Assembly: GCA_018771605.1 (NCBI GenBank)
Contig: CP076324.1
Coordinates: 1,341,700 to 1,405,699, forward strand
Length of the DNA stretch: 64,000 bases
Origin: Aquificota bacterium
GTDB taxonomy: Bacteria > Aquificota > Aquificia > Aquificales > Aquificaceae
Reading direction: 5' to 3'
Shown here: positions 1-64,000 of the stretch, piece by piece
Layout of the letters: each line of letters begins with the position of its first letter
Numbering within the stretch: the stretch's first letter is position 1
Notes under the pieces: model-generated
What the model saw: only the letters and a program-made list of their open reading frames with translations
Told to the model about the DNA's origin: nothing
Database searches by the model: none
Made by a program: the position numbers and the translations under genes

Positions 1-56
1 CAGGACTTGGATACTACGAAAGGGCATTTTTGAAAGATAAGGATGATTTTGTGTAA
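1..56 (+). CDS. 3' end of an unidentified gene (cut by window edge)
   Basis: One frame is open from the window edge to a TAA at 54-56 and reads GLGYYERAFLKDKDDFV. It lies 47 bases before the hsdS start and on the same strand, so it is probably the tail of the gene preceding hsdS in a restriction operon. The 18 codons are too few to identify a family. It could be the end of hsdM or of a small accessory gene often found between hsdM and hsdS; the sequence does not decide this. Confidence 0.45.
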   Translation, partial: GLGYYERAFLKDKDDFV

Positions 57-103
57 AGTGAAAACCGCTTTTACTTTATGCGAATGTGTAGGAGGCTTTG
101 GCT

Positions 104-1336
104 ATGGCAGATGATAGGAAGCCAAAAGAACAACAGGGATTGCCAGAGGGATGGGAAAGAGTAAATCTTGAAAAGGATGTTATTCTAATAACAGGATTAA
201 GACCTAAAGGTGGTGCTGTAGATGAAGGAGTGCCAAGCCTTGGAGGTGAACACATAAGTGAGGATGGAAGAGTAATTTTCACAGAGCAAAATGCCAGATA
301 TATTCCAGAAAAATTTTTTAAACTAATGACAAAAGGTAAAGCTGAAATTAACGATATACTTATAAATAAAGACGGTGCAAATACAGGCAAAGTGGCAATA
401 TTAAAGGCAAAATTTTATCCCCATATAGTCATCAACGAACATCTTTTTATTTTGAGAAGTAAAAGTCTTTTCGAACAAAAATATTTATTTTATTGGCTTT
501 TCTCATCATTTGCACAAATAGAAATAAAAAATAGAGTAACAGGTTCAGCACAACCTGGATTATCTTCTAGTTTTATTAAAAATTTTTTTGTCTTAAGACC
601 TCCCCTCTCCGAGCAACGCAAAATTGCCGAAATCCTTGAAACCGTTGATAACGCCATAGAAAAAACCGAGAAGATTATAGAAAAATACAAACGCATAAAA
701 CAGGGCTTGATGCAGGATTTACTCACCAAGGGCATAGATGAAAAGGGCAACATCAGAAGCGAAAAAACGCACAAATTTAAAAACTCCCCACTTGGCAGAA
801 TACCAGAAGAGTGGGAAGTGGTGAGATTGGAAGAAGTTATATATTTTAAAAATGGTAGAAGTCCAACTTTTTCAGAAAACGGTAGTTATCCAATTTATGG
901 CTCGAATGGATTAATAGGGTTTTCAAATATATACCAATTTGAGGGTAATCATTTAATAGTCGGAAGAGTTGGAGCATCCGGCGAAGTTCATTTTGTTTCA
1001 GGAAAATTTTTTGCAAGTGATAATTGTTTAATCGGGTGCTTACTTAGGGGCAAAGATTTAAATTTAAAGTATACATTTCTTAAAAGATTTATAACACAAA
1101 CAGCACAACCACTCATAACGCAATCTTTAATAAACAGTTTAAAAATCCCCCTCCCACCTCTCTCCGAGCAAAAACGCATTGCGGAAATTCTCTCACAAAT
1201 AGACCAAACCATAGAAAAAGAAGAAAAATACAAAGAAAAGCTTGAAAGGTTAAAAAAGGGACTGATGGAGGACTTGCTTACGGGCAAAGTTAGGGTTAAT
1301 AAATTAGTGGAGGGAGAAAATCATGAGATGGCTTGA
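104..1336 (+). CDS. hsdS: Type I restriction-modification specificity subunit HsdS
   Basis: HsdS supplies the DNA-recognition part of a type I restriction-modification complex, bridging HsdM and HsdR in the cytoplasm. The 410-residue protein has the usual duplicated layout: target-recognition domain 1, a conserved helical spacer near residues 170-225 (PPLSEQRKIAEIL, then QGLMQDLLTKG), target-recognition domain 2, and a second helical spacer near 350-400 (PPLSEQKRIAEIL, then KGLMEDLLTGK). I chose ATG at 104 because GGAGG at 91-95 is 8 bases upstream; the TTG at 98 would be too close. The recognition domains are visibly more AT-rich than the spacers, as expected for exchangeable modules. It overlaps hsdR by 14 bases. 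The recognition sequence cannot be read from the protein. Confidence 0.93.
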   Translation: MADDRKPKEQQGLPEGWERVNLEKDVILITGLRPKGGAVDEGVPSLGGEHISEDGRVIFTEQNARYIPEKFFKLMTKGKAEINDILINKDGANTGKVAILKAKFYPHIVINEHLFILRSKSLFEQKYLFYWLFSSFAQIEIKNRVTGSAQPGLSSSFIKNFFVLRPPLSEQRKIAEILETVDNAIEKTEKIIEKYKRIKQGLMQDLLTKGIDEKGNIRSEKTHKFKNSPLGRIPEEWEVVRLEEVIYFKNGRSPTFSENGSYPIYGSNGLIGFSNIYQFEGNHLIVGRVGASGEVHFVSGKFFASDNCLIGCLLRGKDLNLKYTFLKRFITQTAQPLITQSLINSLKIPLPPLSEQKRIAEILSQIDQTIEKEEKYKEKLERLKKGLMEDLLTGKVRVNKLVEGENHEMA

Positions 1337-4300
1337 CGAAGAGCATCAGGTAGAAAATTCCTTTCTTGCACAGCTTAAAAGGCTTGGGTGGGAAATATAC
1401 AGGCAAAACAAAGAAGACCCAGAGGATACAAAGGAGATCACGGGCTTTAATAAAGACCTTGAGCCAATTTACGGCACTACCAGAAAGTTTAGAACCACCT
1501 TCCGGGAGGTGATCCTTGAGGATGTTTTAAGGCAGTCCATCAAAAGGATAAACCCATGGATAGAGGAGGACCAAATAGATTATGTGGTTAGGAGGCTAAA
1601 AGAGCCACAGGCTAATTCACTTTTTGAAGCCAACAGAGAAATTCACGAGCTACTCCTTGAGAACATACCAGTATCCGAAAACAGAAAAACAGGAGAAAAA
1701 AGCCCGTCGGTTTATATCATAGACTTTAAAAACCCAGAGAACAATTCTTTCATAGCCATCTCCCAGTTTAAGGTGAATATTCCCGGAACAGAAAAGCACA
1801 TAGTCCCAGATATTGTCCTGTTTGTGAATGGTTTGCCCCTTGTGGTAGTTGAGTGTAAATCTCCATCCCGGGCAGACCCTATTGGAGAAGCCATAGAACA
1901 GATTTTTAGATACTCAAACAGAAGGGAAGAAAAGGAAGGAAACGAAAAGCTTTTTTGGTATAACTTTTTTAGCGTTGCAACCGCAAGATATACCGCCAAG
2001 TATGGCACCATTACAAGCGATTATGAGCACTTTGTAGAGTGGAAGGACCCATACCCCTATGCCCTTTCGGACATAGACCCAACCGCAACCACCATTACAA
2101 GCCAGCAGATCTTGGTCCAGGGTATGCTAAACAAGAATACACTTATTGAATTGCTTCATACCTTTACCATCTTTAAAGATAACATTAAGGTAGTTCCCCG
2201 ATACCAGCAATACAGGGCGGTAAAAAAGATCATAGAGCGTATAAAGAATGGAAAAACTCCAGAAGAAAAGGGCGGAATAGTTTGGCATACGCAAGGTTCT
2301 GGAAAGTCTTTGACCATGATGTATGTGGTTAGGGCTATGTTCCACGATGAAGAGCTGAGGAAATACAAGGTTGTTTTTATTACCGACAGAAAGGATTTAG
2401 AGAGGCAACTTGAGGGCGTTTCAAAGGGTGTGGGTTTTACTGTCCATGTTGCAAGAAGCGTGGAACATTTAAAGGAGCTTTTAAGGACAAACACCCCAGA
2501 CCTTGTTATGGGCTTGGTGCATAAATTCCAAGAGAGGGAGCTAAAAACTCCGTTTCCTGTGCTTAACACATCTCCCAACATTTTGGTTATGATTGACGAA
2601 GCCCATCGGAGCCAGTATAAGTTTTTGGGTGCCAACCTGAGGCATGCCCTACCCAACGCGGTAAAGATTGCCTTTACGGGCACACCCATAGAAAAGACAG
2701 AAAAGACCTTTGGAGATTACATAGACAAATACAGCATAAGGCAGGCGGTAGAGGATGGCGTAACCGTTGAGATCGTCTACGAGGGAAGGGTGCACGGTGC
2801 GGAAATTTCCGACGAAGAGTCTGCCAATAGAAAGTTTGAGGATGTGTTTAAGGAATTTTCTGAAGATGAAAGAAGACTTATTCTTGGTAGAACACGGGAG
2901 GCATACCTTGAGGCGGAGCAGGTAATAAGGGACAAGGCTAAGGATATGATAGAGCATTACATAACCCATGTTTTTCCAAACGGGCTTAAGGCACAGGTGG
3001 TGGCGGTCTCCCGCTTTGCAGCAATTAGGTATAAACATGCCCTTGAGTTAGCCCTAAGGGAGAAAATAAAAGAGCTTGAGGAAAAAGGAACAAACTTGGA
3101 CCTTGAGACCCTGAAAAGGCTAAAAGTTGCGGTGGTGATCTCCGCATCTCCCAATGACGACCCAAATATTTACAAAAGGGAATACACCGACGAAAACGAG
3201 CACAAAAAGAACATAGCAAGCTTTAGACTACCCTTTGGAGCAGTCACCCAAGATGGGCTAACCGGTGATGTGGGCATCCTTGTGGTTAATAACATGCTTA
3301 TAACTGGCTTTGATGCACCCATTGAGCAGGTGATGTATCTTGATAACATCCTAAAAGACCACAACCTTTTGCAGGCGATCGCAAGGGTCAATAGGGTTTA
3401 TAACAAAAACAAAAGCTGTGGCTTTGTGGTGGATTATGTGGGAGTTCTAAAACACTTAGAAGAAGCCCTTGCCATATACGCCGACGAAGATATACAGGAG
3501 ATCACCCAAGTGGTAAAAAACAAAAGCAAAAGCCTTGACGACCTAAAATCTTCGCACCGCTTAATAGAGGAGTTTTTTAAAAAGCATGGCATTTTCAACT
3601 GGAGGCAAGACATAGATGAATGCGTTGACCTTTTGGTGGATGAAAAGACAAAGGATGAGTTTATAAGTCTATTTAGAAAGTTCAGCAGGGCTTTGGATGC
3701 GGTCCTTCCAGACCCGAGGGCTTTGAGGTATGTCTCTGACCTAAAAATTCTTGGCTACATAAAGGAATCTGCAAGAAACAGATACAGGGACGACAAGCTG
3801 AGCCTAAAGGACGCCAGCAAAAAGATAAGGGAGATCGTAGAGGAGCATCTACTATCGCAGGGCATAGACCCCAAGGTTCCCCCCACTCCCCTTTTTGATA
3901 ATGCCTTTTTGGAAAAGCTAAAGGCAAAGCCCATAAAGGCAAAGGCACAGGAGTTGGAGTATGCCATTTTGGAACACATTGAAAAACACTACGAAGAAGA
4001 CCCAGAGTTTTATGAAAGATTTTCCGACAGGTTAAAAAGAGTTTTGGAAGAATACCGAGAAAATTGGGAGGAGATATTCAAAGAACTTGAAAAACTAAGG
4101 GAAGACATGAAGAAAGGAAGGGAGGCGGAAAACACCTTTGGCTTGGACCCAAAAAGGGAAATGCCATTTTTTGGAGTGCTTAAGATGTCCCTTTTTGGCA
4201 AAGAACCCATTGAGAACCTGAGGGAAGAGGATATAGGTCTTCTTTTGGACTTAACCAGAGATGTGCTTAGCATACTTGGTAGAGAGATTAGTACGGAGGA

Positions 4301-4472
4301 TTTTTGGGACAATTACAACAGGCAAAAGCGGGTTAGAAGTTATATAATAACGCAAGTTTTGTTGCCCAAAGGGGTGCAAAGGAAACTTTTGAAGGAAAAG
4401 AGAAACGAAATAGCCCAAAGAATAATAGAGCTTGCCTACCATATATTTGGGAGAAAAACAGATGCAACCTGA
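1323..4472 (+). CDS. hsdR: Type I restriction enzyme motor/nuclease subunit HsdR
   Basis: HsdR is the ATP-driven translocase and nuclease of a type I restriction enzyme. The 1049-residue length is normal. The N-terminal nuclease has a PD-(D/E)xK core (PDIVLF near residue 162, then VVECKS near 177). The motor has Walker A (QGSGKSL, near 325), a DEAH box (IDEAHRSQ, near 424) and the FTGTPIEKTEKTFGDYID segment typical of this family. The C-terminal part is helical and likely contacts HsdS/HsdM. It starts inside the end of hsdS and overlaps the following metallopeptidase gene by 11 bases, so the three are translationally linked. No frameshift is seen. hsdM must lie upstream of the window. Confidence 0.95.
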   Translation: MRWLDEEHQVENSFLAQLKRLGWEIYRQNKEDPEDTKEITGFNKDLEPIYGTTRKFRTTFREVILEDVLRQSIKRINPWIEEDQIDYVVRRLKEPQANSLFEANREIHELLLENIPVSENRKTGEKSPSVYIIDFKNPENNSFIAISQFKVNIPGTEKHIVPDIVLFVNGLPLVVVECKSPSRADPIGEAIEQIFRYSNRREEKEGNEKLFWYNFFSVATARYTAKYGTITSDYEHFVEWKDPYPYALSDIDPTATTITSQQILVQGMLNKNTLIELLHTFTIFKDNIKVVPRYQQYRAVKKIIERIKNGKTPEEKGGIVWHTQGSGKSLTMMYVVRAMFHDEELRKYKVVFITDRKDLERQLEGVSKGVGFTVHVARSVEHLKELLRTNTPDLVMGLVHKFQERELKTPFPVLNTSPNILVMIDEAHRSQYKFLGANLRHALPNAVKIAFTGTPIEKTEKTFGDYIDKYSIRQAVEDGVTVEIVYEGRVHGAEISDEESANRKFEDVFKEFSEDERRLILGRTREAYLEAEQVIRDKAKDMIEHYITHVFPNGLKAQVVAVSRFAAIRYKHALELALREKIKELEEKGTNLDLETLKRLKVAVVISASPNDDPNIYKREYTDENEHKKNIASFRLPFGAVTQDGLTGDVGILVVNNMLITGFDAPIEQVMYLDNILKDHNLLQAIARVNRVYNKNKSCGFVVDYVGVLKHLEEALAIYADEDIQEITQVVKNKSKSLDDLKSSHRLIEEFFKKHGIFNWRQDIDECVDLLVDEKTKDEFISLFRKFSRALDAVLPDPRALRYVSDLKILGYIKESARNRYRDDKLSLKDASKKIREIVEEHLLSQGIDPKVPPTPLFDNAFLEKLKAKPIKAKAQELEYAILEHIEKHYEEDPEFYERFSDRLKRVLEEYRENWEEIFKELEKLREDMKKGREAENTFGLDPKREMPFFGVLKMSLFGKEPIENLREEDIGLLLDLTRDVLSILGREISTEDFWDNYNRQKRVRSYIITQVLLPKGVQRKLLKEKRNEIAQRIIELAYHIFGRKTDAT

Positions 4473-5133
4473 GATTCACAAGATCATAAGGACGGATAGA
4501 AAGACCATAGCCCTTCAGATCACAGAGGAGGGCAAGCTGCTAATTAAGGCACCTTTGAAGGTTAGCGACGAGAAGATCATAGAGGTGGTCCTCAAGCACA
4601 AAAAATGGATAGAAAGGAAAATAAAAGAGGTTCTCTCTCGGGATCCAAAGGCAGGCAAAAAGGAGTTCGTTAATGGCGAAAGCTTTTTGTATCTTGGCAG
4701 GTCCTACAAGCTACACATAGTGGAAAACCAAGAGGAGCCAATAAGGTTTGAAAACGGCTTTTTCCTTTCCAAAAAGTTCCTACACTGTGCCCGAGAAGTC
4801 TTTATAGCTTGGTATAAAGAGGCCGCTTTAGAGAAAATCTCCCAAAGGGTAGAGTTTTACGCAAAAAAAGCAGGTTTTAGGTATGAAAGGATAAAGATAA
4901 CAGATGCACGCACGCGATGGGGCTCCTGCTCGGGCAATAATCTTAACTTCTCTTGGAGGCTCATTATGGCACCTCTTTCGGTTATAGACTATGTGGTAGT
5001 CCATGAGCTCGTCCATTTAGAAGAAAAAAACCACAGCAAGAGCTTTTGGACAAAGGTCAAAGTGTTAATGCCCGATTACCAAAAGCATCACCAGTGGCTA
5101 AAGGAAAACGGCCACCTATTGAGAGTGATTTAA
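4462..5133 (+). CDS. YgjP/DUF45-type zinc metallopeptidase
   Basis: This 223-residue protein carries the zinc-peptidase motif HELVH (near residue 181) followed by LEEKNHSKSFW, the layout of the YgjP/WLM/DUF45 family. An RWGSC sequence precedes it, also typical of the family. The ATG at 4462 is preferred over a TTG at 4432 deep inside hsdR; it overlaps the hsdR end by 11 bases. Family members are commonly found directly after hsdR in type I operons, so an accessory role in the restriction system is likely, but the substrate is unknown. It could also be an independent housekeeping protease that travels with the operon. Confidence 0.85.
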   Translation: MQPEIHKIIRTDRKTIALQITEEGKLLIKAPLKVSDEKIIEVVLKHKKWIERKIKEVLSRDPKAGKKEFVNGESFLYLGRSYKLHIVENQEEPIRFENGFFLSKKFLHCAREVFIAWYKEAALEKISQRVEFYAKKAGFRYERIKITDARTRWGSCSGNNLNFSWRLIMAPLSVIDYVVVHELVHLEEKNHSKSFWTKVKVLMPDYQKHHQWLKENGHLLRVI

Positions 5134-5195
5134 TCACTGAACAAAAAGCCAAAGAGCCCTAACATAAAAAGCAAATCCTTTTGGGAGGTGTTGCC

Positions 5196-5636
5196 ATGAA
5201 GAGAGCTTTAATCTCTGGCTTGCTTTTGGCGGGTATGCTGTCCGCACCCGCATACACACAAGCTAAAGAAAAGAGCCTGTATGAAAGGCTCGGTGGCTAC
5301 GATGCCATATCCGCTGTGGTTAATGAGCTGGCGGTTAGGCTCGTAAAGGATGAGAAGCTGGGAGTGTATTTTAAGGGACTTAGCAACGATAGCAAAAGAA
5401 GGCTAATAGCCCATCTTACTGACTTCGTCTGCTCCGCCACAGGGGGACCCTGTATATACACAGGAAGGGATATGAAAACCAGTCACGAGGGTTTGGGCAT
5501 AACGGATGAAGAATGGAATAGGTTTGTGAAAATCACCAAGGAGGTTTTAAATAAGTTCAAAGTTCCCGCCAAAGAACAGCAAGAGTTTCTGCAATTGGTG
5601 TCTCCCCTTAAGTCGGTAATTGTGGAAAAGAGATAA
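5196..5636 (+). CDS. Exported truncated haemoglobin (group 1-like)
   Basis: The 146-residue protein starts with a Sec-type signal peptide (MKRALISGLLLAGMLSAPAY, likely cut near residue 22) followed by a truncated globin that opens with SLYERLGGYDAI. The haem-ligating proximal histidine is His97 in MKTSHEGLGIT, and the YTGRDMK and GGP segments match group 1 truncated globins. The distal B10 position, usually Tyr, appears to be Ala (NELAVRL where the Mycobacterium protein has EDFYVRV). ATG at 5196 has a GGGAGG sequence 7-8 bases upstream. A terminator follows at once. It probably handles O2 or NO in the periplasm, in line with the nearby Crp/Fnr gene and the norCB genes in this window; that role is inferred. 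Confidence 0.85.
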   Translation: MKRALISGLLLAGMLSAPAYTQAKEKSLYERLGGYDAISAVVNELAVRLVKDEKLGVYFKGLSNDSKRRLIAHLTDFVCSATGGPCIYTGRDMKTSHEGLGITDEEWNRFVKITKEVLNKFKVPAKEQQEFLQLVSPLKSVIVEKR

Positions 5637-5647
5637 AGCCCATTGCT

Positions 5648-5675
5648 GGGTCCCCTCGGGGGACCTATATTTTAT
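5648..5675 (+). terminator. Rho-independent terminator of the globin gene
   Basis: A perfect 7-bp stem GGTCCCC (5649-5655) / GGGGACC (5659-5665) with a TCG loop is followed by a T-rich stretch, 12 bases after the globin stop codon. The T tract is interrupted (tatatttta), so termination may be partial. Only 15 bases separate the stem from the next start codon. Confidence 0.75.
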
Positions 5676-5680
5676 CCTTA

Positions 5681-6310
5681 ATGAAAGAACTCACTTTAGA
5701 AAAGCTTTTCCCTTACGCGGAGAAAAGCTTTAAGGAAGATTTGATTTCCTTCTCTCAACCGGTCAGTCTAAAAAAGGGGACCATGGTAGGCTATCCGGGT
5801 GCGGTGTGTGAGTTGGTGCCTATAGTTTTGGAGGGAAGCGTTAAGGTCTATTTCACCGCAGAGAACGGCAGGGAGATCTTTCTATACAGAATTGGCAGGG
5901 GTGAGACCTGCATACTTACAAACCTCTCGGTTTTAAAGAAAACCCCCTATCCTGCCTACGCGGTCTGTGAGGAGGATGTGCTGGGTTATGTGATTCCCGC
6001 AGAAAAAGCCAACTACCTTTTTGAAAAATACTCCTACTGGAGGAACTTTGTTTTAGATATGGTTGTGAAGAATGTATATGGGCTCTTTCTTGTTCTTAAC
6101 GAGCTAATATCCAAGAGGGTAGACCAAAGACTGGTGGAATACATAAAAAACAACGCCAAAGGCAATGTGATAAAGGCTACCCATGAAGAGATCGCAAGGG
6201 ATATTGGCACTGCCCGGGAGGTGGTCTCAAGGCTTTTGAAGGAACTGGAGAGGGAAGGCTATCTGGAGATCACAAGGGGCGAAATAAGAATACTAAAACC
6301 CATCCCTTAG
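5681..6310 (+). CDS. Crp/Fnr-family transcriptional regulator
   Basis: The 209-residue protein has an N-terminal cyclic-nucleotide-binding-type beta barrel (roughly 20-120), a long dimerisation helix and a C-terminal winged helix-turn-helix (ATHEEIARDIGTAREVVSRL, near 166-185). It lacks the N-terminal cysteine cluster of Fnr, so it is more likely of the Dnr/Nnr or general Crp type. No ribosome-binding site is visible; a TATATT box lies about 9 bases before the ATG, suggesting a leaderless transcript starting just after the globin terminator. It is followed after 15 bases by the frdB-like gene. Regulation of the globin or NO-reductase genes is plausible but not shown. Confidence 0.88.
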   Translation: MKELTLEKLFPYAEKSFKEDLISFSQPVSLKKGTMVGYPGAVCELVPIVLEGSVKVYFTAENGREIFLYRIGRGETCILTNLSVLKKTPYPAYAVCEEDVLGYVIPAEKANYLFEKYSYWRNFVLDMVVKNVYGLFLVLNELISKRVDQRLVEYIKNNAKGNVIKATHEEIARDIGTAREVVSRLLKELEREGYLEITRGEIRILKPIP

Positions 6311-6325
6311 CCTAAATTTATTTTC

Positions 6326-6967
6326 ATGCTGGTGCGACTAAAACTCTACAGGGACTATGATTTTGTCATAAAGGAGTTCGTTGTTCCCGCAGAGCCTGGG
6401 CAAACACTTTTGGATGTCCTCTTTTACATCAAAGAGGAGTATGACCCAACCATCTCCTTTAGGAGTATGTGCAGGGCTGGTATATGCGGAACCTGTGGAG
6501 TAAAGGCAAACCAAAAGCCCATCCTTGCGTGCAAAACCGCCATCAAAGACCTGGGAGAGGAGGTTTTGGTGGAGCCCCTTGATAACATGCAACCCGTTAA
6601 GGATTTGGTGGTGGAGCATAGAACCCTAATAGAACGCATCAAAAAGCTAAAGGTATGGTATGAACCCCTCCAAGAGAACCTTCAAAAGCTTGAGATGAGC
6701 CCCTTTCTTTCAAAGAGTTTTGACTGTATTGCCTGCGGTTTGTGTGATAGCAGTTGTCCCATCTTTGTTAGCAACTCAGACTTTGGAGGTCCAATGGCTT
6801 TTTCCCGAGCTTATAAGCTACTCCAAGACAGAAGGCACTCAAAGGCAGAGGAAAGGCTCCTTCTTATCAAAGATGCCCACATCAACCTTTGCACCCACTG
6901 TAAGAACTGCTCCCTAATTTGCCCTATGGGTCGTGACAGTTCTCTATTGCGAAGCAATTACAACTGA
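6326..6967 (+). CDS. frdB: Succinate dehydrogenase/fumarate reductase iron-sulfur subunit, 3'-truncated
   Basis: This is the electron-transfer subunit of a succinate:quinone oxidoreductase or fumarate reductase. It has the N-terminal [2Fe-2S] cluster site (CRAGICGTCG, then C) and two C-terminal cysteine clusters (CIACGLCDSSCP and CTHCKNCSLICP). The family normally continues 20-30 residues past the last CP motif; here the frame runs from CPMG into RDSSLLRSNYN and stops. Base composition becomes AT-rich at the same point, so the 3' end seems to have been replaced by foreign DNA near 6930. All cluster ligands remain, so the product could still fold. No frdA or membrane-anchor gene is adjacent. 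A leaderless start is likely (TAAATT box just before ATG). Confidence 0.82.
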   Translation: MLVRLKLYRDYDFVIKEFVVPAEPGQTLLDVLFYIKEEYDPTISFRSMCRAGICGTCGVKANQKPILACKTAIKDLGEEVLVEPLDNMQPVKDLVVEHRTLIERIKKLKVWYEPLQENLQKLEMSPFLSKSFDCIACGLCDSSCPIFVSNSDFGGPMAFSRAYKLLQDRRHSKAEERLLLIKDAHINLCTHCKNCSLICPMGRDSSLLRSNYN

Positions 6968-7034
6968 TGACAGTTATTACTTAGGAAACTTTGGAACTTG
7001 CGATGCTATTGATGATGTATTTATGAATTTCTGA
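6933..7034 (+). pseudogene. Coding tail of an unknown gene fused to truncated frdB
   Basis: In the +1 frame relative to frdB, 33 codons from 6933 to the TGA at 7032-7034 are open and look protein-like, ending in GTCDAIDDVFMNF with AT-rich codons unlike those of frdB. There is no plausible start of its own, and the frame opens exactly where the frdB sequence stops resembling its family. The simplest reading is the 3' end of another gene joined here by deletion or integration. The family is not recognised; a replication or mobility gene is possible because iteron-like repeats follow. It could still be a chance open frame. Confidence 0.4.
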
Positions 7035-7048
7035 CCTGAAAGTCATTT

Positions 7049-7345
7049 TTGCACAATGCTTGCACAATGGTTGCTAAGGAATTTGCACAATACAAGGAAA
7101 CCTTAGAAAATCAACAATTAGAGATTTATTTTATTTATCTTATTGTGCATATTGGGCATATGCTAAATGTGTAGAAAAAACGAAAAATTTAGATGGGGGT
7201 ATGCAATTTTCGTGCCAGCTTGGATGTAAAAAAAGAAAAAGACATTTTTTGTGCATACTGCACAATTTGCACAATAAAACTTCTTAAATCTTTGTCTATC
7301 AATGTTTTTATTCATTGTGCAATTCTTTGTGCAAGCATTGTGCAT
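7049..7345. repeat. Cluster of about ten TTGCACAAT-type repeats (iteron-like)
   Basis: Copies on the plus strand start at 7049, 7060, 7083, 7259 (TGCACAAT only) and 7267. Copies in the opposite orientation (ATTGTGCA or TTGTGCA) lie at 7142, 7249, 7314, 7327 and 7337, with a one-mismatch copy (ATTGGGCAT) at 7151. Several spacings are close to whole helical turns (11 and 23 bases). The surrounding DNA is AT-rich and no convincing gene lies between 7035 and 7392. The pattern resembles iterons of a plasmid origin or clustered operators of one DNA-binding protein. I see no classical DnaA boxes (TTATCCACA). Confidence 0.7.
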
Positions 7346-7451
7346 CCTTTTAGCATGCTTAAAATTCTTATCTCTCAATGCTTTGCTAAACATCACGCAA
7401 ACGCTTGATTTTCAAAGCTTTTAAGCATGCTAAACGGATGAGTCGTGCTTG
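7332..7451. repeat. Long imperfect inverted repeat
   Basis: The arms are 7332-7364 and 7419-7451, identical in 27 of 33 positions; the inner part TTTAGCATGCTTAAAA is perfect. The 54-base loop between them holds the stop codon of the LivF reading frame. The structure could be the end of a mobile element, a single-strand origin or a strong hairpin. Confidence 0.65.
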
Positions 7452-8205
7452 TATAAGTGGGTGCCCAGTGGAGTAAACGGATGAGTCGGGCTTGTAAAAG
7501 GACCTTTCTAACCACATCCTTGGAAAGTAGTTCTTCCACATCTCCCTCCGCTACAAGGCTTCCAAGGTCCAGCACATAACCCCTTTTACACAAAAGCTTT
7601 GCGAGGTATATCTCCTGCTCCACAACCAGCAGAGATACCCCCTCCTTTGTGCTTATCTCCCTGAGGGCTTCTCCAAGCCTATCCACCACCTTTGGAGAAA
7701 GGCCCAAAGAAAGCTCATCTATCATAAGAAGCACGGGCTTTGACATGAGGGCTCTGCCTATGGAAAGCATCCTCTGAAAGCCTCCAGAGAGATCGCCAGC
7801 CAGTTTCCTTCTCACCTGTGCCAGCTCTGGAAAGAAGTGATAGATCTTTTCCAACCTCTCTTTAAAATCCCTCCTCTTTGTATATGCGCCAAGCGTAAGG
7901 TTTTCTTCAACGGTCATATCCAGAAAGAGGTTTTTTGTATCGCTTGCCAAAGCTATGCCAAGCTTTAACCTATCATAAGGGCTAACCTCAGATATGTCCC
8001 TGTCCTTAAACCTTATACTTCCCTTCCATGGCTTGAGAAGTCCCGCTATGGTTTTCAAAAGAGTGCTTTTCCCAGAGCCATTAGACCCAAATACCACCAC
8101 CGACTCTCCTTCATAAAGCACCATGTTTATCTCCTTTAGAACCAGCATGTCACCGTAGCCTACGCTTAGGTCCTCAACCTTCAAAAGCAAGGTGTCCTTC
8201 TCCAA
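7393..8205 (-). CDS. livF: Branched-chain amino acid/amide ABC transporter ATPase LivF, with foreign C-terminal tail
   Basis: LivF is one of the two ATPases of a branched-chain amino acid, amide or urea importer. Walker A is GSNGSGKST, the ABC signature LSGGFQRM and Walker B VLLMIDE. Family members end near VRKAYLG; here the frame continues from VVRKVLL for about 35 residues into the direct and inverted repeats (THPFSMLKSFENQAFA at the end). The normal stop codon was probably lost when the repeat region inserted. The core domain is complete, so function is likely kept. The start at 8205 overlaps livG by 32 bases. It is the last gene of the livK-H-M-G-F operon. Confidence 0.9.
   Translation of the reverse strand: MEKDTLLLKVEDLSVGYGDMLVLKEINMVLYEGESVVVFGSNGSGKSTLLKTIAGLLKPWKGSIRFKDRDISEVSPYDRLKLGIALASDTKNLFLDMTVEENLTLGAYTKRRDFKERLEKIYHFFPELAQVRRKLAGDLSGGFQRMLSIGRALMSKPVLLMIDELSLGLSPKVVDRLGEALREISTKEGVSLLVVEQEIYLAKLLCKRGYVLDLGSLVAEGDVEELLSKDVVRKVLLQARLIRLLHWAPTYTSTTHPFSMLKSFENQAFA
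7431..7496. repeat. Tandem 23-bp direct repeat with 20-bp spacer
   Basis: Two copies differing at one base (core AAACGGATGAGTCG) occupy 7431-7453 and 7474-7496, a 43-bp period. The first copy forms part of the right arm of the inverted repeat at 7332-7451. Both copies are read through by the C-terminal extension of LivF. Confidence 0.75.
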
Positions 8206-8893
8206 GATAAGCCCTCCTTACCTCTTGATCCTGCGCCATACCCTCCAAGCTTCCATCATACACTATCCTTCCCCCATGAAGAACCACAACCCTATCCACA
8301 AGACCAAAAAGAGCCTTAAGCACATGCTCCACCATAAGTATGCTAATGCCCTCTTCTTTTAGTTCTTTTAAAAGGCTTTGAATCTCTTTTATGGATGCTG
8401 GGTTTAAGCCTGCAAAGACCTCATCAAGCAAAAGTAAGCTTGGCTTAAGCGCCAAAGCCCTTGCCAGCTCAAGCCTCTTCCTTTGGGCTAAGGAGAGCTC
8501 CCCGCCCTTTTTACTTCTTAGCTCATATAACCCTACCCTTTTGAGAAGTTCCTCCACCTCAGCATCCTTTTCTGCATGATGGCATGCTATCTGTATATTC
8601 TCCCAAAGGGTAAGGTTCCAAAAGGGTCTTGGAATTTGAAAGGTCCTTCCTATACCAAGCCTTGCCCTTCTGTAGGGTGGTAAACCACTTATATCAATAC
8701 CTTTAAAGCGCAATGCGCCAGAGTCCTGTCTTGTTATACCAGATATGATGTTTAAAAGGGTGGTCTTGCCAGAGCCGTTTGGCCCCAATAGTCCAACCAC
8801 TTCCCCCCTCTTTACACTAAGGTTTACACAATCCAAAACCAGGTTACCACCGTAAGATTTTTTAACATCTACCACCTCTAAGACCTTTTCCAT
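8174..8893 (-). CDS. livG: Branched-chain amino acid/amide ABC transporter ATPase LivG
   Basis: LivG is the second ATPase of the importer. The 239-residue protein begins MEKVLEVVDVKKSYGG at the ATG of 8891-8893; the open frame extends further upstream but that part lies inside livM and is not protein-like. Walker A is GPNGSGKTT, the signature region LSLAQRKRLELARAL and Walker B LLLLDEVFAGLNP, all as in LivG. It overlaps livM by 16 bases and livF by 32, consistent with translational coupling. The substrate is set by the binding protein LivK and cannot be deduced here. Confidence 0.92.
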   Translation of the reverse strand: MEKVLEVVDVKKSYGGNLVLDCVNLSVKRGEVVGLLGPNGSGKTTLLNIISGITRQDSGALRFKGIDISGLPPYRRARLGIGRTFQIPRPFWNLTLWENIQIACHHAEKDAEVEELLKRVGLYELRSKKGGELSLAQRKRLELARALALKPSLLLLDEVFAGLNPASIKEIQSLLKELKEEGISILMVEHVLKALFGLVDRVVVLHGGRIVYDGSLEGMAQDQEVRRAYLGEGHLAFEG

Positions 8894-9765
8894 ACAAACC
8901 CCCTTGGAAAGAAGAGTATAAGTAAAACTATGGCAATGCCAAGAAGAAGGCCATGAAGCATAAGGAACTTGCTCCAAAGCAATTCAAAAAGCATCTCAAA
9001 GAAAAAGGACCAAAGGAGAGGACCATAGGTGGGAAGGGATAGGGAAAGGGTGAGTATGAAGAAGGTCTTTACCGACAGCATGGGATTAAAAAGGGTTGAG
9101 GCATCCACATAGGCATTCCAAAAGGAAAAAACACCTCCAGTTAAACCAAGGAAGAAAGCCATAACCATAAAGGCAATAGACCTATATAACACAGCGTTTA
9201 TACCCACGCTAAGGGCTGTGGTCTCATCCTCCCTTATAGCTTTCATGGTAAGCCCAAGCCTTGACCTATCAAGGAAAAGGGTAAGCATCAAGAGAGTTAA
9301 AAGTAAGGTAAGGAAGGAATAAAAGGCGATGAGGTTAGAATATTCAGGAAGGTTGAAGGCTATTCCCTTTGTGCCTCCTGTTATTTCAAGGTTTTGGGCA
9401 AGCTCCATCAAACACAGTTGAAAGGCTAAGGTAGCTATAGCAAAGTAGTGGCTTTTTAACCTCATAAGGATGGGAGAGATAAGGAGGGAGAGAATAAGAG
9501 AAGATAAGCCTCCAAGCAAAAGGGATAAAAGAAGGGGAGTTGAATGATTGTAAAGGATAGAAAAGGTGTAGGCTCCAAAACCAAAGAAGGCTACGCCTCC
9601 AAAGGCTGGATAGCCAAGGAAATGGAAGAGAAGGTTATGGGAGTAGGAGAGGCAGGATAAAAAGATGAAGGCTGTCAAAAGGCGAAGCCAATAAGGATTT
9701 ATCTGAAGGGGTAAAACAAAGAGAAGAAGGATTAAGAAAAGGAGTATTAAATCAGCCTTTCTCAT
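8878..9765 (-). CDS. livM: Branched-chain amino acid/amide ABC transporter permease LivM
   Basis: This 295-residue, very hydrophobic protein with about eight to nine membrane segments is the LivM permease half. The GYPAFGGVAFFGFGAYTFSI stretch (about residues 52-71) and the AIREDETTALSVGIN cytoplasmic loop (about 178-192), which contacts the ATPases, are characteristic. It ends in RGFVWKRS inside the livG start and overlaps the livH end by 14 bases. The start at 9765 (MRKADLILLF) agrees with this overlap. Confidence 0.9.
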   Translation of the reverse strand: MRKADLILLFLILLLFVLPLQINPYWLRLLTAFIFLSCLSYSHNLLFHFLGYPAFGGVAFFGFGAYTFSILYNHSTPLLLSLLLGGLSSLILSLLISPILMRLKSHYFAIATLAFQLCLMELAQNLEITGGTKGIAFNLPEYSNLIAFYSFLTLLLTLLMLTLFLDRSRLGLTMKAIREDETTALSVGINAVLYRSIAFMVMAFFLGLTGGVFSFWNAYVDASTLFNPMLSVKTFFILTLSLSLPTYGPLLWSFFFEMLFELLWSKFLMLHGLLLGIAIVLLILFFPRGFVWKRS

Positions 9766-10624
9766 GGTACTTTATGCCAAAAAGTCCTCTTGGCCTTATG
9801 GTAAGGAAGGCAATCAAAAGCATGAGAGAAACCACATCCTTCCAGTCCTCTCCTAAGTAAAAGCCAGAGAAGACTTCAAAAAGGGATAAAATAAAGCTAC
9901 CAAAGGCAAGCCCGCTTACACTCCCAAGCCCTGCAATAACGCATATTAAAAAAGCCCTTATGGTAAGCCAGCCGGACTCAAAGGGTGTAAAGCCTTGAAG
10001 CATAGCATAAAAACTACCAGAAAACAGGGCAAGCCCTATGGCAATGCCCGTGCTTATCATAAAAACCCTCTTGGGCTTTATTCCACAAAGCTGAGCGCCC
10101 ACTGGGTCCAAAGAGACAGCCCTTATAGCCCTGCCGGTCCATGAGTACCTTAGGAAGGTATAAAGGGCAAAAAGGGAGATTAAAGAAAAGAAAAAGACCA
10201 GAAGCCTATTAAGTGGAAGGATAAGGTCTGCGATAAAAAGGGAGAAGTTCTCAAAGGGTAGGCTTATAGACCTTATGTCCGCTTTGAATATAAGGTTTAA
10301 AAGGTTGGTAATAACCACATCAAAGCCAAAGGTAAGCACAAGTATGGTAAAGGGTTCATAACCCATAAGCCGGTTTACAAAGAGGGCTTGAAAGAAAAGC
10401 CCAAGGAGAAAGCCAAGGATAAATATGAGAGGAAGGAAAAGCAAAACATCAAAGCCTGACATGTATATCATGTATGAAAGATAGGCTCCAAGGATTATAA
10501 AGGACCCATAGGCCAAGTTTATTATGCCAGTTACACCCCACATTAAAGAAAAGCCCACAGAGAGGACGGTATAAAAGCCAGAAAGCAAAAGGGCATCCAA
10601 AAACAGCTGAAAGACTATTTCCAT
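9752..10624 (-). CDS. livH: Branched-chain amino acid/amide ABC transporter permease LivH
   Basis: LivH is the partner permease. The 290-residue protein has about eight membrane segments; SVGFSLMWGVTGIINLAYGS near the N-terminus and the RAIRAVSLDPVGAQLCGI cytoplasmic loop are typical of LivH. It overlaps the livK end by 10 bases and the livM start by 14. Together LivH and LivM form the membrane channel for the substrate captured by LivK. Confidence 0.9.
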   Translation of the reverse strand: MEIVFQLFLDALLLSGFYTVLSVGFSLMWGVTGIINLAYGSFIILGAYLSYMIYMSGFDVLLFLPLIFILGFLLGLFFQALFVNRLMGYEPFTILVLTFGFDVVITNLLNLIFKADIRSISLPFENFSLFIADLILPLNRLLVFFFSLISLFALYTFLRYSWTGRAIRAVSLDPVGAQLCGIKPKRVFMISTGIAIGLALFSGSFYAMLQGFTPFESGWLTIRAFLICVIAGLGSVSGLAFGSFILSLFEVFSGFYLGEDWKDVVSLMLLIAFLTIRPRGLFGIKYHEKG

Positions 10625-11790
10625 AAAGGCTTAGGATATATAGGTTCAGCCTCTTTCATAGGATATACGGTTATATGACGCCCCTTCTGTATCTGAATGA
10701 TAGCCATGGGCTTTGTGTTTATCTTACCGGTAGAGTCAAAGCCCACAGGGCCAAAGAGGGTTTCTACCTTGTTTTTTGTAAGAGCTTCCCTTACCTTGGG
10801 AACTTCAAGGCTTTTTGCCTTCTCTATGGCTTTTTGGAAGACTATGCCAGCGGCCACAGCTCCTGCCACATGATACTCTGGGTCCTCCTTAAACCTTTCC
10901 CTATAGAGCTTTACAAAGTTTTGCGTATTTCCAAAGACTGGGTCCTTGTAGTTTAAAGCAGGACTCCACTGCACTGGGCCAAATATTCCTTCCGCATCCT
11001 CTCCGAGGGACTTTACAAAAGCTGGCAGGGCAGGTCCAACGGTCAAACCAAGGAACTTTGGATTTACCCTAAACTGTTTTAGCTGCTTTACCAATAGAAC
11101 AGAGTCTGCAAAGTGGCCAGATCCTATTATTATGTCTGGTCTTTGAAGTCTTACCTTCTGAATAAGGCTGGAAAGGTCTTGTGCCTCCTTGGGATAACCT
11201 TCAAAAAGAACCACTTTAAGGCCTTTTTTCTGGGCGTGTTCATAAGCCCCCTGAGCTGCATCTTGGGCGAATATGTCCTTTTCATAAACTATGGCTATAG
11301 TCTTAAGATTTCTGTCTAAGGTGGTAGCAAGCTCCACAAGGTCTCTTCCATAGTTGGGTGCTATGGTGTAAAGCCCAAATATATTTTTGTATCCCTTTTC
11401 GTATATGTCGCTGGAGGCTCCACCAGCTTGAACCATAAGGGCTCCATACTTTTCCACTATGGGAGCTGCTGCAAAAACCTGAGCACTTCCATAGGGTCCA
11501 AGGATAAACCTTATACCATCTTGGACTATAAGCCTTTCCACAAGCCTGGCTGTGGTAGTAGGGTCGCTCTGGTCATCGTAATAAACTATATCAACCTTAT
11601 AATGCCTATCACCTACCTTTATGCCACCCTGCTCGTTCACCTTTTCCTTCCAAAGCTCATAACCACTCTTTAAAAGCTGTCCCTCCTTGGCAAGCTTTCC
11701 CGTCAGAGAAACCGCTGCACCAAATTTTATAACCTCCTGCGCTCCCACAAGCCCTAAAAGCGTCAATAAAAGAAAGATTATGTACCTCAT
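10615..11790 (-). CDS. livK: Periplasmic substrate-binding protein of Liv-type ABC transporter
   Basis: The mature part is a type I periplasmic-binding fold (VIKFGAAVSLTGKLAKEG, then GGIKVGDRHYKVDIVYYDDQ) of the branched-chain amino acid/amide/urea family. I place the start at ATG 11790 because MRYIIFLLLTLLGLVGAQ is a clean signal peptide, cut after about residue 18; the open frame reaches 11880 but the extra 30 codons run through a repeat. The product is 391 residues. It is the first gene of the livKHMGF operon. No Shine-Dalgarno sequence is seen; a TATAAAAT box lies about 8-10 bases upstream. Ligand could be leucine/valine, short amides or urea. Confidence 0.88.
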   Translation of the reverse strand: MRYIIFLLLTLLGLVGAQEVIKFGAAVSLTGKLAKEGQLLKSGYELWKEKVNEQGGIKVGDRHYKVDIVYYDDQSDPTTTARLVERLIVQDGIRFILGPYGSAQVFAAAPIVEKYGALMVQAGGASSDIYEKGYKNIFGLYTIAPNYGRDLVELATTLDRNLKTIAIVYEKDIFAQDAAQGAYEHAQKKGLKVVLFEGYPKEAQDLSSLIQKVRLQRPDIIIGSGHFADSVLLVKQLKQFRVNPKFLGLTVGPALPAFVKSLGEDAEGIFGPVQWSPALNYKDPVFGNTQNFVKLYRERFKEDPEYHVAGAVAAGIVFQKAIEKAKSLEVPKVREALTKNKVETLFGPVGFDSTGKINTKPMAIIQIQKGRHITVYPMKEAEPIYPKPLWK

Positions 11791-11802
11791 AGTTATTAAT
11801 TT

Positions 11803-11977
11803 TATACGCCGGGTGAGAAATTCGTCCTTTGTAGTGGCAGGTTTTAAACCTGTCAGATTATAAAACATCGTGCGGGTCAAAGACCAGCCACTTTTACATT
11901 GCTCGTCTCATTTATTTTTTTAACAAAAAGGCATAATGGCATCACCGTTGCTTAATTAATTTCTCACCCAACGTGTA
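11803..11977. repeat. MITE-like inverted repeat, or paired operator, between livK and the parB-like gene
   Basis: The arms 11803-11822 and 11958-11977 match in 17 of 20 bases (core AATTTCTCACCC) and face each other 135 bases apart. Inside is a 10-bp hairpin at 11835-11855 (TGGCAGGTTT, its complement and one G-T pair) and a small GGTC-AAA-GACC hairpin at 11875-11885. Total size and nested hairpins fit a miniature mobile element. Alternatively the two arms are a shared operator, since each sits just upstream of a divergent -10 box. Confidence 0.55.
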
Positions 11978-11982
11978 AAGGT

Positions 11983-11988
11983 TATAAT
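11983..11988 (+). promoter_or_regulatory. -10 box upstream of the parB-like gene
   Basis: A perfect TATAAT lies 31 bases before the ATG at 12020 and just after the right arm of the inverted repeat. No convincing -35 hexamer is seen at normal spacing. Confidence 0.5.
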
Positions 11989-12019
11989 ATTTTTTTAAAA
12001 CTACGCAAGAGTGTGTAGG

Positions 12020-12799
12020 ATGAGGTTTAGGGAACCTATTAAGGGCTTAGAACTGGAGTTTGCCATAGTGCCAGAGAGCAAGATAGTTATACCATCTATT
12101 CAGCGTGAATTATCGGATGCACACATAAAAAGACTTATGGAGTCTATGGAGAAGATAGGCTTTGTGGAACCTTTAACAGTAGTTCCAACAGAAGATGGAT
12201 ACTATGAGGTTATAAACGGACAGCACAGGTTTGAAGCTGGGAGAAGGCTTGGCATGTCAGAATTTCCGGTCATCATCCTGCCAGCCTCTGCCAAAGACTA
12301 TATAATAGCCCTCAACGTAGAAAAGGTGCCATCACTAAAGGACAAGGCTCATCAAGCCTATGAGATATTTATGTCTTATCTCCAAAAGGAACCATCTTTG
12401 ATGGAGTACAAGCTTGAGAAGTTTGTGGAAGAAGCCTATCTTATAACACTCGGCTTTGTTGTAGACAAAATAGGAGATAAGAAGTTCCCAGGCTATGCTT
12501 TTGAAAAGGTCCTCAAGAAGGTAGACTTTTTCCTTGATTTTCCCTTGGAGTCTGCAAAGGAAGAGAGGGAAAAGAGGGCAGAGGTTTTAATGTCTGCAAA
12601 AGATGTGCTAAACAGAAGATATGAAGAATTGGGGCTAAAAAACGCCCTTCAGAAGGAAGCCATAGTTTCAAAGGCCTTCCAGATGGAGTATGGAAAGTAT
12701 GTAAGAAACATAAGCGATGATTTTTATACTGTCTTTGAAAGGCTCATGTCTGCCATGGAAAAGGTCACCTTTGAGGAAGGAGAATTGGAAGAGTTTTAG
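12020..12799 (+). CDS. ParB N-terminal-domain protein
   Basis: The 259-residue protein starts with a ParB/Srx-type fold. Its ParB box is INGQHRFEAGRRLG (near residues 70-83), preceded by IVIPSIQRELSDAHIKRLME, which corresponds to the DNA- or nucleotide-binding N-terminal domain of chromosome-partition ParB. The rest is helical with charged segments and is not recognised, and the classical helix-turn-helix and dimer domain of Spo0J/ParB are not evident. No parA is adjacent, so this is probably not the chromosomal ParB; similar proteins act as regulators or CTP switches. The ATG at 12020 is preferred over GTG 12011. It overlaps the next, convergent gene by 4 bases. Confidence 0.75.
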   Translation: MRFREPIKGLELEFAIVPESKIVIPSIQRELSDAHIKRLMESMEKIGFVEPLTVVPTEDGYYEVINGQHRFEAGRRLGMSEFPVIILPASAKDYIIALNVEKVPSLKDKAHQAYEIFMSYLQKEPSLMEYKLEKFVEEAYLITLGFVVDKIGDKKFPGYAFEKVLKKVDFFLDFPLESAKEEREKRAEVLMSAKDVLNRRYEELGLKNALQKEAIVSKAFQMEYGKYVRNISDDFYTVFERLMSAMEKVTFEEGELEEF

Positions 12800-13533
12800 A
12801 ATCTAAGGGGTATATATTTCCTTACCCTTCGCACCTGCTCCTTTTCCACACTTACTTGAAGTATGCTGTCTCCTTTTTCAGAAAAGGCAAGCACCTCTCC
12901 CCAAGGGCTATATATGGCAGAATGCCCGGCATACTCCTCCTCTCCCACCCTTCCCCAAGCGTTGGAAAGCATCAAAAAGGATTGATTTTCTATGGCCCTC
13001 GCACGGGATAAGGCTTTAAGGTGTTCCTTTCTTTTCTCACCCCACATGGAAGGCACTATTAAAATATCTGCATCTCTTAAGCTTTGCGAAAGTTCAGGAA
13101 ACCTTAACTCAAAGCATATGAGAATGCCCAGCTTTGCCTTATAGCTTTCAAAGACTGTATTTTCTATGCCTGGAGTAAAGTGTTTTGGCTCTTCATACAA
13201 AGGAAATAGCTTTATCTTGTGCCTTATACCTATTATTTTACCCTTTTCCACCAAAATGGCCGAGTTGTAGATCTTTCCTTCAAGCTTTAAAGGGTATGTG
13301 CCTACAAGGGTGAGGTCCCTCTCAAAAGAGAGCCTTTTTATCTCTTCCAACACATCCTCTGTCTTTTCCGCATGCTTGTCTAAGTTTTCATAGTCAAAGC
13401 CACACTGCCACATCTCTGGCAAGGCCACTATGGAGCCTTCCTTTATGTATTTGAGCAGATCCAACACCTTGGAAAGATTTTCCTCCACCTTTCCAAAGGC
13501 TGGCCTGTATTGGACTACCGCAAGGTTTAACAT
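12796..13533 (-). CDS. Carbon-nitrogen hydrolase (nitrilase/omega-amidase family)
   Basis: This 245-residue enzyme hydrolyses non-peptide C-N bonds. The catalytic triad is complete: Glu40 (VALPEMW), Lys106 (GIRHKIKLF) and Cys140 (LGILICFELRFPE). Length and motif context are closest to the omega-amidase/predicted amidohydrolase branch, which acts on deaminated glutamine or glutathione; the exact substrate is unknown. A TATATT box 8 bases before the ATG on the minus strand suggests a leaderless start. The gene is divergent from tRNA-Ser and convergent with the ParB-like gene. Confidence 0.88.
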   Translation of the reverse strand: MLNLAVVQYRPAFGKVEENLSKVLDLLKYIKEGSIVALPEMWQCGFDYENLDKHAEKTEDVLEEIKRLSFERDLTLVGTYPLKLEGKIYNSAILVEKGKIIGIRHKIKLFPLYEEPKHFTPGIENTVFESYKAKLGILICFELRFPELSQSLRDADILIVPSMWGEKRKEHLKALSRARAIENQSFLMLSNAWGRVGEEEYAGHSAIYSPWGEVLAFSEKGDSILQVSVEKEQVRRVRKYIPLRF

Positions 13534-13543
13534 GCTATTGGAA

Positions 13544-13549
13544 TATAAT
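13544..13549 (+). promoter_or_regulatory. -10 box of the tRNA-Ser transcription unit
   Basis: TATAAT lies 9 bases before the tRNA 5' end. The same short AT-rich stretch contains the presumed -10 box of the divergent amidase gene. Confidence 0.55.
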
Positions 13550-13558
13550 TATAGGATA

Positions 13559-13646
13559 GGCGAGGTGCCGGAGTGGACGAACGGGGCGGTCTCGAAAATC
13601 GCTGTGGGTTCAAAGCCCACCGGGGGTTCGAATCCCTCCCTCGCCG
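13559..13646 (+). tRNA. tRNA-Ser(CGA)
   Basis: The cloverleaf is complete. The acceptor stem GGCGAGG (13559-13565) pairs with CCTCGCC (13639-13645), the anticodon stem GCGGT/ATCGC holds the loop CTCGAAA, giving anticodon CGA for UCG. There is a long variable arm (GTGGGTTCAAAGCCCAC) as required for class II serine tRNAs, and the T loop is TTCGAAT. The CCA end is not encoded. The discriminator is G. A coding gene starts only 12 bases after its 3' end. Confidence 0.95.
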
Positions 13647-13658
13647 TAGGAGAAGATT

Positions 13659-14234
13659 ATGAGCTACCTTGTAAGAGAATTAAAGCCAACCTTTGAAAGG
13701 CTGATAGAGCCATTGGTAGATTTACTTAATAAACTTGGCACCACTCCAAATCTTATAACCATACTTGGTCTTTTGCTTGTAGCCATAGGCTCTCTTTTCC
13801 TCTACCTTGGCCAAAACTTCATAAGCTTTATCTTTTTACTTTTGGGTGCTTTGTGCGATGCCATAGACGGTAGCCTTGCAAGGCGTCTTGGTAAAAATTC
13901 GCCCTTTGGTGCCTTCTTTGACTCTCTTATGGACAGAGTTTCCGATGCCCTTCCCTTTATAGCCATATCCCTATCTTCGGAAGATAAAGTGCTTTCCCTT
14001 TTTTCCATGCTTGCTATGGTTTTTTCTTACACTGTTAGTTATGCAAGAGCAAGAGCTGAGGGGCTTGGCTATGAGCTAAAGGTTGGTGCTTTTGAAAGAC
14101 CAGAAAGGTGGATAGTCCTTCTTTTGGGCATTGCCCTTGACATGGTTTTACTTGCGGTATTAATCATAGCCATAGGTTCTCTTTTCACCACCCTTCAAAG
14201 AGCCTATATTTTTATGAAAATTCAAAGGAGGTAG
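13659..14234 (+). CDS. CDP-alcohol phosphatidyltransferase family membrane protein
   Basis: Enzymes of this family transfer a phosphatidyl group from CDP-diacylglycerol to an alcohol in phospholipid synthesis. The signature Dx2DGx2ARx8Gx3Dx3D is intact as DAIDGSLARR, then GAFFDSLMDRVSD (about residues 67-95). Total length is 191 residues with about five to six membrane helices. The acceptor alcohol (glycerol phosphate, inositol phosphate, serine) cannot be read from the motif. The gene lies 12 bases downstream of tRNA-Ser with AGGAGA before the ATG, so it is probably co-transcribed with the tRNA. A second member is at 48519-49142. Confidence 0.88.
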   Translation: MSYLVRELKPTFERLIEPLVDLLNKLGTTPNLITILGLLLVAIGSLFLYLGQNFISFIFLLLGALCDAIDGSLARRLGKNSPFGAFFDSLMDRVSDALPFIAISLSSEDKVLSLFSMLAMVFSYTVSYARARAEGLGYELKVGAFERPERWIVLLLGIALDMVLLAVLIIAIGSLFTTLQRAYIFMKIQRR

Positions 14235-14237
14235 GAC

Positions 14238-14675
14238 ATGCTTCCAAAGGATCTTGTGGAGCTAATGCGTAATCTCGGGGTTTTCCCCGTGGTGCTTTGC
14301 ACGGTAGATAAAGATGGAAACCCTCATTTGACCTTTATAACCTGGGTATATCCTGTAGATGATAAAACCATAAGGATAGCCCTTAGTTCCAACGCCAAAA
14401 GTGCCAAAAATATGCTTCAAACGAGCACTGTTAGCCTTATGCTTATAGCCCAAGATAAGGCATTAGCATGTTATGGAAAGGCAAGCATGATAAAAGATAG
14501 GATAGATGAGGTAAAATTCCCCGTTTCTGTCTTTGAGGTGGAGATATACAACATAGAAAACAACCTTTTCCCTGGTGGTACCATAACTGGCACCATACCC
14601 TTTATGCATACGGGGGACCTTCAAAAAGCTGGTGAGCTGGACCAGCTGGTGCTGGATGCACTAAGAAGCTTATGA
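14238..14675 (+). CDS. Pyridoxamine-phosphate-oxidase-like FMN-binding protein
   Basis: The 145-residue protein has the split-barrel pattern of the PNPOx-like superfamily: FPVVLCTVDKDGNPHLTFIT in the first strands, followed by IRIALSSNAKSAKNML. Members bind FMN, F420 or haem; which one is not clear. It starts 3 bases after the preceding gene with AAAGGAGG upstream, and overlaps the ABC ATPase gene by 4 bases, so the four genes from tRNA-Ser to the ATPase form one unit. Its physiological substrate is unknown. Confidence 0.75.
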   Translation: MLPKDLVELMRNLGVFPVVLCTVDKDGNPHLTFITWVYPVDDKTIRIALSSNAKSAKNMLQTSTVSLMLIAQDKALACYGKASMIKDRIDEVKFPVSVFEVEIYNIENNLFPGGTITGTIPFMHTGDLQKAGELDQLVLDALRSL

Positions 14676-15436
14676 AGAGCATAGTAAGAGTTGAGAACTT
14701 ACGCCTTAACATAAACGGAAGGGAGATTTTAAAAGACATAAGCTTTGAGGTTTATGAAGGTGAGATATTTACCATACTGGGTGGTAGCGGAAGCGGGAAG
14801 ACTACAATTACCAAGTGTTTGGTGGGTCTATACAGGCCCACCTCTGGCAAGGTGGAAGTTTTTGGAAAGGAAGTACCCAAACTAAGCCAGCTTGAGCTTG
14901 ATAGAATAAGGAAGGATATAGGCTACGTTTTTCAGGGTGCTGCACTTTTTGATAGCTTAAGGGTTTGGGAGAACGTGGTATTTTATTACTTGGAGCATGA
15001 AAAGGTAGAAGATGAAAGGCTTAGGGAGATGGCTCAAAAGTACCTAAGCATGGTGGGCCTCTCGAAAGAGCACCTTAATATGTACCCCTCCGAGCTTTCA
15101 GGTGGTATGAAAAAGAGAGTAGGTATAGCAAGAGCTATAGCGACGGAGCCAAAGCTTATAATCTATGATGAACCCACTTCAGGCCTTGATCCCATAACCA
15201 GCAGGCTCATAGATGAGCTCATTGTAAGCCTCAGAGATAAAACAAACTCCACAGCCATAGTGGTGTCTCATGATCTTGTGTCCGCCTTTTCCATATCAGA
15301 CCGTATACTCATACTAAAGGAGGGTGAGCTGGTTCAAATAGGAACAAGAGAAGAAATATTAAACTCCAGTATTCCCTTTGTAAGAGAGTTTATAAAAAAG
15401 GGGCTAGGGGACCTTCAGGTAGCCAAAAGTGGATAG
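14672..15436 (+). CDS. ABC transporter ATPase, MlaF-like
   Basis: The 254-residue protein is a cytoplasmic ABC ATPase: Walker A GGSGSGKTT, signature LSGGMKKRVGIARAIATEP and Walker B KLIIYDEPTSGLDP. The GGMKKRVG signature is typical of MlaF/Mkl ATPases that energise phospholipid trafficking between membranes. No permease (MlaE) or MCE-domain (MlaD) gene is adjacent, so its partners must be elsewhere. Co-location with a CDP-alcohol transferase and cyclopropane synthase supports a lipid role. It overlaps the convergent cfa gene by 22 bases. Confidence 0.85.
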   Translation: MKSIVRVENLRLNINGREILKDISFEVYEGEIFTILGGSGSGKTTITKCLVGLYRPTSGKVEVFGKEVPKLSQLELDRIRKDIGYVFQGAALFDSLRVWENVVFYYLEHEKVEDERLREMAQKYLSMVGLSKEHLNMYPSELSGGMKKRVGIARAIATEPKLIIYDEPTSGLDPITSRLIDELIVSLRDKTNSTAIVVSHDLVSAFSISDRILILKEGELVQIGTREEILNSSIPFVREFIKKGLGDLQVAKSG

Positions 15437-16608
15437 CCAAACTGCCTTCTCATCACAGGATAGCTGTTTACTACACCCTTGGAGAAAAGGAATTGGAATA
15501 GGTGGTTGCTACCTATGTAGAAGGAAACGGCAGAGGCAGTAAGATAAAGCTCCCACATCCTAAAGAATTCCTCACCATATCTTTTTATGACCCAGTCCTT
15601 TACTTTATAAAACCTCTTCTTCCACTCTTTGAGTGTAAAGTAGTAGTGAAGCCTCCAATCGTCTATGTCTATGAGGTTAAAATCAAGATCCTTAGAGGCT
15701 TTTATTACCTCCTCTATGGAGGGTAGATAACCACCTGGAAATATGTACTTCCTTATCCACCTGCTTTGGCTTGATGGGTGAACCTTCCCTATGGTATGCA
15801 GTAAAAAGAGCCCACCCTCTTCCATGATCTGGCTTACTACCTCAAAGAACTTTCTGTGTCTTCCTTTTCCTACATGCTCAAACATGCCAACGGAGACCAC
15901 TTTGTTGAATTTCTCCCCAAGCTTGGGAAGGTCCTCGTAGTGCATAAGGTATACCTCTACCCTCCCCTTCAAACCAAGCTCTTCTATCTTATCCTTTACA
16001 AACTCATACTGGTTTTTAGAAAGAGTTATACCAACAGACCTTATGTTATAAAGGGATGCGCTCTCAAGTATGATTGAACCCCATCCACAGCCTATATCCA
16101 ATAGCCTATCACCTTCTTTTAACTGCAGTTTTTCGTAGATTATTCTTCTCTTTTCACTTTGTGCCTCCTCAAGGGACACGTTGGGCTCTGAAAAGAAGGC
16201 GCAGGAGTAGGTCATGGAGCTGTCAAGCCAGAGTTTATAAAAATCGTTCCCAAGGTCATAATGCCTTCTTACTTCCTTCCCTTCCAAGCCTTTTATGAGC
16301 CTTAGACCTTTTAGCAAAAACCTAAGAAGGTATGAAAAGGTATCCTTTAGACTTTTCCTTTCATTGGAAGCTAAATACTCCATACAGGCCATCAAAACCT
16401 TCTCCAAGTCGCCTTCTACAATTACATCACCCCTCATGTAAGCTTCACAAAAACCCATTTCTGCATCACCGAGTATATCTTTTAAAACCTCATCCTTTGT
16501 GATCCTTATTCTGTTCTCTCCCTGCCCATAACACACACCATTGGGAAGCTCCACTATAAGACCATTCTCTATCTTTTGGTTTAATTTATCTACAATTTCT
16601 TTCATCAT
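15415..16608 (-). CDS. cfa: Cyclopropane-fatty-acyl-phospholipid synthase
   Basis: This SAM-dependent enzyme methylenates unsaturated acyl chains in phospholipids. The SAM-binding motif is LLDIGCGWGS, and YDLGNDFYKLWLDSSMTYSC and RWIRKYIFPGGYLPS are highly characteristic of CFA synthases. The product is 397 residues. ATG at 16608 is chosen because AGGAGGG lies 6 bases upstream; the frame extends to a TTG at 16614 that overlaps the ribosome-binding site. It is convergent with the MlaF-like gene. Upstream lies molybdoenzyme debris. Confidence 0.93.
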   Translation of the reverse strand: MMKEIVDKLNQKIENGLIVELPNGVCYGQGENRIRITKDEVLKDILGDAEMGFCEAYMRGDVIVEGDLEKVLMACMEYLASNERKSLKDTFSYLLRFLLKGLRLIKGLEGKEVRRHYDLGNDFYKLWLDSSMTYSCAFFSEPNVSLEEAQSEKRRIIYEKLQLKEGDRLLDIGCGWGSIILESASLYNIRSVGITLSKNQYEFVKDKIEELGLKGRVEVYLMHYEDLPKLGEKFNKVVSVGMFEHVGKGRHRKFFEVVSQIMEEGGLFLLHTIGKVHPSSQSRWIRKYIFPGGYLPSIEEVIKASKDLDFNLIDIDDWRLHYYFTLKEWKKRFYKVKDWVIKRYGEEFFRMWELYLTASAVSFYIGSNHLFQFLFSKGVVNSYPVMRRQFGYPLLAT

Positions 16609-16653
16609 TGACAACCCTCCTCAGTGATTAAATATAAAACAAAAAAGGAGGGT

Positions 16654-16990
16654 CTAGTATAAAATAAAAAAAAGAAACTGTTCATTCGCCTGAATCGTTG
16701 TAAGACCAAGCCCTCTGTTTCCAGGCTCAAGCACAAGGTCGTTCATATCGGAAGGTTTATGGGGTGTGAAGATGTAAGTGTAAGCCCAGTAGCCACCAGT
16801 GTCAAGAAGACTATGAACTGTTTTAAAACCGTTGCCGTTGTTTTTACCTGAGGAGTGAATACCAAGTAGGTTTACATTGGCTGGACCAAGCTTTCCAGAA
16901 CCCTTAAACCTTGCAAGCCATACACTCTGCTTGTATTTCCAATCTTACCGCTGTTTGCAAGCACAACTCCATGAAGATTAAAGAGGTGAA
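16654..16990 (-). pseudogene. Degraded gene remnant, minus strand
   Basis: On the minus strand, two frames read as protein but are broken by a shift near 16920-16940. The upstream part reads FLWIHLFNLHGVVLANSGKI; the downstream part reads GKLGPANVNLLGIHSSG, later DTGGYWAYTYIFTPHKP and ending LVLEPGNRGLGLTTIQANEQ before running into the cfa promoter region and a TAG at 16654-16656. There is no start codon and no ribosome-binding site. The style resembles a large periplasmic oxidoreductase, but I cannot assign a family. The plus strand of the same stretch does not read as protein. Confidence 0.55.
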
Positions 16991-17384
16991 TCCAGAGAAA
17001 AGCTCTAACAACTTTTTAGGACATGCAGATGTCTATCAGTAGTACAAGGTAACCTTCCTGCTCTCCAAAGGTGGCTTCTTCCTAAGCTGTGAGGACCACT
17101 TTAAAGGAGACCTCTACAAGTTCTCACTGAACAAGGAGAACATAGTAAGGTTCTACTTTGAGGGCTTGGCCACAAGGCATAATCCCATCACCGGTAAGTT
17201 TATGCCCTGTTATCCAAGATATGTGTCCTTGAGAGAGGCAGGTCAGTATCAAGGCTTTGACCCAGACAAGATAGAGCAGGAGTATCCCTTCAAGTTCATC
17301 ACCTACAAGCCCACCTTACACACAAGGTCTTGGCCAGATTATAAAGAAACTAAGCCCTTTGTAACGCTTACTATTGGAGATTGA
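16971..17384 (+). pseudogene. C-terminal remnant of a molybdopterin oxidoreductase catalytic subunit
   Basis: The frame reads MKIKEVNPEKSSNNF, meets an in-frame TAG near 17039-17041 (the family would suggest an aromatic residue there), then continues YKVTFLLSKGGFFLSCEDHF and ends YPFKFITYKPTLHTRSWPDY ... VTLTIGD with TGA at 17384. A Tyr-Pro-Phe ... Lys-Pro-x-x-His-x-Arg-Ser stretch in this position is typical of the C-terminal domain of complex iron-sulfur molybdoenzymes such as tetrathionate, thiosulfate or arsenate reductases. Only about 110-135 of some 800-1000 residues remain. Intact TorD-like chaperone and redox genes follow downstream. Confidence 0.6.
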
Positions 17385-17453
17385 GTACCATATTGACATG
17401 AAAGGAGGGTATGCTAAATTATGAATTCCATATTCAATCAAGGAGGTACGAAA

Positions 17454-17942
17454 ATGGACGAGCTTGAGGCGGTGTCAAAGATCAGGATTTTTCTAAGGCA
17501 GGAAGGTTTTATAGTGCCTAGAAAGCCTGTGCAGGAGTTTTATTCAAGCATAGTAAAGCTTTCAGGCTTTGGTATAGGTGGCATACTCAACATGTCTGGC
17601 AAAAAGGCTGGGAAGATAGCGGGGCAAATATTAAAGGAACTTATAGGGAATAATTCACCCTCCACAGAGGAGATAGAGCTCTACCTTAGGACCTTCCTTG
17701 AAGAAGCGGGCATAGGAGTTGTGGACCATTGGGAGAATGAGGAGAACAGGGTAAAGATATACATTAAAGGCTCTGTCTTTGCAGAGGGGCAGGAGGGCAA
17801 AAAGCCCGTCTGTATACCCTTACAGGGCGCCCTTTCTGGCGTTTTTGAAGAGCTAACAAACCTCAAATGGGAATGCAAAGAAGTGGAGTGTGTAGCACAG
17901 GGTAAAGATTTCTGTCTTTTTGAGCTGGAGGTGAAAGGATGA
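17454..17942 (+). CDS. V4R-domain protein
   Basis: The 162-residue protein ends in a V4R (4-vinyl reductase) small-molecule-binding domain: GSVFAEG, then PVCIPLQGALSGVFEELT and KEVECVAQGKDFCLFEL, with the two conserved cysteine-containing strands. V4R domains bind hydrocarbons, tetrapyrrole precursors or other ligands and often sense them. AAGGAGGT (17440-17447) sits 6 bases before ATG 17454, so I prefer this start to ATG 17421. A small leader frame (ATG 17412, preceded by AAGGAGGG) overlaps the start in another frame. The stop overlaps the next gene by 4 bases (ATGA). Confidence 0.75.
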   Translation: MDELEAVSKIRIFLRQEGFIVPRKPVQEFYSSIVKLSGFGIGGILNMSGKKAGKIAGQILKELIGNNSPSTEEIELYLRTFLEEAGIGVVDHWENEENRVKIYIKGSVFAEGQEGKKPVCIPLQGALSGVFEELTNLKWECKEVECVAQGKDFCLFELEVKG

Positions 17943-19168
17943 TAAAGTTCTATGATGCGGTTGTTATAGGAAGCGGTCCGGGGGGTTTTACTTCAGCCCT
18001 CATACTTGCAAAGGGTGGACTAAAGGTAGCCCTTTTGGAGGCTGAGGAGCTTGGTGGTACATGTCTAAACAGGGGATGTATACCAAAGGAAGGGCTTTAC
18101 CGTATAGCTAAGGAGGCCTACTCTTTAAGGAAGAAGGGCTTTGAGGTAAAGCTGGACTTTGAGAGGGCTTTAAAGTATGTAAGAACAAGGATAAACCAGA
18201 TAAAGGCTAATGCGGAATTTTTGCTAAAAAGGGAAGGTATAGACCTTATAAAGGGTATTGGTGTGCTTGTGGATGAGAATACGGTAAAGGTAGGTAAAAA
18301 CCTTTATCTTAGGGGTGAGCATGTTGTGCTTGCTTGCGGCTCCAAGCCTAAGGAAAGACACACAAGCCCGGAGGATGTGCTAACGGGAAAGGTGCTTCCA
18401 AGAGGCAAGGTCCTTATAGAAGGCTCTGGTGCCAGCGCCTGCGAGCTCTCCTTTATCCTTTCGGCCTTTGGCTACCATGTTTGTCTAAAGGTTGAGGGAA
18501 GGCTTTTGAAGGACTATCCTGTGGATGAGGATATGGTGGAAAAGCTGGAGGAAGAGTTGGAGCTCTGCGGTGTAAGGTTTGTGGACAGCGTAATAGATGC
18601 GGACCTTCATGTAAAGGCCACTGGTAGGGTTCCAAATTTGTGCAAAGAGAGCTTCCCCTTCCTTGAGTTTGACCAAGAGGGTTATGTTAAGGTTGATGAG
18701 TGTATGAGAACTAATATAAAGAATATTTACGCTGTGGGAGATATAACAAAGCCCATGGGTGCAAGCCATGCCATTGCAAAGGCAAAGTCTGCCTGCCAGA
18801 GCATAATGGACCTCTATAGCCCTTACAGGCCTGAGCTTGTGCCCATAGTTATATGCTCGGCCCTTGAGCTTGGCTTTGTTGGCTCTTATGAGGCAAGGCA
18901 TAAAAGGATCATGAAGACCTTGAACGCAAACACAAAGAGCTTTGTAAACGGAAGGAAGGGAATGATAAGTATGTATGTGGATGAGGAAGAAAGGCTTTCT
19001 TACTTCTCCATCCTAGGAGAGGAGGTTAGCGAAGCTTTAAATCTGATATCCTTTACCATGAACAACGCTCTCTGGGACGATCAGCTCTTCCGCATGCCCT
19101 ATACGCATCCCTCCCTTTGCGAATACTTTGGAGACATAGCCTTAGATTACTCTGTAAACAGGGTTTGA
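17939..19168 (+). CDS. Pyridine nucleotide-disulfide oxidoreductase, dihydrolipoamide-dehydrogenase-like
   Basis: The 409-residue flavoprotein has an N-terminal FAD-binding motif GSGPGGFTSALILAKGG and the redox-active disulfide GGTCLNRGCIPKE, as in dihydrolipoamide dehydrogenase and mercuric reductase. The second FAD motif is IYAVGDI, and the C-terminal interface has THPSLCE where Lpd has the catalytic His-Pro...Glu. It is about 60 residues shorter than typical Lpd; the NAD-binding domain appears reduced (LIEGSGASACELSFILSAFG replaces the usual GxGxxG). No 2-oxoacid dehydrogenase genes are nearby, so a specialised partner in the V4R/TorD cluster is more likely than a role in central metabolism. 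Confidence 0.82.
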   Translation: MIKFYDAVVIGSGPGGFTSALILAKGGLKVALLEAEELGGTCLNRGCIPKEGLYRIAKEAYSLRKKGFEVKLDFERALKYVRTRINQIKANAEFLLKREGIDLIKGIGVLVDENTVKVGKNLYLRGEHVVLACGSKPKERHTSPEDVLTGKVLPRGKVLIEGSGASACELSFILSAFGYHVCLKVEGRLLKDYPVDEDMVEKLEEELELCGVRFVDSVIDADLHVKATGRVPNLCKESFPFLEFDQEGYVKVDECMRTNIKNIYAVGDITKPMGASHAIAKAKSACQSIMDLYSPYRPELVPIVICSALELGFVGSYEARHKRIMKTLNANTKSFVNGRKGMISMYVDEEERLSYFSILGEEVSEALNLISFTMNNALWDDQLFRMPYTHPSLCEYFGDIALDYSVNRV

Positions 19169-19170
19169 AG

Positions 19171-19692
19171 ATGGATGAGCTAAAGGGCCTTTCCTTCTTT
19201 TATTATGCCTTTTCCGAGCTTTTTTTGGAAAAGGACTACTACTACCTCAATTCCTTATGCAATGACCTAATCAACTCAACATACTCTAACTATGCCTTAA
19301 AGGTGCTTAGGCATATGGACAGCTTTAAGCTTCAAGAGGAGCTTGAGCTTATGGACGGAATTTCCCTTTTGGAAAGGGACTATAGGGATGTGGACCCAAA
19401 GCTGATCTCTTCAGCTTATGAGCATTTGGGGTTTAAATTGGATGAAGGCTATGAGCCAGACCATGTGGGTGTGGAGCTTAGGTTTTTATCCCTTCTTTGC
19501 TTAGAGGAAGACCTTGTTAAAGGCTATACAAACCAGTATAGGTTTATAAGGAACAGGCTTGAGTGGCTTGTAGACCTTGAAGAGGCCTTCAAAGAAAAGG
19601 GCTTTTTAGCCTTGGCAGATTCCCTATCTTTCCTCAGGGCCTTTCTCAGAGACCACAAGGCCTTTCTTATGGGTGAACTCAAGGTCAAATAG
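19171..19692 (+). CDS. TorD/DmsD-family molybdoenzyme chaperone-like protein
   Basis: The 173-residue, all-helical, acidic protein has EGYEPDHVGVELRFLSLLC near residues 90-108, matching the ExxDHxxxELxFM core of TorD/DmsD/NarJ chaperones that load the molybdenum cofactor into redox enzymes before Tat export. ATG 19171 follows the preceding stop by 2 bases, so the open frame upstream is not used. The only molybdoenzyme in the window is the degraded remnant 1.8 kb upstream, so this chaperone may be an orphan or serve an enzyme elsewhere. Its last 69 bases overlap the convergent sat gene. Confidence 0.68.
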   Translation: MDELKGLSFFYYAFSELFLEKDYYYLNSLCNDLINSTYSNYALKVLRHMDSFKLQEELELMDGISLLERDYRDVDPKLISSAYEHLGFKLDEGYEPDHVGVELRFLSLLCLEEDLVKGYTNQYRFIRNRLEWLVDLEEAFKEKGFLALADSLSFLRAFLRDHKAFLMGELKVK

Positions 19693-20814
19693 GAGCTTAG
19701 CTATATCCTCCCTTATCATCTCCTTTGGTGGCACAAGGCCCTTCCTCAACATCTCCCTTATCTTTGTCATGCTCACATAGGTTCTGTAGCTTTCCCCATG
19801 CCCACAGCTTTTGTCCGATACCATACAACCACACTGGCTACAGTAAAAGACCGCAGTAACCCTTATTATCTCTATGCCTATGTCCCTTGGAAGCTTATCA
19901 AATATCCTGTGTGCATCGTAAGGGCCATAAAAATTCCCAACGCCCGCATGGTCCCTACCTACTATAAAATGGGTGCATCCAAAGTTCTTCCTTACTATGG
20001 CATGAAAGACCGCCTCCCTCGGGCCCGCATACCTCATGGCAGTGGCAAGGCCAGAAAGAAGCACCCTTTTGGAAGGATAGTAGTTATCTATAAGGTACTC
20101 ATAGGCCTTTAAAACGGTGTAAGAGTCAAAGTCGTCAGACTTCTTCCAGCCCAAGACGGGGTTTATAAAAAGACCATCTGCCATCTCAAGGGCTATCCTC
20201 TGAAGGTATTCATGGGCCCTGTGAGGTGCATTCCTAGTTTGAAATCCCACCACCCTCTTCCAACCCCTATATTCAAAAACCTTCCTTGTCTCCTCAGGGT
20301 CCAGCACCCAATCCCTAAGGGGGTGGTTTACCCTTTCCAAAAGCCAAATATCACCGCCTATGACCCATCTTCCCTTTGAGTAAAAGGTCTTCACGCCTGG
20401 GTGTTCGTTGATGTCCGTACCCCATACAAGCCTGGCAACTTTTTCCAACTCTATGGGATATATGTCCTTAACATCAAGCAAGGCCTTTAGCCTGCCTTCA
20501 TCGTCCCTTAGGGCCACCCTCTCTCCAGGTCCAAGGGACCTTGCCACCTCTTCTTCCACCTGTAGAAGTATGGGTATGGTCCAGACATGACCGCTTGGAA
20601 GGAGCATCTGATAAACCACGCCCTCGAGCTCTTCTTTTGTCATAAAGCCCTTAAGGGGCGAAAAGACGCCTGTGGCAATGTTCTCAACGTCAAGGAGTGT
20701 ATCCCTATCCACATGGAGGGACGGGTACCTCTCGGCCTCAGTCAGTATCTTTACCCTTTCCCTCTCTGGCACAACCCTGTTTACAAGCTCTCCTCCATGG
20801 GGTGCTATAAGCAT
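19624..20814 (-). CDS. sat: ATP sulfurylase (sulfate adenylyltransferase)
   Basis: Sat activates sulfate to APS, the first step of sulfate reduction, or runs in reverse during sulfur oxidation. The 396-residue length fits the single-domain enzyme without a fused APS kinase. The substrate motifs are QTRNAPHRAHE and VGRDHAGVG, and a probable zinc site is CSQCGCMVSDKSC near residue 320. It is the last gene of the operon that also encodes the sulfite reductase/APS reductase fusion and siroheme methylase, which argues for assimilation. It overlaps cobA by 10 bases and the convergent torD-like gene by 69. Confidence 0.95.
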   Translation of the reverse strand: MLIAPHGGELVNRVVPERERVKILTEAERYPSLHVDRDTLLDVENIATGVFSPLKGFMTKEELEGVVYQMLLPSGHVWTIPILLQVEEEVARSLGPGERVALRDDEGRLKALLDVKDIYPIELEKVARLVWGTDINEHPGVKTFYSKGRWVIGGDIWLLERVNHPLRDWVLDPEETRKVFEYRGWKRVVGFQTRNAPHRAHEYLQRIALEMADGLFINPVLGWKKSDDFDSYTVLKAYEYLIDNYYPSKRVLLSGLATAMRYAGPREAVFHAIVRKNFGCTHFIVGRDHAGVGNFYGPYDAHRIFDKLPRDIGIEIIRVTAVFYCSQCGCMVSDKSCGHGESYRTYVSMTKIREMLRKGLVPPKEMIREDIAKLLFDLEFTHKKGLVVSEKGPEER

Positions 20815-21551
20815 GCCTCAACCTCCTTTAATGCTAATTTTTCCCTCAGTCTTACCACATGTCCCACCACCATGATGGCAGGAGGGCTTACCTCAGGCGG
20901 GTTTGTGGAAAGCTCATAAAGGTCTGTAAGTATAACCTTCTGCTTCTCTGTGGTCCCATTCTCTATAAAGGCCACAGGCTCCTTTGGGTCCCTCCCTACC
21001 TCTATAAGCCTTTTGGCTATCTCTTTTCTTCTTGATACTCCCATGAGAACTATCAAGGTGTTTATCCCTTTTAGACTCTCCCAATCTATGCTTGATTTTT
21101 CCTTTTTTGGGTCCTCATGTCCTGTTATTACGGCAAAGGATGAGGATATACCCCTGAAGGTTATTGGTATGCCAGCGTAGGCTGGCACTGAGTAAAAGGA
21201 GCTTACTCCCGGAACTATCTCAAACTCTACGCCATGCTCTGCCAAAAATAGCGCCTCTTCTCCTCCCCTTCCAAAGATGAATGGGTCTCCCCCTTTTAGT
21301 CTTACCACCACTTCCTTTGTGTGGGCATACCTTAGCAAAAGCTCGTTTATCTTCTCCTGCTCTATGGTATGCTTTCCATCTTCTTTTCCTACATAGACAA
21401 GCTCACATTCTGGCTTGGCAAAAAGAAGTATCTCTTGGTTTATGAGCCTGTCGTATAGGATAACATCGGCGGACTTTATTAGCCTCAAAGCCTTAAGCGT
21501 TAAAAGCTCTGGGTCTCCCGGTCCTGCGCCTATAAGATAGACCTTACCCAT
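20805..21551 (-). CDS. cobA: Uroporphyrinogen-III C-methyltransferase
   Basis: The 248-residue enzyme adds two methyl groups from SAM to uroporphyrinogen III, giving precorrin-2 for siroheme (and cobalamin). The N-terminal GAGPGDPELLTLKALRLI and VVRLKGGDPFIFGRGGEE and PGVSSFYSVPAYAGIPIT are diagnostic for SUMT. It is single-domain, without the CysG dehydrogenase/chelatase part. Its place in the operon is explained by the siroheme needed by the sulfite reductase domain upstream. It overlaps both neighbours by 8-10 bases. Confidence 0.94.
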   Translation of the reverse strand: MGKVYLIGAGPGDPELLTLKALRLIKSADVILYDRLINQEILLFAKPECELVYVGKEDGKHTIEQEKINELLLRYAHTKEVVVRLKGGDPFIFGRGGEEALFLAEHGVEFEIVPGVSSFYSVPAYAGIPITFRGISSSFAVITGHEDPKKEKSSIDWESLKGINTLIVLMGVSRRKEIAKRLIEVGRDPKEPVAFIENGTTEKQKVILTDLYELSTNPPEVSPPAIMVVGHVVRLREKLALKEVEACL

Positions 21552-21813
21552 TGGTAAAGCTCCTGTACAAAAGGTTTAAGGCCACCACAAGGAGCATGGC
21601 TGATATGACAAGCCTCAAAGGCTTTGGGTTTACAATCCTTGTTAGCTTTGTGTCAAGGTAGACTCCCAAAAGGCCACCCAAGCCCATGGGTAAAAGGAGG
21701 ACTCTTTCAAAGTGTCCCAACATCATGTGAAGGCTACCACCTACAAAGGAGCAGGCAAGGCCAAAGGCTATGTCTGTGCCTACGCATCTGTTTGGCTCAA
21801 GGTCAGCCACCAT
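21544..21813 (-). CDS. Half-length TSUP (TauE/SafE) permease
   Basis: The 89-residue product corresponds only to the C-terminal half of a TSUP sulfite/sulfonate exporter: NRCVGTDIAFGLACSFVGG, a middle hydrophobic segment and a C-terminal one, three membrane helices in all. Full-length members, such as the one at 43807-44559, have about 250 residues. The start ATG 21813 has GGGAGG 7 bases upstream, so the short form seems to be translated rather than dead. It may be a degraded exporter or a half-size protein acting as a dimer. It overlaps the 95-residue gene by 11 bases and cobA by 8. Confidence 0.68.
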   Translation of the reverse strand: MVADLEPNRCVGTDIAFGLACSFVGGSLHMMLGHFERVLLLPMGLGGLLGVYLDTKLTRIVNPKPLRLVISAMLLVVALNLLYRSFTNG

Positions 21814-22090
21814 ACTCCAACCTCCCAAAGATGGCAAGGTCAAACTCTTCAGATAGGTCCTTTACCTCCTCCAAAAGCCTCTTTACACCTTCCGAATGCA
21901 TCTTTGAACTTTCCTCAAGGGCAAAGGAGGCAAACTTGGCCTCATGGTCAAAGACCAAGCATATCCATAGCCAGCCTTCCAGTTCCTTCATCATACATAC
22001 CCCTCCGTTAAACCTTCCCTCCTTCCAACCCCTTTTCCTTAGCCCCTCTTCAAAGGCCTTCCTGTCTTTGATCTCCTTCAAGCTTATCAT
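21803..22090 (-). CDS. Unknown small protein of the sulfate assimilation operon
   Basis: The 95-residue soluble protein (MISLKEIKDRKAFEEGLRKR at the start) is rich in charged residues and has no motif I recognise; two cysteines (GGVCMM and WICLVF) and several aromatic residues stand out. It starts inside the stop of the sulfite reductase fusion gene (ATGA overlap) and overlaps the TSUP gene, so it is tightly built into the operon. A role with the fused sulfur-carrier domain or as a small subunit of the reductase is possible but unsupported. Confidence 0.7.
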   Translation of the reverse strand: MISLKEIKDRKAFEEGLRKRGWKEGRFNGGVCMMKELEGWLWICLVFDHEAKFASFALEESSKMHSEGVKRLLEEVKDLSEEFDLAIFGRLEYGG

Positions 22091-24726
22091 TTCCTTTCCC
22101 CCAATATCTTGTCCGATATTCTTTCAAAGCTTCCCGTCTCCAGACTGCAGTGCATACCACACTCCTTAGGAGCTCCCACTTCCCACCACCATCTTCCTAC
22201 CCTTGGGTCCTCATAGGGAGCCACAGGCCTGGTGCAAGGTGAACATCCTATGCTTCTGTAGCCCTTCTCGTAGAGCTCGCTATATGGCACTCCCTTTTCC
22301 TTTATGTACTTCCACACATCCCTTTCCGTCCAATCTACCAAGGGGTTTACCTTTACTATCTGTCCGTGGTCATGGTCCACTTCAATCTTCATAAGGTTGT
22401 GCCTGCTTGCCCATTGTTCCCTTCTCAGGCCTGTGATCCAGGCATCCACCTGATTTAAAGCCCTCAAAAGGGGCCTCACCTTCCTTATATGACAGCAGAG
22501 GTGTCTGAGCTCCACAGACCTGTAAAAGAGGTTTACGCCAAACCTCCTTACCATATCCTCCACCTCTTCCTTGTCTGGGAAGTAAACCTCTATCCTTATG
22601 CCGTAGACCTCATAGACCTTTTCCATAAGCCTGTAGGTCTCCTCATGAAGCCTTCCCGTATCAACGGTAAAGACCCTGACCTGTGGGTTTATCCTGTAAG
22701 CCATATCAAGGATCACCATGTCCTCTGCCTGACCGCTCCAGGCTATGTAGAGCCTTGGATGAAAGTTCTCTATGGCCCAGGCTATTACATCTTGTGCCGG
22801 CCTTCCTTCATACTCAATGGCGAGCTCATGAAGCTCAAGCTCGTCATACATGGGTGCACCTCCCGCAAGGGCTGGATATATGGCTATCTCATCCCCTTCC
22901 TTAAGAGGAGTATCAAGGCCCTGCAAGAACTTTATGTCCTCCTCATTCAAAAAGACCTTTATGTAAGGCTTTAGCTCACCCCTTTCATCAATGGCCCTTC
23001 CACGAAAATCTTTAAACTCCTCCTCAAGCTTCAAAAGAGCTTCTCTCACTGTCTTAGCTTCCACCTCCACCTCAGAAAGCCCACCGAAAAACCTGCTTAT
23101 GGGCCCAAATAGTCTTACTCTTACCTTCCCCCTCTCCTCTTGCACCACCGCCTTTCCACCTTGCATAATGCTCAAGAGCTCCTCATCAGAATAAGACCTC
23201 ACAAACTCCTGAAAGTTTTTGTGTCCAGAGCCTTTGTAGACCAGTATAAGCCTCTCTATGTACTCCTTTGCCAAGGGCAGCGGCACCTTTTTTGCCACTA
23301 TCCTACCTATGTTTGCATACTTTCCATAGCCACCTCCTAGCACTATGTTTACCGCGCTCTCCACGCTTCCGTCGGGATGTCTTATGTGGGTGGCCTGAAG
23401 CCCTATGTCGTTTAGCCAATGGTGAGCGCAGGCATGGGGACAGCCATCCACACCTATGGCAATATCTCCCACATCTCCAGGCCTTTCCTCAAGATAGTTT
23501 AAAAGTTCCAAAAAGAACTCCTTTGAGGAGCCAACGGAGTAGTTGCAGAAGGGGTCGCTTGTGCAGGCTATGGATATGCCCCTTGATATGCTCTTTTTGA
23601 GGCTAAAGCCTATCTCTTCCATCCTTCTTAGCACATGGTCAAGCTCCTCTCTTGGTATATGGGTCAGTATGAGGTTCTGCCTCTGAGAAACCCTTATGGA
23701 GAGGTTTAGGTCCTGTGCAAGCTCTGCCACCTTTATGAGCTGGCTGCCGGATACCCTACCTGCCTCCACAGGAAAGCCTGCATAGAAAAGGCCCTCCTCC
23801 TTCTGCTCTCCTATTCCCACATGGAAGTTCCTGCCTATGGCCGCTGGCTCCTCCTTGATAAGCTCTGGGCTAAAGCTTAGCCTTTCAAGGAGCAATTCTC
23901 TAAAGCCTTCTATCCCAACCTTGTCTATGAAGTACTTTATCCTTGCCCTTACAAAGGACCTTCTGTTTTCTGGATCCTCGCTCCATATGTCCACCACAGC
24001 CTTGGCTACTTCTAGGACTTTTCCCTTTGGTACAAATAGGCCTAGCTTTCTTGCAAGCCTTGGCGTTGAAGAAAGCCCACCACCCACCCAAACTGCAAAG
24101 CCCTCAACACCATCTTTTACCATGCCCACAAAGGCAAGGTCGTGCATCTCTGGACAGTTGCAATGGTAAGGACAGCTTGAAAGGGTTATCTTAAACTTCC
24201 TAGGCAGGTTAAAGTATTCCCTGTTTTCTGGATTGTGGAAAAAGCCCTCAAGCTCCTCTATGCATCCTTCAACGTCAAAAAGCTCATATTTATCTACGCC
24301 TGAAACGGGACAGCTGGTTATGTTCCTTACCGTATCACCACAGGCCCCTATGGGGAAAAGCCCAACGCTGGAAAGCCTTTCAAAGACCCAGGGTAGGTCA
24401 TCAAGCCTTATTCCATGCATTTGAATATCCTGCCTTGTGGTGAGCTCCGCATAATCATTAAAGCTTTTGGCAAGCTCCCCAATCACTCTCAGCTGGTCTG
24501 GCTTTACCTTTCCACCGGGCAGTTTAATCCTCAGCATGAAGTAGCCTATGCGTGGTTTATCATGATAGAGGCCGTACCATTGAAGGCGCACAAGGTCCTC
24601 TTCTGGGACCCTCTCATAGCCCTCCTTTATAAGCCTTGGAAGCTCTTCAATTATATCAAGGGGGTGCTTTTCTGCCTTAAGCTTTTCCCTTGGATTCTTG
24701 TCTATAACCTCTTCCCAAAGCTTCAT
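22087..24726 (-). CDS. Sulfite reductase - sulfur carrier (MoaD-like) - APS reductase fusion
   Basis: One 879-residue frame joins three functions. Residues 1 to about 525 are a siroheme/[4Fe-4S] sulfite (or nitrite) reductase: TTRQDIQMHGI, TSCPVSGVDKYELF, and cluster ligands in CTSDPFC (near 387) and GCPHAC (near 428). Residues about 532-623 are a MoaD/ThiS-type beta-grasp domain (KVRVRLFGPISRFFGG to YPALAGG), ending in the Gly-Gly that is thiocarboxylated in free carriers. Residues 626-879 are a CysH-type APS reductase with the extra cluster cysteines (CCHIRKVRP near 744, CSPC near 828) and the catalytic ECGMHC near 856. The start has AGGAGGT 7 bases upstream. It heads the operon with cobA and sat, giving sulfate to sulfide. 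Confidence 0.93.
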   Translation of the reverse strand: MKLWEEVIDKNPREKLKAEKHPLDIIEELPRLIKEGYERVPEEDLVRLQWYGLYHDKPRIGYFMLRIKLPGGKVKPDQLRVIGELAKSFNDYAELTTRQDIQMHGIRLDDLPWVFERLSSVGLFPIGACGDTVRNITSCPVSGVDKYELFDVEGCIEELEGFFHNPENREYFNLPRKFKITLSSCPYHCNCPEMHDLAFVGMVKDGVEGFAVWVGGGLSSTPRLARKLGLFVPKGKVLEVAKAVVDIWSEDPENRRSFVRARIKYFIDKVGIEGFRELLLERLSFSPELIKEEPAAIGRNFHVGIGEQKEEGLFYAGFPVEAGRVSGSQLIKVAELAQDLNLSIRVSQRQNLILTHIPREELDHVLRRMEEIGFSLKKSISRGISIACTSDPFCNYSVGSSKEFFLELLNYLEERPGDVGDIAIGVDGCPHACAHHWLNDIGLQATHIRHPDGSVESAVNIVLGGGYGKYANIGRIVAKKVPLPLAKEYIERLILVYKGSGHKNFQEFVRSYSDEELLSIMQGGKAVVQEERGKVRVRLFGPISRFFGGLSEVEVEAKTVREALLKLEEEFKDFRGRAIDERGELKPYIKVFLNEEDIKFLQGLDTPLKEGDEIAIYPALAGGAPMYDELELHELAIEYEGRPAQDVIAWAIENFHPRLYIAWSGQAEDMVILDMAYRINPQVRVFTVDTGRLHEETYRLMEKVYEVYGIRIEVYFPDKEEVEDMVRRFGVNLFYRSVELRHLCCHIRKVRPLLRALNQVDAWITGLRREQWASRHNLMKIEVDHDHGQIVKVNPLVDWTERDVWKYIKEKGVPYSELYEKGYRSIGCSPCTRPVAPYEDPRVGRWWWEVGAPKECGMHCSLETGSFERISDKILGERK
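22849..22864 (-). promoter_or_regulatory. Internal Shine-Dalgarno and in-frame start for the APS reductase domain
   Basis: The codons for Gly622-Gly623 of the carrier domain read GGGAGGTG on the minus strand (22857-22864), a near-perfect Shine-Dalgarno sequence, and 5-6 bases later comes the in-frame ATG of Met626 (22849-22851), the first residue of the CysH domain. Free APS reductase of 254 residues could therefore be made from the same message. That it is used is an inference. Confidence 0.6.
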
Positions 24727-24842
24727 ATTACCAACCTCCTAACCAGGTTTATGCAAAATGCATGCCAGCAGAAAAGTCTCAAAAAGGTAAGGATTTTTCA
24801 AGTCTATCTGACCTATCTCATGTATATTTTGTAAACAATCTG

Positions 24843-24848
24843 TATAAT
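24843..24848 (+). promoter_or_regulatory. -10 box, leaderless start of the sigma-54 activator gene
   Basis: TATAAT lies 8 bases before ATG 24857, with no Shine-Dalgarno sequence and no clear -35 box. The transcript would begin at or within a base or two of the start codon. The divergent sulfate operon starts 131 bases away on the other side. Confidence 0.55.
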
Positions 24849-24856
24849 CAATAAAC

Positions 24857-26206
24857 ATGAAATATATTATCCTTTATACAAAGGACAAGGGCTTAAAGGT
24901 GGAAGGCCTAAAAACCGTTGAAGAGTTCCCAGAGGACCTAAGGAACTCCATAGTTATCTTGGATGTGGATACAGTCGGGCTCTCATCACTGCCAGACCTT
25001 AAAGAGGATGGAAACTTGGTTATAGCCATAACGGGAAGAACTTTGCCTGGATATACCATGAAGCTTATGAGCCTTGGCTTTTATGACGTGCTTCTAAAGC
25101 CTGTAAATCCTAAGGAGCTAAGGGAGGTAATTGAAAAAGCTAAGGGCGAGCTCTACCACAGAGAAGAAGTGATACCTATAGTTTACAGCGAAGAGGACCT
25201 CTCTGGAGACCTATGTAAGGAGCTATGTTCCATAATAGGGAACTCTGAGGGGAGGATGAAGGAGGTTTTAAAGACCATTGGGAAGGTGGCACCCTTGGAT
25301 GTGCCAGTTTTAATAACGGGTGAGACTGGTGTGGGGAAGGAGTTTTTTGCAAAGGCCCTTTGGAAGCTCTCCAGAAGGTGGAATGGACCCTTTTTGGCCA
25401 TAAACTGCTCTGCGGTGCCACCGGAGCTGTTTGAGGCTGAGCTTTTTGGATACGAAAGAGGAGCCTTTACAGGAGCTTCTACCTCTAAGGCTGGCCTTAT
25501 AGAGATGGCGAAAGGTGGCGTGCTATTTTTGGATGAGGTGGGAGACCTGCCTTTGGTCCTACAGCCAAAGCTTTTAAGGGTACTACAGGAGAAGAAGGTA
25601 AGGAGGCTTGGAAGCACAAAGGAGGTACCCTGCGACTTTAGGCTCATCTGCGCTACCAATAAAGATATAAAGAGTTTGGTAAAGGAGGGTCTCTTTAGGG
25701 AGGACCTTTACTACAGGATAAGTGTAGTGCATATACATATACCACCTTTAAGAGAGAGGAAGGAAGACATACCCATTTTACTCAACTGCATAGTAGGGAA
25801 CCTATCTACCGAGATGGGAAAGAGGATAAGGGGCTATACAAGGGACTTTTTGGAGAAGGTGCTTAGCTACAGCTGGCCCGGTAATGTGAGGGAGATGGAG
25901 AATATGCTAAGAAGGGCCATAGCCTTAAGCGATGGTGATGTTTTAAGGGGTAAGGATTTGGAGCTTGTGGCGGAGGAATATAAGCCACGGGACATTGACA
26001 GGGTTGTAAGGATGGAGGTAAAAAGGCTCATAGAAGCTGGTGAGAGGGACATATACCGTAAGCTTTTAGACAGCGTAGCCTACGCCATAGTAGAAGAAGC
26101 CTTTTCAGTCCTTGGTAAAAACCAGTCTAAAACGGCCAAGGTTTTAGGTATAAACAGGATAACCCTTAGAAAGCTTTTAAAGGATAAGGCTACTCCTTTA
26201 ACTTAG
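24857..26206 (+). CDS. Sigma-54-dependent activator with degenerate receiver domain
   Basis: The 449-residue protein is an NtrC-type enhancer-binding activator. The AAA+ domain has Walker A GETGVGKE (near 153), the sigma-54 contact loop GAFTGA (near 202), Walker B GGVLFLDEVGDL and the R-finger region. A Fis-type helix-turn-helix is at the C-terminus (NQSKTAKVLGINRITLRKLL). The N-terminal 100 residues follow a receiver fold with an Asp in VILDVDTVG, but the acidic pair normally at the start is missing (MKYIILYTKDKG), so phosphorylation may not occur. It is divergent from the sulfate assimilation operon and could regulate it, though sigma-54 promoters were not found there. Confidence 0.88.
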   Translation: MKYIILYTKDKGLKVEGLKTVEEFPEDLRNSIVILDVDTVGLSSLPDLKEDGNLVIAITGRTLPGYTMKLMSLGFYDVLLKPVNPKELREVIEKAKGELYHREEVIPIVYSEEDLSGDLCKELCSIIGNSEGRMKEVLKTIGKVAPLDVPVLITGETGVGKEFFAKALWKLSRRWNGPFLAINCSAVPPELFEAELFGYERGAFTGASTSKAGLIEMAKGGVLFLDEVGDLPLVLQPKLLRVLQEKKVRRLGSTKEVPCDFRLICATNKDIKSLVKEGLFREDLYYRISVVHIHIPPLRERKEDIPILLNCIVGNLSTEMGKRIRGYTRDFLEKVLSYSWPGNVREMENMLRRAIALSDGDVLRGKDLELVAEEYKPRDIDRVVRMEVKRLIEAGERDIYRKLLDSVAYAIVEEAFSVLGKNQSKTAKVLGINRITLRKLLKDKATPLT

Positions 26207-26314
26207 CGTTGGGAGTATTCCTTGATATGCCAGGGAGCCTCCTCATGAAGGTTGTTTCAAGCTCTTCAAGGGCATTAGCCAGTTCTAACCACTTTAGGTT
26301 TATAGTATATTCCT

Positions 26315-26959
26315 ATGAAAAAAGTGGCAAGCTATTTCATACATTCAAGCAAAGAGCCAGAAGTTTATCTTATCAGGTTTTTAAAAAGACTCTTTAAGCT
26401 TTTTCTAAACAAAGAGAGGCTCTGCCATGTGGCCCTTGCGGGCGGTAAAACACCCCTTGACCTCTACAGAATCTTATCAAAGGAAAAGCTCTTGTGGGAT
26501 AGGTTAAGGTTTTATCTTAGCGATGAAAGGTATGTGCCTCTATCTTCCGAGCTTAGCAACTACAAAAACATAAAAGAAGCCCTTGGAGAAAGGGCAAGAC
26601 TGGCCTTCTTTAAAACGGAGATGCCACCAGAGGAATGCGCCATGGATTATAGCCTTCAGCTTCCAGAAAGACTGCATATAGCCTTACTTGGAGTAGGCAA
26701 AGACGGGCATACTGCCTCTTTGTTTCCCAAAGTAGAATGTGAAGATGTAAGCCCGAAGGTGTGCCTAAGTAAGTCCCCCGATGGGCTTTTGAGGCTTTCT
26801 TTGAAGGAGGAATACCTAAATAGGTCCTGTGCGGTCATATTCTTTTTAAAGGGTGAGGAAAAAAGAAAAGCCCTTGAGGCCATGCTAAGGGGTGAAGACA
26901 TTCCGGCAAGTAGGATAAGAGGTAGCCTAAGAACATATATCTTCACCGACCTTTTATAA
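26315..26959 (+). CDS. pgl: 6-phosphogluconolactonase
   Basis: The 214-residue enzyme hydrolyses 6-phosphogluconolactone in the pentose phosphate route. The family signatures are ALAGGKTPLDLYRIL, FYLSDERYVPL and IALLGVGKDGHTASLFP, all intact. The start at 26315 follows a TATATT box about 6 bases upstream with no ribosome-binding site. The preceding 108 bases contain no gene. It lies 7 bases before the next gene, and its stop TAA is part of the TATAAT box in front of that gene. No glucose-6-phosphate dehydrogenase is adjacent. Confidence 0.9.
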   Translation: MKKVASYFIHSSKEPEVYLIRFLKRLFKLFLNKERLCHVALAGGKTPLDLYRILSKEKLLWDRLRFYLSDERYVPLSSELSNYKNIKEALGERARLAFFKTEMPPEECAMDYSLQLPERLHIALLGVGKDGHTASLFPKVECEDVSPKVCLSKSPDGLLRLSLKEEYLNRSCAVIFFLKGEEKRKALEAMLRGEDIPASRIRGSLRTYIFTDLL

Positions 26960-26960
26960 T
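26955..26960 (+). promoter_or_regulatory. -10 box overlapping the pgl stop codon
   Basis: TATAAT contains the pgl TAA stop and ends 6 bases before ATG 26967. No Shine-Dalgarno sequence is present. The downstream regulator may have its own leaderless transcript. Confidence 0.5.
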
Positions 26961-26966
26961 TTTCTC

Positions 26967-28307
26967 ATGGAAGTGAACATCCTTGTGGTGGATGATGAGA
27001 AGGCAATAAGGGATACTTTAAAGGGCATACTTGAGGAGGAGGGCTACAGGGTCTTTACAGCAGAAAGCATAAAGTCTATGAAGGTATTGGTTGAAAAAAG
27101 CTACTTTCACTGCGTTCTTTTAGACCTTTGGCTTCCCGATGGAAATGGGCTAGATTATATAAGCTATCTTAAAGAAAATCTTCCAGGATCCGCCATCATA
27201 GTAATAACAGGCCACGGCAAAAGCGAGCATGCCGTAAGGGCTGTAAAAGAGGGAGCTTACGACTTTTTGGAAAAGCCCTTTTCAATGGATAGACTTCTGC
27301 TAACCATAGAAAAGGCACTCAAAGAGACCATAAGGTCAAGAAGGGAAAAGGATGAAGATGAGATTTTGGGTGAAAGCAAGCAGATGCTGTATGTGAAGGA
27401 GTTAATTAACAAGATAGCCAAAACGGATGCCAGCGTTCTTATAATAGGTGAAAGCGGAACAGGTAAGGAGCTTGTGGCAAGAAGCATACACAGGCTGTCA
27501 AACAGGTCCGAAGGACCCTTTATAGACATAAACTGTGCGGGACTGCCAGAAGACCTTGTGGAGGCAGAGCTTTTTGGTTATGAGAAGGGAGCCTTTACCT
27601 CAGCCACTCATAGAAAGCTGGGAAAGCTTGAGCTTGCCCATGGTGGCACCTTGTTCCTTGATGAAATATCCGAACTAAGCCCAAGGGCTCAGGCCAAGCT
27701 TTTGAGAGTTTTGGAGACAAAGGAGTTTACAAGGCTTGGAGGCACTCAAACCATAAGGTCCGACTTTAGGCTCATATGCGCCTCAAACAAGGACTTAAAA
27801 GAGGAGGTAAAAAAAGGCAAGTTCAGAGAAGACCTTTACCATAGGATATCCACCTTTTTAATAAGCCTTCCACCCCTTAGAGAAAGGGGTAATGATATTC
27901 TCCTTCTTACAGAATACTTTTTAGGCTACTACCTTAGGAAGTATGGCAAACCCAACAAGTATTTGAGTGAAGATGCAAAAAGGCTTTTGCTTACCTACCA
28001 ATGGAAGGGCAACGTCAGAGAGCTAAAAAACCTTATGGAAAGGCTTGCCATATTGCATGAAGGATCCCAGATAACAGAAAAGGACCTTAGATATCTCCTC
28101 GGCTTTGAACACCACCCTGAGGATATAAACTCACTCCTTTTGGAAAAGGACCTAAGAAAGGCAAGACAGGAGTTTGAAAGGATATTTATAGAGAGAAAGC
28201 TAAGAGAATATGATTATGACCTCAAAAGAACTGCGGAAGCCATAGGCATAGACCTGTCTAACCTCTACAGAAAGATAAGGCAATACGGCATAGAGGTTGG
28301 AATATAA
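26967..28307 (+). CDS. NtrC-family sigma-54 response regulator
   Basis: The 446-residue protein has an intact receiver (ILVVDDEKAIRDTL, phospho-acceptor Asp near residue 53 in LLDLWLPDG), an AAA+ domain with Walker A GESGTGKE (near 160) and Walker B GGTLFLDEISEL, and a Fis-type helix-turn-helix near the end (DLKRTAEAIGIDLSNLYRKI). The sigma-54 contact loop reads GAFTSA instead of the usual GAFTGA. No sensor kinase is adjacent. The general layout is like NtrC/NtrX/AtoC; the target is unknown. guaB starts 7 bases downstream. Confidence 0.9.
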   Translation: MEVNILVVDDEKAIRDTLKGILEEEGYRVFTAESIKSMKVLVEKSYFHCVLLDLWLPDGNGLDYISYLKENLPGSAIIVITGHGKSEHAVRAVKEGAYDFLEKPFSMDRLLLTIEKALKETIRSRREKDEDEILGESKQMLYVKELINKIAKTDASVLIIGESGTGKELVARSIHRLSNRSEGPFIDINCAGLPEDLVEAELFGYEKGAFTSATHRKLGKLELAHGGTLFLDEISELSPRAQAKLLRVLETKEFTRLGGTQTIRSDFRLICASNKDLKEEVKKGKFREDLYHRISTFLISLPPLRERGNDILLLTEYFLGYYLRKYGKPNKYLSEDAKRLLLTYQWKGNVRELKNLMERLAILHEGSQITEKDLRYLLGFEHHPEDINSLLLEKDLRKARQEFERIFIERKLREYDYDLKRTAEAIGIDLSNLYRKIRQYGIEVGI

Positions 28308-28308
28308 T
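28303..28308 (+). promoter_or_regulatory. -10 box overlapping the stop codon before guaB
   Basis: TATAAT includes the TAA stop of the response regulator and ends 6 bases before the guaB ATG at 28315. No Shine-Dalgarno sequence is visible. Confidence 0.5.
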
Positions 28309-28311
28309 TAA

Positions 28312-30227
<1,916 letters not shown>

Positions 30228-30265
30228 CATACCCCTCCTGTCAGGATATTATAACATAATCTTTC

Positions 30266-30790
30266 TTAATGCATCACAGATTCTATTTCCTTTAATATTT
30301 TTTTGTAAAACTCAAGCGGCTTGTTAATGTAATCAAAGTGTTCTTCAGTGCCTCCAACACCTACTATTGTTATAGTTCCATAATTCAATAGTTTACCAAG
30401 AGTGCTTTGATATACGAATATTGATTCAATCCTGTTTAAATACATTTCTAAGGACAATCTTCCCATCCAATCTTTCTTAATAATTATCCGTTTATTTGTA
30501 ATTATAAATTCTGAGTTTTTGTAATCCATTAGATATGAGATAGCCTCGAATAGTACAGCTAAGAGAAGCAAAAGTATTATTATCGTAAATATAGATGCAA
30601 ATGCTAATAAGGTGCGGTACTGTTTTATAGTTGATATAATACTTTCTCCAAAAGTAAGCGACAAATAACCTAATAACAATATTATGCAAATACCAACTAA
30701 ACCCCAAGAAATTCCATAAATAACCATAATCCAGTGCAACCCTGTCCTATAGATTATAAACTCTTCATTCATTAAGTCTTTCTTTTCCAT
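30266..30790 (-). CDS. Membrane protein with bacterial PH domain (copy 2)
   Basis: The 174-residue paralogue of the gene at 29757-30227 has the same plan: FIIYRTGLHWIMV, two membrane segments, SEFIITNKRIIIKKDWMGR, MYLNRIESIFVYQSTLGKLL and YGTITIVGVGGT. The pair arose by tandem duplication and has diverged mainly in the membrane part. The two stand head to tail with 35-40 bases between. GGAGTGGGG lies 14-20 bases before the ATG, which is far for a ribosome-binding site. Partners and role are unknown. Confidence 0.78.
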   Translation of the reverse strand: MEKKDLMNEEFIIYRTGLHWIMVIYGISWGLVGICIILLLGYLSLTFGESIISTIKQYRTLLAFASIFTIIILLLLLAVLFEAISYLMDYKNSEFIITNKRIIIKKDWMGRLSLEMYLNRIESIFVYQSTLGKLLNYGTITIVGVGGTEEHFDYINKPLEFYKKILKEIESVMH

Positions 30791-30842
30791 AGCTTACGAA
30801 TCCCCACTCCAATCATAGTATTTTAACATATGGAAAATCTAC

Positions 30843-31847
30843 CTACAATATCAACATCCCATCCCCATAGCTGTAAAACCTATACCTTTCTTTTATAGCC
30901 TCTTGGTAAGCCCTCAAAATAAACTCCCTTCCTCCAAAGGCACAAACAAGGAAAAGGAGGGAGGACTTTGGAAGGTGAAAGTTGGTGATAAGGGCATCCA
31001 CCATCTTAAAGGCATAGCCTGGGTATATGTAAAGGTCTGTCCAGCCTTCAAAGGGTTCAAAGCCTGCAGTTTCCAAGGCCCTTACCACCGTGGTGCCTAC
31101 GGCTATCACCCTTTTGCCCCTTTTCTTTGTTTCCTTTATAAGCTCAATTGTCTCTTTTGGCACACTTACATACTCCGGGTCTACCCTGTGAAGCTCCACC
31201 TCATCCACCTTTACCGGTTTGAAGGTTCCATAGGAGACATGTAGGGTTATAAAAGCTTTTTTAATCCCATACTCTTCCAGCCTTTTTAAAAGCTCTTTTG
31301 AAAAGTGGAGGCTTGCGGTGGGCGCAGCCACAGAGCCTTCTATCTGTGCAAAGACCGTTTGATAATAGACCCTGTCTATGGGTTCCTCCTCACGCCTTAG
31401 GTAGGGTGGTATGGGTATTTTGCCATACTTGTCAAGGGCCTTGAGTGGGTCTTCTGACAGGAGCTTTACCTTAAACTTGCCACCCTCCACATGCTCCAAC
31501 ACCTCCACTATCAGACCCTCACCAACATATATCTGCAATCCCTCCTTTATATTCTTCCCACCTATCAAGGCATACCACTCTTCTTTTGTGATAAAGTCTG
31601 TAAGGAGCACCTCCACCTTTCCACCGGTGGGCTTCTTTCCGTATAGCCTTGCGGGCAAAACCTTTGAGTTGTTAAAGACCAAAAGGTCCCCTTCTTCTAA
31701 ATAGAGTGGTAGGTTCCAAAATATGTCATGCTTTATGCTTTGGTTCTTTCTGTTTAGGACCATAAGCCTTGCATTGTGCCTTGGTGTAATTGGATACTTG
31801 GCTATTAGTTCTTCTGGCAGGTGGTAGTCAAAGTCTTCTACTTTCAT
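30843..31847 (-). CDS. queA: S-adenosylmethionine:tRNA ribosyltransferase-isomerase
   Basis: QueA transfers the ribosyl part of SAM to 7-aminomethyl-7-deazaguanine in tRNA, forming epoxyqueuosine. The 334-residue protein shows the family motifs FDYHLPEELIAKYP, PARLYGKKPTGGKVEVLLT and TASLHFSKELL, and ends in the conserved YRFYSYGDGMLI. It overlaps the antiporter gene by 4 bases. No other queuosine genes are in the window. Confidence 0.96.
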   Translation of the reverse strand: MKVEDFDYHLPEELIAKYPITPRHNARLMVLNRKNQSIKHDIFWNLPLYLEEGDLLVFNNSKVLPARLYGKKPTGGKVEVLLTDFITKEEWYALIGGKNIKEGLQIYVGEGLIVEVLEHVEGGKFKVKLLSEDPLKALDKYGKIPIPPYLRREEEPIDRVYYQTVFAQIEGSVAAPTASLHFSKELLKRLEEYGIKKAFITLHVSYGTFKPVKVDEVELHRVDPEYVSVPKETIELIKETKKRGKRVIAVGTTVVRALETAGFEPFEGWTDLYIYPGYAFKMVDALITNFHLPKSSLLFLVCAFGGREFILRAYQEAIKERYRFYSYGDGMLIL

Positions 31848-33031
31848 GCCCTTGCAAGCATCTTTAACACCACAGGAGCCATAAGGGTGGTAATGGCCAC
31901 CACAAAGATGACCACTGCATAAAGGGTATCATCGTAAAGGCCTATCTGTCTTCCAAACTCTGCAAATATAAGGCCTACCTCCCCCCTTGGTAGCATGGAA
32001 AAGCCAATAAGTAGTTTTTCCTTCATAGAGCCTCTTACAAAGAAGCCAGAAATGACTTTCCCCACAACGGCTATGAGCAGTATAAGCAGGGAAAGCATCC
32101 AGAATTTTTGTGAAGTAAAATCAATGGCTTTTAGGTTTAGTTGCAGTCCTACATAGACAAAGAATATGGGTGTTAGGACCCACACAAGGGGTGTGATGGT
32201 ATGTTCTATCTTGTGAGCCATACTTTCGTCCGTCTTTAAAAACATGGCAAAGGGTAGGGCAAAGCGCCTTGAGAGGGCAAGGCCTGCCGTAAAGGCTCCC
32301 AGTATCTCTGGAGAACCTACCTCGTGGGCAAGGAAGGCAAAGAGGAATACAATGGCTATAACGGTGGGAGGGATAAAGTCTTCCGTTTTTAGCTTTTGGG
32401 AAAGTATTTTTATAACCCTTGCCAATATCTGGGCCAAGATGGGAGAGAGGATAAAGAAGGTTGTTATGTATAGCACAAGCATTGTTAAGGCATCAAAATG
32501 AACTACTCCCTCCTTTGAAAACTCATAAAGCCCTGCCAAGACTATAACTCCGAATATATCGTCAAGCACGGCGGCGCCCAAAACTATCTGGGCAAACCTT
32601 TCCTTCATCTTTCCAAGGTCGTCAAGCACCCTTACCGTTATGCCTATGCTTGTGGCCGTTAGCGTTCCACCCAAAAAGAGGGAGGTGGTCAAAGAAAGGC
32701 CCAAAAGGTAGTAGCTTGCCAAGGTTCCAAGGAGCATGGGTGTAAAGGCGCCCACAAAGGCAACCACAAAGGCCGAAAGGCCCACCTTTTTAAGCTGGTT
32801 TATGTCCGCCTCCAGGCCTATGTGAAAGAGCAAAAGGATGACCCCTATCTCTGCCAAGAGCCTTAAAACCTCGTTGGGCTCTATTATTCCCAAGGCGCTC
32901 TTACCAAGTATGACACCTACCAGTATCTCACCAAGCACCGGCGGAAGGCCAAACCTTCCAAAGGTATCGCCTATGATGCGTGCAAGGAAGAGTATTATGG
33001 CAAGATACAAAAAGATGCTATGTAATTCCAT
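31844..33031 (-). CDS. CPA2-family cation:proton antiporter
   Basis: The 395-residue protein has about 12-13 membrane helices and the layout of Na+/H+ or K+/H+ antiporters of the KefB/NapA type: LPPVLGEILVGVILG near the N-terminus, VGLSAFVVAFVGAFTPMLLG and ATSIGITVRVLDDLGK with the paired Asp region AVLDDIFGVIVLAG in the ion site. It lacks a C-terminal TrkA-N domain, so it is the short form. A TATAAT box on the minus strand (33041-33046) lies 9 bases before its ATG, inside the end of dut. It probably exchanges Na+ or K+ for protons across the inner membrane. Confidence 0.88.
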   Translation of the reverse strand: MELHSIFLYLAIILFLARIIGDTFGRFGLPPVLGEILVGVILGKSALGIIEPNEVLRLLAEIGVILLLFHIGLEADINQLKKVGLSAFVVAFVGAFTPMLLGTLASYYLLGLSLTTSLFLGGTLTATSIGITVRVLDDLGKMKERFAQIVLGAAVLDDIFGVIVLAGLYEFSKEGVVHFDALTMLVLYITTFFILSPILAQILARVIKILSQKLKTEDFIPPTVIAIVFLFAFLAHEVGSPEILGAFTAGLALSRRFALPFAMFLKTDESMAHKIEHTITPLVWVLTPIFFVYVGLQLNLKAIDFTSQKFWMLSLLILLIAVVGKVISGFFVRGSMKEKLLIGFSMLPRGEVGLIFAEFGRQIGLYDDTLYAVVIFVVAITTLMAPVVLKMLARA

Positions 33032-33034
33032 GCC

Positions 33035-33481
33035 TTAAATATTATAACCCGTTGAACCAAAGCCCCCATCAGACCTTTCTGTGGAGCTTAGCTCCTCCAC
33101 CTCTTGGAGCTCCACCTTAACCACTGGGCATATAACCATCTGGGCTATCCTGTCTCCCCTTTTTATCACAAAGTCTTCACTGCCAAGGTTTATAACAATC
33201 ACCTTTATCTCGCCTCTGTAGTCCGCATCTATGGTGCCTGGGGTGTTTAAAAGGGTTATGCCATGCCTTATAGCAAGGCCACTCCTTGGCCTTATCTGTG
33301 CCTCATAGCCCGGTGGTATTTCTATGGCTACGCCCGTAGGAATTAGTGCCCTTTCCATGGGCTTTAAAATAACAGGCTCTTCCACCGCCGCCAAAAGGTC
33401 CATACCAGAAGCATGTTCCGTAGCATAAAAAGGTAAAGGTAAACCTTCCGAATGTGGTAGTCTTTTGACTTTTATCCTCAT
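33035..33481 (-). CDS. dut: Deoxyuridine 5'-triphosphate nucleotidohydrolase
   Basis: Dut hydrolyses dUTP to dUMP. The 148-residue trimeric-type enzyme has all five motifs: [42 protein letters not shown] and the C-terminal [14 protein letters not shown] 33481 is chosen since the frame upstream runs into the tRNA-Thr gene and is not protein-like. It starts 11 bases after the 3' end of tRNA-Thr on the same strand and is followed 3 bases later by the antiporter gene. Confidence 0.95.
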
Positions 33482-33492
33482 AGCTTTCTCCA

Positions 33493-33564
33493 AGCCGGCG
33501 GTGGGACTTGAACCCACGACCTAGGCATTACGAGTGCCTCGCTCTGCCGCTGAGCTACGCCGGC
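33493..33564 (-). tRNA. tRNA-Thr(CGT)
   Basis: On the minus strand the acceptor stem GCCGGCG pairs with CGCCGGC, the anticodon stem AGGCA/TGCCT holds loop CTCGTAA (anticodon CGT, codon ACG), and the T arm is GTGGG-TTCAAGT-CCCAC. CCA is not encoded; the discriminator is U. The stop codon and last codons of pnp lie within its 5' acceptor strand. Confidence 0.95.
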
Positions 33565-35633
33565 TCGTTTATGCCTATATTAGTTAACTTAGGTCTTCCT
33601 TGTTCATCCACCTCAAGCACCTTTACCAACAGCTCATCGCCCACGCTAAACTTCGCCCTTACATCCTTAACATACCCCTCCATCTTGCTCACATGCAAAA
33701 GCCCCACCTTACCCGGCAAGATTTCCACAAAGACGCCGTAGGGTTCCACCCTTGTTATCTTACCCTTATATACTTTGCCAACCTCTACCTCTGCTATAAG
33801 ATTCTGTATTATCTTCTTCACCTCTTCTATGGCTTCTTTTGAATTGGAGGTGAGGGATACCCTTCCACCCTCATGGACCCAAACGGATACACCCATCTTA
33901 TCCCTAAACTCTTTTACATTCCTTCCACCGGGACCTATTACCACCAAGGCCTTATCCTCTGGTATGGTTATTATCTCAATCTTGGGCGCATAAGGGGATA
34001 CTTCTTTCCTTGGCTCTGGTAGGGCCTCATACATCTTCTCAAGTATGTATAGCCTTCCTTCCCTTGCCTGGTATAGGGCTTCCTTCATTATCTCCTTTTT
34101 AAGGCCCTTTATCTTTATATCCATCTGAACGCTCGTTATTCCATCCCTTGTGCCAGCCACCTTAAAGTCCATATCGCCAAGCTGGTCCTCATCTCCCAGA
34201 ATGTCCGATAGTATGGCGTATTTTCCACCCTCCATAATAAGGCCCATGGCTATGCCTGCCACATGCTTTTTGAGCGGCACTCCCGCATCAAAGAGGGCAA
34301 GGGAGCCTGCGCATACGGTAGCCATGGAAGTGGAACCGTTGGATTCAAGTATGTTGGAAACAACTCTTATTATGTAAGGGAACTCCGTTTCCGGTGGTAT
34401 GAGAGGTTCTATAGCCCTTTCTGCCAAAGCTCCATGACCTATTTCTCTCCTCCTTGGTGGTCCCCAAGGCTTGGCCTCACCGGTGGAGAAGGGTGGGAAG
34501 TTGTAGTGTAGCATGAACCTTTTGAAGGTTTCACCCTCGTATATGCTTTCTACAAGCTGGGCTTCCTCTGGAGAGCCAAGGGTGGCTGTGGCAAAGGCCT
34601 GCGTTTGTCCCCTTGTAAATATGGCGCTACCGTGTGGCCTTTCAAAGGGATGAACCTCTATACTTATAGGCCTTATATCCTTTGGACCCCTTCCGTCAAT
34701 ACGAACACCCTCCTCCAAAACCCTCTTTCTCATAAGCTTGCTTATAAGCTTTTTGTAGTTATAGCCTACTTTAAAGTGCCACTCTTCTGGGATTTGGTTT
34801 ACCTCTATGAACTCTTTGAGTATGTTTGATTGGAAGGTCTTTCTTTCTCTTTTGTCGGAGATGTTAAAGGATTGCAATATCTTATCCGTGCAAAACTCTT
34901 CAAGGGCCTTTTGGAGCTCCTCTGGCAGGTCCATACCCTCAAAGCTTACCTTTGGAACTCCAACCTTTTCCCTTAAGGCTTCTTGGGCCTTTAAAAGGTC
35001 CTGTATGGCCTCAAGGCCAAAATATAGAGCTTCTGCAAGGGTGTCCTCATCCACCTCCTTTGCGCCACCCTCCACCATCACTATGGCATCCTTGCTTCCG
35101 GCCATAACTATATCAAGGTCCGCCCTCTGTCTTTCTTCGTAGGTGGGGTTTGCCACAAACCTGCCGTCTATCCTACATACTCTTACGCCCGCTATGGGAC
35201 CATCAAAGGGTATCCTTGATATATGCAAGGCTGCAGAAGCACCAGTTATGGCAAGCACATCGGGGTCATACTTGTCATCGGCCGAAAGGGTAAGGGCCGT
35301 TATTATAACCTCATGAAAAAAACCTTCGGGTAGCATAGGCCTTATAGGTCTGTCTATAACCCTTGAAACCAAAATTTCCCTCTCGGTGGGCTTTCCTTCC
35401 CTTTTTATAAAACCGCCTGGTATTTTGCCCCATGCTGAGGACTGCTCACGGTAATCCACGGAGAGGGGAACAAAGTCTATACCCTGGACAGGCTCTTCAG
35501 ACATTACGGCTGTTACCAACACAGCCGTATCACCCTGGCGAACAACTACCGCACCATCCGCCAGCTTTGCGTAATTTCCAGTTTCTATAATTATTTCCGA
35601 TTCCCCAAGCTTTGCCTGCACGCTTTCCATCAT
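33555..35633 (-). CDS. pnp: Polynucleotide phosphorylase
   Basis: PNPase degrades RNA 3' to 5' by phosphorolysis. The 692-residue protein has two RNase PH domains (e.g. [19 protein letters not shown] and [20 protein letters not shown]), a KH domain ([18 protein letters not shown]) and a C-terminal S1 domain ([20 protein letters not shown]). It follows rpsO with a 4-base overlap, the usual rpsO-pnp order. The last four codons and the stop overlap the tRNA-Thr gene by 10 bases, so RNase P cleavage of the tRNA would cut the message just before its last sense codons and stop. Confidence 0.96.
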
Positions 35634-35902
35634 CTCACCTTCAATCCAAGTCTTTCTACTACCTCCAAGTATCTTTTGTAGTCCTTTTCTCTCAAATACT
35701 CAAGGTGCTTTCTCCTTGCATGTATAAGGGCTATAAGCCCACGCCTTGAATGCACATCCTTTTTGTGCTTTTTGAGATGCTCTGTGAGCCTGTTTATACG
35801 CTCCGTAAGTATGGCTATCTGCACCTCTGGTGATCCAGTGTCGCCTTCATGCCTTTGAAAGCTTCTTATTAGCTCTTGCTTTAAAGCCTTGGGTAGTGCC
35901 AT
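35630..35902 (-). CDS. rpsO: Ribosomal protein S15
   Basis: The 90-residue protein is a typical S15: [40 protein letters not shown] and the [10 protein letters not shown] segment that binds 16S rRNA at the central domain. ATG 35902 has AGGAGGAAG about 7 bases upstream; the open frame continues 8 codons further but without support. It is the first gene of the rpsO-pnp-tRNA-Thr-dut series. Confidence 0.97.
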
Positions 35903-35942
35903 CTTTCTTCCTCCTGCGTTCTTCAAAATAAAATATTATAAC

Positions 35943-36248
35943 TCAACCTCCACCATATTCGCTCTGGTCTATTTCCATTAGAAACTCCTCTATCATATCC
36001 TTTATCATCTTTACCATATTCTCAACGGGTTCCTCAAGGTAGTATTCAAAAAGTTCTATCTTTCTCTCGTGTGAGTGGCCTTCATCTGTGTAATACTTTA
36101 CAAGCACATAGGGGACCTTAAAGGAAGGGTCAAAGCCTTCCTCTCCGGGCATTTTGACCTCATACTCCACATCCAAAGCACCAAGGGCTTCTCCAAGGGC
36201 CTTTTTTAACTCCTCTACCTTTTGGGTATACTTTTGCCAGTCTTTCAT
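35943..36248 (-). CDS. Unknown small acidic protein
   Basis: The 101-residue protein begins MKDWQKYTQKVEELKKALGE and ends SEYGGG. It has a helical first third, a central beta-rich stretch (KVPYVLVKYYTDEGHSHERK) and an acidic C-terminal helix. No known motif is recognised. The start at 36248 is only 16 bases from the divergent RNase R start, and a TAAAAT box 8 bases before the ATG suggests a leaderless message. It lies 40 bases upstream of rpsO on the same strand. Confidence 0.75.
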   Translation of the reverse strand: MKDWQKYTQKVEELKKALGEALGALDVEYEVKMPGEEGFDPSFKVPYVLVKYYTDEGHSHERKIELFEYYLEEPVENMVKMIKDMIEEFLMEIDQSEYGGG

Positions 36249-36264
36249 GGTTGAATATTTTACA

Positions 36265-38346
36265 ATGGAAGGGGTGCCCTTAGAGGAATTAATCTTAAAA
36301 GTTCTCAAAAGTAGTAAAAGGCCTTTGAGCTTTGAAGAAATACTGGGAAGGCTTGGGCTGGACAAAAAGGAGAGAAAAGCCCTTAAAAAAGCATTAAGGT
36401 CCCTCAAAAAGTCGGGTAAAGTGGCGATTCAAAGCGGCAAGTATGCTTATGCGGAAGAGGAGATAGTAAGCGGTAAGGTAATACCCTATCCTGCGGGCTT
36501 TGGCTTTTTGGAAATTGGAGAGGGAGAGAAGGACATATATATACCTCCCTTTGAGATGGTCAATCTCTTTGCGGGTGATGTGGTGAGGGCCAAGGTGGTA
36601 GAGTATAAGGGCAAAAAGGAAGTGCGCATTTTAAGGGTTTTAAAGAGGGCAAAGAAGGAAATAGTATGTAAGGTGCAGAAAAAGAAAAGGTCCTGCCTTG
36701 GCTTGCCTATGGATGAAAATCAGCACCAGACCATACTTTTGGAGGATTGCAAGGACCTAAAGGATGGAACGGTGGTGGTAGCACAGATAAAGAAGTTTCC
36801 TACAAAGAAGCACCCTGCCATTGGAAAGATAAAGGAGGTTTTGGGTCATCCAGAGGAGAAAAACCTAATAATAGATGTGCTTATAAGAAAGTATAACCTG
36901 CCCACCTCTTATCCGGAAGAAGTAATAAAGGAAGCAAAAAGCTTAAAGATAAACCTGGAAAAGGAGCTAAAAAGGAGGAGGGACCTAAGGGAGCAGGTCT
37001 GTTTTACCATTGACCCAGAGAGGGCAAAGGACTTTGACGATGCGGTAGCCATTGAAAAAACTCCAGAAGGCTACAGGCTTTGGGTTCATATAGCGGATGT
37101 TTCCTACTTTGTGAAAGAAAACTCTGCCATTAATAAGGAGGCCTTTAAAAGGGGCTTTACCTTTTATTTGCCAGATAGGGCTTTGCACATGCTTCCCGAA
37201 GAGCTTGCCGGAGATCTATGTAGCCTAAAGCCCAAGGAAGATAGGCTTGCCTTTACCTGTGAGATGCTTTTTGATGAAAGAGGGAGGCTTCTTGAATACG
37301 ACATATATGAGAGCGTGATAAGGAGCAAGGCAAGGCTAACTTACAACGAAGCCTTAAGGCTAATCCTTGGAGACCCTGCCTTGGAAGACAAATACCCAAA
37401 GGAAATAATAGAATCTCTAAGGCTTATGGAGGACCTATACAGGATACTGGCAAGGATGCGGTGGGAGAGGGGTAGCATAGACTTTGACCTACCAGAGGCG
37501 GAGTTGGTGGTGGATGAGTACGGTGAGCCTGTGGCTGTTTTGCCCTATGAAAGGCATGTGGTCCACAGGATAATAGAACAGTTTATGGTATCCGCCAACG
37601 AAACGGTGGCTATGCACCTTGAAAACATGGGCTATCCTTGTCTGTATAGAGTTCATGAAAAGCCAGACCCAAGCAAGGTGGAAAACCTCCTTGAGATACT
37701 TGCAGGCCTGGGCTACAAGGTTAAAAAGCCAAGCCTTACCCCTAAGTTCTTCCAAAAGATAATAGAAGACTTTGAGGGAAGGCCTGAGGAGAACTTGGTG
37801 AGGTTTTTGACCCTAAGGTCTATGAAGAGGGCCCATTATTCTCCCCATAACCTTGGCCACTTTGGCCTTGCCTCCGAACACTACGCCCACTTTACTTCAC
37901 CCATAAGAAGATATCCGGATATCATAGTCCATAGGCTTTTGAAAAAGGCCCTAAAGGGAGAAGAGATAGACTATGAGAAGACCCTTTCCTACCTTGAGAT
38001 GGCTGGCATGCACCTTTCCCAGCAGGAGAGGTTGGCAGAAGAAGTAGAAAGGGAAGCCATAGACAGGCTAAAGGTGCGCTTTATGAGGTCCCACCTTGGA
38101 GAGGAGTTTGATGGAATAATAACCGGTGTGGTAGCTTTTGGCTTTTTTGTGGAGATACAAGAGTATATGGTGGAGGGTTTGGTAAATATAAGCACCTTGA
38201 CCGATGACCAGTATGTTTATGATGAGCCTGCCCATAGGCTTGTTGGCATAACCACGGGTAAGGTCCTTAGGCTTGGCGACAAAGTTAGGGTAAAGGTGGT
38301 GGCCATAGATGAGGAGAGGGCAAGGCTTGAGCTTGTGCTGGTTTAA
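36265..38346 (+). CDS. rnr: Ribonuclease R
   Basis: The 693-residue 3'-5' exoribonuclease has a winged-helix N-terminus (PLSFEEILGRLGLDKKERKA), cold-shock domains, the RNB catalytic domain (CFTIDPERAKDFDDAVAIEK with the metal-binding aspartates) and a C-terminal S1 domain (GEEFDGIITGVVAFGFFVEI). I take ATG 36265 as start; the open frame upstream runs antisense through the neighbouring gene. The start has no ribosome-binding site. It overlaps the convergent flgI end by 4 bases. Confidence 0.94.
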   Translation: MEGVPLEELILKVLKSSKRPLSFEEILGRLGLDKKERKALKKALRSLKKSGKVAIQSGKYAYAEEEIVSGKVIPYPAGFGFLEIGEGEKDIYIPPFEMVNLFAGDVVRAKVVEYKGKKEVRILRVLKRAKKEIVCKVQKKKRSCLGLPMDENQHQTILLEDCKDLKDGTVVVAQIKKFPTKKHPAIGKIKEVLGHPEEKNLIIDVLIRKYNLPTSYPEEVIKEAKSLKINLEKELKRRRDLREQVCFTIDPERAKDFDDAVAIEKTPEGYRLWVHIADVSYFVKENSAINKEAFKRGFTFYLPDRALHMLPEELAGDLCSLKPKEDRLAFTCEMLFDERGRLLEYDIYESVIRSKARLTYNEALRLILGDPALEDKYPKEIIESLRLMEDLYRILARMRWERGSIDFDLPEAELVVDEYGEPVAVLPYERHVVHRIIEQFMVSANETVAMHLENMGYPCLYRVHEKPDPSKVENLLEILAGLGYKVKKPSLTPKFFQKIIEDFEGRPEENLVRFLTLRSMKRAHYSPHNLGHFGLASEHYAHFTSPIRRYPDIIVHRLLKKALKGEEIDYEKTLSYLEMAGMHLSQQERLAEEVEREAIDRLKVRFMRSHLGEEFDGIITGVVAFGFFVEIQEYMVEGLVNISTLTDDQYVYDEPAHRLVGITTGKVLRLGDKVRVKVVAIDEERARLELVLV

Positions 38347-39428
38347 AGCACTTCCAATTTTGCCCGAAGGGCCCCAGAGGCCTTTATGGCCTGAAGCACA
38401 GAGATAACCTCCCTTGGCGTGGCACCTATTTTGTTGAGAGATTCCACCAGTTGTGAGACGGTGGCACCCCTTAATTGAACCATCCTTGCCGTTTTCTCCT
38501 CCACCTTTATCTCCGTCCTTGGTACCACCTTGGTCTCACCCGGAGAAAGGGGTGGTGGCTGGGATACCTCTGGAGTTTCTTTGATGATCACCGTTAGACT
38601 TCCAACGGCTACAGAGACTGGGTTTATGGTTACATCTCCGCCAAAGAGGACCACTCCAGACCTCCCGTCAATTACCACCTTGGCAAGGGATGGCACATCT
38701 ATCTGTAGGTCCTCCACCTTGGCAAGGAAATCCACCGGACTCATTCCTTGTGGTATTCTAAGCCTTACCGTGCTGGCATCCATCGCTTGTGCCGTGTCTT
38801 TGCCAAACTCCATGTTTATCCTATCTTGAATCATCTTGGCAAGGGAAAAGCTGGGACTATCCAGGTAAAGGTTTATCTCCTGTGGTATGCTCTCTGTTGG
38901 AAGTTCTCTCTCCACTGTGGCACCGTTTGGCACCCTTCCTACCGTTGGCACGTTTACCACTTGCTGGGCACCTCTTCCTCTTGCCTCATAGCCTCCCACA
39001 AGCACTTGTCCCTGTGCCAAGGCATATACCACACCGTCCGGCCCTCTCAAGGGAGTAAGGAGAAGAGTGCCACCTTCCAAGCTTTTTGCATCCCCTATGG
39101 AGGAGACCTCCACATCTATTTTCATGCCCGGCTTTGCGTAGGGTGGTAGCTTGGCTGTTACCATAACAGCCGCCACGTTCTTTGTGGTCATCCTCCTTGG
39201 GTCCACCACTATACCCATCCTGTTTAGCATGTTGGCTATGCTTCTCACTGTAAAAAGGGTGCTTTTGCCATCGCCAGTGCCTTTTAGGCCTACCACAAGG
39301 CCATAGCCTACTAAGTAGTTGCTTCTGTTGCCCTCAAAGCTTGCCACATCTCCAATGCGCGTAGAAAAGGCAAAAGAAAAAAGCAGAATTAAAAGGGCAA
39401 GACCTTTGCAAGTATTCTTGCAAGCCAT
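38343..39428 (-). CDS. flgI: Flagellar P-ring protein
   Basis: FlgI forms the periplasmic P-ring around the flagellar rod. The 361-residue protein has an N-terminal signal peptide (KGLALLILLFSFAFS) followed by RIGDVASFEGNRSNYLVGYG, LVVGLKGTGDGK and the conserved C-terminal LVESLNKIGATPREVISVLQ. It overlaps the end of flgH by 40 bases. The presence of flgH and flgI implies a flagellated diderm cell. No other flagellar genes are adjacent; RNase R and polA flank the pair. Confidence 0.96.
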   Translation of the reverse strand: MACKNTCKGLALLILLFSFAFSTRIGDVASFEGNRSNYLVGYGLVVGLKGTGDGKSTLFTVRSIANMLNRMGIVVDPRRMTTKNVAAVMVTAKLPPYAKPGMKIDVEVSSIGDAKSLEGGTLLLTPLRGPDGVVYALAQGQVLVGGYEARGRGAQQVVNVPTVGRVPNGATVERELPTESIPQEINLYLDSPSFSLAKMIQDRINMEFGKDTAQAMDASTVRLRIPQGMSPVDFLAKVEDLQIDVPSLAKVVIDGRSGVVLFGGDVTINPVSVAVGSLTVIIKETPEVSQPPPLSPGETKVVPRTEIKVEEKTARMVQLRGATVSQLVESLNKIGATPREVISVLQAIKASGALRAKLEVL

Positions 39429-40051
39429 CCCGGACTACCTCCATCTGCCAAAAAGCCCTTGCCGTCTATAAAGACTTCGAGGTTGGCTATCTTATCGCTT
39501 GAAACGGTGTTGGTGCTGTCTATATCCTCCGGCCTAACTATACCCCTCAAAACCACCTCCCTTTGAGCGTTCTCTATAGCAATATACTTTTTTGCCTCCA
39601 CAAGCATACTGCCGTTGGGGTATATTTTCATAACCCTGCCCGCAAGCTTTGTGGTTAAAACTCCCGTTTGCTGGACCTTCCCAGAGCCTTTTGTATTCAT
39701 CTGCCCAGAGCCCTGCCCACCTATGTCTGCAAGGGTGTTTTGCGAAAGCCCAAAAAAGGAGCTGATTCCCTGTTTAAAGGCCGAAGACCTTTGAGTTTGT
39801 GCAGATATGCTTTCTATGGCGTTTATACTCTCTACTATCTGAAGGTATATAACATCTCCCACCCTGCTTGCCCTTCTTTCTGAATACAGGTCCTGGTAGC
39901 CCTCCTTTGGCATAAGGCTACCCCTTGAGCTGTACTCTGTCCTCTCCTGAAGGCCAGGGTAAGGGTTTCTCTTCTCATAATCCTCCAAGGTGCTGACCTT
40001 GGGACCGCAGGAAAAGGCAAACACTATTAAAAGGATTATCCACCTCCCCAT
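39389..40051 (-). CDS. flgH: Flagellar L-ring lipoprotein
   Basis: FlgH forms the outer-membrane L-ring. The 220-residue protein starts MGRWIILLIVFAFSCGPKVS, a lipoprotein signal peptide with lipid-acceptor Cys15. Family segments include SRASRVGDVIYLQIVES, GKVQQTGVLTTKLAGRV, LVEAKKYIAIENAQREVVLRG at the conserved core and VRPEDIDSTNTVSSDKIANL. ATG 40051 is chosen because the signal peptide begins there; the upstream extension would overlap polA. It is 11 bases downstream of polA. Confidence 0.95.
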   Translation of the reverse strand: MGRWIILLIVFAFSCGPKVSTLEDYEKRNPYPGLQERTEYSSRGSLMPKEGYQDLYSERRASRVGDVIYLQIVESINAIESISAQTQRSSAFKQGISSFFGLSQNTLADIGGQGSGQMNTKGSGKVQQTGVLTTKLAGRVMKIYPNGSMLVEAKKYIAIENAQREVVLRGIVRPEDIDSTNTVSSDKIANLEVFIDGKGFLADGGSPGWLARILAKVLPF

Positions 40052-40062
40052 GGCTATATAAT

Positions 40063-41796
40063 TTAATCCTTTTCCCACCGGTTGTTTATAAAAACCTCTA
40101 CCTCTACCGGCACTTGCTTTAGTATAACTCTACCTGCGTGTAGCATGGCCTTTTTCAAAAGTTCCTTTATGCGCTCCGCGTCTTCCTCTCTGCATTCAAC
40201 TAATATCTCATCATGCACCAGATTAACCACCTTTGCCTTAAGGCCTTCTCTTCTTAGTTCTGCATCAAACATAAGCACGGAAAGTTTGAGAAGGTCTGCA
40301 CCCGTTCCCTGTATGGGATAGTTTACCGCATCCGGAAAGGTATGGGCTACGTAAGGCCTTCCCAAAAGGGTATGGCCTCTTGACTCTTTGTATTCCTTTA
40401 ACTCCCTTTTTACCCTTTCGTGCCAAGCTTTAAAGGAAGTGTAGTATTCAAAAAAGCTATCTCTTATCTTCTGGGCGGATTCAAGAGAAAGGTCAATGCC
40501 ATAAGTTTTTGCATACTCCACAAGGCCCTTGGCAGATATGCCATATATGAGTCCAAAGTTTACAGCCTTGGCAAGCTGGCGCTCCTCCTTTGTTATCTCC
40601 TCCTCTGGCTTTCCCAAAAATACGCTTGCAGTATACCGGTGTAGGTCCTTACCCTGCCTGAAGGCCTGAAGCATCTTCTCCTCACCCACATACTCACTGG
40701 CTATCCTTAGTTCAATCTGGGAGAAGTCTGCAATAACAAACACATTACCCTCTTCTGCCTTAAAGATGCCCCTTAAATTCCTTGGTATATTTTGCACGTT
40801 TGGGTTCATGCTTGCCATCCTTCCAGTGATGGCGCCTATCTGCTTAAACTCTGGGTAGACCCTATTTCCTCTTATCCTTTCCTTTATCTCCTGAAGCTTT
40901 TCAATAACCTTTTTCATCCCCCTTATGTCCAAAAGCTCGGAGACTACAGGGTGTGAAGCGTATTCGGAAAGCACCTTATCATCGGTGGAAACGTTGCCCT
41001 TTTCCGTCTTTGGAAGGTCAAGGCCAAACCTCTTTGTAAGAAGCTCTCCCACCTGTTTGGGCGACATGGGGTCTATCCTATACTTCACCATAAAGTCCAT
41101 AACTTTCTTTTGAAGAAGCCTCTCTTGTTCTTTTAGTTTTCTTTCCAGTTCTTCCTTATCCACCGGTATGCCGTTTAGCTCAAGCTTTGCCGTCTCTTGA
41201 ACAAAAGCCATTTCCACTATGGCCACAGGATTTAAGAGATTAAAGACCCTTGAAGTCCTTGTTTTGAGAAGTATTTCCTCTCGGTGATGGCCTTCGTTGA
41301 GCCTTTTAAGGAATATGTAAAAAAGGTCCCTTACCACCTTCACATCCAGCGCGGCATACTCAAGCTGTTCTTTTCCTAAAAAGGGCTGTCCCCAGTTGGA
41401 GGCCTGAAGGCCCTTGTCCAAAACCTGCCCCAAGTAGTGCATGGCAACCTTTTGAAGAGAGTGCTTGTCCGTGTCTCCCAAAAGCTGGCTTGCTATCATA
41501 GTATCAAAGACTGCGTATGGCTCTATACCGTAGCTATAGAGGTACTTAAGGTCAAACTTAAGGTTATGCCCCACTATACCCTTGCTGGAAAGAAGCTCCC
41601 TTAAAAATAGCACACCCTCCTCACCAAGGTCAAAAAGGTCAAGGATGAATATATCTTCCTTTCCACCCAGCTGTACAAGCCTTATCCTGTCGTTGGATAC
41701 CTCCGTATCAAGGAAAACATAAGGCTCTTCCCTTAGGCTTTCATAGACCCTGCTTAACCTTTCTCCAGAGGTTATATAGCTAAACTTCACTGTCAT
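40063..41796 (-). CDS. polA: Family A DNA polymerase with 3'-5' exonuclease, no 5' nuclease (Aquifex type)
   Basis: The 577-residue enzyme has a proofreading exonuclease domain with its motifs intact (VFLDTEVSNDR, GHNLKFDLKYL, YAALDVKVVRDL) and a polymerase domain with motif A (VIADFSQIELR), the O-helix (RQLAKAVNFGLIYG) and motif C (VNLVHDEILVE). The N-terminal 5'-3' nuclease of E. coli Pol I is absent, as in the Aquifex enzyme and its relatives in viruses and apicoplasts. It overlaps the acetyltransferase gene by 17 bases. It probably serves in repair and Okazaki fragment processing along with a separate flap nuclease. Confidence 0.95.
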   Translation of the reverse strand: MTVKFSYITSGERLSRVYESLREEPYVFLDTEVSNDRIRLVQLGGKEDIFILDLFDLGEEGVLFLRELLSSKGIVGHNLKFDLKYLYSYGIEPYAVFDTMIASQLLGDTDKHSLQKVAMHYLGQVLDKGLQASNWGQPFLGKEQLEYAALDVKVVRDLFYIFLKRLNEGHHREEILLKTRTSRVFNLLNPVAIVEMAFVQETAKLELNGIPVDKEELERKLKEQERLLQKKVMDFMVKYRIDPMSPKQVGELLTKRFGLDLPKTEKGNVSTDDKVLSEYASHPVVSELLDIRGMKKVIEKLQEIKERIRGNRVYPEFKQIGAITGRMASMNPNVQNIPRNLRGIFKAEEGNVFVIADFSQIELRIASEYVGEEKMLQAFRQGKDLHRYTASVFLGKPEEEITKEERQLAKAVNFGLIYGISAKGLVEYAKTYGIDLSLESAQKIRDSFFEYYTSFKAWHERVKRELKEYKESRGHTLLGRPYVAHTFPDAVNYPIQGTGADLLKLSVLMFDAELRREGLKAKVVNLVHDEILVECREEDAERIKELLKKAMLHAGRVILKQVPVEVEVFINNRWEKD

Positions 41797-42265
41797 GCTT
41801 GATAAAAACTTTTTCCAAATCTACCCACATGGCTATCTCATCGCAGCTTGGGAATTTTATACAGTTTATACATTCACCCCAAACTTTATGTGGAAGCTTG
41901 GCCTTTTCCACCTCCTCAAAGTTAAACTTGCTAAAAAATCCCTGCGCATAGGTAAGAACAAAGACCTTTTTTATGCCCAGCTCCTCCGCCTCTTTCAGAC
42001 AAGCCTCCACCAACGAACTACCCACGCCCATGCCCTTATAATCCTTTTTGACCGCAAGGCTCTTTATCTCAGCCAAGTCCTCCCAAACTATGTGAAGGGC
42101 GCAACAACCCACTATTTCCCCATCTTTCTCACAAACCCAAAAATCCCTTATGTTCTCATACAGAGAGTTTAGGCTTCTTGGCAGAAGGGTACCTTCCTTT
42201 GCATACTCGTTTATAAGGTTATAAAGCTCTGGCACATCCTTAAGCTTAGCCTTCCTTATAAGCAT
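41780..42265 (-). CDS. GNAT N-acetyltransferase, probably glutamate N-acetyltransferase (ArgA-like)
   Basis: The 161-residue GNAT enzyme has the acetyl-CoA loop VKKDYKGMGVGSSLVEACL. The N-terminal MLIRKAKLKDVPELYNLINE and the two-cysteine insert ECINCIKFPSCDE resemble the short stand-alone amino-acid N-acetyltransferases that start arginine synthesis in organisms lacking classical ArgA. The assignment to glutamate is tentative. A TATATT box 7 bases before the ATG suggests a leaderless start. It is followed by polA with an overlap. Confidence 0.78.
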   Translation of the reverse strand: MLIRKAKLKDVPELYNLINEYAKEGTLLPRSLNSLYENIRDFWVCEKDGEIVGCCALHIVWEDLAEIKSLAVKKDYKGMGVGSSLVEACLKEAEELGIKKVFVLTYAQGFFSKFNFEEVEKAKLPHKVWGECINCIKFPSCDEIAMWVDLEKVFIKHDSEV

Positions 42266-42351
42266 TAATAAAAATATAGTATGGGAAAATTAAAATCGTA
42301 TGTATTATGTTAACTTTATAGCCGTAGATGTATGCGCAATCGGGTACACGT

Positions 42352-42392
42352 AAAGGGCCGTGTATAAAGGTTCAATTACCACACAGCCCTTT
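42352..42392. other. Hairpin in a 241-base gene-free region
   Basis: AAAGGGCCGTGT (42352-42363) pairs with ACACAGCCCTTT (42381-42392), 11 of 12 positions, with a 17-base loop, and is followed by an A-rich run. The stretch 42266-42506 between the acetyltransferase and aroA holds no other feature that I can see. It could be a terminator for aroA on the minus strand, a repeat remnant or a small RNA. Confidence 0.4.
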
Positions 42393-42506
42393 GCCTAAAA
42401 AAATAAATTAGACAATCCATAAGCAATTCGTTTATTTAGTTTAGGGTAAGATAGGCACAGGCACCTGTTTATTTAAAGTAAGGTTTACGTACGATGGCAT
42501 CTTTTA

Positions 42507-43802
42507 TCAACCTTCCAAAATACCTTCAAGGTCCTTATAAAAGTTTGGATATGAGATGGCTACGCATTCAGGATTGTCTATGATAGTTTCCCCTTCCGCC
42601 AAAAGGCCGGCAATGGAAAAGGCCATGGCTATTCGGTGGTCCCCAAAGGTTTTTATAGAAGCACCCTTTAGGACTTCTACCCCTTCTATTTCAAAGCCAT
42701 CTTCATACTCTTCCGCCTTTACCCCCATAGCCCTCAAGTTCTCCACCACAGCCCTAATTCGGTCGCTCTCTTTTACCCTTAGCTCCTGCGCACCCTTAAC
42801 CCTTGAGACTCCTTCCGATAGGGCCATAACCACCGCCAAAATGGGAAGCTCGTCTATCATGGAAGGCACCTCTTCCGGAAGCACCTCCACGGCCTTTAGC
42901 TTTCCAGAATATCTCACATAAAGGTCTGCCACAGGCTCACCAGATATTTCTCTTAGGTTTTCATACCTTATGTCCGCACCCATATCCTTTAACTTTCTAA
43001 AAAAGCCATCCCTTGTGGGGTTTACAAGCACATCCTTAAGAAGCAATTCAGAGCCTTCAAGAAGAACGGCAAGGGCCACAAAAAAGCTGGCAGATGAGGG
43101 ATCAGCAGGACAAAATACCTCTGTAGCCACAAGCCTTTGACCACCCTTTAGCTTTATCACATGCCCTTCCTTACCCTCCATCTGGATAAGCTCCACACCA
43201 AAGGCCTTTAACATCCTTTCTGTGTGGTCCCTTGAGAGGACAGGCTCCACCACCTCCGTGTAGCCCTCCGCCCTCAGCCCAGCCAAAAGTAAGGCAGACT
43301 TTACCTGTGCAGAGGACTTTTTATTAAAAAAGGAGATACCTTTTAGGCTTCCGCCTCTTACGCATACGGGAAGCTTGTTCCCCTTCTCCCTTCCGTCAAG
43401 GTAGGCACCCATCTGCCTTAGGGGCTCTACCACCCTAAGCATGGGCCTCTGCCTTAAGCTCTCGTCCCCCGTTATCACACTAAAAAAGGGCTGTGTGGAA
43501 AGGACTCCAAGCATAAGCCTTGCAGTAGTTCCAGAGTTTTTGGCATCAAGCACGTTTGAGGGTTCAACAAAGCTGTAATCCCTCCCCTTTATCCTTAGGT
43601 TTTTTCCATCCTTCTTTACCTCTACACCTAAGGCTATAAGCATGTTTAAGGTGGCCAAAGTGTCTTCGGAAGAAAGCCACTCTTTTACATAGCTTTCTCC
43701 CTCCGCCAAGGCTGAGAAGATAACCGCTCTGTGGGATATAGACTTGTCTGAGGGTACCCTTAGCTCTCCTTTTGCTCTTTTTGCTTTGCTTAGCTTTAGC
43801 AT
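42507..43802 (-). CDS. aroA: 3-phosphoshikimate 1-carboxyvinyltransferase (EPSP synthase)
   Basis: AroA joins shikimate-3-phosphate and phosphoenolpyruvate in aromatic amino acid synthesis. The 431-residue protein contains the family signatures LRVPSDKSISHRAVIFSALA, DAKNSGTTARLMLGVL, ITGDESLRQRPM and KESDRIRAVVENLRAMG, and ends with the conserved FGDHRIAMAFSIAGLLAEG region. It lies 4 bases downstream of the TSUP gene in a minus-strand series from the quinone reductase to aroA. Confidence 0.96.
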   Translation of the reverse strand: MLKLSKAKRAKGELRVPSDKSISHRAVIFSALAEGESYVKEWLSSEDTLATLNMLIALGVEVKKDGKNLRIKGRDYSFVEPSNVLDAKNSGTTARLMLGVLSTQPFFSVITGDESLRQRPMLRVVEPLRQMGAYLDGREKGNKLPVCVRGGSLKGISFFNKKSSAQVKSALLLAGLRAEGYTEVVEPVLSRDHTERMLKAFGVELIQMEGKEGHVIKLKGGQRLVATEVFCPADPSSASFFVALAVLLEGSELLLKDVLVNPTRDGFFRKLKDMGADIRYENLREISGEPVADLYVRYSGKLKAVEVLPEEVPSMIDELPILAVVMALSEGVSRVKGAQELRVKESDRIRAVVENLRAMGVKAEEYEDGFEIEGVEVLKGASIKTFGDHRIAMAFSIAGLLAEGETIIDNPECVAISYPNFYKDLEGILEG

Positions 43803-43806
43803 GAGA

Positions 43807-44559
43807 TTATTTTATCAAAAGCATGTAAAGCCCTATAAGTGTCCCCCAGCCTATTACAAAGGCTTTTACCACCTTTGGCCTGAACCTTTGAGATATTCTT
43901 GCACCCATATAGCCTCCGAGGGCAAAGCCGGGCATCATGGCAAGGGCAAAGGGCCAGCTTACCTTACCGCTCAAAACAAAGATAAGGGCACCAATTAGGT
44001 TTATGGTAAAGCCCAAAAGGTTCTTTATGCCGTTGGCTGTATGTATGTTGTGAATGCCGGAGAGGGTAAGGCTTGCCAGCATCATAATGCCTATGCCAGC
44101 ACCAAAGTAGCTACCATACACGCCGGTCAAAAACTGAAGGCCTGTAGGTATAAGAGGATGAAGCCTTCCATCTTCTATGGCAAACCTTGCCAAAAGGCCC
44201 TTTATAAACTCGCTAAGGGCCAGCATCAGCACGGCAAAAAAGATGAGAAAAGGCACTATATCCTTGAAGGTCTTAGAGGGTGTTTTTATCAAAAGCAAGG
44301 CACCCACAAGGGCACCAAGCACAGAAGAGAAGAATAGAGGAAGGAATGCACCCTTTGATTCTTTTAGCCTGTCTTTGAAGCCGAAGGCTCCTGTGAGGGA
44401 CCCCACCCAAAGGGCCACCGTGTTGCTTATGTTTGCCACCACTGGGTCAAGGCCAAGCCAAACAAGGGGAGGAAAGGTTATAAGGGTTCCACCGCCAGCC
44501 ACCGCATTTATGGCACCGGCGCACACAGAGGCAAAAAAGGCCAAAAGATAGGCTTCCAT
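43807..44559 (-). CDS. TSUP (TauE/SafE) family membrane transporter, full length
   Basis: The 250-residue protein has about eight membrane helices in two repeats: GAINAVAGGGTLITFPPLVW with DPVVANISNTVALWVGS in the first, and GSYFGAGIGIMMLASLTLSG with NIHTANGIKNLLG in the second. Members export sulfite, sulfoacetate or other sulfur-containing anions. The substrate here is unknown. It overlaps the nitroreductase gene by one base. Comparison with this gene shows that the TSUP frame at 21544-21813 is only half a protein. Confidence 0.87.
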   Translation of the reverse strand: MEAYLLAFFASVCAGAINAVAGGGTLITFPPLVWLGLDPVVANISNTVALWVGSLTGAFGFKDRLKESKGAFLPLFFSSVLGALVGALLLIKTPSKTFKDIVPFLIFFAVLMLALSEFIKGLLARFAIEDGRLHPLIPTGLQFLTGVYGSYFGAGIGIMMLASLTLSGIHNIHTANGIKNLLGFTINLIGALIFVLSGKVSWPFALAMMPGFALGGYMGARISQRFRPKVVKAFVIGWGTLIGLYMLLIK

Positions 44560-45179
44560 TAAATTATCTTTCCAAACTCCTCAAACTTAAACCTGTAGGC
44601 TCTTGGAAGTAGCTCCTTTGAAGGGTCCTTATAGCCTATGGCTATTATCATGGGGACCACCTTGTAATCTTCTATGTTCAAAAACTCCTTTAGCTTTTGC
44701 TCATCGTAGCCTTCCATAGGATGGGTTTCAAGGCCAAAGGCCCTTGCGGTGATCATTATGGTCATGCCAAAAAGGGCCGTATCCCTTACAGCCTTCCTAA
44801 AGGCCCTCTGTGGGTCCTGCCAGCCTGATAATATCTGTTCCTTTAGGGCCTCCTTTGCCTCTGGCTTTATATAGCCAAGCTCTTCCCAGCTTTGAAGAAC
44901 CCTATCCACATGCTCAAATCCAGCCCTTGTATTGGCAATTAGCACTATGTTGGCGCTTGCATCCTCTACCTTTTGCTGGTTATAGCATATCTCCTTAAGC
45001 CTCTTTTTCTTTTCCTTGTCCTTTACCACTATAACCTCCCAAGGCTGTAGGTTATAGCCCGATGGTGCGGTGGCGGAGATCTCCAGTATCTCCTTTATCA
45101 CCTCATCTGGCACATCCCTTGTGGGGTCAAAAAAGGTTATGGACCTTCTTTCTGTTATAAGCCTAAGACATTCCTTCAT
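44559..45179 (-). CDS. Nitroreductase-family FMN oxidoreductase
   Basis: The 206-residue flavoprotein has the nitroreductase signatures RRSITFFDPTRDVPDEVIKE, ISATAPSGYNLQPWEVIVVK and ITARAFGLETHPMEGYDEQK. Such enzymes use NAD(P)H to reduce nitro compounds, quinones or flavins. It overlaps the NQO-type flavoprotein upstream by 4 bases, so the two are probably made together, possibly for quinone detoxification. A second, shorter nitroreductase-like gene is at 55783-56298. Confidence 0.88.
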   Translation of the reverse strand: MKECLRLITERRSITFFDPTRDVPDEVIKEILEISATAPSGYNLQPWEVIVVKDKEKKKRLKEICYNQQKVEDASANIVLIANTRAGFEHVDRVLQSWEELGYIKPEAKEALKEQILSGWQDPQRAFRKAVRDTALFGMTIMITARAFGLETHPMEGYDEQKLKEFLNIEDYKVVPMIIAIGYKDPSKELLPRAYRFKFEEFGKII

Positions 45180-45760
45180 AGGACCACCTCCAGTTCTTTG
45201 ATTATGCCTTCCAACATACTCCTTCTTTCTTCATCGCTTACATAAGGAATAGAATACAAAAAGATATGCTTTATCACTTGCATGCCACAGAATTTAAAGA
45301 TGCCCACATCTGTGGTTTTCTTTAAGCATTCCTCCATGCCAGAGGGCCTGTAATCTTCTTCACTTGCCCCAAGGGTGTTTATTATGATTACCCTTTTGTC
45401 TGATAAAAGGCCTACAAGCTCTCCATCCCTTTCTTCGTAGGCAAAGCCATAGCTGAAGACCCTGTCTATGTAGCCCTTGAGTATGGCTGGCATGCCAGTC
45501 CACCATATGGGATAGATAAATATCAACAGTTGGGACCCTTTTATAATCTCCTGCTCTCTTGCAATATCTTCTGGCACCTTTCCAGCCGAAAGGCTTTCAA
45601 AATCCTTTGAGGACAAAACTGGGTCGAAGCCCAAGGCGTATAGGTCCCTTAAAGTGTAGCTTATATTCTTTGAACCCAAGTATTCAAGGACCTTATCCCT
45701 TATGGCTCTGTTAAAGCTGTTTGGGTTGGGGTGTGCGTATATAAGGCATACATGCTTCAT
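45176..45760 (-). CDS. NAD(P)H:quinone oxidoreductase, flavodoxin fold
   Basis: The 194-residue protein begins KHVCLIYAHPNPNSFNRAI and contains QLLIFIYPIWWTGMPAILKG and IDRVFSYGFAYEE, the flavin-binding hallmarks of the NQO1/KefF/MdaB family. Two-electron reduction of quinones is the likely reaction. ATG 45760 has GGGAGG 8 bases upstream. It is the first gene of the minus-strand series ending in aroA and diverges from carB. Confidence 0.88.
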   Translation of the reverse strand: MKHVCLIYAHPNPNSFNRAIRDKVLEYLGSKNISYTLRDLYALGFDPVLSSKDFESLSAGKVPEDIAREQEIIKGSQLLIFIYPIWWTGMPAILKGYIDRVFSYGFAYEERDGELVGLLSDKRVIIINTLGASEEDYRPSGMEECLKKTTDVGIFKFCGMQVIKHIFLYSIPYVSDEERRSMLEGIIKELEVVL

Positions 45761-45884
45761 AATAGAACCTCCCACTGGTAGATTTTAATATTTTAATACA
45801 AGGCGTAAAAAAGGCACAATTAAGCAGGTCATATGTTTTTGAATGGGGCTTTAATCCTGTTTATGGTGTAAAATATAGACTTTA

Positions 45885-47558
45885 ATGCCAAGGCGAACAG
45901 ACATAAAGAAGATACTCATCATAGGCTCTGGTCCCATAGTGATAGGTCAGGCGGCAGAGTTTGATTATTCTGGCACTCAGGCCTGCAAGGCCTTGCTTGA
46001 AGAAGGCTTTGAGATAGTACTTGTTAACTCCAACCCAGCCACCATAATGACAGACCCCCAGTTTGCCCACAGAACCTACATAGAACCCCTTGTGTTGGAG
46101 GTTTTGGAAGAGATAATAAAAAAGGAAAGGCCCGATGCCCTTTTGCCTACCCTTGGTGGCCAAACGGCCTTGAACTTGGCCGTCCAGCTCTATGAGGAAG
46201 GTATTTTAGATAGGTATGGCGTCAAGCTAATAGGTGCCAACTACGAGGCCATAAAGAAGGGTGAAGACAGGGACCTCTTTAGAAAATCAATGGAAAGAAT
46301 TGGCCTTAAGGTGCCACCCAGCGTAGTGGTCTCTTCCCTTCAAGAGGCCCTTGAAAAGGTAAAGGAGGTGGGCTTTCCAGCCATCTTGAGGCCAGCCTTT
46401 ACCCTTGGTGGCACAGGAGGTTCCATTGCCTACAACATGGAAGAGTTTAAAGAAAAGGTGGAAATAGCTCTAAAGACCTCACCCATCCATCAGGTGCTAA
46501 TAGACAAGTCCCTTATAGGCTGGAAGGAGTTTGAGTTTGAGGTGATAAGGGATTCAAAGGACAATGTGATAATAGTCTGTAGCATTGAGAACTTTGACCC
46601 TATGGGAGTTCATACGGGGGATTCTATTACAGTGGCGCCAGCCCAGACCTTGACGGACAAGGAATACCAGATTTTGAGGGATGCCTGCATAGAGATAATG
46701 AGGGAGATAGGAGTGGATACGGGAGGGTCCAACATACAGTTTACCGTGAGTCCAGAAAATGGAGATTTTTACGTTATAGAGATGAACCCAAGGGTCTCAA
46801 GGTCTTCCGCCTTGGCCTCTAAGGCCACAGGCTTTCCTATAGCAAAAGTAGCTGCAAAGCTGGCTGTTGGCTACACCCTTGACGAGCTAAAGAACGACAT
46901 TACCAAGCACACGCCCGCATCCTTTGAACCATCCATTGATTACGTGGTGGTAAAGATCCCACGCTTTGACTTTGCCAAGTTCCCACGCACAGACAAAACC
47001 CTTGGAACTATGATGAAGTCTGTGGGGGAGGTTATGGCCATTGGAAGGACCTTTAAAGAGGCCTTGAACAAAGCCATAAGAAGCCTTGAGCAGGATGCAT
47101 ATGGCCTTGCCTTTCCAGACTATTCTTCCTTGGAGGATGAGGAGATAAAAAGGGCTATAAGAACGCCCAACCCTAACAGGCTTTGGTATATAGCGAGCGC
47201 CTTCAGAAAGGGCTATAGCCTTCAGGAAGTTTATGAGCTTAGCAAGATTGACCCATGGTTTTTGGAGAATATAAGGCAGATAGTGGAGTTTGAAAAGGTG
47301 TTAAAGGAAGGAAATCTGACGCCGGAAGTTTTAAGGATGGCCAAAGAGATGGGCTATTCGGATGTGGAGATAGGAAAACTTACTGGCATGAGGGAAGAAG
47401 AAATAAAAGAACTAAGACAAAAATGGAGTATTATACCAGCATTTAAGGGCGTGGATACATGCGCCGGTGAGTTTGTAGCCTATACACCCTATTATTATTC
47501 AAGCTATGAAAGGCCATACTATACGCTTGAAGACGGAGAGTTTTTGGACCAAGATTAA
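45885..47558 (+). CDS. carB: Carbamoyl-phosphate synthase large subunit, N-terminal half
   Basis: CarB makes carbamoyl phosphate for arginine and pyrimidines. This 557-residue gene covers only the first ATP-grasp half and oligomerisation domain: [56 protein letters not shown], ending [11 protein letters not shown] where the full protein would enter its second ATP-grasp domain. The gene ends cleanly and an unrelated gene follows 9 bases later, so this is a natural split as known from Aquifex aeolicus, not a truncation. The second half must lie elsewhere. No ribosome-binding site; TATAGA lies 5 bases before ATG. Confidence 0.94.
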
Positions 47559-47567
47559 ATTTAGGTC

Positions 47568-47852
47568 ATGGGAAAGTACAGAAAAGGTAAAGTAAAGCTT
47601 GAGCATCATCTTTTGGAAGGTTTGGAGGAGTACTTAGAAAAGCTAAATTCCCTTGAATGCGTGAAGGCTATAATTCCCGGTAGAATAGCAAGGCAAAATG
47701 GAGGCAGAGGGTCTAAAGGTTTGTTTTTAAAGTATAGAACCACTTCTGGCTACAAGCTTTTATACAAAAACGGCACCTCTGTGCAGGAAGTTTTTATAGT
47801 TTGTGATGATAAGGATGTGTTTGAAAGACTTTTCAAAGAGATGATAGACTAA
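47568..47852 (+). CDS. Small protein resembling DUF2103
   Basis: The 94-residue basic protein opens MGKYRKGKVKLEHHLLEGLE and has ECVKAIIPGRIARQNGGRGS and FLKYRTTSGYKLLYKNGT, a pattern I associate with the DUF2103 family of predicted metal-binding proteins; this assignment is tentative. It starts 9 bases after carB on the same strand, with a TAAATT box just before the ATG. Its function is unknown. Confidence 0.68.
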   Translation: MGKYRKGKVKLEHHLLEGLEEYLEKLNSLECVKAIIPGRIARQNGGRGSKGLFLKYRTTSGYKLLYKNGTSVQEVFIVCDDKDVFERLFKEMID

Positions 47853-47862
47853 ATAAAAATAG

Positions 47863-48518
47863 CTATCTTACCACTTCCCACTCGGTTATAAGGTGGCTAC
47901 CCCTTTTGAAATGAGATCTAAGCCTAAGGTGCAAAAGGTTTTTAAGACTTTTGAAGCCTTCTCCACCCACAAGGGTTGGCACATTCTCACCACCAACTAT
48001 AACAGGAAGATGTATAAGCCTTATCTCATCCACATAGCCCCTACGTATAAACTCCCAGTTTATAGAAGCACCCCCCTCAATCATTAGGCTTTTTATACCC
48101 CTTTCATATAGCATGGGCATAAGCCTCTCAAAATCCACTAAGTCCTCGCCCACCACAAGCACCTCCGCACCCAAAGCCTTTATCTTTTCTATCCTCTCCT
48201 GTGGCGCCCTCTTTGTGGTGACTATTATGGTGGGTGCATCTTTGGAGAATATGTTGGCATCCGTTGGCACGTTGGCAGTAGAACATGGGATTATCCTCGT
48301 TGGGTTTTTCCCCTCCACATACCTTACTGTAAGGCTTGGGTTGTCTGTCCTTACCGTCTCACAGCCCACCATTATGCCATCCACCTTTGCCCTTATCTCA
48401 TGAAGATACCTGTACGCCTCTTGGTCCATAAGGGTCATAAGCTCCTTACTGGATGCTCCCCTGTATAGGGTCAATTTCCCGTCCACGCTAACCTCTGACA
48501 CTATTATTATGTATGGCC

Positions 48519-48522
<4 letters not shown>
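47863..48522 (-). CDS. RibD C-terminal-type reductase (riboflavin synthesis)
   Basis: The 219-residue protein is the reductase domain of RibD without a deaminase domain. It starts MRPYIIIVSEVSVDGKLTLY, with VDGIMVGCETVRTDNPSLTV and SLMIEGGASINWEFIRRGYV, the NADPH- and substrate-binding motifs. Stand-alone forms like this act as diaminohydroxyphosphoribosylaminopyrimidine reductases, best known in archaea and fungi, and reduce the ribosyl chain before or after deamination. It overlaps the CDP-alcohol transferase gene by 4 bases. The deaminase partner is not in the window. Confidence 0.86.
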
Positions 48523-50167
<1,645 letters not shown>

Positions 50168-50626
50168 TCATTTTTCAAACTTGAAAAAGGCAGATAAGTA
50201 CTCCTTACCCAACTTATATCTGTTTATAACTAGCTTTTCTCTAAACTGCTTTGGTATCTTTTCATAAGTCTCTGTTAAGCTAACCGCAGGCATAAGGTCT
50301 ATTCCCAAATACTCCTCTTCCATTGTAAATTCAGGAAGCTTTAAAACCTCCTCTAAGCCCTCCCTAGACAAAACTCTAAAGAAAGCCCATTGCCTCATAT
50401 TCTCCCTATCCTTTCTAACCCTATCACCCACCTCAGATAGCCTAAGCTCATAAGACTTATTGAAAAAGAGCACCTTCTTTCTTGATATAACTCTTAGCAC
50501 CCCGTCCTTCAGGTCAAAGTCTAGGCTTGCATATGCCCTTTTTAGGTCCGCTGGACTAAGCCTTATCTCAATCTCTGCATCTATAAGATTCCCAAAGTTT
50601 AAAAGGTCCTCAATAAATATACCCAT
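50168..50626 (-). CDS. Unknown protein
   Basis: The 152-residue soluble protein begins MGIFIEDLLNFGNLIDAEIE and ends KLGKEYLSAFFKFEK. It is rich in charged residues with alternating strands and helices and has no membrane segment. No motif is recognised. TATATT lies 5 bases before the ATG, suggesting a leaderless start, and the divergent diguanylate cyclase gene starts 53 bases away. It is 27 bases upstream of ilvC on the same strand. Confidence 0.75.
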   Translation of the reverse strand: MGIFIEDLLNFGNLIDAEIEIRLSPADLKRAYASLDFDLKDGVLRVISRKKVLFFNKSYELRLSEVGDRVRKDRENMRQWAFFRVLSREGLEEVLKLPEFTMEEEYLGIDLMPAVSLTETYEKIPKQFREKLVINRYKLGKEYLSAFFKFEK

Positions 50627-50679
50627 GTTTTAATATAAAATATATAGCTGTATAAATTATACAACTGAGGGGAACTTAC

Positions 50680-51690
50680 ATGAATAAGTGTAAGCTTTAT
50701 CATAAACTTAGTAGCGGGCTACCTTTGGAAAACTCAGACATGAAGGCGCTTGCCAACATAATAAGGGAGGAGCTTAAGTTCCTCCTTAGGAATAACATAC
50801 TACCTACGCCTAAAAACTATGAAAGGTGGTTTGTGGTTTTCTGTTACGCCTTTGAAAACATGAATATTTTGCCCTCTGATGAAAAGCTTATAAGCCTATA
50901 TAAGAAACTGCATGGGGAAGATGGTTTAAGTGATGCAAATTGTGATGTAGATATTACTCTGGAAATACTTTATAAACTAACAGATGACCTTAGTAAATTG
51001 ACAAGAAACTACAAAGAATATGCCAGAAAAAAGGAAAAAGAGATTTCTAGTATAGAGGAAAGAATACCAGATGGTGAATTAACCCACCTTTTATCAGAAC
51101 TTTTAGCACATATAAGGGATATAAAGGCACAAAATGAAAGGTTCTTAAAAGATGTGGAAGAACAACACTACATAATAGAAAAACTTAGGGAAAGGCTTGA
51201 ACAAGCTGAAGTAGAAGCCAACATTGATTACCTAACAAACACCTTTAATAGAAGGTCCTTTGAAAGAGCCCTTAGGGAGTGCTTCGAGGAGTACAAGAAA
51301 AGAAAAACCCCCTTTTCTCTGGTGTTTATAGACCTTGATGGTTTTAAGAAAATAAACGACACGTACGGACATTCTGTAGGTGATATGGTGCTGGCACGCG
51401 TAGCCTTCTTCTTAAGAAAAAGCCTTAGGGCGAGAGATATTTTGGCAAGATGGGGAGGAGATGAGTTTGCCGTACTTATGCCAAATACAACAAGGGAACA
51501 GGCCATCTGTGTGGCAGAAAGGTTAAAAAGAAAGCTGGAAGATATGCAGGTTATTGTAAAAGGTCAAAAGTTAAAGCTTTCTTTCAGTTATGGCGTTGTG
51601 GAAGTGAATGATAGGTATACAGACGTGGAAGAGTTAATAAGAGAAGCGGATGAACTTATGTATGAAAATAAAAGAAGCAAGGTTTCATAG
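50680..51690 (+). CDS. Diguanylate cyclase (GGDEF)
   Basis: The 336-residue protein makes cyclic di-GMP. The catalytic domain (about 170-336) begins at the usual DYLTNTFNRRSFERAL, has FSLVFIDLDGFKKINDTYGH and an intact RWGGDEF signature near residue 258; an RxxD product-inhibition site (RARD) precedes it by five residues. The N-terminal 160 residues are helical with a coiled coil and contain RNNILPTPKNYERWFVVFCY, like the cytoplasmic sensor part of other stand-alone cyclases. A GAGGGGAA ribosome-binding site precedes the ATG. It overlaps the convergent MATE gene by 6 bases. Confidence 0.92.
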   Translation: MNKCKLYHKLSSGLPLENSDMKALANIIREELKFLLRNNILPTPKNYERWFVVFCYAFENMNILPSDEKLISLYKKLHGEDGLSDANCDVDITLEILYKLTDDLSKLTRNYKEYARKKEKEISSIEERIPDGELTHLLSELLAHIRDIKAQNERFLKDVEEQHYIIEKLRERLEQAEVEANIDYLTNTFNRRSFERALRECFEEYKKRKTPFSLVFIDLDGFKKINDTYGHSVGDMVLARVAFFLRKSLRARDILARWGGDEFAVLMPNTTREQAICVAERLKRKLEDMQVIVKGQKLKLSFSYGVVEVNDRYTDVEELIREADELMYENKRSKVS

Positions 51691-53025
51691 GTATTTTCTT
51701 ATTTCCCTTTTATAAGCTAAGTAGAATATGATAGCTCTCAAAGTGGTTTCCAAGCTCATAAAGACCCAAGGCACCAGTGGGCTGTGTATGAATTGTAGCA
51801 CAAGCATGGAAGGTAATATTCTAAAGACCCAAAAGGAGGACAGGTTCACCAAAAGGGGTATGTGTGTCTTCCCCATGCCTTTTAGAGAGCCAGAAAAAAT
51901 ACTTGCATAGGCCATCTGTGGCTGTGATAGGGCAACTATAACAAGGTAATAGACTGCATAGCTTATAACTTCTTTGTCCCTTGTAAAGATCAAGGAAAAG
52001 TAGTGTGGAAAGATGGCTATAAGCAACCCTATAAGTCCCATTATAAGGGCTGTAGTATGAGCGCTTATCCTCACACCATAATCAAGCCCTTTGAAGTTTT
52101 TTGCTCCGTAGTTCTGTCCTGCGATGGTAGTGGAAGCTATCATCATACCAAAGCCTATCATAAAGGAGATGCTTTCTACCCTTAGACCTACCTGATGTGC
52201 TGCAAGCACCTTATCACCAAACTGGGCCACAAGTCCCACAAACACATTAAAGGAAAGGCTTGTAAAGGCTCTCTCTATGGCCGTAGGCGTACCTATGCGC
52301 AACATCTTAAAGAGTATATCTTTGTCAAAGCAAAGGCTTATGGGAAAGGGCTTTCTGTATTGCACATAAAGGTAGATGTAAAAGAGAAGTCCTACTATTT
52401 CCGATAGGGCTATGCCCCAGCCTGCACCGGCAACCTCAAGCCTTGGAAGGCCAAACTTACCGTATATTAAAAGATAGGCAGAGGAAATATTTACCACATT
52501 CATAAGAAGGGCCACCTTGAAGGGTGTTTTTGTATCTCCGTATCCGTTGTATGCCGCATAAAGGGTATTGGTAGCAAAGCCCACAGTTATAAAGAGAAAA
52601 ACAGGCTCAAGGTATTCTTTTGCAAGGCTTGCCACATTATTTGATGCGCCAAAGGCAAGCATAAGATAGGCTACTAAATCCTTGCCAAGGAAGGTAAGTG
52701 GAAGGGCTATAAGAAGAGAGATGATAAGGCCCCAAAGGAGGGCTGGAGATGGGTCCTTGTTTGCTCCCACCCTTTGGGCCACAAGCACGGTGGTGCCCGT
52801 ATAGGCAAGGGCCATGAGGGAGTATATAAACCAGAGCATACTGGCAGAGTAGCCCACGGCGGCCACGGCGGTGGCGGAAATGCCAGAAACCAGTATGATG
52901 GAAAAGGCACTCTCTATGGTGTAGAGTAGGTTTGAAAGGATGATGGGCATGGCAAGCCTTAGCACTCTGTTTATTACCCTTAGCTTGCTTTCCGATGGGT
53001 CTATAAGTATTTTGTTATTGGACAT
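51685..53025 (-). CDS. MATE-family multidrug/sodium antiporter
   Basis: The 446-residue protein has 12 predicted membrane helices in two homologous halves, with LRLAMPIILSNLLYTIESAF at the N-terminus and LRIGTPTAIERAFTSLSFNV opening the second half, typical of MATE (NorM/DinF) exporters driven by Na+ or H+. The internal YNGYGDTKTPFKVALLMNVV and GSLKGMGKTHIPLLVNL loops are also family-like. It overlaps the patatin gene by 11 bases. The substrate is unknown. Confidence 0.9.
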   Translation of the reverse strand: MSNNKILIDPSESKLRVINRVLRLAMPIILSNLLYTIESAFSIILVSGISATAVAAVGYSASMLWFIYSLMALAYTGTTVLVAQRVGANKDPSPALLWGLIISLLIALPLTFLGKDLVAYLMLAFGASNNVASLAKEYLEPVFLFITVGFATNTLYAAYNGYGDTKTPFKVALLMNVVNISSAYLLIYGKFGLPRLEVAGAGWGIALSEIVGLLFYIYLYVQYRKPFPISLCFDKDILFKMLRIGTPTAIERAFTSLSFNVFVGLVAQFGDKVLAAHQVGLRVESISFMIGFGMMIASTTIAGQNYGAKNFKGLDYGVRISAHTTALIMGLIGLLIAIFPHYFSLIFTRDKEVISYAVYYLVIVALSQPQMAYASIFSGSLKGMGKTHIPLLVNLSSFWVFRILPSMLVLQFIHSPLVPWVFMSLETTLRAIIFYLAYKREIRKYL

Positions 53026-53761
53026 ATGGCCTTAGCACCTGCATGGTTTTTTCATAGCCAAGCCTATATATTTCATCAGCCTTTAGAAGGCTGAGGGGTG
53101 AGTATTTAAAAAGGTCTGGCTCTATTACCACATGGCAAAGCTCTTTCCTCTTATCCACGTTAGACCTCACCGCCAAGAGAAAACTTCTCACAAGTAGGTG
53201 AAATATATTCCTTATCTTCTCCACCTGTTCGCTGGGGTTTACATCCACGCCTACAAGCATGCCATCCATGGAAAGCAAAGGCTCTGCAGGAAGGTTGTTG
53301 GTAATACCACCATCTATAAGAAGATATTCCTTATACCTTATAGGTTCAAAGATGCCCGGCAGGGCGCAGCTACCCAAAAGTATAGGCACAAGGTCTCCAC
53401 TATCAAAGTAGAAGGTCTTTCCACTCTTTATGTCCAAGGCCCCAATGAATAGCTTTTTCTTTGCCTCTTCAATGCGCCTTATGGATAGCATCTTATTCAA
53501 GTACTTTTCCGCCTCTTTTAAAGATATAAAGCCAAGCCTTGGAATGGCTGGCCTCAAATACTTTAGCCACTCCTTTGATTTTACAACCCTTAGCATCTCC
53601 TCTGGTGTGTAGCCATCGCAGTAGAAAGCTCCCACAAGGGCGCCGGCACTTACCCCGCTTATGGCTCTTATCTCAAAGCCAAGCTCTTCCAAAGCCTTTA
53701 TCACACCAATATGGGCTATGCCCCGAGAAGCCCCGCCCGAAAGCACAAGGTTAACCTTCAT
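53015..53761 (-). CDS. Patatin-like phospholipase (RssA type)
   Basis: The 248-residue protein carries an oxyanion-hole loop SGGASRGIAHIGV, a nucleophile elbow GVSAGALVGAFY (Ser near 39) and the dyad aspartate in LIDGGITNNLPAEPL. These are all needed for the Ser-Asp acyl hydrolase of the patatin/RssA family. It lacks a signal peptide, so it acts in the cytoplasm or at the inner face of the membrane. It overlaps ispF by 11 bases. Confidence 0.9.
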   Translation of the reverse strand: MKVNLVLSGGASRGIAHIGVIKALEELGFEIRAISGVSAGALVGAFYCDGYTPEEMLRVVKSKEWLKYLRPAIPRLGFISLKEAEKYLNKMLSIRRIEEAKKKLFIGALDIKSGKTFYFDSGDLVPILLGSCALPGIFEPIRYKEYLLIDGGITNNLPAEPLLSMDGMLVGVDVNPSEQVEKIRNIFHLLVRSFLLAVRSNVDKRKELCHVVIEPDLFKYSPLSLLKADEIYRLGYEKTMQVLRPYVQ

Positions 53762-54224
53762 GGATTAAAAGGATAGTACAAAAGCAAGCCAAACCTTCTT
53801 CTTTACAAAAGCCCTCCCGACTCTTGCCTTTTATGGAAATACTATCCTTTGGAATGCCAAGAAGCCTTGAAAGGTTATCCTTTATGGCCTCCTTATAGGG
53901 TGCAATCCTTGGCTCATCCGCCACTATCACACAGTCAAGGTTCAACACTCTGTAGCCCTTCTCCTTTACCCTCCGTAGGGCTTCTTTTAAAAAGACCTCA
54001 GAGTTTGCACCTTTCCACCTTGGGTCCTTATCGGAGAACAGCTCACCTATGTCTGGCTCCCCAATGGCTCCCAAGAGGGCATCTGTTATAGCATGCAAAA
54101 GAGCATCGCCGTCCGAATGGCCCCTTAGGCCCTTTGGAAAGTCTATGAGAAGACCACCCAGCTTTAAGGGCTTTCCCTCCTCAAAGGCATGGGAATCAAA
54201 ACCAAGGCCTATGCGAAGCTTCAT
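53751..54224 (-). CDS. ispF: 2-C-methyl-D-erythritol 2,4-cyclodiphosphate synthase
   Basis: IspF catalyses the cyclisation step of the MEP isoprenoid pathway. The 157-residue protein starts MKLRIGLGFDSHAFEEG (zinc ligands Asp and His) and contains LRGHSDGDALLHAITDALLG, GEPDIGELFSDKDPRWKGAN, then the trimer core. ATG 54224 is chosen because the extension upstream lies inside the DUF420 gene. The two overlap by 4 bases (ATGA). Confidence 0.95.
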   Translation of the reverse strand: MKLRIGLGFDSHAFEEGKPLKLGGLLIDFPKGLRGHSDGDALLHAITDALLGAIGEPDIGELFSDKDPRWKGANSEVFLKEALRRVKEKGYRVLNLDCVIVADEPRIAPYKEAIKDNLSRLLGIPKDSISIKGKSREGFCKEEGLACFCTILLIHEG

Positions 54225-54649
54225 GGGTTTAAAAACTGCATAAAGTAAAAGATAAGCCAGCCAGTTACGGCCACATAGATCCAAACAAAGGCTGTTATGG
54301 GAGCTATCTTTTTGTGTTTTTCAAAAGTGCCTTTAAGGGCGTACCTTAGAGTAATGACAGCAAGGGGGAAGTTGATTATGGCAAGGATAGTATGGGACCA
54401 AAGGATAAAAAGGAAAAGGCCCCTGTAGGGACCTTCGTATTTACCCATAGGGATAAGACCTTGAGATTGCAGAAAGTTTCTGAGCACATACAGGAAAACA
54501 AATATAAGAGCAAAGATGGAAGCAGTTATCATAGCCCTTTTGTGCGCTTCCCTTCTTTCACTTTTGATTAGGAAAATGCCAAGCACTATGGCAAGACCAC
54601 TGATTGAAATGGTGAGCATACTCAATATGGTTATGAGGGTTGTTAGCAT
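54221..54649 (-). CDS. DUF420 membrane protein (CtaM-like)
   Basis: The 142-residue protein has four membrane helices and the DUF420 pattern: EAHKRAMITASIFALIFVFL, LWSHTILAIINFPLAVITLR and a final HKKIAPITAFVWIYVAVTGW with conserved histidines. In Bacillus and Staphylococcus a member (CtaM) helps build haem-copper oxidases; a similar job here is possible because norB, a member of that superfamily, lies 2 kb away. It overlaps ispF by 4 bases. Start ATG 54649 gives a good N-terminal helix. Confidence 0.82.
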   Translation of the reverse strand: MLTTLITILSMLTISISGLAIVLGIFLIKSERREAHKRAMITASIFALIFVFLYVLRNFLQSQGLIPMGKYEGPYRGLFLFILWSHTILAIINFPLAVITLRYALKGTFEKHKKIAPITAFVWIYVAVTGWLIFYFMQFLNP

Positions 54650-54685
54650 GATTTTTATTATACTGGGTTTTTTTACAGCTTGCGC

Positions 54686-55048
54686 TTATAGGCACTCATC
54701 CATTTCCTTATAGTCTGTAATCCGCACATTTATGGGATAACTATAGGTTTTGCGTTTTCCTGAATACTGTTCTACAAGAGAAAACTCTATATTGGCAATT
54801 GCATCACAGATAGAATTGACAATATTGGGATTTTGGTTCAATAAATCTTCCTTCATCTTTACAGTTATAGGCTGTATAGGTATTTGTGTGTCAGTATTTT
54901 GTGGAATAGTGGCACCAACTGTGAATTCATAAACACCCGTTATACAATTGGAAAAGCTTATTTTAAACTTTTCCACGTAAACTGGCGATGGATAGGAGGT
55001 CACCGGCTGACCTTGGGCATTCTTTATTGTTTCAGATCTAAAAGGAGA
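54686..55048 (-). pseudogene. 5'-truncated gene fragment, unknown
   Basis: The minus-strand frame is open from a TAA at 55049-55051 to the stop at 54686. The longest version with a start codon uses GTG 55003 (105 residues), but the protein-like sequence continues upstream of it (ETIKNAQGQPVTSYPSPVYV) without any start codon, so the gene seems to have lost its 5' part. The rest (VYEFTVGATIPQNTDTQIPI, then SLVEQYSGKRKTYSYPINVR) is beta-rich and AT-rich and is not recognised. It could also be a real short gene starting at GTG. Confidence 0.5.
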
Positions 55049-55163
55049 TTAGTCTGTAGAAGAGACAAGGTATTTTTGAAATATACCACATTTATACTGG
55101 TAAGCTGACAACTCTAGCCTTTAATCTTTCCCCCAATGTGTTTTGGTTGTAAATTATAACATA

Positions 55164-55796
55164 ATGCTGTTTGAAAACAGGAAAGAGGCAGGAAGGATTT
55201 TAGGAGAGTATATAAAGGACAAGGTAGGGAAAGTGGACCTTGTGCTTGGAATTCCAAGGGGTGGTGTGGTGGTAGCCAAAGAGGTGGCAAAGGCTCTCAA
55301 TGCCCCTCTTAGCTTTCTTATAGTTAGAAAGCTCGGCGTCCCATCAAACCCAGAGCTAGCCTTTGGCGCCATAGACCCGGATGGGCATATATACTTAGAT
55401 AGATGGACTGTGGAATATTGTAGACTTTCTGAAGAAGAAATAAAAAAGGTAGCTGAGGAAGAGCTAAAGAAGATAAGGGAAAGGGAAGAAAAATTCCTCA
55501 AAGGCAAGCTTCTGGAGGTGGAAGGAAAGGTGGTAGTGGTTGTGGATGATGGTATTGCCACGGGTCAAACGGTGCTTGCGGGCGTTGAATATTTGAAAAG
55601 AAGGAAGGCTAAAAAGGTCATAGTGGCAGTACCAGTATGCCATGCAGAAAGCTTAAGAAGGTTAAGCACCCATGCAGAAGTATATTGTTATCATGTGGCC
55701 GAAGAGGGAAGCTTTGCAGTGGGTATGTTTTATAAAGATTTTCGCCAGGTGGAAGATTGGGAAGTTGAGGAGCTTTTAAAAGATGGAGTTCTTTGA
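55164..55796 (+). CDS. Phosphoribosyltransferase-domain protein
   Basis: The 210-residue protein has a type I phosphoribosyltransferase fold: LVLGIPRGGVVVAKEVAKAL, SFLIVRKLGVPSNPELAFGA and the PRPP loop VVVVDDGIATGQTVLAGVEY. Proteins of this branch are usually annotated as predicted phosphoribosyltransferases; the base is unknown. ATG 55164 is chosen over an upstream GTG because the latter has no support; a TATAAC box is directly upstream. It overlaps the nitroreductase-like gene by 14 bases. Confidence 0.85.
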   Translation: MLFENRKEAGRILGEYIKDKVGKVDLVLGIPRGGVVVAKEVAKALNAPLSFLIVRKLGVPSNPELAFGAIDPDGHIYLDRWTVEYCRLSEEEIKKVAEEELKKIREREEKFLKGKLLEVEGKVVVVVDDGIATGQTVLAGVEYLKRRKAKKVIVAVPVCHAESLRRLSTHAEVYCYHVAEEGSFAVGMFYKDFRQVEDWEVEELLKDGVL

Positions 55797-56298
55797 GGTT
55801 TTGGAAAAGAGACATTCCATAAGGACCTACCAAAACAAGCCTGTGGAAAGGGAAAAGCTTTTAAAAATAATGGAGGCCGTAAGAAGTGCGCCCTCCGCAG
55901 GAGATCTCCAGGCTTATGAGGTCTTTCTGGTGCTTGACAAGGCAAAAAGGATGGAGATAGCCCGATGGGCCTTAAATCAATGGTTTATAGCGGATGCCCC
56001 CGCAGTATTTGTTTTCTTTGCCAACCCAAGCAGAAGTGCCATAAAGTATGGTAAGAGGGGTGCAGAGCTTTATTGCATTCAAGATGCCACAATAGCCTGT
56101 GCCTATGCCCAGCTTGCTGCAGTAGCTTTGGGCCTTGGCACATGTTGGGTAGGTGCCTTTGAGGAAAATGGCCTAAAAGCATGTCTTTCTGCGCCAAGGG
56201 AATGGAAGCCAGTGGCTATCCTTACCGTAGGCTACCCTGCAGAAAAACCCCTACCAACGCCAAGGAGGAGCTTAGAGGACCTGTTTACCATAATTTAA
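55783..56298 (+). CDS. Nitroreductase-family protein (short form)
   Basis: The 171-residue protein starts MEFFEVLEKRHSIRTYQNKP, with EAVRSAPSAGDLQAYEVFLV and LAAVALGLGTCWVGAFEENG, the FMN-binding signatures of the short nitroreductases. The reaction is reduction of an unidentified acceptor by NAD(P)H or reduced flavin. It overlaps the phosphoribosyltransferase gene by 14 bases and the convergent membrane protein gene by 4. It differs clearly from the nitroreductase at 44559-45179. Confidence 0.87.
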   Translation: MEFFEVLEKRHSIRTYQNKPVEREKLLKIMEAVRSAPSAGDLQAYEVFLVLDKAKRMEIARWALNQWFIADAPAVFVFFANPSRSAIKYGKRGAELYCIQDATIACAYAQLAAVALGLGTCWVGAFEENGLKACLSAPREWKPVAILTVGYPAEKPLPTPRRSLEDLFTII

Positions 56299-56588
56299 TT
56301 GTCGTGTCTTTTGTGCATCTCCTCCACCACTCTCCACATAAAGGGCGGTATGAAAAAGTAAGCCACACTGCTAAGGAGAACTATGTAGCGCCAAAAAGCA
56401 TCAAGGTAGTTGGAGAGGAACATACCCATACCAGACAGGAACTGAAGTAGGGCAAAAAGATAAGAAAACCTTATAAGCCAGGGGAGGCCTGCAAACCTCC
56501 CCATGGCATAAAGAATGGCATAAGCGCCAGCAAAAAGCACAAAGAAAAAGCCATAAAGCATAAGTTCATAAATGGTTTTAGCCAGCAA
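56295..56588 (-). CDS. Small membrane protein of the nor operon
   Basis: The 97-residue protein has three predicted membrane helices (MLYGFFFVLFAGAYAILYAM, then FSYLFALLQFLSGMGMFLS, then YIVLLSSVAYFFIPPFMW) and a charged C-terminus. Its start overlaps the end of norB by 11 bases, so it is translationally coupled to the nitric oxide reductase. I recognise no family. It may be an assembly factor or an extra subunit of the reductase. Confidence 0.72.
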   Translation of the reverse strand: MLAKTIYELMLYGFFFVLFAGAYAILYAMGRFAGLPWLIRFSYLFALLQFLSGMGMFLSNYLDAFWRYIVLLSSVAYFFIPPFMWRVVEEMHKRHDN

Positions 56589-57987
56589 CTTCAGCCTCCC
56601 TGAGGGCCTCTACCCTTTTGCCAGCGGTAAGAAGGTCATACAAAAGCACCAAGTAAGATAGGAAGAAGATCACACCAAACAAGAGCCTCCATTTATAAGC
56701 TTCTTCCATCCATGGATGCATTTGAGCTTGAATATAGGCTTCCCATGTGCTTCCAAGTGTGGCCCTCTCTATCATAGTTTGAGCAAAGCCAGCCACAGTA
56801 AGAGATGCCACCATTCCAAAAATGCCAATGATCATACCTACATAGGCTATCTTCCATGGCACACCATTAAGTATGTAGCCTTCTTTTACCCTTGTTTTAC
56901 CCAAGGCAAAATAGAATAGGGCAAGGTTTGCCGCCACATAGGCTCCAAAGAAAGCCAAGTGTCCATGGGCTGCCGCCATCTGCGTTCCATGGCTAAAGAG
57001 GTTTATCTGAGGTAGGGTATGCATAAAGCCCCAAACACCAGCACCAAAGAGGTTTCCAAAGGCCTGAGCAAAAGCCCAAAAGAGGGCTGGCCTGTTTACT
57101 GTTTTAAGCTTGTGAACGCCTGCATCGTAAACCGCATGCACAACCATAGCCACCAAGGGCAAAGGTTCAAGAGAAGAGAAAAAGCCACCTATGCCAAGCC
57201 AATACTCGGGTGTGCCTATCCAGTAGTAGTGATGTCCAAGGCCCAATATACCCGTGCCGAAGACAAGCATAACCTCCACATAGAGCCAAGCTTCTATTAT
57301 CTTCCTTGGAGTGCCAAGAAGGTGCATAAGAAGCCAACCCATTAGAACACCAACAAGCACTTCCCATGTGGCCTCCACCCAAAGGTGGACAACCCACCAC
57401 CACCAAAATTGGTCTACAGATATGTTTGGTGTAAAGAACATACCAGCCAGATAAAGGCCAAAGAGAAAGGCAAGGTCTACTATCAAAACGCCCAGTATGC
57501 CAGTTATCCTTTTGCTGGCAAGGGTTGTAGCTATTACATTGTATGCCACCACAAGGGCTACAGCAACTATACCTATATCAGCCCACCGTGGAGCCTCTAT
57601 ATACTCTCTACCCTCTGTTATAAACCACATGGTAAAGAAGTCTCCACTACCAAACTGCTTTAAAAGATATACAAGAACTACAACGGCCACAGCACCCACA
57701 AAGGCAAAATAGGCCAGCTTACCCAGTTTTATACCAACCACTTCCCTCTCTGTTTCCAAAGGCAAAAACCAGTATATACCAGCGATGAAGCCCATAAGAA
57801 GCCATACAACCATGGCGTTTATATGGAGCATTCTGTTTGTCATAAAATTGAGCGTGCCATAAAGGAAGTCTGGGTTTATAAATTGATAGGCTGAGATTAA
57901 GCCAAAAAGCAGCTGTGCGCCAAAGAGCGCAATAGCAGTCCAAAAGTACCAAAGGGCTAACTTTTGAGATTCATAAAGCCTTTCCAT
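56578..57987 (-). CDS. norB: Nitric oxide reductase large subunit (cNOR)
   Basis: NorB reduces 2 NO to N2O at a haem b3/Fe_B site. The 469-residue protein has about 12 membrane helices. The cNOR active-site motif HLWVEATWEV, with both glutamates, and metal-ligand histidines in WWWWVVHLW, GLGHHYYWIG and AAAHGHLAFFGAYV are present. HINAMVVWLLMGFIAG has the first haem ligand. GGGAGGTAT precedes the ATG. It lacks the N-terminal extension of quinol-dependent NorZ, fitting electron supply by NorC just upstream. Confidence 0.94.
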   Translation of the reverse strand: MERLYESQKLALWYFWTAIALFGAQLLFGLISAYQFINPDFLYGTLNFMTNRMLHINAMVVWLLMGFIAGIYWFLPLETEREVVGIKLGKLAYFAFVGAVAVVVLVYLLKQFGSGDFFTMWFITEGREYIEAPRWADIGIVAVALVVAYNVIATTLASKRITGILGVLIVDLAFLFGLYLAGMFFTPNISVDQFWWWWVVHLWVEATWEVLVGVLMGWLLMHLLGTPRKIIEAWLYVEVMLVFGTGILGLGHHYYWIGTPEYWLGIGGFFSSLEPLPLVAMVVHAVYDAGVHKLKTVNRPALFWAFAQAFGNLFGAGVWGFMHTLPQINLFSHGTQMAAAHGHLAFFGAYVAANLALFYFALGKTRVKEGYILNGVPWKIAYVGMIIGIFGMVASLTVAGFAQTMIERATLGSTWEAYIQAQMHPWMEEAYKWRLLFGVIFFLSYLVLLYDLLTAGKRVEALREAEVAG

Positions 57988-58003
57988 GGCTATACCTCCC
58001 TTT

Positions 58004-58675
58004 TTATTGGACTTTTACTTCTGGAAAGTTGGCTGGAAAACCGTTTGTGTCTATGGAAGACATCCACTTTAGGTAAGCAACGACGGCTATTGCCTCCTCT
58101 TCTGTTAGCTTAAGGTTGGGCATCTTCCTTACCCAAGTTGGGTACTTGTCTGGGTTCATAAGCCATACCTTCATAGCTTCTTCCCTTGATTTGGCACCCA
58201 CCATGGGCATTATCTGTTTTTCCCACTTGGGGTCAAGCCAAGCCTTTGTTAGGTCTGGAGCATAGTAGGCGCCGTTGCCCAAAAGGGTATGACAGTCCAT
58301 ACAGTTCCTACTCTGTATAACCAGCTTACCCTTCACTATAAGGTTTTGAGCCTCCTCCTTACTCCATACCTTTCCAAAAAAGCCCACCTCCTTGCCAAAA
58401 ACAGGCTCCATAGCTCTCCTTTCTGCGTTGTAAACGTAGCCTATTTCCTTGTTGATAACCTCTGGAGAAGGAACACGTTTACCTCCCATGCTTATGGCTT
58501 GCGTGGTATGTAATGTAAGCAAGACAAGAGTTATTGCCATAACTGAGCTGGTTATAACAGCGGCCACTTTCCAGAAGCCCGGTTCAAGCCAATGGCGTCC
58601 TCTTGCGAGGACCAAACTGACCACAAGGGACACAAGAAGCGTTGCTACTACTACCTCCAGCCACCCTATACTCAT
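58004..58675 (-). CDS. norC: Nitric oxide reductase cytochrome c subunit
   Basis: NorC hands electrons from periplasmic donors to NorB. The 223-residue protein has an N-terminal pair of hydrophobic segments and one haem c site, NCMDCHTLLGNGAYYAPDL (CxxCH near residue 122), with the axial Met probably in RKMPNLKLTEEE. I take ATG 58675 because AGGAGGT lies 5-6 bases upstream; the open frame continues to 58732 without support. One extra N-terminal membrane helix compared with standard NorC is notable. It is 16 bases upstream of norB. Confidence 0.92.
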   Translation of the reverse strand: MSIGWLEVVVATLLVSLVVSLVLARGRHWLEPGFWKVAAVITSSVMAITLVLLTLHTTQAISMGGKRVPSPEVINKEIGYVYNAERRAMEPVFGKEVGFFGKVWSKEEAQNLIVKGKLVIQSRNCMDCHTLLGNGAYYAPDLTKAWLDPKWEKQIMPMVGAKSREEAMKVWLMNPDKYPTWVRKMPNLKLTEEEAIAVVAYLKWMSSIDTNGFPANFPEVKVQ

Positions 58676-58712
58676 GGCCAACCTCCTTAGTAAAGGATTA
58701 CTTACAAGAATA

Positions 58713-58740
58713 AATGTAGGTTCCTTTTCCATACTGTCAA
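58713..58740 (-). promoter_or_regulatory. Probable sigma-70-type promoter of norCB
   Basis: On the minus strand a TTGACA (58735-58740) is separated by 16 bases from TACATT (58713-58718), about 38 bases before the norC ATG. Further upstream (58755-58773) is a loose palindrome TTGA-N11-TCAA that is wider than the Fnr/Nnr consensus. This is one of few genes in the window with a recognisable -35 box. Confidence 0.5.
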
Positions 58741-58877
58741 GTAGAAAATAAGGGTTGAAAATCTTATTATCAAAATAAAGCTAAGCGATAAACTCCTTTT
58801 TAAGTGTTATGTTCTAAGCCTACCTTATATGGCTTTTATTCCCTCACCAAACATATAATTTGAGATATATGTGAGTG

Positions 58878-59279
58878 TTAGTTTACTTTAAAAAGTGCTT
58901 TTACAAGGTTCTCTATCTGCTCCAAGGTCTTTAGTAGCTCCTCTCTTCTCATAAGCTTTACTTCCTCAACTACCCAATGCTCCCTTCTCATGTGAGATAT
59001 GGAATAAGGACAGTTGTCTCGTGCCTCCGGTGAGAGGGTTATAAGTATATCAATCTTGTCGTAAGGTATATCTTTAAGGCTTTTGGGATATAGGTTTTCT
59101 ATTGAATAGCCTTTTTCTTGTAAAAGCTTAAGCACCTCTTCTGGAACCTCCTTTGCAGGCTCTACTCCAGCGGAGTATATTTCTGGAGATAAAAGGGCAA
59201 GCTTTGACATCTTTCTTGCCACAGACTCGGCCATTATGCTCCTTATGGCGTTATGAGTAGAGATAAAAGCTATCTTCAT
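58878..59279 (-). CDS. Low-molecular-weight phosphatase/ArsC-fold protein without catalytic Cys
   Basis: The 133-residue protein has the fold of LMW phosphatases and thioredoxin-type arsenate reductases: MKIAFISTHNAIRSIMAESV, EIYSAGVEP and DILITLSPEARDNCPY. The P-loop should read Cx5R, as in CTHNxxRS, but here position 7 is Ser (codon TCT, one base from TGT), and the second arsenate-reductase cysteine is also missing. Only one cysteine remains (DNCPYS). It is therefore unlikely to be an active phosphatase or reductase, unless the sequence has an error. It follows rdgB by 7 bases. Confidence 0.8.
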   Translation of the reverse strand: MKIAFISTHNAIRSIMAESVARKMSKLALLSPEIYSAGVEPAKEVPEEVLKLLQEKGYSIENLYPKSLKDIPYDKIDILITLSPEARDNCPYSISHMRREHWVVEEVKLMRREELLKTLEQIENLVKALFKVN

Positions 59280-59286
59280 AAGCTTT

Positions 59287-59892
59287 TTATTTTAGCATTT
59301 TAATAAGCTTGAGGAGGTTTCTTATAGCCCTTCCCCTATGGGATATGAGGTTTTTTTCTTGAGGACTTAGCTCTGCCATGCTTTTGGTGTAGCCCTCTGG
59401 CTGGAATATGGGGTCGTAGCCAAAGCCTCCACTTCCTTTTGGCTCATGAAGTATTTGACCGTTGCACCTTCCTTCCGACCAAAGGCCCGCCTCATCCATA
59501 TAAACCATCGTAAAGGTTATAAAGTAAGCCCTTCTGTCCTCAATGCCCTCCATAAGCCTTAACACCTTCCTTATGTTTGCCTTGTCTTTGCTGTCTTCTA
59601 CCTTCTCTACGCCTCCCCATTCAAGGCTGTAGAACCTGCTTGAGAAAACTCCCGGGTAGCCCCCAAGGGCTGGAATTACCAAGCCAGAATCTTCCGCCAA
59701 GGTAGGTATTTTATAAACCTCATAATAGGCCCTTGCCTTTTTATAGGCGTTTTCTAAAAAGCTACCTCCGTCTTCCTCCACTTCTACTTCCCTTTCAGGC
59801 TCCACCAGCTCAATGCCAGAGCCTTCAAAGAGTTCTTTAATCTCCCTTATCTTCCCCTTGTTGGTGGTAGCGAGTAATAATCGGTTTAGCAT
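59287..59892 (-). CDS. rdgB: XTP/dITP diphosphatase (RdgB/HAM1)
   Basis: The 201-residue house-cleaning enzyme removes non-canonical purine triphosphates. Motifs are [56 protein letters not shown] and [14 protein letters not shown] 59892 is chosen since a TATAAT box lies 6 bases upstream and the longer frame runs into the divergent gatB. The two genes have start codons only 15 bases apart. Confidence 0.95.
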
Positions 59893-59894
59893 GC

Positions 59895-59904
59895 TAAAAT
59901 TATA
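59895..59904. promoter_or_regulatory. Overlapping divergent -10 boxes of rdgB and gatB
   Basis: The minus strand has TATAAT (59899-59904), 6 bases before the rdgB ATG; the plus strand has TAAAAT (59895-59900), 7 bases before the gatB ATG. Both would give leaderless transcripts, and any upstream promoter parts would lie inside the opposite coding sequence. Confidence 0.5.
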
Positions 59905-59907
59905 AAC

Positions 59908-61317
59908 ATGGAGTTTGAACCGGTTATAGGTCTGGAAATACACGTGCAGATGGATACAAAAACAAAGATGTTCTGCTCTTGTCCTGTGGAGTTTGGCGCA
60001 GAGCCGAACAGCAATGTATGTCCTGTGTGCCTTGGGCTTCCGGGAAGCCTTCCTGTCATCAATAAAAGGGCTGTGGAGTTTGCCATAAGGGCGGGGCTTG
60101 CTCTAAACTGTCAGATAAACACCAAGTCTGTCTTTGCAAGGAAAAACTACTTTTATCCAGACCTTCCCAAGGGCTACCAAATCTCCCAGTATGAGGAGCC
60201 TATTGCAGTAAACGGCTGGCTTGAGGTAAACGGAAAGAGGATAAGGATAAGAAGGCTTCACATAGAAGAGGATGCGGGTAAAAACATACACGAAGGTTCA
60301 AAAACCCTTGTGGACCTAAACAGGGCAGGCACACCTTTGATGGAGATAGTTACAGAGCCAGACATTGATTCACCACAGCTTGCCAGAGAGTTCCTTGAAA
60401 AGTTAAGGAACATTATGAGATATACGGGTGTTTCCCGGGCAGATATGGAAAAGGGCCAGCTAAGGTGCGATATAAACCTATCCATAAGGCCAAAAGGCTC
60501 TAAGGAGTTTGGCACAAGGGTGGAGATAAAAAACGTAAACTCCTTTAGGTTTGTGCAGAAGGCCATAGAGGCGGAGATGGAGCGCCAAATAAAATTGGTG
60601 CTTTCTGGACAAAAGGTGGTGCAAGAGACAAGGACCTTTGACCCATCCACAGGCCTCACCCATCCCATGAGAAGCAAAGAAGAGGCCGAGGACTACAGAT
60701 ACTTCCCAGACCCAGACCTTTTGCCCTTAGTGGTGCCAGTGGAGTGGATAGAAGAAATAAAAAGGACAATGCCCGAGCTTCCAGAGGAAAGGTTCCAAAG
60801 GTTTGTAAAAGACTACTCTTTGGATGAGTATTCTGCAAGGGTTTTGACAGACAACAAAGAACTGGGAGACTTCTTTGAAGATGCCTTAAAACATTACAAT
60901 AAAGAGCCAAAGCTTGTGGCCAACTGGCTCCTCAACGACCTTTTGGGCAACCTCTCAGAGGTAGGAAAAGATATAGAAGATTCTCCTGTAAGCCCCAAGG
61001 GCTTGGCGGAGCTTGTAAGGCTAATAAAGGAAGGAACACTCTCTTCCAAATTGGCAAAGGAAGTGCTAAAGGAGATGGTGGCAACAGGCAAAGACCCCAA
61101 TGAAGTGGTGGAAGAAAAGGGCTTAAAGCAGGTAAGCGACGAAGGGCAGATAAGGGCTTTCATAGAAGAGGTCTTAAAGGAAAATCCAAAGGAAGTGGAA
61201 AGGTATAGGTCTGGTGAGGAGAAGGTCTTTGGCTTTTTGGTGGGACAGGTTATGAAAAAGGCAAAGGGAAAGGCAAACCCTCAAGTGGTAAATAAGCTTT
61301 TAAGGGAAATGTTATAA
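59908..61317 (+). CDS. gatB: Aspartyl/glutamyl-tRNA amidotransferase subunit B
   Basis: GatB is the kinase subunit of GatCAB, which converts Glu-tRNA(Gln) and Asp-tRNA(Asn) to the amide forms. The 469-residue protein has [32 protein letters not shown] (zinc-binding cysteines), [24 protein letters not shown] and [19 protein letters not shown], and a C-terminal YqeY-type helical domain. It overlaps the convergent GGDEF/EAL gene by 6 bases. Start at 59908 is leaderless by appearance. Confidence 0.96.
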
Positions 61318-63849
61318 CATTTTCTCGGAGGGCCTTCCCAAGTAGAAGCCCTGAACATAATCAACGCCAATCTCTTTAAGAATATTATAAACCTCTTCCC
61401 TTTCTACCCATTCCGCTATGGTTTTTATGCCCATACCCTTAGCCAAGGTTAGTATTGATTCTATAAATATCCTATCCTTCAAATCTACGTCCAAGTCTTT
61501 TATAAACTCTCCATCTATTTTTACAAAATCCACAGGCAACCTTTTTACGTAATGAAAAGAAGAGTATCCAGAACCAAAATCATCTATACCAAGTAAAAAT
61601 CCTTTATTCTTTAGGTTTTTATAAAATTTTTCTGCAAGGCTTATGTTTTTTATACTTTCTCTTTCAGTAAGTTCAAAAACAATCTGCGAAGGTTCTAAAT
61701 TGTATGTTTTAAGAAGATTCAGAACGCTTTCCACAAAATTATCGTCAGGCATCGCACGGGGGGACATGTTCAAGAAAACCTTGCCCTTGTAGCCTTTTTC
61801 GCTTACCAATTTAAACACCTTTTCATAGAGCAACAGGTCAAGCTTTAGGATGATGCCTATCCTTTCCGCCATATCTATAAACTCACTTGCCGTAGAACAA
61901 TCTTTTCCAAGCCTCATCAAAGCCTCATAACCAAAGATTTCATCCTTTTTTAAATCCACTATGGGCTGGAAGTATGGATAAATTTCTCCCTTATCCAAAG
62001 CACTTAACAGCTTTATAGCCTTTGCACTTAGATTCTTATAAGATTCCACCAATTCTTCAGGTCCAGGCACTCTTACCTTGCCCTTGCCTTCCTCCTTTGC
62101 ATTTCTCAACATGCTATCAGCCAGCAAAAACAGGTCCTTTGGTGTGCCTGCATGGTCTGGGAAAACGGCTATACCTACGGAAATTTTTACATTTAAAACA
62201 TTACCGTCTGGCATTGTTATAGATAGGCTTTCTACGTGTTCCTTCAATGAGGAGGCAAGGTTATAGGCACTTATGGTATCCGCGCCCAAAGCTATTATAG
62301 CAAACTCATCACCGCCATACCTTGCAACTATATCCGATTTTCTTTTTCTTTCACCTATGGTTTTAGCAATCTCTTTTAACACCATATCACCCACATAGTG
62401 GCCGTAAGTATCGTTTACGAACTTAAAATTGTCAACATCAAGCATTAATAGAGCAAGCTTCTTATTAAACCTTTTTGCTTTATCTATTTCATAGTTCAAC
62501 AACTCCCAAAAGGTTCTCTGATTATAGAAAAAGGTAAGAGGGTCTCTCATGGCATAAAACTCTATCTGTTTCACATAGTCGCTTATAGCTTTTGATGAGC
62601 CAACTGCATTTATAAGCATAGAAAGCAGGCTACTTACAACGATTTGAGTTGTTTCATCCTCTATTAAGTGTGATTCTAAACCCATACCTACTATACCACC
62701 CAACTGGGGTTTATCAAGGAAAATAGCCTTTGTCCTTAACCTAATACTCTCCTTATCAACATCGTTATAAACTTCATTGTTGTTTATTGTATGATGGTTA
62801 AAGTAGATCTGCTTGTCCATTAACAGAGATATAGGTGATTCTAAGCTTATTTTTGTTTTTATAAAACCCTCTATATAACTTTTGAAATCTTCTTCGGCTC
62901 TTTTATACCAAAAAACATCAACTCTTAGCTCTCTATCTTCAAGAAACATAACGAACACTATATCTATGGTAATCATAGAATTCATTTCTTTTATAAGACT
63001 TTTCACATATTCATGCCATTCTTCTATGGTTTTTGATGTTACTATTATTCTTTCAAACAATTGAGTTTCCAGCTCTAATACTTTTCTATCTATGGCTATG
63101 GATTTTATTTTTTCGCCAAGACTCTGAATCGCTTCATAAATTGGCTTTATCTCTTCGTAAGAGTTTTTTACAAGATTTATTATATTTTCTACGTCTTCTA
63201 CATACTTGATATCTTCTACATTCTTACTTATCTCTTCGCTCATTGAAAGCATAACACTTCTAAATTTCATAATAAGTGCTAAAAACAAAAGAGAAAACAC
63301 TACAGCGGGCAACAAAAGCAAAAGGCTAAAAAGGCTTTTTATTTTTGTTGCAAAAGTGGCTAAGTTTATACGCGTTTCTACCAAGCCAAGGACGCTTCCC
63401 TCTACTGCGTTTACATGGCATCTTAAACAATCTTTTTCTGCCTTAACAGGAGTGATGTATGTGTAAAGGTAATCTTTGAATACCATCTGCGGTTGGCCCT
63501 TAAAGGCAAGCTCATGCAGTTTGGTTTTTTCTGGTTCTGGTATGTCTCCAAAAAGTTCCCTAACAAGATTAGAACGGTATATGTTTATGCTTATAGGTGT
63601 TCCATAATAAGAAGCTTCAATGGCTTTCATAAACTCCAAAAGGTCCTTCCTTTCCCATCCTCTTTTCATAACCTGATACATGGAGTTAAAAACTTGCTTT
63701 GATGCGCCGTCTGCAATCTGAAAGGCCATATTTTGAGTGAATGAAATCATATATCTTTCTGCAACGAAATATAAAATTGCATAAAGAATTAAAGTTAAAA
63801 TACCATAAAAAATACCAAAGCGTAGAGTAAAACTCTTGCTTTTATTCAT
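61312..63849 (-). CDS. Haem-binding membrane sensor with GGDEF and EAL domains
   Basis: The 845-residue protein is a putative cyclic di-GMP enzyme. It has a first membrane helix near residues 12-32, a periplasmic part with a c-type haem motif CLRCH (Cys139, Cys142, His143) in the style of DUF3365/Tll0287 sensors, a second helix near 175-197, a cytoplasmic GAF-like or helical stretch to about 425, a GGDEF domain ([11 protein letters not shown] near 510) and an EAL domain ([20 protein letters not shown] near 640, later [16 protein letters not shown]). Both catalytic signatures are intact. ATG 63849 starts the transmembrane part; ATG 63864 is an alternative. Confidence 0.9.
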
Positions 63850-63938
63850 CACTCCACAGCACATTATAACATGATTTTAATCAGTTTCTATTTATACAAC
63901 ATTTTTGTAAGATTAAATTATCCAAATAGGCTTAAGCT

Positions 63939-64000
63939 ATGCTTATTTATAAAAGGCTACCATCGGTAAGGGATGCCAGAATATACATGTCCGTAGAAAG
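63939..64000 (+). CDS. 5' end of an unidentified gene (cut by window edge)
   Basis: An open frame starts at ATG 63939 and reads MLIYKRLPSVRDARIYMSVE up to the window edge. It follows 90 bases of AT-rich intergenic sequence after the divergent GGDEF/EAL gene. There is no clear ribosome-binding site. Twenty codons do not allow identification. Confidence 0.4.
   Translation, partial: MLIYKRLPSVRDARIYMSVE

Follow-up and report, generated by a model that had tools for sequence, protein, structure and literature searches.

An array of TTGTGCA words on both strands of an orphan DNA segment in an Aquificota chromosome, a possible replication origin of a lost mobile element

The closest described systems are the pri-rep-ori regions of PICI/SaPI elements and the origins of satellite phage P4, in which short words stand in two sets around an AT-rich region, over about 300 bases, within an integrated element. 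Iteron plasmid origins (RK2, F, P1, R6K) likewise combine multiple initiator-binding repeats with an AT-rich region, and the known plasmid iterons are mostly 17-22 bases long and usually arranged in direct order (PMC4980987). The attP sites of tyrosine integrases (lambda type, ICEMlSym) cover about 280-300 bases and carry several short arm sites, spaced 10-12 bases and divided between two arms; that of ICEMlSym measures 283 bases and has five arm sites (PMC11963761). Clustered short words also make up cosB and pac sites, and some phages have TTGTGCA beside terS or a cos end. Here we describe an array that resembles each of these in part, found in a 64,000-base stretch (the window, by which we mean the whole of the DNA analysed) of a complete 1.72-Mb genome from a hot-spring bacterium of the Aquificota; about 30% of that genome was read directly and the remainder covered by pattern and BLAST search.

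The array consists of ten TTGTGCA/TGCACAA copies, five per strand, across 7050-7344, and lies in a gap of about 570 bases that holds no recognisable gene, the gap's own open frames having no family match. The features of the locus are as follows.

5124-6931, plus strand: globin gene, Crp-family regulator gene and 3'-truncated sdhB-like gene, a block acquired from genus g10
6932-7503, unstranded: orphan segment of 572 bases, about 35% G+C, between two gene-breaking junctions
7049-7345, unstranded: array of ten TTGTGCA/TGCACAA sites, consensus ATTGTGCAW, order +++--++---
7049-7091, plus strand: left set, three direct sites (7050, 7061, 7084)
7050-7067, plus strand: left arm of the perfect 18-base inverted repeat enclosing the array, paired with 7327-7344
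7101-7140, unstranded: AT-rich stretch within the array, 20% G+C, candidate melting region (putative function)
7143-7149, minus strand: single inner site
7249-7275, unstranded: inner right set, the inverted pair TTGTGCA-TAC-TGCACAA and one more direct site
7314-7345, minus strand: right set, three sites (7315, 7327, 7338) oriented towards the left set
7327-7344, minus strand: right arm of the same array-bounding 18-base inverted repeat
7343-7438, unstranded: inverted repeat pairing 7343-7364 with 7417-7438, its arms based on the palindrome AGCATGCT, folding z = -4.3
7431-7500, plus strand: two 27-base direct repeats (7431-7457 and 7474-7500), sharing 93% identity, of which the second directly adjoins the livF junction
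7504-8205, minus strand: livF, its last few codons replaced at the junction

The 7-mer copies begin at 7050+, 7061+, 7084+, 7143-, 7249-, 7259+, 7268+, 7315-, 7327- and 7338-, with start-to-start gaps of 11, 23, 59, 106, 10, 9, 47, 12 and 11 bases, and ATTGTGCA is present in eight of the ten sites; an earlier note on this DNA, which had reported about ten copies in both orientations with 11- and 23-base gaps in a gene-free gap, was accurate in its description. Dinucleotide shuffling of the region gave a mean of 0.35 copies and a maximum of 4 (3000 shuffles), and the background in the same genome, over 485 kb sampled, is 0.036 copies per 300 bases, with no 300-base stretch holding more than 2. 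Over the whole window the count with one mismatch allowed is chance-like (17 found against 17.4 expected), so the signal of the array lies in its clustering. The exact 9-mer TTGCACAAT occurs 12 times in the 1.72-Mb genome, five of them in the array. Searched genome-wide, the array is unique, and the motif was not found to be equally frequent across the chromosome, an outcome that the earlier note had named as one that would refute its reading. At the level of the phylum, no genome among the 136 apart from this one showed adjacent 9-mers within 20 bases of each other, and looser pairs elsewhere are isolated.

Both sides of the orphan segment carry the marks of rearrangement. On the left, the DNA from 5124 to about 6931 is 92-95% identical to four g10 genomes; in all four of these close genomes the match ends at about 6931, and their sdhB-like gene continues to full length. 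The sdhB-like protein is 94-97% identical to those of the four g10 genomes and at most 50% identical within its own genus. Judged by these identities, the globin/Crp/sdhB-like block is a recent horizontal transfer from another genus, g10; at 5124 it meets, in a clean junction, the end of the type I restriction operon that lies to its left, and in none of the relatives examined does it stand next to liv genes. On the right, the LivF C-terminus reads VRR(I/V)Y(L/M)G in relatives versus VRKVLLQARL, running on, here, so its last codons were lost near 7503. The segment thus joins a foreign piece of chromosome on its left to a broken liv operon on its right, and because both of its ends break genes we regard it as foreign DNA too. 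Its motifs have no counterpart in 135 other Aquificota genomes (13 of the same genus and 122 others), and DNA comparison found the segment absent from 40 of these. The proposal of foreign, integrated DNA is therefore supported by these absences and by the g10-like left flank, and conservation of the segment at this place in relatives, the other outcome named as refuting, was not seen. The "foreign coding tail" that had been noted just before the array is indeed foreign, as an sdhB-like gene from another genus cut short, but it is not a new protein, and the 33-codon reading after that gene has no relative in any library tried, including the plasmid and phage collections.

Within the segment, the long inverted repeat that had been pointed out just past the array is real, the folding score above referring to the single strand. 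The 27-base repeats have no convincing copy elsewhere, none beyond chance in 136 genomes of the phylum. Plasmid, phage and genome records gave no match to the segment by DNA comparison, and at curated Rfam thresholds the window contains only tRNAs, the gap giving only sub-threshold matches. A miniature transposon was rejected, as the genome holds no other copy of the segment. Elsewhere in the window, a palindrome at a gene start near 59.9 kb (TTTAGCATGCTAAA, 59885-59898) resembles the inverted-repeat arms near the array (7349-7364).

The array shares the layout of the PICI/P4 type, with sets at 7049-7091 and 7249-7345 and the AT-rich stretch at 7101-7140, at 20% G+C, between them. The likeness is one of layout, and it has limits: the host is an Aquificota bacterium, no pri-rep, int, xis or stl/rpr gene lies at the array, and the array does not sit directly 3' of its own primase or initiator gene, its neighbours being the truncated sdhB-like gene and livF. 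Iteron plasmid origins differ further, since the word here is 7-9 bases long and occurs on both strands, with no rep gene in the gap and no DnaA box.

Arrays of the same word were found in viral contigs. Pattern scans of IMG/VR returned many TTGTGCA-array loci, from which coding repeats (one strand, spacing in threes) were set aside, and 22 non-redundant non-coding arrays with at least 6 sites each were retained, a comparison set chosen by motif. TTGTGCA arrays that are non-coding and mixed in strand recur among viruses. A scrambled word of equal composition, searched in the same pattern form, yielded no locus with at least 6 non-coding sites in 120, and the non-coding share of matches was 9 of 120 for the scrambled word versus 65 of 118 for TTGTGCA. 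Nine genes of at least 200 amino acids lie within 300 bases of the 22 arrays, and five of them encode replicative primases or primase-helicases, each within 115 bases of its array (L304, DUF3987; L531, DnaG-like; L561, DUF3987/PriCT; L568, Toprim/AAA_25; L576, AAA_25). The remaining four encode a small terminase subunit (L503), an integrase (L493) and two proteins with no assigned function. Of the 52 genes lying farther out in these loci, at most 3 have a primase or replicative helicase domain (Pfam), and the hypergeometric probability of the enrichment is about 0.001 by hand calculation, a figure that serves only as a guide, because the distance cut-off was set after seeing the data. The strongest analogue, L304, has 13 sites in 291 bases with an AT-rich centre, 31 bases after the DUF3987 gene and thus, in contrast to the window array, immediately 3' of a primase-helicase-type gene; in L357 a PrimPol-VapE gene lies 1.1 kb from the array.

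Given the PICI-like layout and the L304 analogue, we prefer to read the array as the origin of a phage, satellite or plasmid that has been lost. The segment would be a decayed piece of such an element, joined to other-genus DNA, and the array most likely its replication origin, a tentative reading to which we give somewhat less than an even chance. In the living element, the ATTGTGCAW sites of the left and right sets would be bound by an initiator, probably a primase-helicase or Rep protein whose gene lay next to the array. This protein would melt the AT-rich stretch between the sets and load the replicative helicase and primase or set them to work. No initiator gene or remnant was found adjoining the array, so its function is one that we infer by analogy; the rest of the element would have been lost, and in the present genome the array is probably inert. 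The plasmid or virus origin, or control region, that the earlier note had envisaged is accordingly the option best supported by analogy with the viral primase-side arrays and the PICI-like layout, short of proof. Further points count against an origin: in the letters that flank them (A before TTGTGCA) the sites are no less similar to integrase-linked arrays than to primase-linked ones, and both-strand sites at 9-12-base spacing are atypical of plasmid iterons. Moreover, terminase and integrase genes too have arrays of this word beside them, so that the function cannot be read from the word alone.

The Aquificota have few known mobile elements, and according to one publication no virus of the phylum had been isolated (PMC7689252). 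A clean cis-acting site on recently transferred DNA may be a footprint of the vehicle by which genes pass from one hot-spring genus to another. The 7-base word, unlike its scrambled form, recurs in viral arrays beside primase, terminase and integrase genes, and a search for TTGTGCA arrays would offer a simple means of looking through unannotated DNA for phage origins and further control sites.

In the main rival reading, unlikely though worth serious weight, the array would be a tyrosine integrase's attP-type site, with the repeats as arm-type sites that flank a core and the segment as a remnant of an integrated element. Published sites such as that of ICEMlSym are similar to it in size and density (PMC11963761), and in viral loci L085, L108 and L493, beside tyrosine integrase genes, ATTGTGCA occurs in pairs spaced 10-11 bases, at 200-256 bases from the other sites; the sites in the window have the preceding A, a spacing of 11-12 bases and inverted arms in common with such integrase-linked loci. 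However, both arms are still together here, whereas integration would have separated them, and with ten sites, several of them central, hardly any space is left for a core. Nor did a search bring up a core identical to a tRNA or gene end, matches in the own genome being weak and a short core one that could be missed, and there is no linked integrase gene, the sole tyrosine recombinase of the genome lying at 1,097,890, 251 kb off.

In two viral arrays of lower site count (L085, 8120-8412; L108, 10822-11090), the ATTGTGCA pairs stand on either side of a core resembling a tRNA end, next to tyrosine integrase genes, and are likely attP arm sites.

A many-site operator, bound cooperatively by a transcription regulator at 11-12-base spacing, is improbable. 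The array does contain one palindromic pair, operator-like TTGTGCA palindromes lie upstream of genes in other bacteria (L262, L299, L298), and 740 bases to the left there is a Crp-family gene, but g10 relatives have that Crp gene without such an array. Both flanking genes end towards the array, which leaves no obvious promoter to control, and ten sites over 295 bases would be unusual; the sampled genome has no second such cluster, so that a chromosomal regulator would have a single target. A sigma-54 promoter reading of the 11-base spacing was dropped by eye, the invariant GG being absent.

We consider it quite doubtful that the array is a pac site or cosB, recognised by the small terminase subunit of a phage. 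TTGTGCA arrays adjoin small-terminase genes in L503 and L549 and lie near the large subunit in L535, the word stands beside cos-like DNA in the P2-like prophages L094, L169 and L098 (whose cos region we take to be such), and other-genus DNA joined at the array would fit the end of a packaged molecule. Yet the genes on either side of the array gave no terminase match, terS included, no cos-like sequence or cos end was recognised at it, and the viral examples are fewer than those for primases.

In five P2-like prophages (L094, L169, L098, L178, L134), TTGTGCA repeats 10 bases apart lie next to a cos-like region by the portal gene, where they are perhaps a small-terminase site.

We see only a small chance that both-strand TTGTGCA arrays form an undescribed, recurrent cis-acting signal of otherwise unrelated phages, one that adjoins genes for replication, packaging or integration and may be read by related proteins or by a shared host factor; the window array would then be an Aquificota relic of this class.

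A chromosomal origin element, oriC or a DnaA-titrating site, as the earlier note had also allowed, is very improbable: clustered 9-base words on both strands with an AT-rich stretch would suit it, and skew did not reveal where the chromosome's own origin lies, but dnaA lies at 1,127 kb, 221 kb from the array, the 12.8-kb piece that holds the array contains no TTATNCACA (DnaA) box, the flanks are recent foreign or broken genes, and the missing counterpart in the other genomes of the phylum argues that the array is not oriC. The suggested GC-skew check found no turning point at the array, in raw GC or at fourfold sites (sampled stretches), which by itself is weak evidence because neither skew revealed an origin anywhere in the genome (sampled stretches L039-L078); the absence from the 13 same-genus genomes is the stronger argument.

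The searches also brought up further occurrences of the word. Three adjacent TTGTGCA copies in a relative's genome (G043; L221, contig 150) were ignored, as the 3.6-kb contig looks eukaryotic and is probably contamination. In two further cases TTGTGCA clusters were seen on several contigs of one and the same genome, apparently as dispersed repeats, in Bryobacterales bog_233 (L250, L269, L275, L278) and in Clostridia RGIG3858 (L266, L283, L288, L290, L295).
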